Origin: Aneurinibacillus uraniidurans
Lineage (GTDB): Bacteria; Bacillota; Bacilli; Aneurinibacillales; Aneurinibacillaceae
NCBI RefSeq assembly: GCF_028471905.1
Contig: NZ_CP116902.1
Span: 3,522,501 to 3,562,500, forward strand
Direction of reading: 5' to 3'
Length of the DNA stretch: 40,000 bases
The notes beneath the pieces were generated by a model, which ran no database searches, had not been told where the DNA came from, and saw nothing but the letters and a program-made list of their open reading frames with translations. Position 1 is the first letter of the stretch. Each line of letters starts with the position of its first letter. Below, piece after piece: positions 1-40,000 of this stretch. The translations under genes were made by a program, and so were the position numbers.

Positions 1-74
1 AATTTGAACTGTGAAAGTAATTAAACATAAACAACTCAAATTTTTTCTCCTACGTTGAAAAAGTTGTCATTTTT

Positions 75-104
75 AAAGGGTGTGCCCAGGCACACCCTTT
101 TTTT
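75..104 (+). terminator. Rho-independent terminator of a gene left of the window
   Basis: A perfect 12-bp stem (75-86 with 89-100, starting AAAGGGTGTG) is followed directly by a run of T on the plus strand. The T-run side fits transcription entering from the left. It also lies just past the end of the minus-strand histidine kinase gene and could stop that transcript weakly, but there is no good T-run on that side. Confidence 0.75.
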
Positions 105-120
105 GTTATTGACTTTAGCA

Positions 121-1548
121 TTAATTATCATAATGATCCAATCCCGTATACTCCGGAGACCTACAGGGAAATTGTAACATAACAGACGTACCCTCATTTA
201 TTTCGCTTGCGACTAAAATGGCCGCATTGTATTTCTTTATTAATCGCTGAGCTATAGATAATCCCAATCCATATCCCCCTTCTTTTCTCGTCCTCGCTTT
301 ATTGACGCGGTAAAAGCGATTCATAACAAATGGTAGTTCTTCTTTTGGTATCCCTATTCCTTTGTCCAGTATCTCAATTAAAAATTGATTTCCCGTTGCT
401 TTTACCGAGCATTTTATCCATTTATTTTCCTTCGAGTATTTCACAGCATTGTCCAATAAAACGGTTAAAATTTGCTCTAGATGTTTCGTTTGTATCTGAA
501 TCAAATACTCTTTGTTCTCAGTAACTTCAACAACAAATTCAAATTCACTATGAACAATCCTGAAATTCTTGATCAAGTTTTCGATAATAGGAATAGGATT
601 AATCCATTCCGTTTGATCATTATGCTCCTCCAATTCTGCCTTAGACAACTCTAAAAGTTCTGAAACGAGATGACTTAGTTTATCTAACTCCTTAAGGGAA
701 GCATTCAGTGATTTATTTAATACCTGTGGTTCATATTTTCCCCATCTGTTTATTAACTGTAGATGGCCTTGAATAATTGAAATTGGCGTACGTAACTCAT
801 GGGATGCATCTTCCACGAATTGCTTTTGCTGCAAAAATGATTCTTCAAGTTGATCCATGATTTCATTAAACATTCTGCCAATTCCAGAAATCTCATCCTT
901 TTGTCCATATAGGGCAACTCTTTCATGCAACCCATGTTTCTTAACTTTCTTCATGGCATCCAAAATATTTTTGACAGGCTTTAATAGCTGCTTAGAAACA
1001 ATCATCCCCCCCATCCAACTTAATATGATGGAGATAATTCCTGCAATAATCATGACATTAAAAACTTGCTGAAATAATCCTTTAAAGAACTCTATATCCC
1101 TGATAACCTCTATTGTTCCTACGGCATTGTCTATCTTTATAGGACTACGTATAATCTGAAAATGCCTTTCATTCAATTGAAAATTATATAGCTCGGTATC
1201 CTTTACTTTTTTAGGTTTTATTTGATCTACTGATATATTCGATACCTGTAATAATACATGTCCATTTCCATCTATAATACGTATTGCTTGAAATGGCCTG
1301 TTATTGCTTTCTAGTGTTTTCTTGCTTTCGTATACCATCTGTTTTGTTAATCCAGATGAATTTGATTTTTGGAATAAATACGTTTTTACTTGGTTCATTT
1401 CTCGTATTGTTGTTCTTGTATCTTGAGCAAGCGTCCAGTTACTAATCACAACATACTGTAGTAAGTTATAGCTTAAAAATAAAGCCACCAAAAGCATAGA
1501 GGACCATATCGTTAACTTATACTTAATAGGGAGATTTAAATTTTTCAT
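121..1548 (-). CDS. Two-component sensor histidine kinase (YkoH-like)
   Basis: Membrane histidine kinase of 475 aa. Residues 12-34 and about 161-182 are hydrophobic membrane segments enclosing an extracytoplasmic sensor domain of about 125 aa. A HAMP linker follows (about 184-237), then the HisKA motif SHELRTP with phospho-acceptor His250. The ATPase domain shows the N box (LLDNAVKYS, 364-372), G1 box (DKGIGI, 395-400), F box (RFYRV) and G2 box (GGYGLGLSI, 424-432), so all catalytic motifs are intact. Its ATG overlaps the stop of the upstream response regulator gene by one base (TAATG), so the two are translationally coupled. The nearby PepSY gene recalls the Bacillus subtilis ykoGH/ykoJ arrangement. 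The signal sensed cannot be read from the sequence. Confidence 0.93.
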   Translation of the reverse strand: MKNLNLPIKYKLTIWSSMLLVALFLSYNLLQYVVISNWTLAQDTRTTIREMNQVKTYLFQKSNSSGLTKQMVYESKKTLESNNRPFQAIRIIDGNGHVLLQVSNISVDQIKPKKVKDTELYNFQLNERHFQIIRSPIKIDNAVGTIEVIRDIEFFKGLFQQVFNVMIIAGIISIILSWMGGMIVSKQLLKPVKNILDAMKKVKKHGLHERVALYGQKDEISGIGRMFNEIMDQLEESFLQQKQFVEDASHELRTPISIIQGHLQLINRWGKYEPQVLNKSLNASLKELDKLSHLVSELLELSKAELEEHNDQTEWINPIPIIENLIKNFRIVHSEFEFVVEVTENKEYLIQIQTKHLEQILTVLLDNAVKYSKENKWIKCSVKATGNQFLIEILDKGIGIPKEELPFVMNRFYRVNKARTRKEGGYGLGLSIAQRLIKKYNAAILVASEINEGTSVMLQFPCRSPEYTGLDHYDN

Positions 1549-2219
1549 TAACGCATCACATATCCCATTCCTCTAATCGTTTGGATATACGCCTCACCAT
1601 TTGATGAATCAAGCTTGTTCCGTAAGTGTCCAACATACACATCTACTATATTTGTTTCCACCGTTGTATCATAGCCCCATACTTTCTCTAACAGCACTTC
1701 CCTCGTTAAAACCCGATTTATATTTTGAATAAATGTGATAAGTAAATCGTATTCCTTTTTTGTTAACTCTATTTCCTCATCTCCACGTTTCACTATCCTG
1801 CCTAAAATGTCTACTTGTAAATCTTTAAATGTAAGATGTGATTGAAATTGTTTCTCTTTGTCTAGTCGTCTAAAAATAACGCGCATTCTAGCAAGTAATT
1901 CTTCAATGGCAAAGGGTTTCAGAATATAATCATCTGCACCATTATCCAGACCCGAAACTCGATCCAAAACACTATCCCTTGCTGTTACCATAATAATGGG
2001 AGTTTCCTTGACCGCTCGTATTCTTCTACATACTTCAATACCATTTAGATCAGGTAACATGATGTCTAATAAAATAAGGTCCCAATCCGAATCCAAAGCT
2101 AGCTTCAACCCTTCCCTACCACCATTTGAAACCGTAACTGAAAATCCCTCATATTCCAGCTCTAATAAAATAAACTGAGCTAATTCTTCTTCATCTTCTA
2201 TTATTAGAATCTCCCTCAT
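1548..2219 (-). CDS. OmpR/PhoB-family response regulator (YkoG-like)
   Basis: DNA-binding response regulator of 223 aa. The receiver domain (1-115) has the acidic pocket (EDE, residues 8-10), phospho-acceptor Asp52 in the LLDIMLPDLNG segment, Thr79 and Lys101 (ILKPF). The C-terminal winged helix (about 130-223) has the family pattern ending in a GYVMR-type tail. It is the first gene of the pair with the histidine kinase; the kinase start codon overlaps its stop. A complete, ordinary OmpR-type protein. Likely targets are the adjacent PepSY gene and its own operon, which is inference from position only. Confidence 0.93.
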   Translation of the reverse strand: MREILIIEDEEELAQFILLELEYEGFSVTVSNGGREGLKLALDSDWDLILLDIMLPDLNGIEVCRRIRAVKETPIIMVTARDSVLDRVSGLDNGADDYILKPFAIEELLARMRVIFRRLDKEKQFQSHLTFKDLQVDILGRIVKRGDEEIELTKKEYDLLITFIQNINRVLTREVLLEKVWGYDTTVETNIVDVYVGHLRNKLDSSNGEAYIQTIRGMGYVMR

Positions 2220-2405
2220 ATCACTTACTCCTCGTAATCATACTGCTATATAATCAATACCTAAAAAATCCACTTGTTTAGTAAGTATATTCCATTCATT
2301 CTCATGGATATGAATACTCTTATGATGCCCAGTTTTTCAAGCAACCATCCTCACACTAAGGGTTGAACAGAAATTTTCAAGAGTCCGGTTATTAATTTTT
2401 TATAC

Positions 2406-2449
2406 GATATAAAACTCCCTTCCGAATATTGTAAAGGGAGTTTTATATC
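2406..2449 (-). terminator. Long hairpin, probable terminator of the PepSY gene
   Basis: A perfect 16-bp stem (2406-2421 with 2434-2449) with a 12-nt loop. The core CTCCC/GGGAG is flanked by AAAA and TTTT, so both strands give a G+C stem followed by TTTTAT. It lies 50 nt past the PepSY stop and ahead of the response regulator gene, so it most likely ends the PepSY transcript. Confidence 0.65.
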
Positions 2450-2497
2450 TTACTGTATTGGTTGTAGTAAATACTTTTTACACGTCACGATTTTATA

Positions 2498-3202
2498 TTA
2501 TTTGCAAAAACCGCCTGTTCTTGCATCGACTTTGAAATCATGTCCTTTTCCATGCTTATCAAGGACATGAATAGCATACAAATCAAGTCCGTTTTCATGT
2601 CGTAATTCAGCTTTTTGTACCGTTCCCTCACACTGCTTCAATACGATATCACTAACTTCTCGCTCTGTTAGGAATTTTACTTGCTGTTTTACGGCTACTT
2701 CCTCTAGCTTTCCATCTCTCTCATGAACTTTGAATTCATGTCCTTTTCCATACTTATCAAGGATGTGAACGACATATACACCAAGTCCGTTATCGTAGTT
2801 TACGGTTTGGATTTTTCCTTCGCAATGCTTCAATGCGATATTAGTAGCTTCTCGCTGCGTTAAGAATTTTACTTGTTGTTGTACGGCTACTTCCTCTAGC
2901 TTCCCATCTCTCGCATGAACTTTGAAATCATGTCCTTTTCCGTACTTATCAATGGTATGGACCGCATACACATCAAGTCCATTCTCATGTCGTAATTCAG
3001 CTTTCTGTACTGTTCCCTCACAATGCTTCAATGCAATATCACTAGCTTCTTTCTGTGTTAAGAATCCGCCTTGGTGTTGTACATGAGCTGCATATGCTTC
3101 ATGTTCATGTGCACCTGGCATCGGTGCCGCATTTGCGATTCCTGCTAAACCTGTTCCTAAAATAGACAAAGCCAATGGTAGTGTTGCTAATTTTTTCATC
3201 AT
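2498..3202 (-). CDS. Secreted protein of three PepSY-like repeats
   Basis: Exported protein of 234 aa. The ATG at 3202 is chosen because GGAGG lies 8 nt upstream and the protein then opens with a standard signal peptide (MMKKLATLPLALS, cleavage near ANA-AP). A longer reading from GTG at 3244 has no such support. After a short His-rich linker come three repeats of about 64 aa (residues about 47-112, 113-176, 177-234). Each begins FLT(Q/E)(K/R)E and contains a C-E-G motif, a Y-A/V-V/I-H strand and DKYGKGHDFKV, matching the PepSY fold pattern. Each repeat carries one conserved Cys (61, 127, 191), with a further Cys near the C-terminus. The neighbouring two-component genes resemble the ykoGH-ykoJ locus, so the protein may modulate the sensor or be its target (inference). 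Confidence 0.85.
   Translation of the reverse strand: MMKKLATLPLALSILGTGLAGIANAAPMPGAHEHEAYAAHVQHQGGFLTQKEASDIALKHCEGTVQKAELRHENGLDVYAVHTIDKYGKGHDFKVHARDGKLEEVAVQQQVKFLTQREATNIALKHCEGKIQTVNYDNGLGVYVVHILDKYGKGHEFKVHERDGKLEEVAVKQQVKFLTEREVSDIVLKQCEGTVQKAELRHENGLDLYAIHVLDKHGKGHDFKVDARTGGFCK
2501..3064 (-). repeat. Three tandem intragenic direct repeats of 175-198 bp
   Basis: The three PepSY units of the preceding gene are repeated at DNA level, for example the segment encoding YGKGHDFKVH. Units 1 and 3 share the ELRHENGLD stretch that unit 2 has lost (NYDNGLG), suggesting successive tandem duplication of one ancestral unit. Confidence 0.8.
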
Positions 3203-3448
3203 GTTTTGTGCCTCCTGATGCATTTGTTTATTAATGTCTTTCACAGTTCAAATACTACTAGACGCTTCTGAAATTCAATTAATGAAATACTAAACAAGTA
3301 TTAAAAAATTAATTAAAAAATTTTTATACTACGGAAAAAGAGGGGCTAATCACCACCTTTTTACTGGTATCTTATAAAATCTTCCCCGGACTGACTTCTT
3401 CCTCGTTATCACAGACAGTCAGTTATCTATCTACCTCTCCTCTCAATT

Positions 3449-3464
3449 TGAGGGAATTCCCTCA
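3449..3464. promoter_or_regulatory. 16-bp perfect palindrome, possible operator
   Basis: TGAGGGAATTCCCTCA is self-complementary over 16 bp, in the 475-bp gap (3203-3676) between the PepSY gene and the VOC gene. No coding sequence was recognised in this gap. It otherwise holds a plus-strand hairpin terminator (3547-3571) and the VOC-gene terminator. The bound factor, if any, is unknown. Confidence 0.35.
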
Positions 3465-3546
3465 TACAATTCTTCGAACGGGTACAGTATAGTGAAGTAG
3501 AAGATGATTTAGTCATCCTCTCTGAGGTGATAGAACGTTTAACTTA

Positions 3547-3571
3547 GCCGACCTTTGTGTCGGCCCTTTTT
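3547..3571 (+). terminator. Plus-strand terminator without an upstream gene
   Basis: GCCGAC, a 6-nt loop, GTCGGC, then CCTTTTTG. No plus-strand gene precedes it, so it may end a small untranslated RNA. The upstream 60 nt form two small hairpins (GATGA/TCATC and CCTC/GAGG). A very similar terminator occurs at 6000-6021, also without an obvious gene. Confidence 0.6.
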
Positions 3572-3613
3572 GTTTCGTTCCCTCAATTATGCAATTTTTT
3601 ATAATCCTGAAAC

Positions 3614-3646
3614 AAAAAATCCCCACCGCCCGAAAGGGCAGTGGGG
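3614..3646 (-). terminator. Terminator of the VOC-family gene
   Basis: Hairpin 3621-3631 with 3636-3646 (CCCCAC and GCCC arms, one mismatch, GAAA-type loop). On the minus strand it is followed by ATTTTTTG. Confidence 0.85.
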
Positions 3647-3676
3647 AATCGTATTTTTAGGAGTATGTGTACTTCC

Positions 3677-4093
3677 CTATTGTTTAGATTTTGTGTAATT
3701 GAGGTCCCATATTACTCCGAAATAATCCCTAACCTTAGCAAATTTTGCGCCCCAAAAAGTATCCTGTAACTCCATTAAAACAGAACCTTTTTGGCTTAAA
3801 GCATTGTACAATTTCTGAATTTCTTCTTCGCTTTCAAGTTCAAGAGCTAGTGAAATATTATTTCCCTTTTCAACCGACTGACCTAAAAATGTATCAGAAA
3901 CCATTATAAATAAATCATCTTTTTTAAATTGAGCATGCATAATCTTGTTATCCATTTCTGGAGGAGTAGGAAAGTCTGCCTGTCCAAAAGTTTGGATCCC
4001 TAATACCTCTCCCTCAAAAACATCCTTATAATATTCTAATGCTTCTCTAGCATCACCATTAAACGTGAGATACGGGGTTGCTTGCTGTTTCAT
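3677..4093 (-). CDS. VOC/PhnB-like small protein
   Basis: A 138-aa protein starting MKQQATPYLTFNGDAREALEYY, the usual opening of PhnB-type members of the vicinal oxygen chelate (glyoxalase/bleomycin resistance) superfamily. The segments HAQFKKDDLFIMVSD in the middle and WGAKFAKVRDYFGVIWDLN near the C-terminus match the beta-strand pattern of the single VOC module. The ATG at 4093 is preferred, with GGAG 8 nt upstream; two in-frame starts 6-9 nt further up are too close to that site. Substrate and metal dependence cannot be told from the sequence. Monocistronic, with its own terminator. Confidence 0.85.
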   Translation of the reverse strand: MKQQATPYLTFNGDAREALEYYKDVFEGEVLGIQTFGQADFPTPPEMDNKIMHAQFKKDDLFIMVSDTFLGQSVEKGNNISLALELESEEEIQKLYNALSQKGSVLMELQDTFWGAKFAKVRDYFGVIWDLNYTKSKQ

Positions 4094-4200
4094 GTACATC
4101 ACTCCTTTTGTTATGTATTTCTTTATTATATAGAATCACGATGTAAATTTCGAATTGGAACAAATCGGTTGATTTACTGGGACATATGCTCTTCTGGGCA

Positions 4201-4230
4201 AAATAAAAAGGAGCAGCTTTTCGCTGCTCC
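4201..4230 (-). terminator. Terminator of the STAS-domain gene
   Basis: GGAGCAGC (4210-4217) pairs with GCTGCTCC (4223-4230). On the minus strand it is followed by TTTTTATTTT. Confidence 0.9.
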
Positions 4231-4239
4231 CTCACCTAT

Positions 4240-4599
4240 TTATTCTTGTGTGATCCATTCCCACGCTTCATTCTGTTGTTCAAGATCGAAGTACTTCATA
4301 TCAGCTTTAATAAAATAATCTTCTATTTTAATAATCGGCTTCATCCACTTCTGATCACTCACTACAGCAACTTTGTCGTAATACTTATAGAATTCCTTAT
4401 TAAATTCTATATCTTCTAAAATGAAGTCCCAGGAAACTCCAGTGTATTCTCCGACCATCATCAGCACTCGAATCTTTCCATAACGATTAGCTGTTTCCCG
4501 GAAAGCTTGCTCAACACCATGGAAGTCCTTTTTCGTTATCTTTTCACTGACTTCAATCGCTACAACAGCATCACTACGACTCTCTATTACTCTGATCAT
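4240..4599 (-). CDS. SpoIIAA-like STAS/SEC14-type protein
   Basis: Cytoplasmic protein of 119 aa. The ATG at 4599 follows AAGGTGG by 5 nt and begins MIRVIESRSDAVVAIEVS; an open frame extends further upstream but has no ribosome site. The order of strands and helices (IEVSEKITKKDF, then RVLMMVGEY, then DKVAVVSDQKW, then FDLEQQNEAWEWI at the end) is that of the SpoIIAA-like STAS family found widely in bacteria. These proteins are not anti-anti-sigma factors in a proven sense, and their role is unknown. It stands alone, with its own terminator. Confidence 0.8.
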   Translation of the reverse strand: MIRVIESRSDAVVAIEVSEKITKKDFHGVEQAFRETANRYGKIRVLMMVGEYTGVSWDFILEDIEFNKEFYKYYDKVAVVSDQKWMKPIIKIEDYFIKADMKYFDLEQQNEAWEWITQE

Positions 4600-4745
4600 G
4601 GAGACCACCTTCCCTTCTCTATTTTCTATTCGATATAGAGGTGGGTTGTCCTTGTATCCCGCAGCAAAATATATGACAAATATGTGGTCAAAGCAAGCCC
4701 AGTCAGCGTACCGTATCCACCTGCAACTACAACACAAGGTTATGC

Positions 4746-4772
4746 AAAAGAAAAAGCACCGCGATGGGTGCT
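4746..4772 (-). terminator. Terminator overlapping the stop of the winged-helix gene
   Basis: AGCACC (minus strand), a 6-nt loop, GGTGCT, then TTTTCTTTT. The 5' arm includes the stop codon of the gene ending at 4771. Confidence 0.85.
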
Positions 4773-4956
4773 AATGTTTTTGCCTAACTACATATTTTTC
4801 ACTTTCGGTCCCAACCATCTCAATTTTGTAAGCTTTGAGCAATTCATCAACAGTAGGCATTATTTCTTTATCGCTCATTCCTGTTGCCTTTGCAATTTCT
4901 TCGCGACTTTTTGGAACTTCTTGTTCTTTTAGATACGTAATAACTTTTTCTTTCAT
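4771..4956 (-). CDS. Small winged-helix-like DNA-binding protein
   Basis: A 61-aa protein. The ATG at 4956 has GGAGG 7 nt upstream. The sequence MKEKVITYLKEQEVPKSREE, then IAKATGMSDKEIMPTVDELL, then a basic strand with YVVRQKH, is the compact helix-helix-helix-wing pattern of a minimal MarR/ArsR-like fold without a dimerisation domain. No partner gene is linked. The function is not recognised; DNA or protein binding is inference from the fold. Confidence 0.75.
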   Translation of the reverse strand: MKEKVITYLKEQEVPKSREEIAKATGMSDKEIMPTVDELLKAYKIEMVGTESEKYVVRQKH

Positions 4957-5107
4957 GCTTATCCCTCCATTTTCCTTATTTATTATGTACAATGAAAAAA
5001 TATACATGTATAAAACAAAAGACCATCTTTCTTAAAACGGAACCTACCTTCCTCACTATTTACCTAATATGATGTAGAAGTCACACCTAACATGGAGGCG
5101 ATTTATA

Positions 5108-5290
5108 TTGTCCGAAGCCAATAAAAAATACAACGGTTATGACACAACCATTGTTTATGACTACAAAGAGTACCCCGATACTGTCAGTGGGCGCTGTGAT
5201 AATTGTGGTAACGCCCATTTCAAAAGCTCTGTTAAGGATACGATTTTCCTTAGAGAATGCAGAGAGTGCAGTATGAAGAAAAGTATTTGA
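5108..5290 (+). CDS. Small zinc-ribbon protein, TTG start
   Basis: A 60-aa protein starting at TTG (5108), with GGAGG 9 nt upstream. It has two Cys pairs, CDNC (30-33) and CREC (51-54), separated by about 17 residues: a classical four-Cys zinc ribbon. The rest is polar, with a tyrosine-rich N-terminus (KKYNGYDTTIVYDYKEY). A terminator begins immediately after the stop. The gene is divergent from the small winged-helix gene, about 150 bp apart. Function unknown. Confidence 0.75.
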   Translation: MSEANKKYNGYDTTIVYDYKEYPDTVSGRCDNCGNAHFKSSVKDTIFLRECRECSMKKSI

Positions 5291-5317
5291 CCCTGCGAAA
5301 ATGCAGGGCTTTTGTTT
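5291..5317 (+). terminator. Terminator of the zinc-ribbon gene
   Basis: CCCTGC (5291-5296), loop GAAAAT, GCAGGG (5303-5308), then CTTTTGTTT. It abuts the stop codon. Confidence 0.85.
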
Positions 5318-5320
5318 GCA

Positions 5321-5357
5321 AAAGAAAAAGACCTGCCTCATGAATCATAGAGGCAAG
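5321..5357 (-). terminator. Terminator of the 43-aa gene
   Basis: Stem 5332-5339 with 5350-5357 (8 bp, one G-U pair). On the minus strand it is followed by TCTTTTTCTTT. It faces the terminator of the convergent zinc-ribbon gene. Confidence 0.75.
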
Positions 5358-5373
5358 CCTTTCTGGTTGGAAC

Positions 5374-5505
5374 TTACTTTGTAGCAGCAACTCTTAACTG
5401 CTCATTCTGTTTGAGCAATTGCGCGAACGTTTGAGAAGGGGTTGTTGTAATATTGAGAGGACCTTTCCCTTTTCCTCCCCAAAATCTAGGAAGCGACGGA
5501 ATCAT
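5374..5505 (-). CDS. Unrecognised 43-aa protein
   Basis: A short gene with all signals present: GGAGG 7 nt before ATG at 5505, 43 codons, TAA, and a terminator 17 nt later. The product begins MIPSLPRFWGGKGKGPLN. The middle is Thr/Ser-rich (ITTTPSQTFAQLL) and the end is polar, KQNEQLRVAATK. It has no membrane segment and no Cys. The basic Gly-Lys N-terminus could contact nucleic acid or spore layers, but no family is recognised. A 16-bp palindrome lies 65 bp upstream. Confidence 0.65.
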   Translation of the reverse strand: MIPSLPRFWGGKGKGPLNITTTPSQTFAQLLKQNEQLRVAATK

Positions 5506-5569
5506 ATCAAAACCTCCTTTCTGTATTACCCTTGATAAATATATTCTAACAGGATATGTAAGATGAAAA

Positions 5570-5585
5570 TGTAATTCGAATTACA
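5570..5585. promoter_or_regulatory. 16-bp perfect palindrome upstream of the 43-aa gene
   Basis: TGTAATTCGAATTACA is self-complementary over 16 bp, at about -65 from the 43-aa gene start. The half site TGTAATTC resembles operators of dimeric repressors, but the factor is unknown. Confidence 0.4.
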
Positions 5586-5999
5586 GAGCTGCATTTTTTA
5601 TATGATCATTTACACTACACTAACTGTAAAGGAAGTAGTATACAATACATTAACTCCTTTGTTATATCGATTAAAGGACTGTAATTAACATAGACCACCC
5701 TTCCAGCACCTCCTGTGCATCTGTTCGACAAAAAGAACGATTCACCTGCAACTGTAACGCAACCGAATAATCACCCGGAATACCTATTCACTTCTTCTCA
5801 TCCTCCCTTATCATTTTTTGAAACTCTTATCCATCTACAACGTATAGTAAAGCAAGTCGAATTTCTTACTCCCCCTAATGGAGCTAGCCAATGTGCCGGC
5901 TCCTTTTTTGAAACCTTTTTACATTTTTGCACGTATATAACAGTGACGTATCATTACTCCCTCTATTCCTTGATAAGGAAGGAATAGACACTCACTTTT
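5586..5999. other. Intergenic region with no supported gene
   Basis: AT-rich DNA. An open frame from GTG at 5715 has no ribosome binding site and runs straight through an intrinsic terminator, so it is not called. Two plus-strand terminators (near 5880 and 6000) suggest that one or more short plus-strand RNAs arise here. No -10/-35 pair could be assigned with confidence. Confidence 0.5.
5880..5909 (+). terminator. Plus-strand terminator in the intergenic region
   Basis: GGAGCTAGC (5880-5888) pairs with GCCGGCTCC (5895-5903), with one G-U pair and one mismatch. TTTTTT follows. Confidence 0.65.
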
Positions 6000-6021
6000 G
6001 CCGACTATTGTCGGCTTTTTT
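6000..6021 (+). terminator. Second plus-strand terminator without a gene
   Basis: GCCGAC, loop TATT, GTCGGC, then TTTTTT. Its arms are the same as those of the hairpin at 3547-3564. Confidence 0.75.
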
Positions 6022-6219
6022 ATGTGTAAAATTGCTGTATTACGAAACTTATTTCACACCCTCATTTATATAAATATTGTAGTTTTATTGCTCAAGTATA
6101 GAGTTTGTCTCGTTCGTTTTTTTTCATATTGCATATGATAATAGCGAGAGTATGCTGATACAGGATGATAGAATGGTAGGTAAAATCACCCCGCAGTATA
6201 TTCTCCTAACTCCTTGAGA

Positions 6220-6259
6220 TGGCATGTTAACATGGGAAACCATTAGCATGCCATTTTTT
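6220..6259 (+). terminator. Terminator-like hairpin ahead of the CDGSH gene
   Basis: Outer stem TGGCATG (6220-6226) with CATGCCA (6247-6253), inner stem ATGG/CCAT closed by GAAA, followed by TTTTTT. Its last bases are shared with the 49-bp palindrome at 6251-6299, so the two structures exclude each other. Confidence 0.65.
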
Positions 6260-6299
6260 ATGTAACTATTAGCATGCTAAATAGTTACATAAAAAATGG
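6251..6299. repeat. 49-bp near-perfect palindrome
   Basis: Perfect 20-bp arms (6251-6270 and 6280-6299) flank a 9-nt centre that contains the palindrome AGCATGCT. The motif ATTAGCATGC occurs at 6242 and again at 6269. This could be a transcript hairpin, a protein binding site or a mobile-element end. Confidence 0.75.
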
Positions 6300-6417
6300 A
6301 GTTGTATACTTTCATCCGACCTTTCGCAAAATCACCGCGTTGTGAGCCACCTGCCAACACACTTAGCACTGACAGGCAACCAACTCTCCTTAGCTGCTTT
6401 TCATTTCCGTGATGCAT
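6277..6417 (-). CDS. Possible 46-aa peptide, or structured RNA
   Basis: Minus-strand ATG at 6417 preceded by AAGGA at 5 nt. The frame reads 46 codons, with GCLSVLSVLAGGSQRGDF in the middle and a stop inside the palindrome. The same DNA can close a long hairpin: GGAGTTG near 6297 can pair with CAACT-CTCC near 6389, with a T-run beyond it on the minus strand. It may therefore be a folded RNA rather than a gene. It is divergent from the CDGSH gene, with 46 bp between starts. No family recognised. Confidence 0.3.
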   Translation of the reverse strand: MHHGNEKQLRRVGCLSVLSVLAGGSQRGDFAKGRMKVYNSIFYVTI

Positions 6418-6463
6418 ACTTTTCCTTACCTTTTGAAAAGTTAGGTATAGGGAGGTGAAAAAT

Positions 6464-6652
6464 ATGGATGAAATTAAGGTAATGGACAATGCTTATTTCT
6501 TAGTATCTGGCGAGTTTACTTTACTCGACGGCGAAGGAAACAAGATCGAAACCAAACAACCGGCTGCTTTATGCCGTTGCGGACTTTCAACGAATCAACC
6601 TTTCTGTAACGGAGATCATAAAGGCAAATTCGAAAGCGCTGTAAGAGCTTAA
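6464..6652 (+). CDS. CDGSH iron-sulfur domain protein
   Basis: A 62-aa protein. The ATG at 6464 has GGAGG 8 nt upstream. The C-terminal half holds CRCGLSTNQPFCNGDH, the CDGSH-type cluster motif (C-x-C-x2-S-x3-P-x-C-x-G-x-H). It uses three Cys and one His to hold a [2Fe-2S] cluster; the residue usually Asp after the third Cys is Asn here. The N-terminal strand segment (YFLVSGEFTLLDGEGN) is usual for the small soluble bacterial members. Its role in cells is probably electron transfer or redox sensing. It is monocistronic, ending in a terminator. Confidence 0.92.
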   Translation: MDEIKVMDNAYFLVSGEFTLLDGEGNKIETKQPAALCRCGLSTNQPFCNGDHKGKFESAVRA

Positions 6653-6659
6653 TCTTTGT

Positions 6660-6695
6660 AACACCTCTTGATCTAAAGGGGTGTTTTTATTTTTT
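6660..6695 (+). terminator. Terminator of the CDGSH gene
   Basis: AACACCTCTT (6660-6669) pairs with AAGGGGTGTT (6676-6685), with one G-U pair, then TTTATTTTTT. Confidence 0.88.
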
Positions 6696-6795
6696 AGCCA
6701 TCTACAAACTCGGCACCGGCAAGCATCTCCTTGATCTCTGCCATCGCCTGGTTGATCTTTTCGCGAAACACGGCTTTGATAAGGCCTGCTTTCAT
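6694..6795 (-). CDS. Unrecognised 33-aa helical protein
   Basis: ATG at 6795 with AGGAG 8 nt upstream, then 33 codons and TAA. The product reads MKAGLIKAVFREKINQAMAE, then IKEMLAGAEFVDG, an amphipathic helix with a strict alternation of charged and hydrophobic residues. It overlaps the T-run of the convergent CDGSH terminator. It resembles in size and style the broken small gene at 11,166-11,271. Function unknown. Confidence 0.6.
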   Translation of the reverse strand: MKAGLIKAVFREKINQAMAEIKEMLAGAEFVDG

Positions 6796-6913
6796 AAAGA
6801 TTGCTCCTTCCTTGTAGGATTTTCCACTCACCTATCGAATTTTGGTTATAGGAGGAACGATTACTTTAGCGAGTGGCTTTTCTTCCAAGTTCAGATAGAC
6901 AGGAGATGTAAAT

Positions 6914-7147
6914 ATGGATTTAGAATCTTTGTTTAGCAACCTACAAGTTGACCTCAATTGCCCTGGTTGCAATCATCAATTTCCAGTTGCCTTTTTGGCA
7001 TTTTTCGGACCAAAAAACGTCGTGATTTGTCCGAACTGCAACTCCTCTATCGAGATTTAACTGCATGAAGAATCCAAGCAGGCAACAGAAGAAATAACTC
7101 CTACACTTAATGACTTGGAAGATACTTTTAAAAAGTTTGGGCGCTAG
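6914..7147 (+). pseudogene. Zinc-ribbon protein gene interrupted by a stop codon
   Basis: ATG at 6914 follows AGGAG by 8 nt. The frame codes MDLESLFSNLQVDLNCPGCN and then a second Cys pair (CPNC, 39-42), giving a four-Cys zinc ribbon, and meets TAA at 7058-7060. The same frame then continues without another stop for 28 codons (LHEESKQATEEITPTLNDLE, then DTFKKFGR) to TAG at 7147. The continuation looks like a natural acidic/amphipathic C-terminal helix, so the TAA is probably a nonsense mutation in a protein of about 77 aa. The 48-aa upstream part could still be made and bind metal. Confidence 0.65.
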
Positions 7148-7309
7148 TTTTCAGCTGTAAGGAGTGAAAAAGAATCACATCGGCAAATTCATCTTCACTC
7201 CCTCCCTATTGCTGAGCGAATTCAATTACTAACCTTGTGTTTTGTGCACAAGTAGTCGAGGGAAAAACGTTAGAAGAGTTTTACGCTAAAGATGGAGGTA
7301 TAGGACTAA

Positions 7310-8383
7310 ATGGGGTTTAACTTTCGAAAAAGCATTAACCTTGGTGGCGGTATTCGATTAAGTGTTTCTAAGAGTGGTCTTGGAGTAAGTGCAGGAGTAA
7401 AAGGGCTGCGGGTAGGTGTAGGACCTGGGGGTGCGCGTGCTACTGCTTCAATTCCTGGCACCGGTCTATCCTATACTACCTCTCTTGGTCCTTCAAGGTC
7501 TGCTCGAAGAAGACAAACTGAACTACAGCAGCGGCAAGCTCAACGTATGGCTGAATTAGAGCTAGCTCAATATGAAGTAGATGTATACGAAAATCAAATA
7601 GAATTACTAAAGTCTATGCATAAAGAATGCTCACCATCAATTAGCTGGCAGCAGCTTAATCAGATGCCTCCACCTTTTTTGCATGGGAATCCCGGACCGA
7701 ATGAACTGCATGCTCAGAATGAGCTTGATAATTATAAACCAGGATTTATTGATAAAATTTTTGGTCGAACAGACTCCAAACTTTCCGATTTAAAAAATGC
7801 GATAGAAGAAGCAAAACAACTTGATAATCAAAAATACGAAGAATGGGAGGCGTTAAAAAAACTCTCTCATTCAGTTATTCAACAGGATCTAGATTCCTAT
7901 GTTCAAGTACTAAACGAATTCGCCCCTTTTGAAGAGCTCGATCATGTAGGAAGTAATTTTGAAGTTTCGCTTTTCCCGACAAAATCAGAAGTAACATTGT
8001 ATGTTAACTCTGATGAGGTTATCCCAGCGGAAGTAAAGTCTTTGACGAAAACCGGGAAACTTTCTATTAAGAAAATGACTAAAACGCAATTTTATGACAT
8101 CTATCAAGACTATGTATGCAGTTGTTTACTCCGTGTAGCGCGTGAAATGTTCGCTATCTTACCACTTGAAGAAGTGTATATCCATGCGGTTGGTGAATCT
8201 CTTGACAGTGCAACTGGTCATGAGAAGCAGGAGGTTATTTTATCAACTTGCATCACTAGAAGTATCTTAGAAAGTTTGAACCTTGACTCTATCGATTGCT
8301 CCGATGCCATGAGTAATTTTAAGCACAACATGAAATTTGCAAAAACTAAAGGATTCCAGCCAGTAGAAAAGTTTCTCTTTTAG
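7310..8383 (+). CDS. DUF4236-domain protein
   Basis: A 357-aa protein. Residues 1-60 (MGFNFRKSINLGGGIRLSVS, then Gly-rich strands ending PGTGLSYTTSLG) are the DUF4236 domain, a short beta-rich N-terminal module of unknown role seen in phage-linked and chromosomal proteins. Residues about 65-105 are a Gln/Arg-rich coiled coil. The remaining 250 aa are a mixed alpha/beta region not recognised. No signal peptide or membrane helix. GGAGG lies 11 nt before ATG, a little far. The base composition is AT-rich like its neighbours, and it sits among broken genes in accessory DNA. Confidence 0.85.
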   Translation: MGFNFRKSINLGGGIRLSVSKSGLGVSAGVKGLRVGVGPGGARATASIPGTGLSYTTSLGPSRSARRRQTELQQRQAQRMAELELAQYEVDVYENQIELLKSMHKECSPSISWQQLNQMPPPFLHGNPGPNELHAQNELDNYKPGFIDKIFGRTDSKLSDLKNAIEEAKQLDNQKYEEWEALKKLSHSVIQQDLDSYVQVLNEFAPFEELDHVGSNFEVSLFPTKSEVTLYVNSDEVIPAEVKSLTKTGKLSIKKMTKTQFYDIYQDYVCSCLLRVAREMFAILPLEEVYIHAVGESLDSATGHEKQEVILSTCITRSILESLNLDSIDCSDAMSNFKHNMKFAKTKGFQPVEKFLF

Positions 8384-8577
8384 GACTTTTTTAAAACAAA
8401 TCAACAATTTACAAGCAAGATATTATTTTAACTATCTCAGAAAATTCTTTTTCGGGAAGTATAAGTCTTTCCTAACATATCGCAAATTACTGGATACCCT
8501 GAAAAGATAGTGGAAAAATATTTTCAGCTTGTGTATCAAAATGATTAACTGCTCTACTCGCCTTATATGCTAGGTAG
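8384..8577 (+). other. Gap with a possible gene remnant
   Basis: No intact gene. An in-frame stretch at about 8472-8547 reads PNISQITGYPEKIVEKYF and ends QLVYQND before a stop. It looks protein-like but has no start, and may be the tail of a decayed gene. Confidence 0.3.
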
Positions 8578-8899
8578 GTAATTATTTTTGAGCTTTATTC
8601 GGAAGCAGCCAAAGAAGAAAGCTCTTATGCTCAATTTATGGTCGGCTATTCATATCTCAAAGGAACAGGCGTTGAAAAAGATTACGAAAAAGGAATTCAG
8701 CTATGTCTAAAAGCTGCAGAACAAGGGGACCCAAGGACAGCTTCTTATGGGCTCCTTATATGAAAAAGAAACCGATGTTAAACAAGACTATCAAAAGGCT
8801 TTAGGCTGGTATAATAAAGCTGCTAAGAGTGACGATCATTCTGGAAAAGAAGCAAAAGACCACCGTGATGCATTGTTAAAGAAAATGAAAAAAGTATAG
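8578..8899 (+). pseudogene. Decayed Sel1-repeat protein gene
   Basis: A 5'-truncated and frameshifted Sel1-like (TPR-type) reading. The first frame, from 8578, reads AQFMVGYSYLKGTGVEKDYE, then KGIQLCLKAAEQGD, with the Sel1 consensus features (Y-x3-G-x-G-V-x-x-D-Y and A-A-x-Q-G). It ends in TGA at 8761. The second frame takes up near 8730 (GQLLMGSLYEKETDVKQDYQ, then KALGWYNKAAKSDD) and runs to TAG at 8899. Joined, they give about two repeats. One frameshift and the absence of any start codon or ribosome site make this a pseudogene. Confidence 0.8.
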
Positions 8900-8919
8900 T
8901 CATTCCATCAAAATTCTTT

Positions 8920-8942
8920 GCCCCTTCAGGGCTCTTCTTTTT
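8920..8942 (+). terminator. Weak terminator after the Sel1 remnant
   Basis: GCCC, loop CTTCA, GGGC, then TCTTCTTTTT. Short stem. Confidence 0.45.
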
Positions 8943-8968
8943 CACCATAAATCAGAACGTATATTCTG

Positions 8969-8989
8969 TTATACACAAGTTTATCCACA
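8969..8989 (+). promoter_or_regulatory. Two DnaA-box sequences
   Basis: TTATACACA (8969-8977) and TTATCCACA (8981-8989) both match the DnaA consensus TTATNCACA, in the same orientation with starts 12 bp apart, in AT-rich non-coding DNA. Two boxes are not an origin by themselves. They may be chance or part of an element's replication or regulatory region. Confidence 0.4.
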
Positions 8990-9052
8990 CTATTCACATA
9001 AAGAAGGCGATGAACAATGCGAAAAATTCGCTTTAGCACACTAAAGCTGGTC

Positions 9053-9135
9053 AAAACAAAAACCCCTTATATATCAAGGGGTTTCGCACACGGCTCTCCT
9101 CACAATCCGAGCAGTAGCCATAAATCTCAAATTTA
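9053..9135. repeat. Direct repeat copy A: duplicated zur 3' end
   Basis: 83 bp identical, except one base, to 11,524-11,606 (offset 2,471). It contains the zur terminator hairpin and the last 51 bp of zur coding sequence on the minus strand. The single mismatch (9086) destroys the TGA stop in this copy. Similarity extends weakly to the left (a CTTTAG/CTAAAG hairpin followed by TGGTCAAA in both copies). Probable displaced attachment site or segmental duplication. Confidence 0.9.
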
Positions 9136-9828
9136 AAAAACGGGTATTTCGTGGACTTATCATAAATTATTGATGTGCGATGAATCCTTAATTTATAAGG
9201 ATTTTGGTGAAATGCTCATTACATCAGTTAACACCTCTGACATATGTGCGTGGTCATTTTTGTGGTCAATGTGGTCAAATATTTGATCAGTGGTTAAAGG
9301 AAGCATGTTCATCATCGAAAACTCTTTCTCTCCTCTAACCTACCTTTATCTTATGCCCAGGTAAGAAAAAAACATACGATATAGTGCAGAAAAGAATGTA
9401 TAAATGCAAGTAAGCACAAAAAACTTAAATTTCCATAAAACACTCTGATGAAAACGCATGTTTTTTAGAGAATACCTAGTTTTTATATTAGCATGAAACT
9501 TGCTTTTTATAATTAACATACTAAAAGGTGCCTTCAATATTTGCTACCTCTTAAAGTGGGAGCAAGATTCCTTCCTTATCTCACTCCTTATTTGTATTTG
9601 ACTTGTGACAATACCAGTAGTCAAGTGAAAGCATAAAAACAACTATATAATAGAATATTCGATATGGATTTCCATTTTTCAGCATTTGTTATATACTTAC
9701 AATTATGCACTTTGATTTTTTCGTTTAAATTGATTTTAAAACAAAGCTACAGAATCACATACCAGAAAGAAAGAGGACGAGGCTGTTTAATATTTGTTTC
9801 TAGTTTGTTTAATTAGGGGGGGCATTTA
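9136..9828. other. Non-coding stretch at the left end of the 2.47 kb segment
   Basis: No supported gene in about 690 bp. It holds a small hairpin (AATCCTTA 9183-9190 with TAAGGATT 9196-9203) and three GTGGTCA words between 9251 and 9280, similar to the GGTCAAA words near 9050 and 11,483-11,518. A minus-strand 63-codon frame at 9346-9537 and a 40-codon frame at 9193-9315 lack convincing start signals. Confidence 0.5.
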
Positions 9829-10980
9829 ATGAAAAGAATAAAATCAATCTATTCGTTTTTTCTTTCTGTTACGGTCTTATTTTCAATGTTTACATGGTTT
9901 TCATCTGGTAATATAGTGTACGCAAAACCATCTTGGGTGCCTGTTGGAACCGCAGGTTTCTCTGCTAGTCCTTTCCGCGAACCCTCTTTTGCTATCGATA
10001 ATGGTACACCTTATGTTGCTTTTCAAGATTGGGAAAATGATCATAAAGCGACTGTCATGAAGTTTAATGCTACAAGTTCAAGCTGGGAACTAGTTGGAAC
10101 CGCAGGCTTCTCACCTGGTCCTGCTTACAATCTCTCTCTTGTTATCAATAACGGTACACCTTATATCGCTTTTCAAGACAAGAGTAACAATAAAGTAACT
10201 ACTATGAAGTTTAACGGCACAAGTTCAAGCTGGGAACTGGTCGGAACCCTTGGGGAATCTCCCCACCCTGCTGATGAGTTTTCTCTTGCTGTCGATAAGG
10301 GTATACCTTATATCGCTCTTCAGGAGTGGGAAAACAATCGTAAACTGACTGTCATGAAGTTCAATAGCATAAGTTCAAGCTGGGAACCGATCGGAACCAC
10401 AAGTTTATCTGCCTATACCGCCGTCGACCCATCACTTGTTATCGATAAAGGTACACCTTACTTAGCTTTTTCAGATTGGAACAACAATTATAAAGCGACC
10501 GTACTAAAATATAACGGTACAAGCTCAAGCTGGAAGCCTGTCGGAACTGCAGGTTTCTCTACCGGTCCTGCTTACGTCTCCTTTGTTATCGATAATGGTA
10601 CGCCTTATATCGCTTTTGCAGACGACAAGAATGCCAAAGTAATTATCATGAAGTTCAACAGCACAAGCTCAAGTTGGAAGCCCATTAAAACTACAGGTTT
10701 GTCCTCCTATACAGTTACAAATCTCTGCCTTGCTGTTGATAAGGGTACGCCGTATGTCGCCTTTCAGGATCTAGGGAAAAATAATAAAGCGACCGTCTTA
10801 AAATTCAACAACACAAACTCAAGTTGGAATCTTGTTGGAATCAGAGCCTTCTCATCCGGCCCTGCTTATAGTATTTCCTTTGCCATCGATAAGGGTACGC
10901 CATATGTCGCTTTTACAGACGATGGGAACAATGGTAGAGCAACTGTCATGAAATTTCCTACTCCTACAGCAGGCAAATGA
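9829..10980 (+). CDS. Secreted seven-repeat beta-propeller-like protein
   Basis: Exported protein of 383 aa. Signal peptide 1-32 (basic start, hydrophobic core, VYA cleavage). The mature part is seven near-identical repeats of about 50 aa from residue 35 to the end. Each has the pattern SSSW-x-x-(V/I)GT-x-x-(F/L)S, then (A/V)-I-D-x-GTPY(V/I)AF-x-D, then a (V/T)MKFN strand. Seven W- and GTPY-containing four-strand units fit a seven-bladed propeller with a closed ring, which is inference from periodicity. There is no SLH, LPXTG or membrane anchor, so it is probably released or wall-associated. RBS: AGGGGGGG about 6 nt before ATG. It is the only intact gene in the segment flanked by the zur-end repeats. 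Confidence 0.85.
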   Translation: MKRIKSIYSFFLSVTVLFSMFTWFSSGNIVYAKPSWVPVGTAGFSASPFREPSFAIDNGTPYVAFQDWENDHKATVMKFNATSSSWELVGTAGFSPGPAYNLSLVINNGTPYIAFQDKSNNKVTTMKFNGTSSSWELVGTLGESPHPADEFSLAVDKGIPYIALQEWENNRKLTVMKFNSISSSWEPIGTTSLSAYTAVDPSLVIDKGTPYLAFSDWNNNYKATVLKYNGTSSSWKPVGTAGFSTGPAYVSFVIDNGTPYIAFADDKNAKVIIMKFNSTSSSWKPIKTTGLSSYTVTNLCLAVDKGTPYVAFQDLGKNNKATVLKFNNTNSSWNLVGIRAFSSGPAYSISFAIDKGTPYVAFTDDGNNGRATVMKFPTPTAGK

Positions 10981-11056
10981 TATTTATACCATGAAGCAGG
11001 CGACGACTAGGGTGAATTGGTAGCTGTAAAATAAGAATACAACTAACTTTTAAAGA

Positions 11057-11093
11057 GGAGTTAACTCAAAAAGTTATGAGTTAGCTCCTTTTT
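11057..11093 (+). terminator. Terminator of the propeller gene
   Basis: GGAGTTAACTCA (11,057-11,068) pairs with TGAGTTAGCTCC (11,077-11,088), with one T-G pair, then TTTTT. Confidence 0.9.
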
Positions 11094-11165
11094 GTTATTC
11101 TTTCGTTTGGCTGCTTAAGCATTTGGTGACTGATAACGCTACACCAGCGCTACGATTTTTAACTT

Positions 11166-11271
11166 TTATACGTTCACCTTCTTCATCCCTGCTGCTTCTC
11201 GGACCGTATCAGCCAGACGACCAACCCCTTCCAGCTTTCATTTCCAGATATTCTCCTACCTTCTGTGCCAT
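11166..11271 (-). pseudogene. Frameshifted small-protein gene
   Basis: The minus-strand frame from ATG 11,271 reads MAQKVGEYLEMK and then shifts. After removing one A from the AAAG run it continues as KLEGVGRLADTVREAAGMKK, then VNV, ending in TAA at 11,166-11,168. The joined product would be about 34 aa, an amphipathic helical peptide. No good ribosome site precedes the ATG. Probably a decayed copy of a small-protein family. Confidence 0.5.
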
Positions 11272-11322
11272 TTAGAATAATATATGTAAAACGAGATCGG
11301 CATTTTTTGTTCGGTGAAGAAA

Positions 11323-11376
11323 TAAAAAAGCAGCCCTGCGCTCTCAATTCAACAGAGAACACAGGGCTGCTTTTTT
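11323..11376. terminator. Strong bidirectional terminator beside the tRNA fragment
   Basis: A perfect 15-bp stem (11,323-11,337 with 11,362-11,376) with A-run and T-run on opposite sides. On the minus strand it directly follows the tRNA-Leu 3' fragment and is likely the native tRNA terminator carried along with it. Confidence 0.88.
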
Positions 11377-11391
11377 CATGCGTTTCTATGA

Positions 11392-11449
11392 TGCGGTCGG
11401 CGAGACTCGAACTCGCACGATCATGGATCACTACCCCCTCAAGATAGCG
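11392..11449 (-). pseudogene. 3' part of tRNA-Leu(GAG), 5' part missing
   Basis: On the minus strand this reads anticodon stem CTATC, loop TTGAGGG (anticodon GAG), stem GGTAG, a long variable arm with GATC/GATC, T-arm GCGAG-TTCGAGT-CTCGC, acceptor strand CGACCGC and discriminator A. No CCA is encoded. The D-arm and 5' acceptor strand (expected GCGGTCG) are absent: upstream sequence diverges just before the anticodon stem, into TTTTTTGCACTGAC. Such 3' tRNA fragments are the usual leftover of integration by tyrosine recombinases. It cannot be a working tRNA. Confidence 0.88.
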
Positions 11450-11523
11450 TCAGTGCAAAAAAGTCGCTTTAGTCTACTAAAGGTGGTCAAACGGGAATTT
11501 TCAGCAGCTTGTGGTCAAAGACA

Positions 11524-11555
11524 AAAACAAAAACCCCTTATATATCAAGGGGTTT
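11524..11555 (-). terminator. Terminator of the zur/znu operon
   Basis: AAACCCCTT (11,531-11,539) pairs with AAGGGGTTT (11,547-11,555), 9 bp perfect. The minus strand continues TTTTTGTTTTTG. It overlaps the zur stop codon. Confidence 0.9.
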
Positions 11556-11606
11556 CACACACGGCTCTCCTCACAATCCGAGCAGTAGCCATAAATCTCA
11601 AATTTA
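11524..11606. repeat. Direct repeat copy B: native zur 3' end
   Basis: The partner of 9,053-9,135, with 82 of 83 bases identical. Here it is the intact 3' end and terminator of zur. Left of it lie a CTTTAG/CTAAAG hairpin and GGTCAAA words similar to those left of copy A, with about 35 extra bases. Confidence 0.9.
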
Positions 11607-11977
11607 TGATCCGTAATCCGAAACCCGTCCGGCTCGCCAAACATTCCATCCAGCGGACATGATCGAATATGGCGCGTCTTTCCACACGACAGGCAAATCA
11701 GATGATGATGGTGCTCATCCATCGAGCAACGAAACCGGTATTTTCTCTCCCCACCCAGCTCCGTTACCTCGACAATGTTCAAATCTGCAAACAACGTAAG
11801 ATTCCGATACACCGTATCAAAACTAAGTGCCGGATATTCCTTCTGCATACGCGACAACATCTCGCGTGCCGACATATACCGCTTCTCCTGCGCAAAAATA
11901 CGTACCATCTCTTCCCGTTTGCCGGTATACTTATATCCCTTCTCTTTCAAAAGCTGTAATGCCTGCTCGACAGTCAT
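11555..11977 (-). CDS. zur: Fur-family zinc regulator Zur
   Basis: Metal-responsive repressor of 140 aa. The N-terminal winged helix (1-80) includes the DNA-recognition stretch LSFDTVYRNLTLFADLNIVE. The C-terminal dimerisation domain has the regulatory metal ligands around HHHHLICLSCGKT and the structural zinc Cys pairs CLSC and CSDC. Assigned as Zur rather than Fur or PerR because it is the last gene behind the zinc transporter genes, with 19 bp separating it from znuB; this is inference from context. Zinc-bound Zur would repress the operon at the site ahead of znuA and so regulate itself. Its 3' end is duplicated at 9,053-9,135. Confidence 0.88.
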   Translation of the reverse strand: MTVEQALQLLKEKGYKYTGKREEMVRIFAQEKRYMSAREMLSRMQKEYPALSFDTVYRNLTLFADLNIVEVTELGGERKYRFRCSMDEHHHHLICLSCGKTRHIRSCPLDGMFGEPDGFRITDHKFEIYGYCSDCEESRV

Positions 11978-11996
11978 TACTTCTCACCGCCTTTAT

Positions 11997-12830
11997 CTAA
12001 GAGTTACGCACCCTTTTCCCCAATAGTACGATAACAAGCAAGAGCACAGCAACCAGTACAATCGTTCCGCCTGACGCCAGGTTAAATGTGTATGACAGCA
12101 TTAAACCCGAGATCACCGATATTTCCCCAAACAAGATCGCATAGACAAACGTTTGACGGAAACTGTTCGCTAGCTGCAGCGCTGCTGCGACCGGCAGCGT
12201 AATCAGTGCGGACACGAGCAAAATCCCGACAACCTGCATCGAGATACTAATCACAATCGCCACAAGTATACTGAAAATCACATTAACTACGCCGCGAGGC
12301 ACACCTGAGATACGCGCTGCTTCTTCATCAAACGACAAATACAACAGCTCTTTATAAAACAACCAGACCACCACGATCACAATTGCACTCGCGACCATAA
12401 CGCGAATCACATCTTGTTGTGTCACCGCCAGCAGGCTTCCAAACAAATATCCGAACAAGTCGACATTAAATCCATTCGCTAAGCTAATAAGCACGACACC
12501 CAAGCCAATTCCGGTCGATAAAATGATCGGAATCGCCAGCTCCTGATAGAATCGATAGGCAGCACGCAGCTTATCAATCATAAATGCACCCGCAACAGAA
12601 AATGCCATCCCCATATAAATCGGGCTGACACTTTGAAAAAACGGGATGCTCTGTCCAAGTAAAAGACCCGCCGCCACGCCGGAGAGTGTAATATGCGAGA
12701 GCGCATCCGCAATCAGCGACAACCGCCGCACGACCAGAAATACACCAATTAATGGGGCAACCAACCCGATCATCAGCCCCGACAACAGTGCATTCTGCAT
12801 AAACGTATAATGTAAGATTGCTTCTATCAT
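11997..12830 (-). CDS. znuB: Zinc ABC transporter permease ZnuB
   Basis: Inner-membrane permease of the ABC-3 family, 277 aa, with about eight hydrophobic segments. The start region (MQNALLSGLMIGLVAPLIGV) and the RRLSLIADALSHITLSGVA segment are the family hallmarks; the latter is the conserved loop that meets the ATPase. It starts 15 bp after znuC, and AGGAG lies about 10 nt ahead of ATG. It works with ZnuC and the lipoprotein ZnuA to import Zn(II). Manganese or other metals are possible for this family, but the His-rich ZnuA and the linked Fur-type gene favour zinc. Confidence 0.93.
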   Translation of the reverse strand: MIEAILHYTFMQNALLSGLMIGLVAPLIGVFLVVRRLSLIADALSHITLSGVAAGLLLGQSIPFFQSVSPIYMGMAFSVAGAFMIDKLRAAYRFYQELAIPIILSTGIGLGVVLISLANGFNVDLFGYLFGSLLAVTQQDVIRVMVASAIVIVVVWLFYKELLYLSFDEEAARISGVPRGVVNVIFSILVAIVISISMQVVGILLVSALITLPVAAALQLANSFRQTFVYAILFGEISVISGLMLSYTFNLASGGTIVLVAVLLLVIVLLGKRVRNS

Positions 12831-12845
12831 GTTTCCTACTCTCCT

Positions 12846-13613
12846 CTAATGGTCGTGGTGATGGTCATGGTGCAGCACATGTACATCATGTCCATACGAC
12901 CGGAGCAAAATTTCCGCACGGTTTTCTTCAAACTCTTTCGCTCCTCCATGGTAAAACAACTTATGATTCAAACAGGCAATCGAGTGCATTTTCGTACTAA
13001 CAGCACCCAGGTCATGCGATACAAGGATCATGGAGATGCCTCGCTCACGATTGAGACGCTGCAGCAACTCATAAAACCTCTCTTCTGACTGCGCATCTAC
13101 CCCAACTGTAGGCTCATCCAAAATAAGCACATCCGGTTCGCTTACAAGCGCACGGGCGATAAAAACACGCTGCTGTTGACCGCCGGATAAACGCCCGATA
13201 TTACGGTCAGCAAACTCGCCCATCCCCACTGTTTCAATCGCCAGCTGTACCTTCTCCCGCTCAGCGCGTCCCGGACGACGGAACAGCCCCAGCTTGCCAG
13301 TTAGCCCCATCATGACCACTTCAAAGACAGTCGCCGGAAAGCCCGAGTTAAAGCTGTTCGCCTTTTGCGATACATAGCCAATGCGTGGCCACGCATCGAA
13401 TTTCTGAAGCGGCTGACCGAACCAATGGATCGTGCCATTTGTCAGCGGAAGCACACCCAAAATTAATTTTAACAACGTGGACTTGCCAGACCCATTCGGT
13501 CCGACAAGCCCTAACATTTCACCGCGCCGAAGCCCGAAGGTAATATCTTCGAGTACCGGCCGCGCTTCATATTGATGAGAGATATGCTGCACATCAAGAA
13601 TTAATTCACTCAC
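12846..13613 (-). CDS. znuC: Zinc ABC transporter ATPase ZnuC
   Basis: ATP-binding subunit of 255 aa. Walker A GPNGSGKST (38-46), Q-loop YVSQK (80-84), signature LSGGQQQR (142-149), Walker B VLILDEP (162-168) and switch His200 are all intact. The C-terminus ends in a His-rich tail (HVLHHDHHHDH), which may bind zinc directly. It starts at GTG, whose last bases overlap the znuA stop (GTGA), indicating coupled translation. Confidence 0.94.
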   Translation of the reverse strand: MSELILDVQHISHQYEARPVLEDITFGLRRGEMLGLVGPNGSGKSTLLKLILGVLPLTNGTIHWFGQPLQKFDAWPRIGYVSQKANSFNSGFPATVFEVVMMGLTGKLGLFRRPGRAEREKVQLAIETVGMGEFADRNIGRLSGGQQQRVFIARALVSEPDVLILDEPTVGVDAQSEERFYELLQRLNRERGISMILVSHDLGAVSTKMHSIACLNHKLFYHGGAKEFEENRAEILLRSYGHDVHVLHHDHHHDH

Positions 13614-14596
13614 TTTACTTCCAGCACCTTTTTCAAAGTTTGCAGATTGTCCCGCATAAGATCGCCATAGGTTTTCCCTGCGTCAAGCTGCTCTTTTGTT
13701 ACATTCTCCAGCGTGTACAGTGTCACCGCTTCTGCACCAGATTCGCGCTGCACTGCTTGCGCTACTTTATTCTCTACAAGTCCTTCAAACGCAACATATT
13801 TAATATTATGCTGTTTTACCGTATCAATCAATTGTTTTAGCTGCTGCTGCGTTGGTTCTTGTGATGGAGAAAGTCCGGATACCGGAATTTGCTCCAGTCC
13901 ATAGCGGTTTGCCAAATACGTGAACGCTTTGTGTGATACCACCAGTTCTTTCTTGCCCGCTTTTGCAACCAGATCTTTATACTGTTGGTCGATTGCATCG
14001 AGATCAGCCGCCAGCGCCTGATAGTTTTTCTCATAATCAGCTTTATGAACCGGATCAATCTCAATGAGTGCTTTTTCAATATTTTGCGCCTGCTGCTTAG
14101 CACGCATCGGGTCTAGCCATACATGCGGGTCATATTTGCCAAGTTCATGCCCATGCTCATCTTCCTTATGACCGTCTGTCGCTGCATGTCCTTCATGATC
14201 ATCTGCAGTTGATGCAAGCAGCTGCACTCCCTGGCTCGCATCGAGCACTTTTGTCTTGGACTTGTCAAGATTCTGTCCGACTTTCTCAATCCATGCTTCA
14301 TAGCCTGCACCGTTATAAACAAACAGCTTAGCCTCGTTCAGCTCACCCAAATCTTTAGGAGATGGTTCAAAATCATGCGGCTCTGCTCCTGGGGGCACAA
14401 TACTTTTTACTTCTACATGATCTCCCCCGATTGTTTTGGCAAAACTGTACACCGGGAATAGACTTGTATATACAAGTATCTTACCTGATCCCCCCTGCGA
14501 CTCTGCTCCATTCTTTTGACCGCAGCCAACTAGAAAAAACATCAGTACCAGCATAAAAGTAGTGGTTGCCCACAAAACTTTTCTATATCCTTTCAT
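13610..14596 (-). CDS. znuA: Zinc-binding lipoprotein ZnuA
   Basis: Cluster A-I solute-binding protein of 328 aa. The lipoprotein signal ends in LVGC with lipidated Cys25. Metal ligands expected for the family are present: PPGAEPHDFEPSP, the PHVWLDP His, and the VSHKAFTYLANRYGL segment. Between the first two lies a His/Asp/Glu-rich loop (DDHEGHAATDGHKEDEHGHE) typical of zinc-specific members. First gene of the znuACB-zur operon, preceded by a consensus promoter and a Zur-box-like site. It captures Zn outside the membrane and hands it to ZnuB. Confidence 0.94.
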   Translation of the reverse strand: MKGYRKVLWATTTFMLVLMFFLVGCGQKNGAESQGGSGKILVYTSLFPVYSFAKTIGGDHVEVKSIVPPGAEPHDFEPSPKDLGELNEAKLFVYNGAGYEAWIEKVGQNLDKSKTKVLDASQGVQLLASTADDHEGHAATDGHKEDEHGHELGKYDPHVWLDPMRAKQQAQNIEKALIEIDPVHKADYEKNYQALAADLDAIDQQYKDLVAKAGKKELVVSHKAFTYLANRYGLEQIPVSGLSPSQEPTQQQLKQLIDTVKQHNIKYVAFEGLVENKVAQAVQRESGAEAVTLYTLENVTKEQLDAGKTYGDLMRDNLQTLKKVLEVK

Positions 14597-14630
14597 TTCC
14601 GACTCCTCCTTTTTTCAACTATATACAACA

Positions 14631-14690
14631 AAATAAGATACATTACGATTTATCCGTGAAAAGTATAACGGAATGAATCTGATTTGTAAA
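14631..14690 (-). promoter_or_regulatory. znu promoter with Zur-box-like operator
   Basis: On the minus strand, TTTACA (14,690-14,685), 17 bp, TATACT (14,667-14,662) make a sigma-A promoter. Just downstream, 14,631-14,651 read on the plus strand as AAATAAGATAC plus ATTACGATTT. The second half is identical to one arm of the Bacillus Zur box (AAATCGTAAT-N-ATTACGATTT); the first arm is degenerate. Placed at the transcription start, it would block the promoter when zinc is high. Confidence 0.75.
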
Positions 14691-14757
14691 CAAGCAAAAA
14701 TGACTCCATCTTCAAGCATCATCGCTATTCTCTTTGTTTGTCCTCTATCTATACATA

Positions 14758-14794
14758 AGAAAAACAGGGCCGCTATAGAACCTCAAGCCCTGTT
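14758..14794 (-). terminator. Terminator of the bd-type oxidase operon
   Basis: AACAGGGC (14,763-14,770) pairs with GCCCTGTT (14,787-14,794). The minus strand continues TTTCTTATG. Confidence 0.8.
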
Positions 14795-14819
14795 CATTCT
14801 GATTTATTTGCGCCTTACC

Positions 14820-15851
14820 TTATTGCTGGCGAAGATACTGTTTGTCTTTCATAAACATGCGCCAGAAGAAAATAAAACCCGGTGTCAAAATCGCAAACCC
14901 AACGATATAGGATGCAAACAGTGCCCGAAACGTACTCGGATGCGTAAAGCCTGACTCAATCGTCACATGCGGGTACACGATGTATGGCAAATGTGCTTTG
15001 CCGTACGCATAGCTGGCAAATAAATACTGTGCTACAATGAGCAGCACCGCCGCACGCGGCCAGCCTACCTGACCGACAGCATGACGCTTGGGCCACCAGA
15101 GTGCAGAATAGCCAAGCACAAATAAAACGATAGAGAGGCCGAGTCCCACCTGATGCTCCAGAAGACCTGCATACAACCAGTCCGCATCCCGGCGAATCGA
15201 TAGCAGCACAAGCACGGAAGCTGCAAAAGCAAGCGGGCCGTTCAACACCGCATCCCGACGATAAATCCGGTATGCTTGCGGCTCATTGGACACGTGCGAA
15301 TAATCCGCAAGCAAAAGCGAGGAGAGAAACAATGTACTCGTAACCGCAAACAGAATATAGGCCAATCCACTGAAACTAGTCAAAAGAGTACCGAGCAACA
15401 ACTGCTCTCCCCCCGCTCCCAGCGAGATGAATCCCCCTTGCGTAATCGGAAGCACCAAAATTAGCAGAGCCGGAATACAAATCCCACTGATCCCGGATAT
15501 AGTGGTCAACGTTTTTTCATAGTGACCCACACTGTGGGCAAAGACCAGAAATGCACTGCGAACAGCTAGAAACAACAAAATTAAGCTTCCCGGTATAAGC
15601 AGTACCGTACCGAGCGTAAATGTCGCTCCCGGAAAAAAGCTGACTAATCCAACCACGATCAGCACAACAAATACATTCGTCACTTCCCAGGACGGCGACA
15701 AATAGCGGTTGGCAATCTTCGTCGCACGTGTCTGTTCCTGATTACGATATACCATCGACCAAAACCCCGTACCAAAATCAATCGATGCCGCTACCGAGTA
15801 GACGAACACAAACAGCCACAATAGCGTAATTGCAATTAATTCATTCGTCAT
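14820..15851 (-). CDS. bd-type quinol oxidase subunit II (CbdB/YthB-like)
   Basis: Membrane subunit of 343 aa with about eight to nine hydrophobic segments. The N-terminal ATSIDFG-like segment (AASIDFGTGFWSMVYR) and NRYLSPSWEVTNVFVV match the CydB/CbdB family. The length fits the YthB/CbdB type of Bacillaceae. It follows the subunit I gene by 12 bp, with AAAGGGGAG ahead of the ATG, so the two form an operon. It completes a terminal oxidase that reduces oxygen with quinol electrons. Confidence 0.9.
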   Translation of the reverse strand: MTNELIAITLLWLFVFVYSVAASIDFGTGFWSMVYRNQEQTRATKIANRYLSPSWEVTNVFVVLIVVGLVSFFPGATFTLGTVLLIPGSLILLFLAVRSAFLVFAHSVGHYEKTLTTISGISGICIPALLILVLPITQGGFISLGAGGEQLLLGTLLTSFSGLAYILFAVTSTLFLSSLLLADYSHVSNEPQAYRIYRRDAVLNGPLAFAASVLVLLSIRRDADWLYAGLLEHQVGLGLSIVLFVLGYSALWWPKRHAVGQVGWPRAAVLLIVAQYLFASYAYGKAHLPYIVYPHVTIESGFTHPSTFRALFASYIVGFAILTPGFIFFWRMFMKDKQYLRQQ

Positions 15852-15863
15852 ATACTCTCCCCT

Positions 15864-17198
15864 TTACGCCGCACCAGATGCACTTAATTCATTTGTAAGT
15901 GGATGGCGGCGGAAATAGTAGCGCAGCACAAGAATTGTCGCGACAGCTAGGATGACGTACACGATGACAAAAAGCATAAATAACAGCCCAATATTGCTAG
16001 AGCGAGTCATCGAGTCCGCCGTCAGCATTACCCGGTACAATACCCATGGCTGGCGACCTGTACAGGCAAAAATCCAGCCAAATTCAATGCCGATCATGGC
16101 AAGAGGTCCTGATGCAATAAAGATCGCCATCAACCAGCGCGGAAACATCTCCCGCTTCAGCCCATGCCGCCAGAAGAACCCGGCTAGTGACAACACAATG
16201 AGCAAGCTACCAATCATGACCATAACATTAAATAACGTATGAATGTAGAGCGGCGGCCAGGTAGCTTCAGGAAACTCATTCAACCCCTTTACCTCCGTGT
16301 CGAATCGATTGCCTGCTAAGAAACTGAGCATCCATGGCATTTCAATCCCGTACTTCACCCTCTGCGCTTCTCGATCGGTATATCCGAAAAGAGTTAGCGG
16401 TGCATACCGCTGTGTTTCAAATAATCCTTCCGCCGCGGCCAGCTTCTCAGGCTGGTGCTTATGCAGCGACTGCGCTGATTCATGCCCGTTCAGCGCTGTT
16501 AGCAACGAGAATATGCCCCCGAGAGCAAGCGATAACATGAGCGCTTTACGATGAAACGTAAACTCTGCTACAATCCCTCGCTTTTTCAGCATTTTATATG
16601 CCGCTGTAGATGCAACCGCAAATGCTCCCGTCATATACGCCGAGAACCACACATGCACCGCACTCACTGCGAACGTTGGGTTAAAAAAGCCTTTCCACGG
16701 GTCAACATCGACGACCGCTCCATTCTCAATCCGAAAGCCTGTTGGCGTTCCTTCAAACGTATGGACATTCGTAATCAGCACAGCCGAGGCCAGCGCCCCA
16801 ATTGCTACTAATGTAACTGTTGTAATACGCATCGAACTTGTAAGTCGGTCATACGCATACACATAAATCGACATGAATAACGCTTCCAGCAAGAACGCAA
16901 AAATTTCAATCTGAAAAGGAAGCGCAATTACTTTCCCGACAATCTCCATAAACCCCGGCCATAAGAGCGACAACTGTACGCCGGCAATCGTACCTGATGG
17001 AATCCCGACACCAAGCAGAATTGCAACCACCTTCGTCCAGCGTCGTGCCATAATGTTATAATCTTTATCCTTGCGCCACCGCGCCATCAGCTCCGCTGTC
17101 AGAATCATAAATGGCAAGCCAACACCGAGCGTGGCAAAAATAATATGGAAAGCCATTGTCGTACCAAACATCGCACGAGCTAATTGAAGATCATCCAT
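15864..17198 (-). CDS. bd-type quinol oxidase subunit I, short Q-loop (CbdA/YthA-like)
   Basis: Haem-bearing subunit of 444 aa. The ATG at 17,198 has GGGAG 6 nt upstream; a further in-frame start 33 bp up lacks this. Conserved elements: LARAMFGTTMAFHIIFATLG with the haem ligand His18, PFQIEIFAFLLEALFMSIYVYAYDRL with acidic haem-site residues, and GRQPWVLYRVMLTAD. It is about 75 aa shorter than Escherichia coli CydA, missing the long Q-loop insertion, as in CbdA of Geobacillus and YthA of Bacillus. High-affinity or cyanide-tolerant respiration is therefore likely. No cydCD genes are linked here. Confidence 0.9.
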   Translation of the reverse strand: MDDLQLARAMFGTTMAFHIIFATLGVGLPFMILTAELMARWRKDKDYNIMARRWTKVVAILLGVGIPSGTIAGVQLSLLWPGFMEIVGKVIALPFQIEIFAFLLEALFMSIYVYAYDRLTSSMRITTVTLVAIGALASAVLITNVHTFEGTPTGFRIENGAVVDVDPWKGFFNPTFAVSAVHVWFSAYMTGAFAVASTAAYKMLKKRGIVAEFTFHRKALMLSLALGGIFSLLTALNGHESAQSLHKHQPEKLAAAEGLFETQRYAPLTLFGYTDREAQRVKYGIEMPWMLSFLAGNRFDTEVKGLNEFPEATWPPLYIHTLFNVMVMIGSLLIVLSLAGFFWRHGLKREMFPRWLMAIFIASGPLAMIGIEFGWIFACTGRQPWVLYRVMLTADSMTRSSNIGLLFMLFVIVYVILAVATILVLRYYFRRHPLTNELSASGAA

Positions 17199-17298
17199 AT
17201 TTATCTCCCCCTTTACTTTCCGATACTGCATACATGGTTTAGTATTTTACAGGAACTACTAAAGTATCCAGAATGCCGAACAGCACAATCTCCATGTT

Positions 17299-17327
17299 TT
17301 GCGTAATTCGCAGGTGGAATGTACAAT
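17299..17327 (+). promoter_or_regulatory. Promoter of the 81-aa gene
   Basis: TTGCGT (17,299-17,304), 17 bp, TACAAT (17,322-17,327), 38 bp before the ATG. Confidence 0.65.
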
Positions 17328-17365
17328 AGAAGCATTCGGCATAACAAAAATAGGGGGATCACCAT

Positions 17366-17611
17366 ATGAACGCAGAACAAATTCAATTTTTCAAGCAAAT
17401 GTTTGAGAATGCACTCCAGTTACCGGAGAAAGAACAACTAGTCCTGCTAGAAGGCATGGCAAACCAAGCAAAACAATTTGTGCAAAACAACAGTGATTTT
17501 CAAATGACACCGGAGCTTATGATGGAGATGATGGCGATGTTCTCCAAACTCTCTCCTGCTATGCAAGAAAAAGTAAAAGAAATAATCACTCCGTTTATGA
17601 AAGGCATATAA
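17366..17611 (+). CDS. Unrecognised 81-aa Met/Gln-rich helical protein
   Basis: A small soluble protein with GGGGG about 8 nt ahead of the ATG and its own promoter and terminator. It is all-helical: MNAEQIQFFKQMFENALQLP, then a Gln/Asn-rich linker, then MTPELMMEMMAMFSKLSPAM and an amphipathic end with KVKEIITPFMKGI. It has about a dozen Met residues and no Cys. No family is recognised. It lies between the oxidase operon (divergent) and an unrelated 110-aa gene (convergent). Certain to be a gene on signals; function unknown. Confidence 0.8.
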   Translation: MNAEQIQFFKQMFENALQLPEKEQLVLLEGMANQAKQFVQNNSDFQMTPELMMEMMAMFSKLSPAMQEKVKEIITPFMKGI

Positions 17612-17616
17612 GCACA

Positions 17617-17657
17617 AAAAAACCGCACAGCTGCTAGAAAAACAGCGTGCGGCTTTT
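17617..17657. terminator. Bidirectional terminator
   Basis: CCGCAC (17,623-17,628) plus GCTG pair with CAGC plus GTGCGG (17,643-17,652), leaving one bulged A. Runs of A and T on the two sides let it serve both the 81-aa gene and the convergent 110-aa gene. Confidence 0.88.
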
Positions 17658-17680
17658 ATTTTCCTTCCAACAAATAGCGT

Positions 17681-18013
17681 CTAACTACCGACACGCTCAT
17701 CTGTTTTCGTGAATACCCGCTCCAACAAGTAAGCTGCATACGGATGCCTGTAATTTACCTCGTGTTCTAGCCGGTACAGCTGACTCCAGAGCGAATTGTA
17801 TATAGACCGATATCGATTCGGGATCTCTTTCTGAAAACAGGCCTGCATATGAACAAGACGCCATTTAATGTAGGTCCGTTCTTCTTGCGTATTTTGTATC
17901 TCGCCCATGTCCATTCGTACAATCCGCTCATTCGCCTCATGGAATAATGTTTCTGCCATCTCATCGAAGCTTGCAAAGTTCCTGCCCTCAAAAATATAAC
18001 CGAAATCGTTCAT
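17681..18013 (-). CDS. Unrecognised 110-aa protein
   Basis: AAGGAG stands ahead of the ATG at 18,013. Soluble, charged, mostly helical protein: MNDFGYIFEGRNFASFDEMA, then FHEANERIVRMDMGEIQNTQ, then aromatic helices with YNSLWSQLYRLEHEVNYRHP and YAAYLLERVFTK. It contains no clear motif; the two Arg/Tyr-rich helices may make a helical bundle. It shares a terminator with the convergent 81-aa gene and lies downstream of the sigma-54 regulator on the same strand, with 167 bp between and no clear terminator there. Confidence 0.75.
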   Translation of the reverse strand: MNDFGYIFEGRNFASFDEMAETLFHEANERIVRMDMGEIQNTQEERTYIKWRLVHMQACFQKEIPNRYRSIYNSLWSQLYRLEHEVNYRHPYAAYLLERVFTKTDERVGS

Positions 18014-18180
18014 CTCTTTATCTCCTTGCAGATTGCTCTTCTATCATTGTGTTAGCAATATGCTTATGCAACAAACCAAAATATATCGCATCTGCTTAGC
18101 AAGTTAAAGAAACAAACGATCTCATATCGTTACATAAATCGACACTTCTATAAAATTAAGTCTTAGGTCACATGCTTTAT

Positions 18181-20316
18181 TCACGCTCGAAGTCCCGCTT
18201 GCTTCTGAAGAATTTTTTGGTACTTGCGACTTACGGACGATTGGCTAATTCCAAGTGCCCGAGCCGCCATGGTGGTTGTTTTGTACCGTTCCATTGCCAG
18301 AATGATTAGCTGCTCCTCCACATCATCAAGCGCCTCTTGAAGCGGAATGAGACTCGTAATAATCGGACGCACTTTAACTGCAGCCCGCTTCCACTGCAGA
18401 AACTGATTCACATGCTCCCCTGCAATGATTTCATCCTCAGTAGTTACGACCGCGCGTTCAATAATATTTTGCAATTCCCGTACATTCCCCGGCCACGAAT
18501 ACACTTCCAGCAAATTAAGTGCATCTGGACTAAGCTGAATGTCACGTCCGTGCGCCTCATTCAGCCGCTGCAGAAATGAATACGCCAGCACCGGAATATC
18601 TTCCGGCCGCTCCCGTAACGGTGGGATATGAATCGGAATGACATTCAGACGATAAAACAGATCTTCGCGGAATTTGCGCTCTTCTACGAGTTTCTCCAGG
18701 TTTTTATTCGTTGCCGCTACAATTTGTACATCAATCGGAATCGGCTGTGTGCTGCCAACTGGGATGACTTCTCGCTCCTGTAGAACACGCAGGAGCTTCA
18801 CTTGCAACGACAGCGGCATTTCTCCAATCTCATCAAGGAACAGTACCCCTTTATCTGCCTTCTGGAAATAGCCCACCTTGCCTTTCGGGTCAGCTCCCGT
18901 GAACGCTCCCTTCTCATACCCAAACAATTCGCTTTCCAGCAAGTGTTCAGGGATCGCACCACAATTTATTTTCAAGAATGGCTCATTCGCACGAGAACCA
19001 AGCTGGTGAATTGCTTTGGCAAAAACTTCTTTCCCTACTCCCGATTCTCCCGTCAGCAATACCGTAGAAGAGAAACGAGCAATTTTTTCAATTTCTCGTA
19101 TAATCCGGTCAATCTTCGGACTACAGTACACAACACTTCGATTCAGCGTATGGCGGCTCTTTAAGCTCTCTAGCTCTTCCTTATACTGCCGCGACAGCTT
19201 CTTCATCTCCCGCAGCTCCGACTTAAGACGGGTCGTCTCGGTAATATCCCGCGATGCGATTACGATACGCTCGATGTTCCCATCTTCATCAAAAATCGGA
19301 TTGCCCACTGCGAGCATTTTGCGTCCATTCTCCATATCTTGAATGATCGAGACCTTCCGCTTGCGTTCTAAGACCAGCCGAGTAACAGACGGATTGAACG
19401 TCCCTTGATCTTCCATCTCCAGCACATTTTTGCCAACGAGACTCCCGGTACCAAGGTCGTTTGCCGCCTGTGCATGCAGCGTATTATTATCGCTAAAGCG
19501 AATCAATTCCCCTTTATGATTGACGACGAGAATCTCGTCATAAATGGTCGATAAAATCGCTTTCAAATCTTTATTCAAGTTTTTCACATAGTCAAGTTCC
19601 ATAACCATGTCTTCGATCATCGGCAAATCCTGAACGACGATCACAATACCCTTCACCTCGTGATCAACGCTCAGAATCGGACTATAGTCGGCCAGAATCC
19701 CCATCTCTTGTGTTACATGAAGCTGATTGAGAATTGCTTTCCCATTTGATAGCACGTATGAGATCTGTTCTGCCCCGAAAATATCGGTGGCCCGTCGGCT
19801 CGGCAGTTTCTGTCCTTCGCACCGGATCATACGCAGACCGGCATCATTATGATTAATAATGTCTCCCTGCTTATCCACTACAAAAATCCCCATCGGAATT
19901 GAAGCCAGGATGGTGCGGAACAAATCGATGTTATGGTCATCCTGTCGCAGAAGCTCAATCAGAATATCTTCCCGCTGCAAGTAGCCACATACTTCATCAT
20001 GATGATTTCTTACAATGACAATTTCTTCTCCAAGCAGCTTGAACACATCAGATACGGCCACATCACAGTACACATGGCAGGCGAAATGAATCGGAACGAT
20101 GTTCGCATGCAGAAGGGTAAGTGGTTCAGCGTCCATATCTGATTCAGTCTCAATCACCACATCATGCGCCCGTACATAGCCCAGCAGTTTTTCTTTGTTC
20201 TTAACAAACAATACAGGTTCATGTAACTCGTCGAATGTTTTCTGTGCCTGCACGAGCGTCGTATCGATGGAAACCGTATGAATGTTGCGTATATTCTCCT
20301 CAGTAAACACCAGCAT
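18181..20316 (-). CDS. Sigma-54 enhancer-binding regulator (CBS-PAS-PAS-AAA-Fis)
   Basis: Transcription activator of 711 aa. ATG at 20,316 with AAAGGAGG 7 nt upstream. Domains: a CBS-like pair at about 1-125 (DTTLVQAQKTFDEL and AVSDVFKLLGEEI units), PAS at about 135-235, PAS at about 250-365, a linker helix, and the AAA+ core at about 385-640. The core has Walker A GESGVGKE (423-430), the sigma-54 contact loop GAFTGA (470-475), Walker B VLFLDE (491-496) and the arginine-finger region LFYRLNV. A Fis-type helix-turn-helix lies at about 675-700 (TTTMAARALGISQSSVSRKY). All motifs for opening sigma-54 promoters are intact. It lies beside putrescine/GABA and glutamate genes that carry sigma-54 promoters, so it is their likely activator. 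The CBS pair could sense an adenine nucleotide and the PAS domains a metabolite; these ligands are inference. Confidence 0.93.
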   Translation of the reverse strand: MLVFTEENIRNIHTVSIDTTLVQAQKTFDELHEPVLFVKNKEKLLGYVRAHDVVIETESDMDAEPLTLLHANIVPIHFACHVYCDVAVSDVFKLLGEEIVIVRNHHDEVCGYLQREDILIELLRQDDHNIDLFRTILASIPMGIFVVDKQGDIINHNDAGLRMIRCEGQKLPSRRATDIFGAEQISYVLSNGKAILNQLHVTQEMGILADYSPILSVDHEVKGIVIVVQDLPMIEDMVMELDYVKNLNKDLKAILSTIYDEILVVNHKGELIRFSDNNTLHAQAANDLGTGSLVGKNVLEMEDQGTFNPSVTRLVLERKRKVSIIQDMENGRKMLAVGNPIFDEDGNIERIVIASRDITETTRLKSELREMKKLSRQYKEELESLKSRHTLNRSVVYCSPKIDRIIREIEKIARFSSTVLLTGESGVGKEVFAKAIHQLGSRANEPFLKINCGAIPEHLLESELFGYEKGAFTGADPKGKVGYFQKADKGVLFLDEIGEMPLSLQVKLLRVLQEREVIPVGSTQPIPIDVQIVAATNKNLEKLVEERKFREDLFYRLNVIPIHIPPLRERPEDIPVLAYSFLQRLNEAHGRDIQLSPDALNLLEVYSWPGNVRELQNIIERAVVTTEDEIIAGEHVNQFLQWKRAAVKVRPIITSLIPLQEALDDVEEQLIILAMERYKTTTMAARALGISQSSVSRKYQKILQKQAGLRA

Positions 20317-20366
20317 GTCCCGGCCTCCTTTCCAAGCAAACGGTTTTCTTCCATTATACACAAATT

Positions 20367-20410
20367 AAAAAGGCAGGAGAGCCATCAACCCCCCTCTCCT
20401 GCCTTTTTTT
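20367..20410 (-). terminator. Terminator of the aldehyde dehydrogenase/aminotransferase operon
   Basis: AGGCAGGAGAG (20,371-20,381) pairs with CTCTCCTGCCT (20,394-20,404), 11 bp, extended by A-run/T-run pairs. On the minus strand TTTTAATTT follows. Confidence 0.85.
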
Positions 20411-20420
20411 CTATTGGAAA

Positions 20421-21809
<1,389 letters not shown>

Positions 21810-21838
21810 TTATATTTTGATTTTGATTTTGATTTGTA

Positions 21839-23314
21839 TTAGTTTTCAAACCAACCGATCGGCTCTACGTTCAGGTTGATGTTGATTTGCTTCACTTCGG
21901 TATATTCTTCAAAGCCAAATGTTCCAAGCTCACGTCCAATACCACTTTGCTTGTAGCCACCCCATGGCGCTTCATTATATGTCGGGTGGTAGCTGTTAAT
22001 CCATGTAATACCGGCACGCAGCTTGCGAATGACGCGCTGTGCTTTCGCGCCATCACTTGTGAATACACCGCCTGCAAGACCGTATACCGTGTCATTTGCG
22101 AGCTTGATCGCGTCCGCTTCATCCTTGAACGTCTGGACAACAAGGACCGGTCCGAAAATCTCTTCTTTTACAATCCGCATATCTGGTGTTGTATTAGTGA
22201 AAATTGTCGGCGCTACGAAGTTACCGTTTGCCAGTTCTCCGTCTGTCAGACGCTCCCCACCACATGCAAGCGTTGCGCCTTCCTGTTTGCCAATTTCGAT
22301 GTAGCCAAGCACTTTTTCCATGTGGACTTTCGATACGAGCGGCCCCATCTCTGTGCCTTCTGCTTGACCAGGTCCCACCTTAATTTTCTTCGCACGTTCT
22401 ACAAGCGCTTCCACAAATCTGTCATGAATGCTTTCTTCTAATAGAAGGCGAGAACCGGCTGAGCATACCTGACCCTGATTCGCAAAAATTGCAAACAATG
22501 CATAATCGACTGCTGTGTCAAAATCAGCATCTGCGAATACGATATTTGGAGATTTACCACCAAGTTCAAGTGAGATTTTCTTCAGGTTACCTGTTGCCGC
22601 TTTCATAATGGTGCGACCCGTTGCCGTACCGCCCGTAAATGCTACTTTATCTACATCATGGTTGGACGCGATCTCCTGACCAACTGTCGGGCCTGCACCA
22701 AGTACGAGATTCGCAACCCCAGCAGGAACACCTACTTCATCAATGATGCTAAACAGGCGAATCGCAGTAAGCGGTGTCACTTCTGATGGCTTAAATACAA
22801 CCGCGTTACCAGCTGCAAGTGCTGGAGCAAGCTTCCAAGCTGACATTAGAAGCGGATAGTTCCACGGAATGATTTGGCCGCACACCCCGATCGGTTCCCG
22901 AACGACCATGGCCTGCATCGGATCAGCCACTTCATATGTCTGACCGTGCGGCTTTGTAGCCAGCCCTGCATAATAGCGGAAGCATGCAACGGCATCTGCC
23001 ACATCGAATTCTGCTTCACGTAGTGGCTTACCATTATCGTCTGTTTCAAGTGCCGCAAATTCTGCTGCACGTGCTTCCAGCTTATTCGCAATTTCAAACA
23101 GGAGACGGGCCCGTTCGCTTGCTGGTGTGTCCCACCAACCACCTTCGTAGAATGCATATTTTGCTGCTGCAATCGCACGGCGAGTATCCTCTTCATTTCC
23201 TTCTGTTACTACTGCGATCACTTCACCCGTTGCCGGATTGAGTACTTCGCGAGTTTCTCCACTTGCTGCGTTAACCCACTCTCCATTGATGTACATCTGC
23301 AAAACGTCTGCCAT
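21839..23314 (-). CDS. NAD-dependent aldehyde dehydrogenase, probably for 4-aminobutyraldehyde
   Basis: ALDH superfamily enzyme of 491 aa. ATG at 23,314 with GGGAG 8 nt upstream. Motifs: IPWNYPLLMSAWK (cofactor entry), FKPSEVTPL, FTGGTATGR (nucleotide fold), LELGGKSPNIV with the general base Glu250, GQVCSAGSR with nucleophile Cys284, and EEIFGPVL. The sequence class is that of betaine and gamma-aminobutyraldehyde dehydrogenases. Being first in an operon with the putrescine aminotransferase, oxidation of 4-aminobutyraldehyde to GABA is the best guess. Betaine aldehyde remains possible, since the two cannot be told apart by eye. Confidence 0.88.
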   Translation of the reverse strand: MADVLQMYINGEWVNAASGETREVLNPATGEVIAVVTEGNEEDTRRAIAAAKYAFYEGGWWDTPASERARLLFEIANKLEARAAEFAALETDDNGKPLREAEFDVADAVACFRYYAGLATKPHGQTYEVADPMQAMVVREPIGVCGQIIPWNYPLLMSAWKLAPALAAGNAVVFKPSEVTPLTAIRLFSIIDEVGVPAGVANLVLGAGPTVGQEIASNHDVDKVAFTGGTATGRTIMKAATGNLKKISLELGGKSPNIVFADADFDTAVDYALFAIFANQGQVCSAGSRLLLEESIHDRFVEALVERAKKIKVGPGQAEGTEMGPLVSKVHMEKVLGYIEIGKQEGATLACGGERLTDGELANGNFVAPTIFTNTTPDMRIVKEEIFGPVLVVQTFKDEADAIKLANDTVYGLAGGVFTSDGAKAQRVIRKLRAGITWINSYHPTYNEAPWGGYKQSGIGRELGTFGFEEYTEVKQININLNVEPIGWFEN

Positions 23315-23370
23315 GTTTTCATCTCCCTTGCACAAGTTCATGATGCTTATTCAGCTTTGCACATTTATTA

Positions 23371-23386
23371 TGCAAGTGTGATGCCA
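23371..23386 (-). promoter_or_regulatory. Sigma-54 promoter of the aldehyde dehydrogenase/patA operon
   Basis: On the minus strand TGGCAT-CACAC-TTGCA: -24 and -12 elements with exact spacing, 57 bp before the ATG. Consensus TGGCAC-N5-TTGCW with one change. Confidence 0.88.
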
Positions 23387-23518
23387 AACACATCGTATTT
23401 GTGATGATCTGTGATATTTCGCGCTTTTTCTACCCACTTAGCTTTTTATCACTTTTAAATATTTCGTTTTTTCTATGCAAATATGAATAATCCTATTCAA
23501 AATGTAATATTGTGTCGA

Positions 23519-24793
23519 TTAGTCAATCCAGCCGCGCAGTCGCGATGCCTCAGCAAGCCGACGAACCGCTACCATGTATGCAGCCGTGCGCATATCAACC
23601 TCATACGTTTGGGCCATTTTATACACCTTATCGAAGCTGGCTGCCATCTTATCTTTTAAGCGGGTATCAACCAATTCTTCATCCCAATAAAACCCTTGAT
23701 TATTCTGCACCCATTCAAAATAAGATACAACGACACCACCTGCATTTGCCAATACATCCGGGACAACTGTAATGCCACGTGCTTGCAGAATTTTATCCGC
23801 TTCTGCTGTTGTCGGACCATTAGCAGCTTCTACAATGAAGCGGCATGAAAGCTCATGTACATTCTCTTCGGTAATCTGTCCACCGAGTGCTGCTGGAATT
23901 AATACATCGCATTCCTGTTCAAGCAGTTCCTTATTAGACATTGTATTCGTAAACAGATGGGTAACCGCACCAAATGAATCTCGACGCTGCATCAGATCAG
24001 GAATATCCAGCCCATCCGGATTGTACACTCCACCAAGAACGTCTGCGATTCCAACCACTTTTGCCCCACTCTCGTACAAATATTGTGCGAGATAACTTCC
24101 TACATTTCCAAATCCCTGAATAATAACACGCATGCCGGCAAGCTCCATCTTATTCTGTTCAGCGAGGAATTGCAGGATATAGAACAAGCCGCGTGATGTA
24201 GCTGTTTCTCGACCACGAGATCCCCCTAGCACAAGCGGTTTGCCCGTGATGAAGCCTGGTGAATCAAATTCGCGAATATGGTCGTATTCATCTAGCATCC
24301 AGGCCATGACCTGAGCGTTCGTATACATATCGGGTGCCGGAATATCTTTTGACGGGCCCACAATCTGACTGACCGCACGTACATATCCACGACTTAGCTG
24401 CTCGAGTTCACGCATGCTCATCTGGCGTGGGTCACAGATTACTCCACCTTTACCGCCCCCATATGGAAGATCGGTAATGCCGCTCTTCAAGCTCATCCAT
24501 CCAGATAGCGCACTCACCTCATCACGATTTACATCTGGATGAAAGCGAATTCCACCTTTTGTTGGTCCAAGTGCGTCGTTATGCTGGGCACGGTATCCTT
24601 TAAAAATTTTGGTCGTGCCATCGTCCATTTTGACTGGGATGTTTACTTCGAGTACCCGCATCGGCTCTTTAAGAAATTCATACACAATCTCCGGGTAATG
24701 CAATAATTCCACAGCTTTTTTTAAGACAGATTGAAACGCTTCCAATTCTCCTGAGCTAACTTGCACATTTGAAGCAGATGCTTTTTCCATCAT
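23519..24793 (-). CDS. rocG: Glutamate dehydrogenase (RocG/GudB type)
   Basis: Hexameric-type catabolic glutamate dehydrogenase of 424 aa. Motifs: KGYRAQHNDALGPTKGGIRF (glutamate site), LPYGGGKGGV with catalytic Lys115, PAPDMYTNAQVMAWMLDEY, and the Rossmann motif GFGNVGSY. It converts glutamate to 2-oxoglutarate and ammonia with NAD. Its own sigma-54 promoter, as for Bacillus subtilis rocG, supports a catabolic role recycling the 2-oxoglutarate consumed by the adjacent transaminase. Whether it is the RocG or GudB paralogue cannot be decided. GGTGG lies 6 nt before the first of two Met codons. Confidence 0.92.
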   Translation of the reverse strand: MMEKASASNVQVSSGELEAFQSVLKKAVELLHYPEIVYEFLKEPMRVLEVNIPVKMDDGTTKIFKGYRAQHNDALGPTKGGIRFHPDVNRDEVSALSGWMSLKSGITDLPYGGGKGGVICDPRQMSMRELEQLSRGYVRAVSQIVGPSKDIPAPDMYTNAQVMAWMLDEYDHIREFDSPGFITGKPLVLGGSRGRETATSRGLFYILQFLAEQNKMELAGMRVIIQGFGNVGSYLAQYLYESGAKVVGIADVLGGVYNPDGLDIPDLMQRRDSFGAVTHLFTNTMSNKELLEQECDVLIPAALGGQITEENVHELSCRFIVEAANGPTTAEADKILQARGITVVPDVLANAGGVVVSYFEWVQNNQGFYWDEELVDTRLKDKMAASFDKVYKMAQTYEVDMRTAAYMVAVRRLAEASRLRGWID

Positions 24794-24832
24794 ATATTCC
24801 CACCTTTACGTTGTTTGTACTTCGTAAAGAGA

Positions 24833-24848
24833 AGCAACAATCATGCCA
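24833..24848 (-). promoter_or_regulatory. Sigma-54 promoter of the glutamate dehydrogenase gene
   Basis: On the minus strand TGGCAT-GATTG-TTGCT, 40 bp before the ATG. It matches the -24/-12 spacing of the other three sites in this window. Confidence 0.85.
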
Positions 24849-24939
24849 GCTTTATGAACGAACAAACGTGCATGATCCCGTACTCATAGGGGAACACTAA
24901 AAAATGCTGATCAAAATTACTAGATAAAGGGGATTTTAC

Positions 24940-26241
24940 ATGAAACAGACAGGGCGGCTGGATGGACAGGCCAAACTTCTGCTCCTGCTCAATACACTTT
25001 ATATCAGTGGAATTGGGCTCTCCAATACGTTTGTAAATGTGCATCTATGGAAGGAAAAACATGACTTCAAGATGATCGGTCTATTCAACCTATGTACGTT
25101 TCTGGCCATCCCGATTGCTTTCTGGCTGGGGGGACATCTTACCAAGCGATGGGACCGAGTACTGAATATTCGGCTCGGCATGGCGGTGATGGCTTGTTTT
25201 TATACAACCGTACTTCTCCTGAAAACAATGGTGGCTGCATATATTATCCCCCTTGGACTATTGCTCGGAACGGGGGCTGGCTTCTACTGGTTTGGTTATT
25301 CTCTGATGTACTTTGAAATAACGGAACCGAATAACCGAGACGTATACAATGGCGCTAATGGATTCCTGATTTCCGCCGCTGCAGGCTTTGCTCCATTTCT
25401 TGCTGGCTGGCTTCTCACAAGGCAAGCATCCGGCTATATACTTATCTTCTCCCTATCACTTGCTATTTTTCTTGCCGCTATAGTAGCTAGTGTTTTTATT
25501 AAAGCTCGTGCATGTGAAGGAATATTTAGCATGCGATCAGTCTGGCAAGAAACGATTATGCCGTCCCGCTGGCGGCAGATTGTATTTGCCTACATATTCT
25601 GGGGTATGCGAGAAGGAGTAACGATATTCACAATTGCATTACTTGTGTTTATTGTTGCCAAAAACGAGATGGCCATCGGAACGTATGCATTACTTACATC
25701 TGCTATTTCACTTGTTGCTTATTATGCAATAGGAAAATGGATTCGTCCTGAGCGCCGATCTATTTTTATGCTAGTAGGGGCCCTTATGCTATCTGTTGCC
25801 TTTCTTCCCTCATTATTCAGCCTGCGGTATAGTTCCCTATTGTGGCTTGGCATTATCACATCGTTTTTTTACCCATTTTTTGCTGGACCGCTCATCTCGA
25901 CAGCGTTCGATGTAATCGGTGAAAATATGAAAAAAGTCCATCAGCGGGCCGAATACATTGTGATGCGTGAGTTCGCTTTTAGTACGGGACGTCTTGGCGG
26001 AACTATGCTATTTCTCATAGTGGTCACCTTTACATCTCGTCCACAGACAATTGTCATGCTCCTAATAGCTCTTAATCTTATACTGCTAGCCTCTTGGCTC
26101 TGCATAAGGTCAGCTTATATGAAAGGAAAGAATGAACATGAAAGAACAATACATTCTAGCCTATTTCAATACGATCGCCCAGGCGTTCCACGTTCGGGAT
26201 GCTCTCGTAGTGATGCCAGGCGTGGTCGAAATCCGAGTTGA
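24940..26241 (+). CDS. MFS-family transporter with altered C-terminus
   Basis: Membrane protein of 433 aa as read, with about twelve hydrophobic segments between residues 12 and 398. Charged loop motifs (LGGHLTKRWDRVLNIR after the second helix) fit the major facilitator superfamily. The substrate cannot be told. AAAGGGG lies ahead of the ATG. After the last helix (about residue 400) the frame runs for a further 35 residues, rich in Arg and Ser, through the first 110 bp of the next gene. That tail looks like an out-of-frame reading of the small gene, so the natural stop may have been lost. It is divergent from the sigma-54-driven glutamate dehydrogenase gene. Confidence 0.85.
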   Translation: MKQTGRLDGQAKLLLLLNTLYISGIGLSNTFVNVHLWKEKHDFKMIGLFNLCTFLAIPIAFWLGGHLTKRWDRVLNIRLGMAVMACFYTTVLLLKTMVAAYIIPLGLLLGTGAGFYWFGYSLMYFEITEPNNRDVYNGANGFLISAAAGFAPFLAGWLLTRQASGYILIFSLSLAIFLAAIVASVFIKARACEGIFSMRSVWQETIMPSRWRQIVFAYIFWGMREGVTIFTIALLVFIVAKNEMAIGTYALLTSAISLVAYYAIGKWIRPERRSIFMLVGALMLSVAFLPSLFSLRYSSLLWLGIITSFFYPFFAGPLISTAFDVIGENMKKVHQRAEYIVMREFAFSTGRLGGTMLFLIVVTFTSRPQTIVMLLIALNLILLASWLCIRSAYMKGKNEHERTIHSSLFQYDRPGVPRSGCSRSDARRGRNPS

Positions 26242-26392
26242 ACGAATCGCTGCTTCCGGACCTAGTCTGACCGCTTATGCAGGTGAGCATACAGAACCTG
26301 CAGGGCGAGATATTCTACTTATTGCAACAGTAGACAACGATCACTATTATTCCGTGCATCAGTTTATCCGACAGAGCGGTGGGCTTATCTAA
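26132..26392 (+). CDS. Unrecognised 86-aa protein overlapping the MFS gene
   Basis: Reads MNMKEQYILAYFNTIAQAFH, then VRDALVVMPGVVEIRVERIA, a Gly/Thr-rich middle, and DILLIATVDNDHYYSVHQFI. The beta-alpha-beta pattern resembles a small ferredoxin-like or DUF-type fold. AAAGGA precedes two close Met codons (26,132 and 26,138); the second has the better spacing. Overlaps the MFS frame by 110 bp. A strong terminator follows 7 bp after the stop. Protein-like composition and conserved-looking hydrophobic strands support this frame over the MFS tail. Confidence 0.72.
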   Translation: MNMKEQYILAYFNTIAQAFHVRDALVVMPGVVEIRVERIAASGPSLTAYAGEHTEPAGRDILLIATVDNDHYYSVHQFIRQSGGLI

Positions 26393-26394
26393 CT

Positions 26395-26436
26395 ACAAAA
26401 AAACAGCTGGCATCATAACTTATGCCAGCTGTTTTT
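26395..26436. terminator. Bidirectional terminator between convergent genes
   Basis: A perfect 15-bp stem (26,399-26,413 with 26,422-26,436), AAAAACAGCTGGCAT and its complement. It serves the small plus-strand gene and overlaps the 3' end of the minus-strand DUF3501 gene. Confidence 0.92.
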
Positions 26437-27001
26437 GTAAGGATGCTGTCAGTTCTTTAGACAATACCGCTTCCGATTGATAGTTCTCATGATGAACGGC
26501 CACGATAACGTCACCATCATGTGCCAAAAATGCCTGAAGCTGCTCCGGTGTGAATGGGAAACGAATGTAATGCACCGATTGCGTGTAAGCTTCGTCTTCT
26601 TCTCCTTCATCGTCCGGTTCATAAGACGTCACTGTTTCCCCGGCAAAATGCAGTTCTATGCGATCCTCAATCCCCACTACCGTTTTGTTAAACGCACGCA
26701 GCTCTTGCTGATTCGGAATCTCAATGAACAATGTCATACTCAGTTCATGATCATCTGGAATTAAGTCATTGTAAACATCGAGCATTTCTTGAATGTATTC
26801 CTCCCGCTCGATTTGCTCGGCGCGAATCATCTCCTGAATTTGATACCAGACGGTCAGACGTGTCTCAAACAAACCAGACATCCGGTCATTCAGCTTCATC
26901 CGGCGCACTTTTTTCTCTTGAATGACACGCTGGAGGAATTTCTCCTGCACTTGCACGTACTCTTTGTACGGAAGTAATTCGTTCTTGGCAATCTTTTTCA
27001 T
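26420..27001 (-). CDS. DUF3501-family protein
   Basis: A 193-aa soluble protein. The opening (LLPYKEYVQVQEKFLQRVIQ, then EKKVRRMKL), the middle (FETRLTVWYQIQEMIRAEQI with LDVYNDLIPDDHEL) and GIEDRIELHF are the DUF3501 pattern. Members are often linked to rubrerythrin and Fe-S oxidoreductase genes, and here too it follows the rubrerythrin gene by 88 bp, separated by a hairpin. An acidic linker (DDEGEEDEAY) and a C-terminal domain (VHYIRFPFTPEQLQAFLAHD) complete it. GGGAGG precedes the ATG. Role unknown, with peroxide or iron metabolism inferred from context. Confidence 0.85.
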   Translation of the reverse strand: MKKIAKNELLPYKEYVQVQEKFLQRVIQEKKVRRMKLNDRMSGLFETRLTVWYQIQEMIRAEQIEREEYIQEMLDVYNDLIPDDHELSMTLFIEIPNQQELRAFNKTVVGIEDRIELHFAGETVTSYEPDDEGEEDEAYTQSVHYIRFPFTPEQLQAFLAHDGDVIVAVHHENYQSEAVLSKELTASLQKQLA

Positions 27002-27021
27002 CCGATTTCCTCCCTAATAAA

Positions 27022-27068
27022 AATGAAAGAAAGCCGGGACGCATAAGGTCGACAGCCCGTCCCGGCTT
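27022..27068 (-). terminator. Terminator of the rubrerythrin gene
   Basis: AAGCCGGGACG (27,031-27,041) pairs with CGTCCCGGCTT (27,058-27,068). The minus strand continues TCTTTCATTTTT. It may allow partial read-through into the DUF3501 gene. Confidence 0.85.
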
Positions 27069-27089
27069 CTACTACATACTATGCCCGTA

Positions 27090-27524
27090 TTACTCTTCGT
27101 TCAGGCTGGAAAGAATTTTCTTGAATGTGTTCGCGTGTGCCTTCTCAGACTTCGCCATTACTTCGAACCATTCTGCAATCTCATCGTATCCTTCTTCACG
27201 CGCTTCTTTTGCAAAGCCAGGGTACATCTCGGAGAATTCATATTCTTCCCCTGCAATCGCAGATTTCAGGTTGTTCGCTGTTGTGCCAACTGGCAGATCT
27301 GTTACTGGGTCGCCTGCACCAAAACGAATGAGCATGTCGAAGTGACCATGCGCATGTGCTGTCTCGCCATCACCAATGCGGCGGAATGCATTCGCTACAT
27401 CTGAATGACCTTCTGTATCTGCCTGCTTTGCGAAGTACAGGTAACGACGGTTTGCCTGGGATTCTCCAGCGAATGCCGCTTTCAGGTTAGCTAATGTTTG
27501 GCTGTTTTCAAGTGTTTTACTCAT
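27090..27524 (-). CDS. Rubrerythrin without rubredoxin domain
   Basis: Di-iron four-helix protein of 144 aa. Ligand motifs are present: FAGESQANRRYLYFAKQA, GDGETAHAHGH, AGEEYEFSEMYPGFA and AKSEKAHANTF, giving the Glu and His pairs of the rubrerythrin centre. The C-terminal Cys4 rubredoxin domain is absent, so electrons must come from a partner. Acts against hydrogen peroxide in the cytoplasm. A PerR box over its -10 element fits peroxide induction. AGAGGGG stands 8 nt before the ATG. Confidence 0.93.
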   Translation of the reverse strand: MSKTLENSQTLANLKAAFAGESQANRRYLYFAKQADTEGHSDVANAFRRIGDGETAHAHGHFDMLIRFGAGDPVTDLPVGTTANNLKSAIAGEEYEFSEMYPGFAKEAREEGYDEIAEWFEVMAKSEKAHANTFKKILSSLNEE

Positions 27525-27559
27525 AGTTATTTCCCCTCTCTTTTATAGTATTTATTTAT

Positions 27560-27596
27560 TTGTAATAATTATAAATATAAAACCGTAAAATTGCAA
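27560..27596 (-). promoter_or_regulatory. Rubrerythrin promoter with PerR box
   Basis: On the minus strand TTGCAA (27,596-27,591), 17 bp, TATAAT (27,573-27,568). Over the -10 lies TTGTAATAATTATAA (plus strand 27,560-27,574), which differs from the PerR consensus TTATAATNATTATAA at one position. A Fur or Zur site would need GATAAT or CGTAAT arms, so PerR fits best. Confidence 0.8.
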
Positions 27597-27606
27597 CCCG
27601 TATGAT

Positions 27607-27636
27607 AAAAAAATCGCTTTCTAAATAAGAAAGCGA
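27607..27636 (-). terminator. Terminator of the first permease gene
   Basis: TCGCTTTCT (27,614-27,622) pairs with AGAAAGCGA (27,628-27,636). The minus strand continues TTTTTTTATC. Confidence 0.9.
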
Positions 27637-27671
27637 CAAAATACCCATGCTATACGTTATCATTTATAAAC

Positions 27672-29060
27672 TCATGCAACAATTTCATCTTTAGAAAGCT
27701 CAGTCGGCACATGATGATCATCCGCTTCTTCAAAATGAATCTCACCAGGAGTCCGCGTAAAGAACTTCGTGCTATAGACAAGATACGCAAATCCAACCAC
27801 TGCCCAGCCCAAACCTAACATGAAAGAATTTCTCTCCAGGTTCCACCACAGAACTGCAATCGTCGCCGCACCAAGAAGCGGAGCCAGCATATAAGAGAAG
27901 AATCCTTTTGCTGTACGGCACAGCTTCTGCCCTACACTATAATGAGCAATAACAGAGAGATTCACAAACGTAAAGGCAATCAGCGCACCAAAACTAATAA
28001 AAGAAGTCGCAGTCATCAGGTCAAAAAACATCGCGGTCATCGTAACAAGACCGACAAGTAATACATTAAAAACCGGTGTACGCAAAACTGGATGTACATA
28101 TCCAAAAAGTTTTTTCGGCAATACACCATCCCGCCCCATTACATATAACAACCGCGATACACTTGCATGAGAGGCCAGTCCAGATGCAATGGTTCCCGCA
28201 AGCGCACCCGCGAGGAAAAATAATTGAAATAACTGCCCACCTACATAAAGTGCAATCTCCGGTGACGTAGCATCAGGATGCTTAAAATTCGATACGCTTG
28301 GGAATACAGCCTGAGCAAAATACGAACTAGCTGTAAAAATCAAACCACCGATTAATGCAGTCAAAAAGATCGCACGCGGAATCGTTTTGACCGGGTCCGC
28401 AGTTTCCTCCGCATAGGTGGTCACGGCATCAAATCCAAGGAAAGAGAAACAAAGCACCGTGGCCCCTGCAATGAGCGCAGATATCTGCATGTCCGGTTTA
28501 TAGATCGGCCCCAAACTGAATGTACTCCCGTACCCCATTCCTTCCGACAGCTTCCAAATCGCCAGCCCAATAAAAATCACAATGGTAAGAATCTGGTACA
28601 CAACAAGAAAATTATTAAACCGCGCTGTCGAACTCATCCCTATCATATTCACGATCGTAACAAGCCCAGCAAACGCCGCAATCCATATCCAACTCGGTAC
28701 CGCTGGGAACAATGCCGTCAAATAAATCTGGGATAATAGTGCATTCACCATCGGAAGCAGCATGTAATCAAGCAAAGCCGCCCAACCAACCATAAATCCC
28801 AGATGCTTATTCATCGTTTTTTGTGTATACGTATAAGCCGAGCCCGCGCTCGGAAAAGCTCGAACCATCTTTCCATAACTAAAAGCTGTAAACAGCATGG
28901 CGGCTAAAGCCATTACGTACGCAACCGGAACATGTCCGTTCGTTTCATTGGAAACGATTCCAAAAGTATCAAATACAACCATCGGAGTCATATATCCTAC
29001 TCCAAGCATGACGATCGACCATAATCCTAAGGAGCGCTTTAAGCCTGCCGATTTTTCCAT
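27672..29060 (-). CDS. PuuP-like amino acid/polyamine permease 1
   Basis: APC-superfamily transporter of 462 aa with about twelve membrane helices. The opening (LGLWSIVMLGVGYMTPMVVF, then DTFGIVS), FPSAGSAYTYTQK, CFSFLGFDAVTTYAEET and SGLASHASVSRLLYVMGRDG are shared with the Escherichia coli putrescine importer PuuP. It has its own sigma-54 promoter (75 bp upstream), good RBS (GGAGG, 8 nt) and terminator. It is a close paralogue of the next permease. Likely substrate is putrescine or a related amine, given PatA and the aldehyde dehydrogenase nearby; the exact substrate is inference. Confidence 0.88.
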   Translation of the reverse strand: MEKSAGLKRSLGLWSIVMLGVGYMTPMVVFDTFGIVSNETNGHVPVAYVMALAAMLFTAFSYGKMVRAFPSAGSAYTYTQKTMNKHLGFMVGWAALLDYMLLPMVNALLSQIYLTALFPAVPSWIWIAAFAGLVTIVNMIGMSSTARFNNFLVVYQILTIVIFIGLAIWKLSEGMGYGSTFSLGPIYKPDMQISALIAGATVLCFSFLGFDAVTTYAEETADPVKTIPRAIFLTALIGGLIFTASSYFAQAVFPSVSNFKHPDATSPEIALYVGGQLFQLFFLAGALAGTIASGLASHASVSRLLYVMGRDGVLPKKLFGYVHPVLRTPVFNVLLVGLVTMTAMFFDLMTATSFISFGALIAFTFVNLSVIAHYSVGQKLCRTAKGFFSYMLAPLLGAATIAVLWWNLERNSFMLGLGWAVVGFAYLVYSTKFFTRTPGEIHFEEADDHHVPTELSKDEIVA

Positions 29061-29134
29061 TGATCATTCCTCCTTCTCGCTGTAGGGGCAAACTTCTATT
29101 GATTTCGAGTCAAAATTAATATGTTTTTTAACTA

Positions 29135-29150
29135 TGCAAATGTAATGCCA
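29135..29150 (-). promoter_or_regulatory. Sigma-54 promoter of permease 1
   Basis: On the minus strand TGGCAT-TACAT-TTGCA, 75 bp before the ATG. Confidence 0.87.
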
Positions 29151-29262
29151 ATATTAAAGATTTAAAATATTTAAACAAAAATGTAACCATACTGCTATTC
29201 TGTACTATTTTTAATAAAATTCCTACCTTTTATCTTGCTAGAATGGTACAAATACAGCGATA

Positions 29263-29305
29263 TTTTTATGCGAAACAGAATACTCAATGCATATCCGCAT
29301 AAAAA
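29263..29305. repeat. Inverted repeat upstream of permease 1
   Basis: TTTTTATGCG (29,263-29,272) is repeated inverted as CGCATAAAAA (29,296-29,305), with 23 bp between. It stands about 115 bp upstream of the sigma-54 -24 element, where an enhancer-binding protein would bind. Its right arm overlaps the terminator of the next gene. Confidence 0.4.
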
Positions 29306-29333
29306 ATGCAGCCAATAGCAGGCTGCATTTTTT
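29301..29333. terminator. Terminator of the second permease gene
   Basis: A perfect 13-bp stem, AAAAAATGCAGCC (29,301-29,313) with its complement (29,321-29,333), loop of 7. Confidence 0.9.
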
Positions 29334-29360
29334 CACTTTATTCATTTGTCCATGATTCTT

Positions 29361-30761
29361 CTACTTGGCAAGCGCCCCATTCTCCACTACCGGCTCGCCT
29401 TCAATAACGGCTGATTCTTCGTCCGCCTCTTCGAAATGAATATCCATCGGACGAACACGGAATAGTTTTGTTACATACATTAGATAGACAAGCCCAATTC
29501 CAAACCAGATTAGCCCCATAGTAAATGAGCTTTCTTCAAGATTGTACCAGAGCACTGCAACAAACGCTGCACCAATTAACGGTAGTAAAACATAAGACAG
29601 AAAGCCGGACACCGTTTTGTGCTCCTTCTTCTTCAAAGCATAATGCGCGATGACAGACAGGTTTACAAAGGTAAAGGCAATCAAGGCACCAAAGCTAATA
29701 AACGCAGATGCAATTTCTAAGGTGAAAAATACAGCTGTCACAGAAATAAAGCCAACGAGAATGACATTGAACAGCGGCGTATGTGTACGCGGGTGAACAT
29801 ACCCAAACAGTTTTCGCGGCAGGATGTTATCCCGTCCCATTACATATAATAAGCGCGATACACTCGCATGAGACGCCAATCCTGATGCGATCGTTCCGGC
29901 AAGTGCACCCGCCAGGAAAAACATCTGAAACAATTTGCCGCCTGCATACAGCGCAATCTCTGGCGAAGTCGCATCTGGATTCTTAAAGCGAGAAATGTCC
30001 GGGAACAATGCCTGTGTAAAATACGAGCTGACGATAAAAACTAATCCACCAATCAGCGCCGTCAAAAAGATGGCCCGCGGAATGGTTTTCGTCGGATTCG
30101 GAGTCTCCTCCGAATATGTTGTAACCGCATCAAATCCAAGAAACGAGAAACAAAGTACAGTCGCCCCTGCAATTAACGTCGACATATGCATATCAGACGT
30201 GTACAGCGGCCCCATCGGCAATACTTCTCCGTATCCAAATCCACCGATTAGTTGCTTGACGGCAAGAATCACAAAAATAACTACGACAAGAATTTGATAC
30301 AAAACAAAAAACGTATTAAAATTGGCTGTCGAGTTAACCCCAACTGCATTAATAATCGTAACAAGTGCTACAAAACCAACAACCCATATCCACGCGGGCA
30401 CTTCCGGGAACAGCGCAGAAAGGTAAATTTGTGTAAGTAATGCATTTACCATCGGAAGCAGTAGATAATCCAATAGCGAGGACCATCCTACAAGAAAGCC
30501 GAGATGCGGACTGATCGTTTTCTGCGTATAGGTATAAGCAGACCCTGCACTCGGAAACGCCCGAACCATTTTTCCGTAACTAAAAGCTGTAAACAACATG
30601 GCTACTAACGCGATGATGTACGCCATCGGAACATGACCATCCGCTTCTTTGGAAGCGATTCCAAAAGTATCAAACACAACCATCGGGGTCATATACCCAA
30701 CCCCCAACATGACAATCGGCCACAATCCTAATGATCGTTTCAGCGTTGCTGATTTTTGCAT
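29361..30761 (-). CDS. PuuP-like amino acid/polyamine permease 2
   Basis: APC-superfamily transporter of 466 aa, colinear and highly similar to permease 1 over its whole length (same GYMTPMVVFDTFGI, FPSAGSAYTYTQKT, FSFLGFDAVTTYSEETPNPT and ASHASVSRLLYVMGRDN segments). This indicates tandem duplication. It is nearer to E. coli PuuP in several segments (GFLVGWSSLLDYLLLPMVNA). It has an independent sigma-54 promoter 53 bp upstream that is the best consensus match of the four, and its own terminator. The pair may differ in affinity or substrate. Confidence 0.88.
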   Translation of the reverse strand: MQKSATLKRSLGLWPIVMLGVGYMTPMVVFDTFGIASKEADGHVPMAYIIALVAMLFTAFSYGKMVRAFPSAGSAYTYTQKTISPHLGFLVGWSSLLDYLLLPMVNALLTQIYLSALFPEVPAWIWVVGFVALVTIINAVGVNSTANFNTFFVLYQILVVVIFVILAVKQLIGGFGYGEVLPMGPLYTSDMHMSTLIAGATVLCFSFLGFDAVTTYSEETPNPTKTIPRAIFLTALIGGLVFIVSSYFTQALFPDISRFKNPDATSPEIALYAGGKLFQMFFLAGALAGTIASGLASHASVSRLLYVMGRDNILPRKLFGYVHPRTHTPLFNVILVGFISVTAVFFTLEIASAFISFGALIAFTFVNLSVIAHYALKKKEHKTVSGFLSYVLLPLIGAAFVAVLWYNLEESSFTMGLIWFGIGLVYLMYVTKLFRVRPMDIHFEEADEESAVIEGEPVVENGALAK

Positions 30762-30813
30762 CGATCACTCCTCCTCACAGGAAAAAATAAATATTTTTAT
30801 AGTCTTAATATCA

Positions 30814-30829
30814 AGCAAGAAGTGTGCCA
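30814..30829 (-). promoter_or_regulatory. Sigma-54 promoter of permease 2
   Basis: On the minus strand TGGCAC-ACTTC-TTGCT, an exact match to TGGCAC-N5-TTGCW. Confidence 0.9.
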
Positions 30830-30933
30830 TCATTAGAAATATTAAGACTACTGTATTTTCGGAAATTTTTTTATTACTTTTTATGAATTTTCAAATAATC
30901 TATTCGTTTTTGCATATATCTTTAGAGGTATTA

Positions 30934-30975
30934 CCAAAAAAAAGCCATTTCGACACTAGACCGAAATGGCTTTTT
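30934..30975 (-). terminator. Terminator of the formate operon
   Basis: AAAAAGCCATTTCG (30,939-30,952) pairs with its complement (30,962-30,975), 14 bp. The minus strand continues TTGG. Confidence 0.88.
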
Positions 30976-30984
30976 CTATATTTA

Positions 30985-31791
30985 TTATGCAGCTTTGCTT
31001 TTTTGCTTTGAATCAGTTAACGATTCTTCGCGCAAAAAGGCGAACCAATAGGCGGTCGCGATAAACAACGCACCTCCGACTGCATTCCCAAGAAAAACAG
31101 AAATGAAATTCGGCAGATATTCCATCCAGGTAACTTTACCAGCAAAAATAGCGGCCGGAATCACGAACATATTCGCCACAACGTGCTGAAAGCCAATTGT
31201 AACGAACGCCATAACCGGGAACCAGATGCCGAGAATTTTGCCTGCAATGTCATCCGATGCAAATGCAAGCCATACACCTAAGCAGACCAGCCAGTTACAT
31301 CCGATCCCCGAGATAAATGCTTGCAGGAACGAATCGTTCAACTTAGCGTGTGCAATCGCCGTCGTCTTCGCCAAGAATGCCCCTGTCTCTGTCAAACCAA
31401 CTACGTGTCCAAAGAAAAACGCTACAAAGATTGCTCCCAAAAAGTTTGCTACCGTAATCCAAAACCAGTTACGTGCCACTTGTGACAGCGTTATACGGCG
31501 GGACAAATACGCAATCGGCAACGTTGCCATATTGCCTGTCAGCAAGTCCCCACCTGCAATAATGACAAACATAAGACCAACGGGGAACACAGCCCCTCCA
31601 AGAAACGAACTAAAGCTTCCCCATTCTTTCGGTAGATTGCCGATTGTTCGAATATCGAGCAAAAATCCAAGTGCGATGAACGCACCTGCCAAAAATCCTA
31701 ACATAAGCATCGTTGATATAGACGTGTTTGCTTTTTTTACGCCGACTTCTACGGCATTTTTTGCAATTTGTTGTGGTGAATGAAACGCCAT
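30985..31791 (-). CDS. Formate/nitrite channel (FocA/NirC family, YrhG-like)
   Basis: Membrane pentamer-forming channel subunit of 268 aa with six membrane helices. The ATG at 31,791 (GGGGAG 9 nt upstream) starts MAFHSPQQIAKNAVEVGVKK, the usual FNT opening. Family signatures: GGDLLTGNMATLPIAYLSRR (with the Omega-loop region), GIGCNWLVCLGVWLA and GFQHVVANMFVIPAA. It is last in the operon after the DUF1641 gene (46 bp gap), so formate uptake for the dehydrogenase is the natural role, as for yrhG in Bacillus subtilis; nitrite is the alternative. Confidence 0.92.
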   Translation of the reverse strand: MAFHSPQQIAKNAVEVGVKKANTSISTMLMLGFLAGAFIALGFLLDIRTIGNLPKEWGSFSSFLGGAVFPVGLMFVIIAGGDLLTGNMATLPIAYLSRRITLSQVARNWFWITVANFLGAIFVAFFFGHVVGLTETGAFLAKTTAIAHAKLNDSFLQAFISGIGCNWLVCLGVWLAFASDDIAGKILGIWFPVMAFVTIGFQHVVANMFVIPAAIFAGKVTWMEYLPNFISVFLGNAVGGALFIATAYWFAFLREESLTDSKQKSKAA

Positions 31792-31837
31792 CCTAACTAA
31801 CTCCCCTTTGCCTCTTCCTTCTCTATCATAGCCAGTA

Positions 31838-32311
31838 TTACAACTTCTCACCGAGTCCTTTTAAGAAACCGACTGCCATCGTAAGGGCACGGTTTGCATT
31901 CGGATCACGGAGAACTTTAATCAAATCGAACATCCCCATCTTCTGATTGGACTGGAGTTCTTCATTGGAACGGTCAATGCCATTTACGACACCGGATACA
32001 ACCTTACGTATCATTTCCGGCTCTAACTCTCCCACCATACCGACTGCACTCATCACGTTGTTAATCCCACGCGTCATGGTTGGCTTAGACAGTTGAGAAA
32101 CTCCGATTTCCATCACCTTTTCACGTGATTGAATTAGCCCACCGATCACTTCCATCGCACCCATCTCATGCAGCAGTTCTACAATCTTTAACAAATCCTT
32201 AATCGCATCACCGTGCTTCGCGACAACGCTAAGCAATTCACCCAGCGCCTGTGCCTGTAGTTCTGCTTCTGTCGGTTCATGACGGGTTACGTCTTGAATT
32301 GGCTTTGCCAT
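31838..32311 (-). CDS. DUF1641 protein (YrhD-like)
   Basis: A 157-aa soluble, helical protein. The sequence AQALGELLSVVAKHGDAIKD and the later KMGMFDLIKVLRDPNANRAL place it in DUF1641. Members sit beside formate dehydrogenase alpha subunits, and here its ATG directly follows the fdh stop codon (TAAATG), so the two are coupled. It is probably an accessory or small partner subunit of the dehydrogenase; the function is inferred from linkage. Confidence 0.9.
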   Translation of the reverse strand: MAKPIQDVTRHEPTEAELQAQALGELLSVVAKHGDAIKDLLKIVELLHEMGAMEVIGGLIQSREKVMEIGVSQLSKPTMTRGINNVMSAVGMVGELEPEMIRKVVSGVVNGIDRSNEELQSNQKMGMFDLIKVLRDPNANRALTMAVGFLKGLGEKL

Positions 32312-35266
32312 TTAATTTTCCTCCCGGCCAGCTGTTTCCAGCGGCTTGTAGTCCGCACGGCTCCATTTGCGCTCGACTTCAACACCGGTCTGTGGATTAC
32401 GATTGCCATAGCGAGAATTGATGCGCGGTAATGGACTGTCACCTTCTACACTTAGCACCTGCATTTTAACCTTTGTTTCTTTATAAGCAGGTGTATGGGT
32501 CACCAGGTCATGATGATTTCCTGTTAACAGGTTGACAGCCGAATCCTCTCTTGTTGAATTCATTGGCACGTACAGCTCTTTTCCACGTACACGGTCTGTG
32601 ACAAGAACACGCAGTTTAACGGCTCCATATAGCGATTCAAGTCGAACAAGTGACCCATCTTTTACACCACGCTCTTTTGCCAACTCTGGCGAAACCTCGA
32701 CGAATGTGTCAGGAACTTTATGATTGATGCCGCCAGATTTGTTCGTCATGTTGCCTTCATGGAAATGCTCCAGCAGACGACCGTTATTAACAAGCAAGTC
32801 GAATTCGCTTGGCAATTCCACTGGTGGAACCCAGTCAGTTGGGAACAGACGTGCTTTGCCATCCGGGAATGGGAACTTCTCCAAGTACAAAATCGGCGTA
32901 TCGGTTCCATCCGCCTGAACCGGCCAGAGCAGACTCTTAAAACCTTCCAGACGCTCGTAGTTCACACCTGCGAATAGTGGTGCGAGACTCGCCGCTTCCG
33001 CCATGATTTCACCCGGGTTGTTATACTGCCAGTTTGCCCCCATCGCATTCGCTACCTCAGTGAGAATCACCCAGTCAGGACGACTACCTTTCAGTGGCTC
33101 AAGTACCTGATACAAGCGTTGAATACGACGTTCTGTATTGGTGAAAGTTCCTTCCTTTTCAAGACTTGGACTCGCTGGCAGGATCACATCTGCGAATTGA
33201 GCCGTTTTGGTCAGGAAAATATCCTGCACAACGAGGAATTCAAGTTTCTCAAGTGCTGCATGGATGTAGTTCGCATTCGCATCCACCCATGCCATTTCCT
33301 CGCCCATGATGTACATCGCTTTTAAGTGACCTTCATGGATCGCTTCAATCATGGCTGGGTTATCCATCCCCTTCTCAGCCGGAAGGGTTACACCCCATGA
33401 CTGCTCGTAACGAGCACGAACAGCATCATCTGTCACAAGCTCATAGCCTGGGAAGAAATTCGGCAGTGTACCGAAGTCACATGCTCCCTGTACGTTGTTA
33501 TGTCCACGCAGCGGGAACGCCCCTGCATTTGGACGGGCAAAGTTACCCGTTACAAGCAATAGGTTGCTGATTGCGGTACTCGTTTCACTAGCTCCACAGT
33601 GCTGAGTCACACCCATAGCCCAGAAAATTGCCGTGCCATCTGCTTCATGAATCATGGCGGCCGTCTGGATCAACTGCTCTTTCGAGAGACCCGTTACTTT
33701 TTCCGCGTACTCTAGTGTGTATTTTTCAAGTGATTTCGCATAGTCGGCAAAACCATTTACTTTCTCGTTTAGGAACGCAACATCATGCCAGCCCTGATCA
33801 ATGATGTATTTCGTTACCGCAGACAGCCATACATGATCGGTACCTGGATTAGTACGGAGGAACAAATCTGAGCGCTCCGCCATTTCGTTTTTACGCAGGT
33901 CTGCAACAATTAACTTTTGTTTCCCTTTCTTGTGGGCACGTTTGATACGTGTTGCGATAACCGGGTGCGCTTCTGCTGGATTTGCCCCAACGATAATGCC
34001 GAGACCTGCACCTGCCATGTCGTGGATAGAACCTGCGTCACCGCCATAACCGACCGTACGGAACAAACCTGTTGTCGCTGGAGACTGACAGTAGCGTGAG
34101 CAGTTGTCCACGTTATTCGTACCACCAATAGAACGCGCAAGTTTTTGCATCAAATAGTTCTCTTCATTCGTACATTTAGAAGAGGAAATAAATCCGAGCG
34201 CATCGGCACCATCACGGTTTTTAATTTCCAGCATCTTGCTTGCGATCAGGGCATATGCTTCTTCCCATGTGGCCTCAACAAAGGTATCTCCTTTACGAAT
34301 GAGTGGCTTGGTCAGACGGTCTTCACTATTCACGAAGTCCCAACCGAATTTCCCTTTTACGCATGTCGAGATGCCGTTAACCGGAGAATCCGGCGTTGGT
34401 TGAACCTTGAGGATCTTACGCCCTTTGGTCCACACTTCAAACGTACAGCCTACGCCACAGAACGTACAAACTGTCTTCGTCTTTTTCGTCCGTGTGCTGC
34501 GAATGGTCGCTTCCAGATCAGATACTGCGAGAATCCCACTGTAGCCCGGCTCTACTTCTTTTACCAGCTCGATCATTGGAGCCATCAGCTCTGGTTTCAG
34601 CTTTGTCATCGTACCAGCCTCACCAAGCATTGATTTCTCCATCAAGGCGTTACATGGACATACGTTTACACAGTGACCACAGGAAACACATGAAGATTCA
34701 TTAATATTCACATCGTTATCCCAGATTACACGCGGGCGATCGAGCTCCCAGTTAATCGAAAGCGTCTCGTTAACCTGTACATTCTGGCATGCTTCTACAC
34801 ACTGTCCGCACAAAATACATTGTGTCGGGTCATAGCGGTAAAACGGATGCGACATGTCAACTTCATACGGTTTTGGGCTAAATGGATACGATTGGTGTTC
34901 AATGCCCATCATTTCTACTGTGTTATGGATGCGGCAATCGCCATTGTTGTTATCACAAACGGTACAATAAAGCAGGTGATTTTCCAGAATGCGATCCATT
35001 GCCTCTGTTTGTGCTGCTTTTGCTGATAAGGACTGTGTTTCAATCTTCATACCTGGCTGCACTTTTGTCGCACAGGAACGTACAAGCTGTCCGTTTACTT
35101 CCACCATACACGTATCGCACGTTTGAATCGTACCGAGATTCTGATGATAGCAGATGTGTGGAATTTCAATGCCGTTCTCTTTGATCACATCAACCAAGTT
35201 CTGGTCGGTACTGGCTTCGTAACTTTTGCCGTTAATCGCAAGCGACACAGGTGTCTTCGTCTCCAT
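32312..35266 (-). CDS. fdhA: Molybdopterin formate dehydrogenase, alpha subunit (YrhE-like)
   Basis: A 984-aa iron-sulfur molybdoenzyme. The order is a [2Fe-2S] domain (Cys39, 50, 53, 65), a NuoG-like His/Cys cluster (CTVCDNNNGDCRIH), two [4Fe-4S] ferredoxin motifs (CILCGQCVEAC; CVSCGHCVNVC), and then the molybdopterin domain. That domain has its own [4Fe-4S] site (Cys267, 270, 274, 302) and the active-site CSRYCQSP, in which Cys393 stands where other formate dehydrogenases have selenocysteine. The C-terminal molydopterin-dinucleotide domain is complete. It is cytoplasmic (no Tat signal). GGGGGAGG precedes the ATG. It oxidises formate to carbon dioxide, passing electrons through the clusters to an acceptor not encoded here. 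Confidence 0.93.
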   Translation of the reverse strand: METKTPVSLAINGKSYEASTDQNLVDVIKENGIEIPHICYHQNLGTIQTCDTCMVEVNGQLVRSCATKVQPGMKIETQSLSAKAAQTEAMDRILENHLLYCTVCDNNNGDCRIHNTVEMMGIEHQSYPFSPKPYEVDMSHPFYRYDPTQCILCGQCVEACQNVQVNETLSINWELDRPRVIWDNDVNINESSCVSCGHCVNVCPCNALMEKSMLGEAGTMTKLKPELMAPMIELVKEVEPGYSGILAVSDLEATIRSTRTKKTKTVCTFCGVGCTFEVWTKGRKILKVQPTPDSPVNGISTCVKGKFGWDFVNSEDRLTKPLIRKGDTFVEATWEEAYALIASKMLEIKNRDGADALGFISSSKCTNEENYLMQKLARSIGGTNNVDNCSRYCQSPATTGLFRTVGYGGDAGSIHDMAGAGLGIIVGANPAEAHPVIATRIKRAHKKGKQKLIVADLRKNEMAERSDLFLRTNPGTDHVWLSAVTKYIIDQGWHDVAFLNEKVNGFADYAKSLEKYTLEYAEKVTGLSKEQLIQTAAMIHEADGTAIFWAMGVTQHCGASETSTAISNLLLVTGNFARPNAGAFPLRGHNNVQGACDFGTLPNFFPGYELVTDDAVRARYEQSWGVTLPAEKGMDNPAMIEAIHEGHLKAMYIMGEEMAWVDANANYIHAALEKLEFLVVQDIFLTKTAQFADVILPASPSLEKEGTFTNTERRIQRLYQVLEPLKGSRPDWVILTEVANAMGANWQYNNPGEIMAEAASLAPLFAGVNYERLEGFKSLLWPVQADGTDTPILYLEKFPFPDGKARLFPTDWVPPVELPSEFDLLVNNGRLLEHFHEGNMTNKSGGINHKVPDTFVEVSPELAKERGVKDGSLVRLESLYGAVKLRVLVTDRVRGKELYVPMNSTREDSAVNLLTGNHHDLVTHTPAYKETKVKMQVLSVEGDSPLPRINSRYGNRNPQTGVEVERKWSRADYKPLETAGREEN

Positions 35267-35310
35267 ACTTCCTCCCCCAATTTCTTCATGTTCATTTACC
35301 GGAACACAAT

Positions 35311-35380
35311 AAAAAATCCACCATGAAACAACTACCTGAGACTTTAACAGTTCTCAGGCTTATACGTTGTTTCATGGTGG
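35311..35380 (-). terminator. Leader terminator/attenuator of the formate dehydrogenase gene
   Basis: CCACCATGAAACAAC (35,318-35,332) pairs perfectly with 35,366-35,380 (15 bp). The loop contains a second stem, CCTGAGA with TCTCAGG. On the minus strand ATTTTTTATTG follows, so this is an intrinsic terminator. It lies 47 bp before the fdhA ribosome site and downstream of the only good promoter, so it must be passed to express the gene. A further hairpin (35,390-35,398 with 35,401-35,409) precedes it. Confidence 0.8.
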
Positions 35381-35546
35381 AATAGTCGTCAGCACTTACA
35401 TAAGTACTGTCATATACCAATCCGCCATATATCAGTTAATGGTTACAATAACAAGAAACGAATAGAATACGATTACCGCAATCAATTCGCAACTTATAAT
35501 TATATCCCTATCAAACTATGATGAACGAAACTTCATATCTAAATCC
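35381..35546 (-). ncRNA. Candidate 5' leader sensor region of fdhA
   Basis: About 165 nt of untranslated RNA would precede the leader terminator if transcription starts near 35,546. It includes a 9-bp hairpin just ahead of the terminator. The sequence matches no riboswitch class I can recall: no T-box, TPP, SAM, ykkC or purine core motifs are visible. A ligand or protein sensing formate, molybdopterin or redox state is only conjecture. Confidence 0.4.
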
Positions 35547-35553
35547 ATTTAAC

Positions 35554-35582
35554 ATTATAGTAACAAATTCGTCACATGTCTA
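35554..35582 (-). promoter_or_regulatory. Promoter of the formate dehydrogenase operon
   Basis: On the minus strand TAGACA (35,582-35,577), 17 bp, TATAAT (35,559-35,554). The -35 overlaps the stop codon of the upstream MpsC-like gene. Confidence 0.75.
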
Positions 35583-35934
35583 GCACTAATGGTCTATCAA
35601 AAACAAAAACTGTCATAGCGGTATCCATTTCATAACGAAAATCTACAAAAAGTGTGACCAGCTTGGCGTTTACAAGCTCTTCTAACGGACGCCCCACTGA
35701 CAAATCCTCATAAATTTTTTTAATAAATTCAGTTCGGGTCTCATGAATCATCCGTCTGCCTTCTTCTGTCCGACTCATAAACTTCTCAACGCTTGTAAGG
35801 TTCCCTTTCATTTCACAAATTGCCCACGGTCCAGTAAATCTAGTAATAATATGAGTCGGTCCCTTGCCAACATGTGTTTTACGAATTTCACGGACAATAT
35901 TACTAAACTCGTGTGCAATACGGGCAGTACTCAT
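35572..35934 (-). CDS. MpsC/DUF2294-family protein
   Basis: A 120-aa protein. ATG at 35,934 with GGTGG 6 nt upstream; the open frame before it has no signal. The sequence IVREIRKTHVGKGPTHIITR, then FTGPWAICEMKGNLTSVEKF, and FDRPLVLDM at the end fit DUF2294 (named MpsC after a proposed Na-translocating system). No membrane helix, so a soluble partner is likely. It is divergent from fdhD, and its end overlaps the fdhA promoter. Link to formate metabolism is by position only. Confidence 0.85.
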   Translation of the reverse strand: MSTARIAHEFSNIVREIRKTHVGKGPTHIITRFTGPWAICEMKGNLTSVEKFMSRTEEGRRMIHETRTEFIKKIYEDLSVGRPLEELVNAKLVTLFVDFRYEMDTAMTVFVFDRPLVLDM

Positions 35935-36022
35935 TGTGCTCCACCTTCCTTGCTGCGTATTCTGCTCATCTAGAATTGCATGTTCTCGCTTACAATGCAA
36001 GAGAAGGGTATAAAAAATTCTT

Positions 36023-36050
36023 TTGACTTTCTTTCTTCACAAACTACAAT
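36023..36050 (+). promoter_or_regulatory. Promoter of fdhD
   Basis: TTGACT (36,023-36,028), 16 bp, TACAAT (36,045-36,050). The transcription start would lie about 25 bp before the fdhD ATG. Confidence 0.75.
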
Positions 36051-36081
36051 AAAACAAGAAAGAAAGGTGGTTTTGTTTAGC

Positions 36082-36882
36082 ATGATTCATCCTATCACTC
36101 ACACTCGCACTGTCTGGCATTATGAAAATGATGAATGGACAGAGCGCACAGATGAAGTCGTAAATGAATTTCCTGTAACAATTTTTCTCGATGAAGAAGA
36201 GTTTGCAACCGTTGTATGCACACCTGAATACATTGAAGATCTCGTAATCGGCTTTCTAGCATCTGAAGGAGTCATCCGATCCTTTGCTGACATCAAAATC
36301 ATTACGGTCCAGGAGGAAGAAGGATTTGTCCATGTAGAGACTCACGCTAAGCATAAGCTAAATCAACGTCTGTATTCCAAGCGCTATATTACTTCATGCT
36401 GCGGGAAAAGTCGTCAGCATTTTTATTTTTACAATGATGCTCGTACAGCCAAAGTTATGACTGAAAAAAATGTTCTGCTTACCCCGGCAGATTGCTCTCG
36501 CCTGATTGCAGCTATGCAGGACAACTCTGTTGTCTTCCGAAATACAGGCGGCGTTCATAATGCAGCGCTGTGCGATAAAACGGGCATTTTGGTTGATCGC
36601 ATGGATATCGGTCGCCATAATGCACTCGACAAAATCTACGGCTACTGCCTCCAACATGATATTTCTTTACACGATAAAGTCATTGCATTCAGTGGACGCA
36701 TCTCTTCAGAAGTGCTGCTTAAAGTGGCCAAAATCGGCTGTGAAGTCGTTCTGTCCAAATCCGCGCCGACCCGCCTAGCCCTTGAACTTGCCGAAGAACT
36801 TGGCATTACGGCAGTTGGCTTTATTCGCGGCAGTTCGCTAAATGTATATACTCACCCGGAGCGGATTGTTATACAAAAATAA
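36082..36882 (+). CDS. fdhD: Formate dehydrogenase accessory sulfurtransferase FdhD
   Basis: A 266-aa protein from ATG 36,082 (a TTG 9 bp earlier fits the ribosome site AAAGGTGG equally well). Family features: VVNEFPVTIFLDEEEFATVV, EDLVIGFLASEGVI, ITSCCGK with the sulfur-carrying Cys pair, TGGVHNAALCD, MDIGRHNALDKIYGY and the C-terminal SAPTRLALELAEELGITAVG. It transfers sulfur from a cysteine desulfurase to the molybdenum cofactor of formate dehydrogenase, which makes the enzyme active, so it acts directly on the neighbouring fdhA product. Its 3' end overlaps the convergent AraC-type gene by 14 bp. Confidence 0.94.
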   Translation: MIHPITHTRTVWHYENDEWTERTDEVVNEFPVTIFLDEEEFATVVCTPEYIEDLVIGFLASEGVIRSFADIKIITVQEEEGFVHVETHAKHKLNQRLYSKRYITSCCGKSRQHFYFYNDARTAKVMTEKNVLLTPADCSRLIAAMQDNSVVFRNTGGVHNAALCDKTGILVDRMDIGRHNALDKIYGYCLQHDISLHDKVIAFSGRISSEVLLKVAKIGCEVVLSKSAPTRLALELAEELGITAVGFIRGSSLNVYTHPERIVIQK

Positions 36883-38116
36883 TTTCAATGGTGCCTCGGT
36901 ATTCACTCGGAGCTAACCCTGCATATTTTTTAAAAATAGCACTAAAGTAGTTCGGCGTGTTAAAACCAAGCTCTTCGGCAATTTGTTCAATGGTCTTATT
37001 CGTGTGTCGTAAAAGCCAGATCGCACGCTGCAGGCGGACAAATGTAACATACTCCACAAAACTCCGGCCCGTTTCTTTCTTGAACAAGCGACTGAAATAG
37101 GCCGGGCTTAAATTCACCTGTCCTGCCACACAGGTCACGGTTAAATCCTCTGTATAGTGTTCAATAATATACCGACTACACTGCTGGATTAGCTTATCAT
37201 CTGCGATCTGGTCATGATACCGTAAAGAGAGACGCTCATACGGAGGGGTTCTCCTTGCTTTTCGTGCTTCCCGATAGGAGTGAAATAAAGCTAATGGTTC
37301 ACGGTAGATCTCCCCAACTCCTATATACAGGTGTATATTTTGCTCTTCCTCCAGCTCCGCAATTGTAGAAAGCAATGCAGACTGTCCTGCCTCCCAGCAG
37401 CGAAGAGATGGGTATGCCTCTGGGATACGTAACAAGAGAAGCATGTGTTTACGGTAAGACAAAAAAAACAGATGTGGAACAAGTGGACCGAGATGCTTCT
37501 GTACATACTGACGAATCTCCCTGCCTGCATTCCAGCCTTCTGGACGTTCATGTTCTGGAAATCGGACAAATCCTTGAATAAAGCAAACGACATTTGGGAT
37601 CGCTTCTCCCGGAAAAAAAGAACGTGCCTGAATCAATTCAGATTCCGTCCGTACTTCATCACGTAGCAATCGTCGTAAAAAAGCTTCCTGAAATGGTCTA
37701 ACATCCCGCTCGCTCTGATGAGAAACCTGCTCATAAATATCCTGGTAGTTTACCGGACTCTCTAGTTCCTCTGATAACGCTTTCAAATTTCGTTTAAGTG
37801 TGCGATAAAGCAGACTCTTTTTTAATGGTTTTATAAACAAAGAAGGCAGCTTCATTTCCATTGCTATTGGAGATGTTGCGAGAATCGCAGGTGATAAAAT
37901 CGGGATGATCCGGCATTTTGGATTTCTTTTGCGAACCCGGTTTACTTTTACCCAGTCAAACAAAGTATGGATTTCGATCAATAAAATATGAAAGCTTTCT
38001 ACTGGAAGCTCTGTAATTTCTTCTACTTGGCAACATGTGTCGAATCCCTCTCGCATCCAGGTGCTAATCTTCTCTTTCTCTTCCGTATCCTGCATAAGCA
38101 GCTGAATGATATACAA
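36869..38116 (-). CDS. AraC-family regulator with degenerate receiver domain
   Basis: The start is placed at TTG 38,116 because AGGAG lies 8 nt upstream; this gives 415 aa. An open frame extends 65 codons further up without signals. Residues 1-115 look like a receiver domain: LYIIQLLMQD strand, ILLIEIHTLF at the phosphorylation strand, PILSPA and LFIKPL with the conserved Lys. But the phospho-acceptor Asp is Glu, so it may be permanently on or act without phosphorylation. The middle region is YesN-like. The C-terminus (about 310-410) has two AraC helix-turn-helix motifs (CVAGQVNLSPAYFSRLFKKE and QIAEELGFNTPNYFSAIFKK). It is divergent from the DUF485/symporter genes, its likely targets. Confidence 0.83.
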   Translation of the reverse strand: MYIIQLLMQDTEEKEKISTWMREGFDTCCQVEEITELPVESFHILLIEIHTLFDWVKVNRVRKRNPKCRIIPILSPAILATSPIAMEMKLPSLFIKPLKKSLLYRTLKRNLKALSEELESPVNYQDIYEQVSHQSERDVRPFQEAFLRRLLRDEVRTESELIQARSFFPGEAIPNVVCFIQGFVRFPEHERPEGWNAGREIRQYVQKHLGPLVPHLFFLSYRKHMLLLLRIPEAYPSLRCWEAGQSALLSTIAELEEEQNIHLYIGVGEIYREPLALFHSYREARKARRTPPYERLSLRYHDQIADDKLIQQCSRYIIEHYTEDLTVTCVAGQVNLSPAYFSRLFKKETGRSFVEYVTFVRLQRAIWLLRHTNKTIEQIAEELGFNTPNYFSAIFKKYAGLAPSEYRGTIEIIFV

Positions 38117-38165
38117 GTCTCCCTCTCCTCTTTCTTTAATGAAATTCGACAGTTTCCTATGTAAA

Positions 38166-38194
38166 ACTATACTATATTTTTCTGAATAGGACAA
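38166..38194 (-). promoter_or_regulatory. Promoter of the AraC-type regulator gene
   Basis: On the minus strand TTGTCC (38,194-38,189), 17 bp, TATAGT (38,171-38,166). Confidence 0.6.
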
Positions 38195-38348
38195 ATTTTT
38201 GTATATTTTAGACACTTTTTTGTAAGGTATCTGCGTGATGAATCCATTACAATCAATACTAACTATTTTATCTGCCGCACAACTAAGGAGGGAGTCAAAT
38301 ACGCGGCACATTCAGATAATAGAAATAAACAAAGGAGGAGAAAACCTT

Positions 38349-38717
38349 ATGGCAGCTGAGTTTACTGAGTATGAATATGTTGCTGCAGGCACGGTTGATG
38401 TCAGTCAACTAGAGCCACTCGACAAGGAAACTACACGTATCATGAGAGATGAGATGTCCACTGGTTCCAAATTAACGATCTTTTATTATGTTTTTATTTT
38501 TATGATTCCCATTTTGAACTGGCATGCAAGCGGCTTCATGTTCTCTCGTATGTGGGGTGGCATGACATATACCTGGTTTGTTACCGGCATTGTCGCCATG
38601 GCAATGGCATTCATTATTGCTTATGTTCATACTTCTCTTTATGAAAAGCGCTTACACAAATATCAAGGAAGCACAGGTACTCCATCCACTCATTCTGAAG
38701 GGAGGAATATTGGCTAA
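38349..38717 (+). CDS. DUF485 membrane protein (YjcH-like)
   Basis: A 122-aa protein with two membrane helices (about 41-60 and 73-93). ATG at 38,349 has AAAGGAGG about 10 nt upstream. The sequence LTIFYYVFIFMIPILNWHAS, then WFVTGIVAMAMAFIIAYVHT, then LYEKRLHKYQ is the DUF485 pattern. These proteins are encoded just ahead of acetate/pyruvate-type symporters (yjcH-actP). Here the stop overlaps the symporter start (TAATG), and the protein probably helps assemble or regulate that carrier. Confidence 0.9.
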   Translation: MAAEFTEYEYVAAGTVDVSQLEPLDKETTRIMRDEMSTGSKLTIFYYVFIFMIPILNWHASGFMFSRMWGGMTYTWFVTGIVAMAMAFIIAYVHTSLYEKRLHKYQGSTGTPSTHSEGRNIG

Positions 38718-40000
38718 TGCTCCAAACACTACTCGAACCTAAAATGATCTTAACCATCCTTTTGATGGGTACGATTGTTTATATTACGTATTTAACAAAG
38801 AAAAGCTCTACTGCTTCCGATTACTTTGTAGGTGGCCGAAGCTTCGGCTGGTTCACCAATGGTTCAGCCATTGGTGGTGATTATCTGAGCGCCGCAACGT
38901 TTCTCGGTATCGCAGGTCTGACGTTCCAGCTTGGATATGATGGCGCTTACTATGCGTTTTGTTTCTCTATCGGTCTAACGTTGCTTGCGATTTTTGTTGC
39001 TGGACCGCTTCGCCGTTTTGGAGCTTACACAGTCGCTGACTTCCTAGCATATCGCTTTCACAGTAAACGCGCTCGTCTGGCTGCAGTAGCCGTTGTTCTT
39101 GCGATTTCCGGATTTTATGCAGCTCCGCAGCTTCTCGGTGCTGCTCAAATTTTAAGCATGTTTTTCGGCACAACCTATGAATTCGGTATTATTTTTACGT
39201 GTACAGTTATGGTTTTCTACGTAGGTATTGGCGGTATGAAAGGTACGACAATTAACCAGGCTCTTGAGCTTTGGATTCGTCTTGGTGCCTTTGTATTAAT
39301 GGCAGCTGCTGCTGTCTATGGCGGTCTTCATTACGATAGAATTCTTGCAGCGATTAATGAGTTCCATGGATCTATTGCAGGTACTGCCCAATTTGCAAAG
39401 GACGGAAAAGATGTAGCTTTTGACGGTGCTTCCTGGACCGGAACAGGTCATTATTTCCCTACATTCTGGCAAACAATTTCCATGACAATCGGTCTGTCAC
39501 TTGGTACGATCGGTCTGCCTCACATCCTGCTTCGCTTCTATACAAACCCAAGTGCAAAAGCAGCTCGGAAATCAGCCTTGATGGCAATCGGTATTGCAAG
39601 CGTATTCTTTTTCTTTGCAGTTTACCTTGGTGCTGTCGGACGCGCTGTTTTCCTTAGTGGTTCTGCAAGCCCTGAAGTTATGAAGGATCTCGTAGCAGGT
39701 GGTAATAACATGGTTATTCCATCTACGGCACAAGCTCTCGGTGGCGAATGGTTGCTTGGTCTCGTAATTGCCGGTGCTTTTGCTGCAATCTTCTCTAACC
39801 TCTCGGGTCTGTTTATTGCAAGTTCTGGAGCTCTTGCACATGATCTGTACGCGACGTTTATGCGTAAAAACATTACAGAGCGTGAGCGTGTTATTGCAGG
39901 TAAAGTAGCAATCGTAATCCTTGCTTTCCTGTATGGTGCACTTGGCCTCATGGTAAAAACAGCATCCATCGGTCACCTCGTTGCCCTTGCATTTACAGTA
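38717..40000 (+). CDS. Sodium/solute symporter (ActP/MctC-like), cut by window edge
   Basis: Open from ATG 38,717 to the end of the window, 428 codons without a stop. It starts MLQTLLEPKMILTILLMGTI and shows SSS-family features: SDYFVGGRSFGWFTNGSAIG, GDYLSAATFLGIAG, the Na-site helix, TIGLPHILLRFYT and AAIFSNLSGLFIASSGALAH. At least nine membrane helices are visible. Overlap with the DUF485 stop (TAATG) means coupled translation. By family and context, the likely substrate is acetate or another short monocarboxylate with Na. The C-terminus lies beyond the window. Confidence 0.9.
   Translation, partial: MLQTLLEPKMILTILLMGTIVYITYLTKKSSTASDYFVGGRSFGWFTNGSAIGGDYLSAATFLGIAGLTFQLGYDGAYYAFCFSIGLTLLAIFVAGPLRRFGAYTVADFLAYRFHSKRARLAAVAVVLAISGFYAAPQLLGAAQILSMFFGTTYEFGIIFTCTVMVFYVGIGGMKGTTINQALELWIRLGAFVLMAAAAVYGGLHYDRILAAINEFHGSIAGTAQFAKDGKDVAFDGASWTGTGHYFPTFWQTISMTIGLSLGTIGLPHILLRFYTNPSAKAARKSALMAIGIASVFFFFAVYLGAVGRAVFLSGSASPEVMKDLVAGGNNMVIPSTAQALGGEWLLGLVIAGAFAAIFSNLSGLFIASSGALAHDLYATFMRKNITERERVIAGKVAIVILAFLYGALGLMVKTASIGHLVALAFTV

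Follow-up and report, generated by a model that had tools for sequence, protein, structure and literature searches.

Probable remains of a prophage at the 3' end of zur in Aneurinibacillus uraniidurans

The stretch of Aneurinibacillus uraniidurans DNA analyzed here (40,000 nucleotides, hereafter the window) holds an intact zur gene and, some distance from it, a displaced second copy of the end of that gene, which raises the question of how this copy came to be there. The first-pass annotation had described an 83-bp direct repeat of the zur 3' end with one mismatch and had read it as the boundary of an element integrated at zur. The repeat is present as described: its two copies (cores 1 and 2, Table 1) match at 82 of 83 bases, in the same orientation, with starts 2,471 bp apart. 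The overlap with zur was also correctly recognized, while its length, given as 51 bp, is 52 bp when the stop codon is counted. The sole mismatch changes the zur stop from TGA to CGA in the left copy, which confirms that the distant copy has lost its stop codon. Likeness between the copies continues to the left of the cores, where 9015-9055 and 11451-11491 are 83% alike, and the left copy has a deletion between the 9015-9055 block and its core relative to the right copy. A reading as a scattered genomic repeat was rejected, as 9015-9135, searched against the organism's own genome (a single contig of 3,853,322 bases) at E ≤ 0.001, matched these two places and no third copy. A reading as one of a graded series of partial duplications was rejected as well; no such series occurs among 11 genomes of the family, in which two zur cores are found only in G000 and G007.

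Taken with the evidence set out below, it is highly probable that 9053-11606 represents the remains of a prophage (element A) that was inserted by a tyrosine integrase at the 3' end of zur. The proposal of an integrated element at this site is thereby supported, by the cores, the integrase tails, the arm words, a relative with a single core, and an intact integrase gene at the same site in another species.

Table 1. Features in and around the zur-flanking segment (positions in the window; ends inclusive).
Feature	Position	Strand	Remarks
Older integrase gene remnant (intB)	8905..9036	+	Leader, then ATG AAC AAT GCG AAA AAT TCG CTT TAG (9010-9036); gene body missing
Old integrase-side putative arm word CTGGTCAAA	9047..9055	+	Second arm absent; variant same as in G004
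Core 1	9053..9135	+	Displaced zur 3' end (52 bp, stop lost) and terminator hairpin; putative outer attachment site of element A
Second putative arm-word set within the element	9250..9298	+	GTGGTCA at 9250, 9262, and 9271; GTGGTTAAA at 9290
Repeat protein, putative cargo gene	9829..10980	+	Repeats of ~49-50 residues; weak kelch/beta-propeller similarity; between attachment site and lysin tail
Phage lysin gene, last 19 codons (VGRLADTVREAAGMKKVNV, stop)	11169..11225	-	The "broken small gene" of the first-pass annotation
tRNA-Leu(GAG) gene, 3' part, with terminator	11324..11450	-	Abuts the integrase tail
Putative element A integrase end, six codons and stop (SAKKSL, stop)	11452..11472	+	By alignment to the G006 integrase end, AMKSAQNSL and stop
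Element A integrase-side putative arm words GTGGTCAAA	11483..11519	+	At 11483 and 11511
Core 2	11524..11606	+	Terminator hairpin and last 52 bp of zur; putative inner attachment site, joined to zur
zur, target gene	11555..11977	-	Intact, 140 aa

An integrase end can be read to the left of each 83-bp copy, so that each copy adjoins an integrase remnant of its own. The reference for these remnants is a genome of the same genus (G006), in which a 380-aa tyrosine integrase with PF00589 (113 bits), arm-binding PF14657, and SAM-like PF14659 domains adjoins the zur 3' flank. Its terminal codons are followed by GGTGGTCAAAATGTGGTCAAA and then by the zur terminator; the stop codon, 72 bp away from the hairpin, is where the arm region starts. 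The G006 contig begins 297 bases before this gene, and the rest of that element is not visible there. Beside the left copy in the window, the tail reads MNNAKNSL and stop, and the leader before it (8922-9019) is 80% identical to that of the intact G006 gene (L050 201-300). Both window tails rest on a short alignment, and that of element A, six codons long, is too short for tblastn; neither the window nor the zur flanks of G001, G002, G004, G005, and G010 were hit in a tblastn search with the G006 integrase (E ≤ 0.1). The annotated absence of an integrase thus holds for a whole gene, which element A does lack, but not for the putative last integrase codons that adjoin both copies. Because no whole integrase gene adjoins its attachment site, element A is classed as a remnant rather than as a prophage.

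Putative arm repeats are found on both sides inside the element (Table 1). Between 9245-9281 and 4777-4813 of locus L046 in G007, 35 of 37 positions agree (94.6% identity), and the distance from the hairpin is nearly equal: the first arm word lies 187 bp from the hairpin in the window, 186 bp in G007, and 174 bp in the G003 element. Judged by sequence, both copies of the repeat look like phage attachment sites. The pattern GTGGTCAN{2,5}GTGGTCA has 36 matches in 10 of the 11 family genomes, and the same pattern read backward, as a control, has none. Only two of these matches are in the organism's own genome; they overlap, both lie at 9250-9277, and they are its only tandem GTGGTCA pairs. Among 17 pattern loci that were inspected, at least two (G007:C1 and G001:C200) resemble coding repeats and not attachment sites.

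The zur site was followed through the family set (11 genomes, G000-G010). zur is found in all of them, and the zur-flank query matches nine (G000-G007 and G010); it is unmatched in G008 and G009, whose zur flanks differ. In all nine matching genomes, an integrase tail aligns, as do arm words and a core; the integrase stop codon is changed in G004. An intact integrase stands at zur in one of the nine (G006), and longer fragments remain in G007 (61 residues) and G003 (32 residues); in the other zur-flank genomes, as at both window copies, approximately the last six to eight integrase codons are left, as read from the alignment. In G007, which belongs to another genus, the two zur cores (4585-4667 and 10353-10435) differ by three mismatches, the repeat terminates at the same zur base as that of the window, and the 5.7 kb between the cores holds a PHROG holin and a GH25 lysin. 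An M15-type phage lysin is located ~0.7 kb from zur in G002.

The first-pass annotation had named a relative with a single copy as the decisive comparison, and G004, the closest relative by zur (97% identical), does have one core at zur. The G004 flank and the left copy of the window have in common a CTGGTC arm variant and a missing second arm. Together, the single core and the variant common to both suggest that the left copy is the old site and that the flank of the right copy came with the insertion. G004 is not otherwise an identical empty site, since an older integrase tail is still visible there and the block corresponding to 3381-9022 of the window is absent. This block, which includes a DUF4236 gene matching PHROG families of unknown function, may be part of the older element that left the intB remnant. 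On the same strand, a third zur core was not found in 3245-8900 (score 21; shuffle mean 20.9, maximum 32), and the opposite strand of this interval gave a weak score of 33 at ~6657 against a shuffle maximum of 29. Core scores of L040 exceeded those of its shuffles, but masked Ns in that stretch make the comparison unusable.

Beyond the family, the best 80 of 107 zur loci found were considered, with flanks of up to 10 kb, shorter for some. For integrases near zur, a tblastn search with the L053 integrase (E ≤ 1e-5), run over a set of loci that included these 80, matched nothing but L053 itself, L046, and three loci from the G006 site. Arm words in pairs, no more than 320 bp downstream of zur, occur in 3 of the 80 loci, all of them named Aneurinibacillus; L066 has a single TTTGACC downstream of zur, and L125 holds only 65 bases there.

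As for the interior of the segment, the contents listed in the first-pass annotation (a propeller gene, GGTCAAA words, a broken small gene, and a tRNA fragment) are all present. The repeat protein has a putative signal peptide (by eye); its best Pfam match, at 41 bits, is under that family's cut-off of 50, and its two PHROG matches are both weak. The family scans of segment ORFs covered this protein only. The sole recognizable phage gene inside element A is the 19-codon lysin tail, which is 84% identical to the C-terminus of a lysin at the end of an interval in G003 (E 4e-6; four sequences searched), and that lysin in turn matches PHROG endolysins. Terminal inverted repeats were not encountered at the segment ends: in 8000-13000, at 18 nt or longer, only the terminator hairpin of the tRNA fragment was returned. 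No transposase-like ORF was seen by eye among the listed segment ORFs of at least 60 aa.

A simple prophage would not account for the tRNA-Leu fragment. This fragment shares 94% identity with 11250-11378 of locus L044 in G004 and 81-84% with three tRNA-Leu loci of its own genome, and its terminator forms a hairpin of -38.6 kcal/mol. ARAGORN reported no tRNA in the window, as expected of a fragment. The matching G004 locus also holds the end of a propeller gene and is ~174 kb from zur if the chromosome is circular; the tRNA clusters of the organism's own genome seem shuffled relative to G004. The fragment may have been left behind by a tRNA-Leu phage, as part of its attachment site, or by a rearrangement.

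A fuller model of this architecture is provided by G003. There, a related integrase with the same arms, next to a core, adjoins the 3' end of a putative RNase J gene (named by eye) at 1749.9 kb, and a second core at 1807.5 kb carries the end of that putative gene, flanked by an apparently partial second integrase gene with TTTGCAAA arms and by a GTGGTCA arm set. The cores are 57.8 kb apart, and ~30 kb at the two ends of the interval was examined. PHROG matches were obtained for seven of the eight proteins scanned at these ends, among them a nuclease, an annealing protein, a helicase loader, a holin, and an endolysin, the others being mostly families of unknown function. The terminase family PF03354, the single terminase family used, gave no match in G003 (0 of 1), while the control matched in 3 of 14 genomes. 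The G003 layout is that of the window enlarged: integrase, arm, and core, then a second arm set, a prophage, again integrase, arm, and core, and finally the target gene. The extra genes between the lysin and the outer core of G003 take the position held by the propeller-like gene in the window.

On the basis of this anatomy, a tyrosine integrase would have bound the GTGGTCAAA arms and joined the phage core to the chromosomal core. Nearly all phage genes would later have been lost, with the attachment sites, one cargo gene, the lysin tail, the tRNA-Leu fragment, and six integrase codons as the survivors. An older element belonging to the same class would already have stood there when element A was inserted next to it; as the integrase remnant of the older element lies just outside core 1, the locus would be a tandem of two decayed prophages. 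Without a matching integrase provided in trans, element A can probably no longer move.

Three other origins have to be weighed against a prophage. The end of zur might have been partially duplicated through slippage or unequal crossing-over, with unrelated DNA inserted later and no site-specific recombinase involved. The shortness of the duplicated stretch and the patchwork interior, with its propeller gene and tRNA-Leu fragment, would suit such a course, which leaves unexplained the integrase codons beside each copy, the two-sided arm words at near-constant spacing, the identical repeat boundary in G007, and the intact integrase at zur in G006; we consider it most improbable. It is also very unlikely that the segment is a small passive cassette, composed of a propeller gene between two attachment sites and mobile with the integrase of a related phage. 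Both cores and five GTGGTCA words are intact in the window sequence, but no second pair of cores exists in the organism's own genome, and a search with the whole segment over 61 genomes (at most four candidate regions each) never placed the propeller beside a zur core elsewhere. In addition, the one related integrase of the genome (E ≤ 1e-40; 2423843-2424973, 58%) has GTGAGCA arms and sits at another gene.

The remaining origin is a rearrangement, in which a block adjacent to tRNA-Leu (from a SpoIIAA-like gene through the propeller to the tRNA-Leu 3' end) was moved to zur, and in which recombination at an attachment site already present gave rise to the core repeat as a by-product. Such a block exists in G004, where tRNA-Leu, the propeller end, and a SpoIIAA-like gene stand together at 3970.8-3973.4 kb, and the tRNA fragment of the window is closest to that locus. 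On the other hand, the window propeller lies between the attachment site and the lysin tail, where the G003 interval has its extra genes; the G004 propeller fragment aligns best with 10525-11143 and comes without core, arm set, or lysin tail; and an attachment site made by an integrase is still needed as the starting point. We regard a rearrangement of this kind as unlikely; the presence of a propeller fragment by a tRNA-Leu gene far from zur in G004 suggests that part of the interior may come from another locus.

The prophage reading places the segment among familiar elements: insertion at the ends of genes is well known, and so are prophages that have become grounded (PMC6379469). With tyrosine-integrase prophages and their grounded remnants it shares a direct repeat of the core, two-sided arm words, the position of the integrase by the attachment site, and an intact target, and with grounded prophages, decay after the loss of excision (PMC6379469). 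It differs in that the integrase is gone except for its last codons, most phage genes are gone, and a tRNA-Leu fragment lies inside. The window segment adds a new case to an established kind of element. In the phage collection, the integrases of Paenibacillus larvae phages (Fernvirus; Bloom, Neutron, and others) ranked highest, at 43.2% identity over 98% of the query. Behind the Bloom integrase gene stands GTGGTCAAAATGTGGTCAAA, the same arm pair as at zur in G006; Bloom differs in its host family, and a zur-like core was not seen by eye in the 300 bases after its integrase. For Escherichia coli, zur is reported to be an insertion site of Stx2k phages (PMC8065619), which belong to another phylum of hosts and have the target gene in common with the present case. 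Among the literature matches listed, titles and abstract openings give no report of a Bacillota attachment site at the 3' end of zur; PMC7946995 was discarded as a source on zur, both 'zur' matches in the text returned being the surname Zurek.

Free phages with a zur core were not found. In viral contigs, the zur-end pattern, the exact arm pattern, and the second-arm pattern each had 0 matches, and an integrase scan gave 2 loci. A looser arm pattern had one match (L199), where arms, a hairpin, and a tRNA gene follow one another in the same order and where no integrase matched at E ≤ 1e-3.

The terminator of zur forms a hairpin (-13.3 kcal/mol, z -3.85), and hairpins or half-hairpins of the form CCTT...AAGG follow many, though not all, related integrase genes (by eye, uncounted). 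The genes bearing them include RNase J, mutL, suf, and tRNAs, with names given partly from our own reading of the sequence. It is conceivable, if somewhat doubtful, that this integrase group recognizes a terminator hairpin (CCCCTTATATATCAAGGGG and variants) as its core, so that attachment sites double as host terminators and insertion leaves the target unharmed. A change of hairpin could then take the group to another gene (zur, RNase J, mutL, suf, tRNAs), while the arm word (GTGGTCAAA, GTGAGCA, TTTGCAAA, and others) would encode specificity separately. Strand crossing could take place in the terminator hairpin, outside the coding part of zur, and its position decides whether the copy brought by the element restores the gene. 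With the hairpin as core, zur would have kept its original coding end throughout; with a crossover at the end of the repeat that lies inside zur, that coding end would derive from the phage.

For the family, these data indicate that the zur end has been used as a site more than once, with scars in 9 of the 11 genomes, and that the zur 3' end is a phage landing site recurring across one bacterial family. The segment serves as a worked example of how a nearly erased prophage can be read through the anatomy of its attachment sites, and the core hairpin and arm words make the site choice of this integrase group directly testable.

G004, the closest relative by zur, lacks a 5.6-kb block that in the window separates the zur flank from a PepSY-like repeat gene. 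It contains a VOC-family gene, a SpoIIAA-like gene that has relatives elsewhere in both this genome (G000) and G004, and a DUF4236 gene that matches PHROG families; this block is probably older mobile DNA. In the leader of the old integrase, AGAACGTATATTCT resembles an SOS (LexA) box and is a candidate for one. At one locus of G004 (L044), a SpoIIAA-like gene, a truncated propeller gene, a gene named TnpB-like by eye and a tRNA-Leu are grouped together; G000 contains a relative (85%) of the part that includes the TnpB-like gene.

Coordinates of the features discussed
Feature	Sequence	Position
Block absent from G004	window	3381-9022
LexA-like candidate	window	8954-8967
Inverted repeat at integrase stop codon	window	11467-11482
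Related integrase (L170)	G000	2423843-2424973
Integrase-tail scar (L164)	G000	1409374-1409419
Relative of TnpB-like stretch	G000	426976
Gene group (positions within locus L044)	G004	8780-11378

Elsewhere in G000, a related integrase (58%) whose reading frame is open sits at the apparent 3' end of mutL and has GTGAGCA arm words in place of GTGGTCAAA. Another integrase-tail scar in G000 lies at the apparent 3' end of the RNase J gene.

A recurring inverted repeat, CTTTAG-N4/5-CTAAAG (with a TAAAG variant in some), spans the integrase stop codon in the window and in relatives, and is present also at some integrases with different arm words. At the loci of related integrase genes (L169-L186), a word that differs between elements often occurs twice in direct orientation within a few bases after the integrase stop codon; read by eye, these words are GTGGTCAAA, TGAGCA, TTTGCAAA, GGCACCAA, GTCACCAA, GGGGGCAAA and others. 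Such repeated words have the look of an arm-site code in this integrase group.
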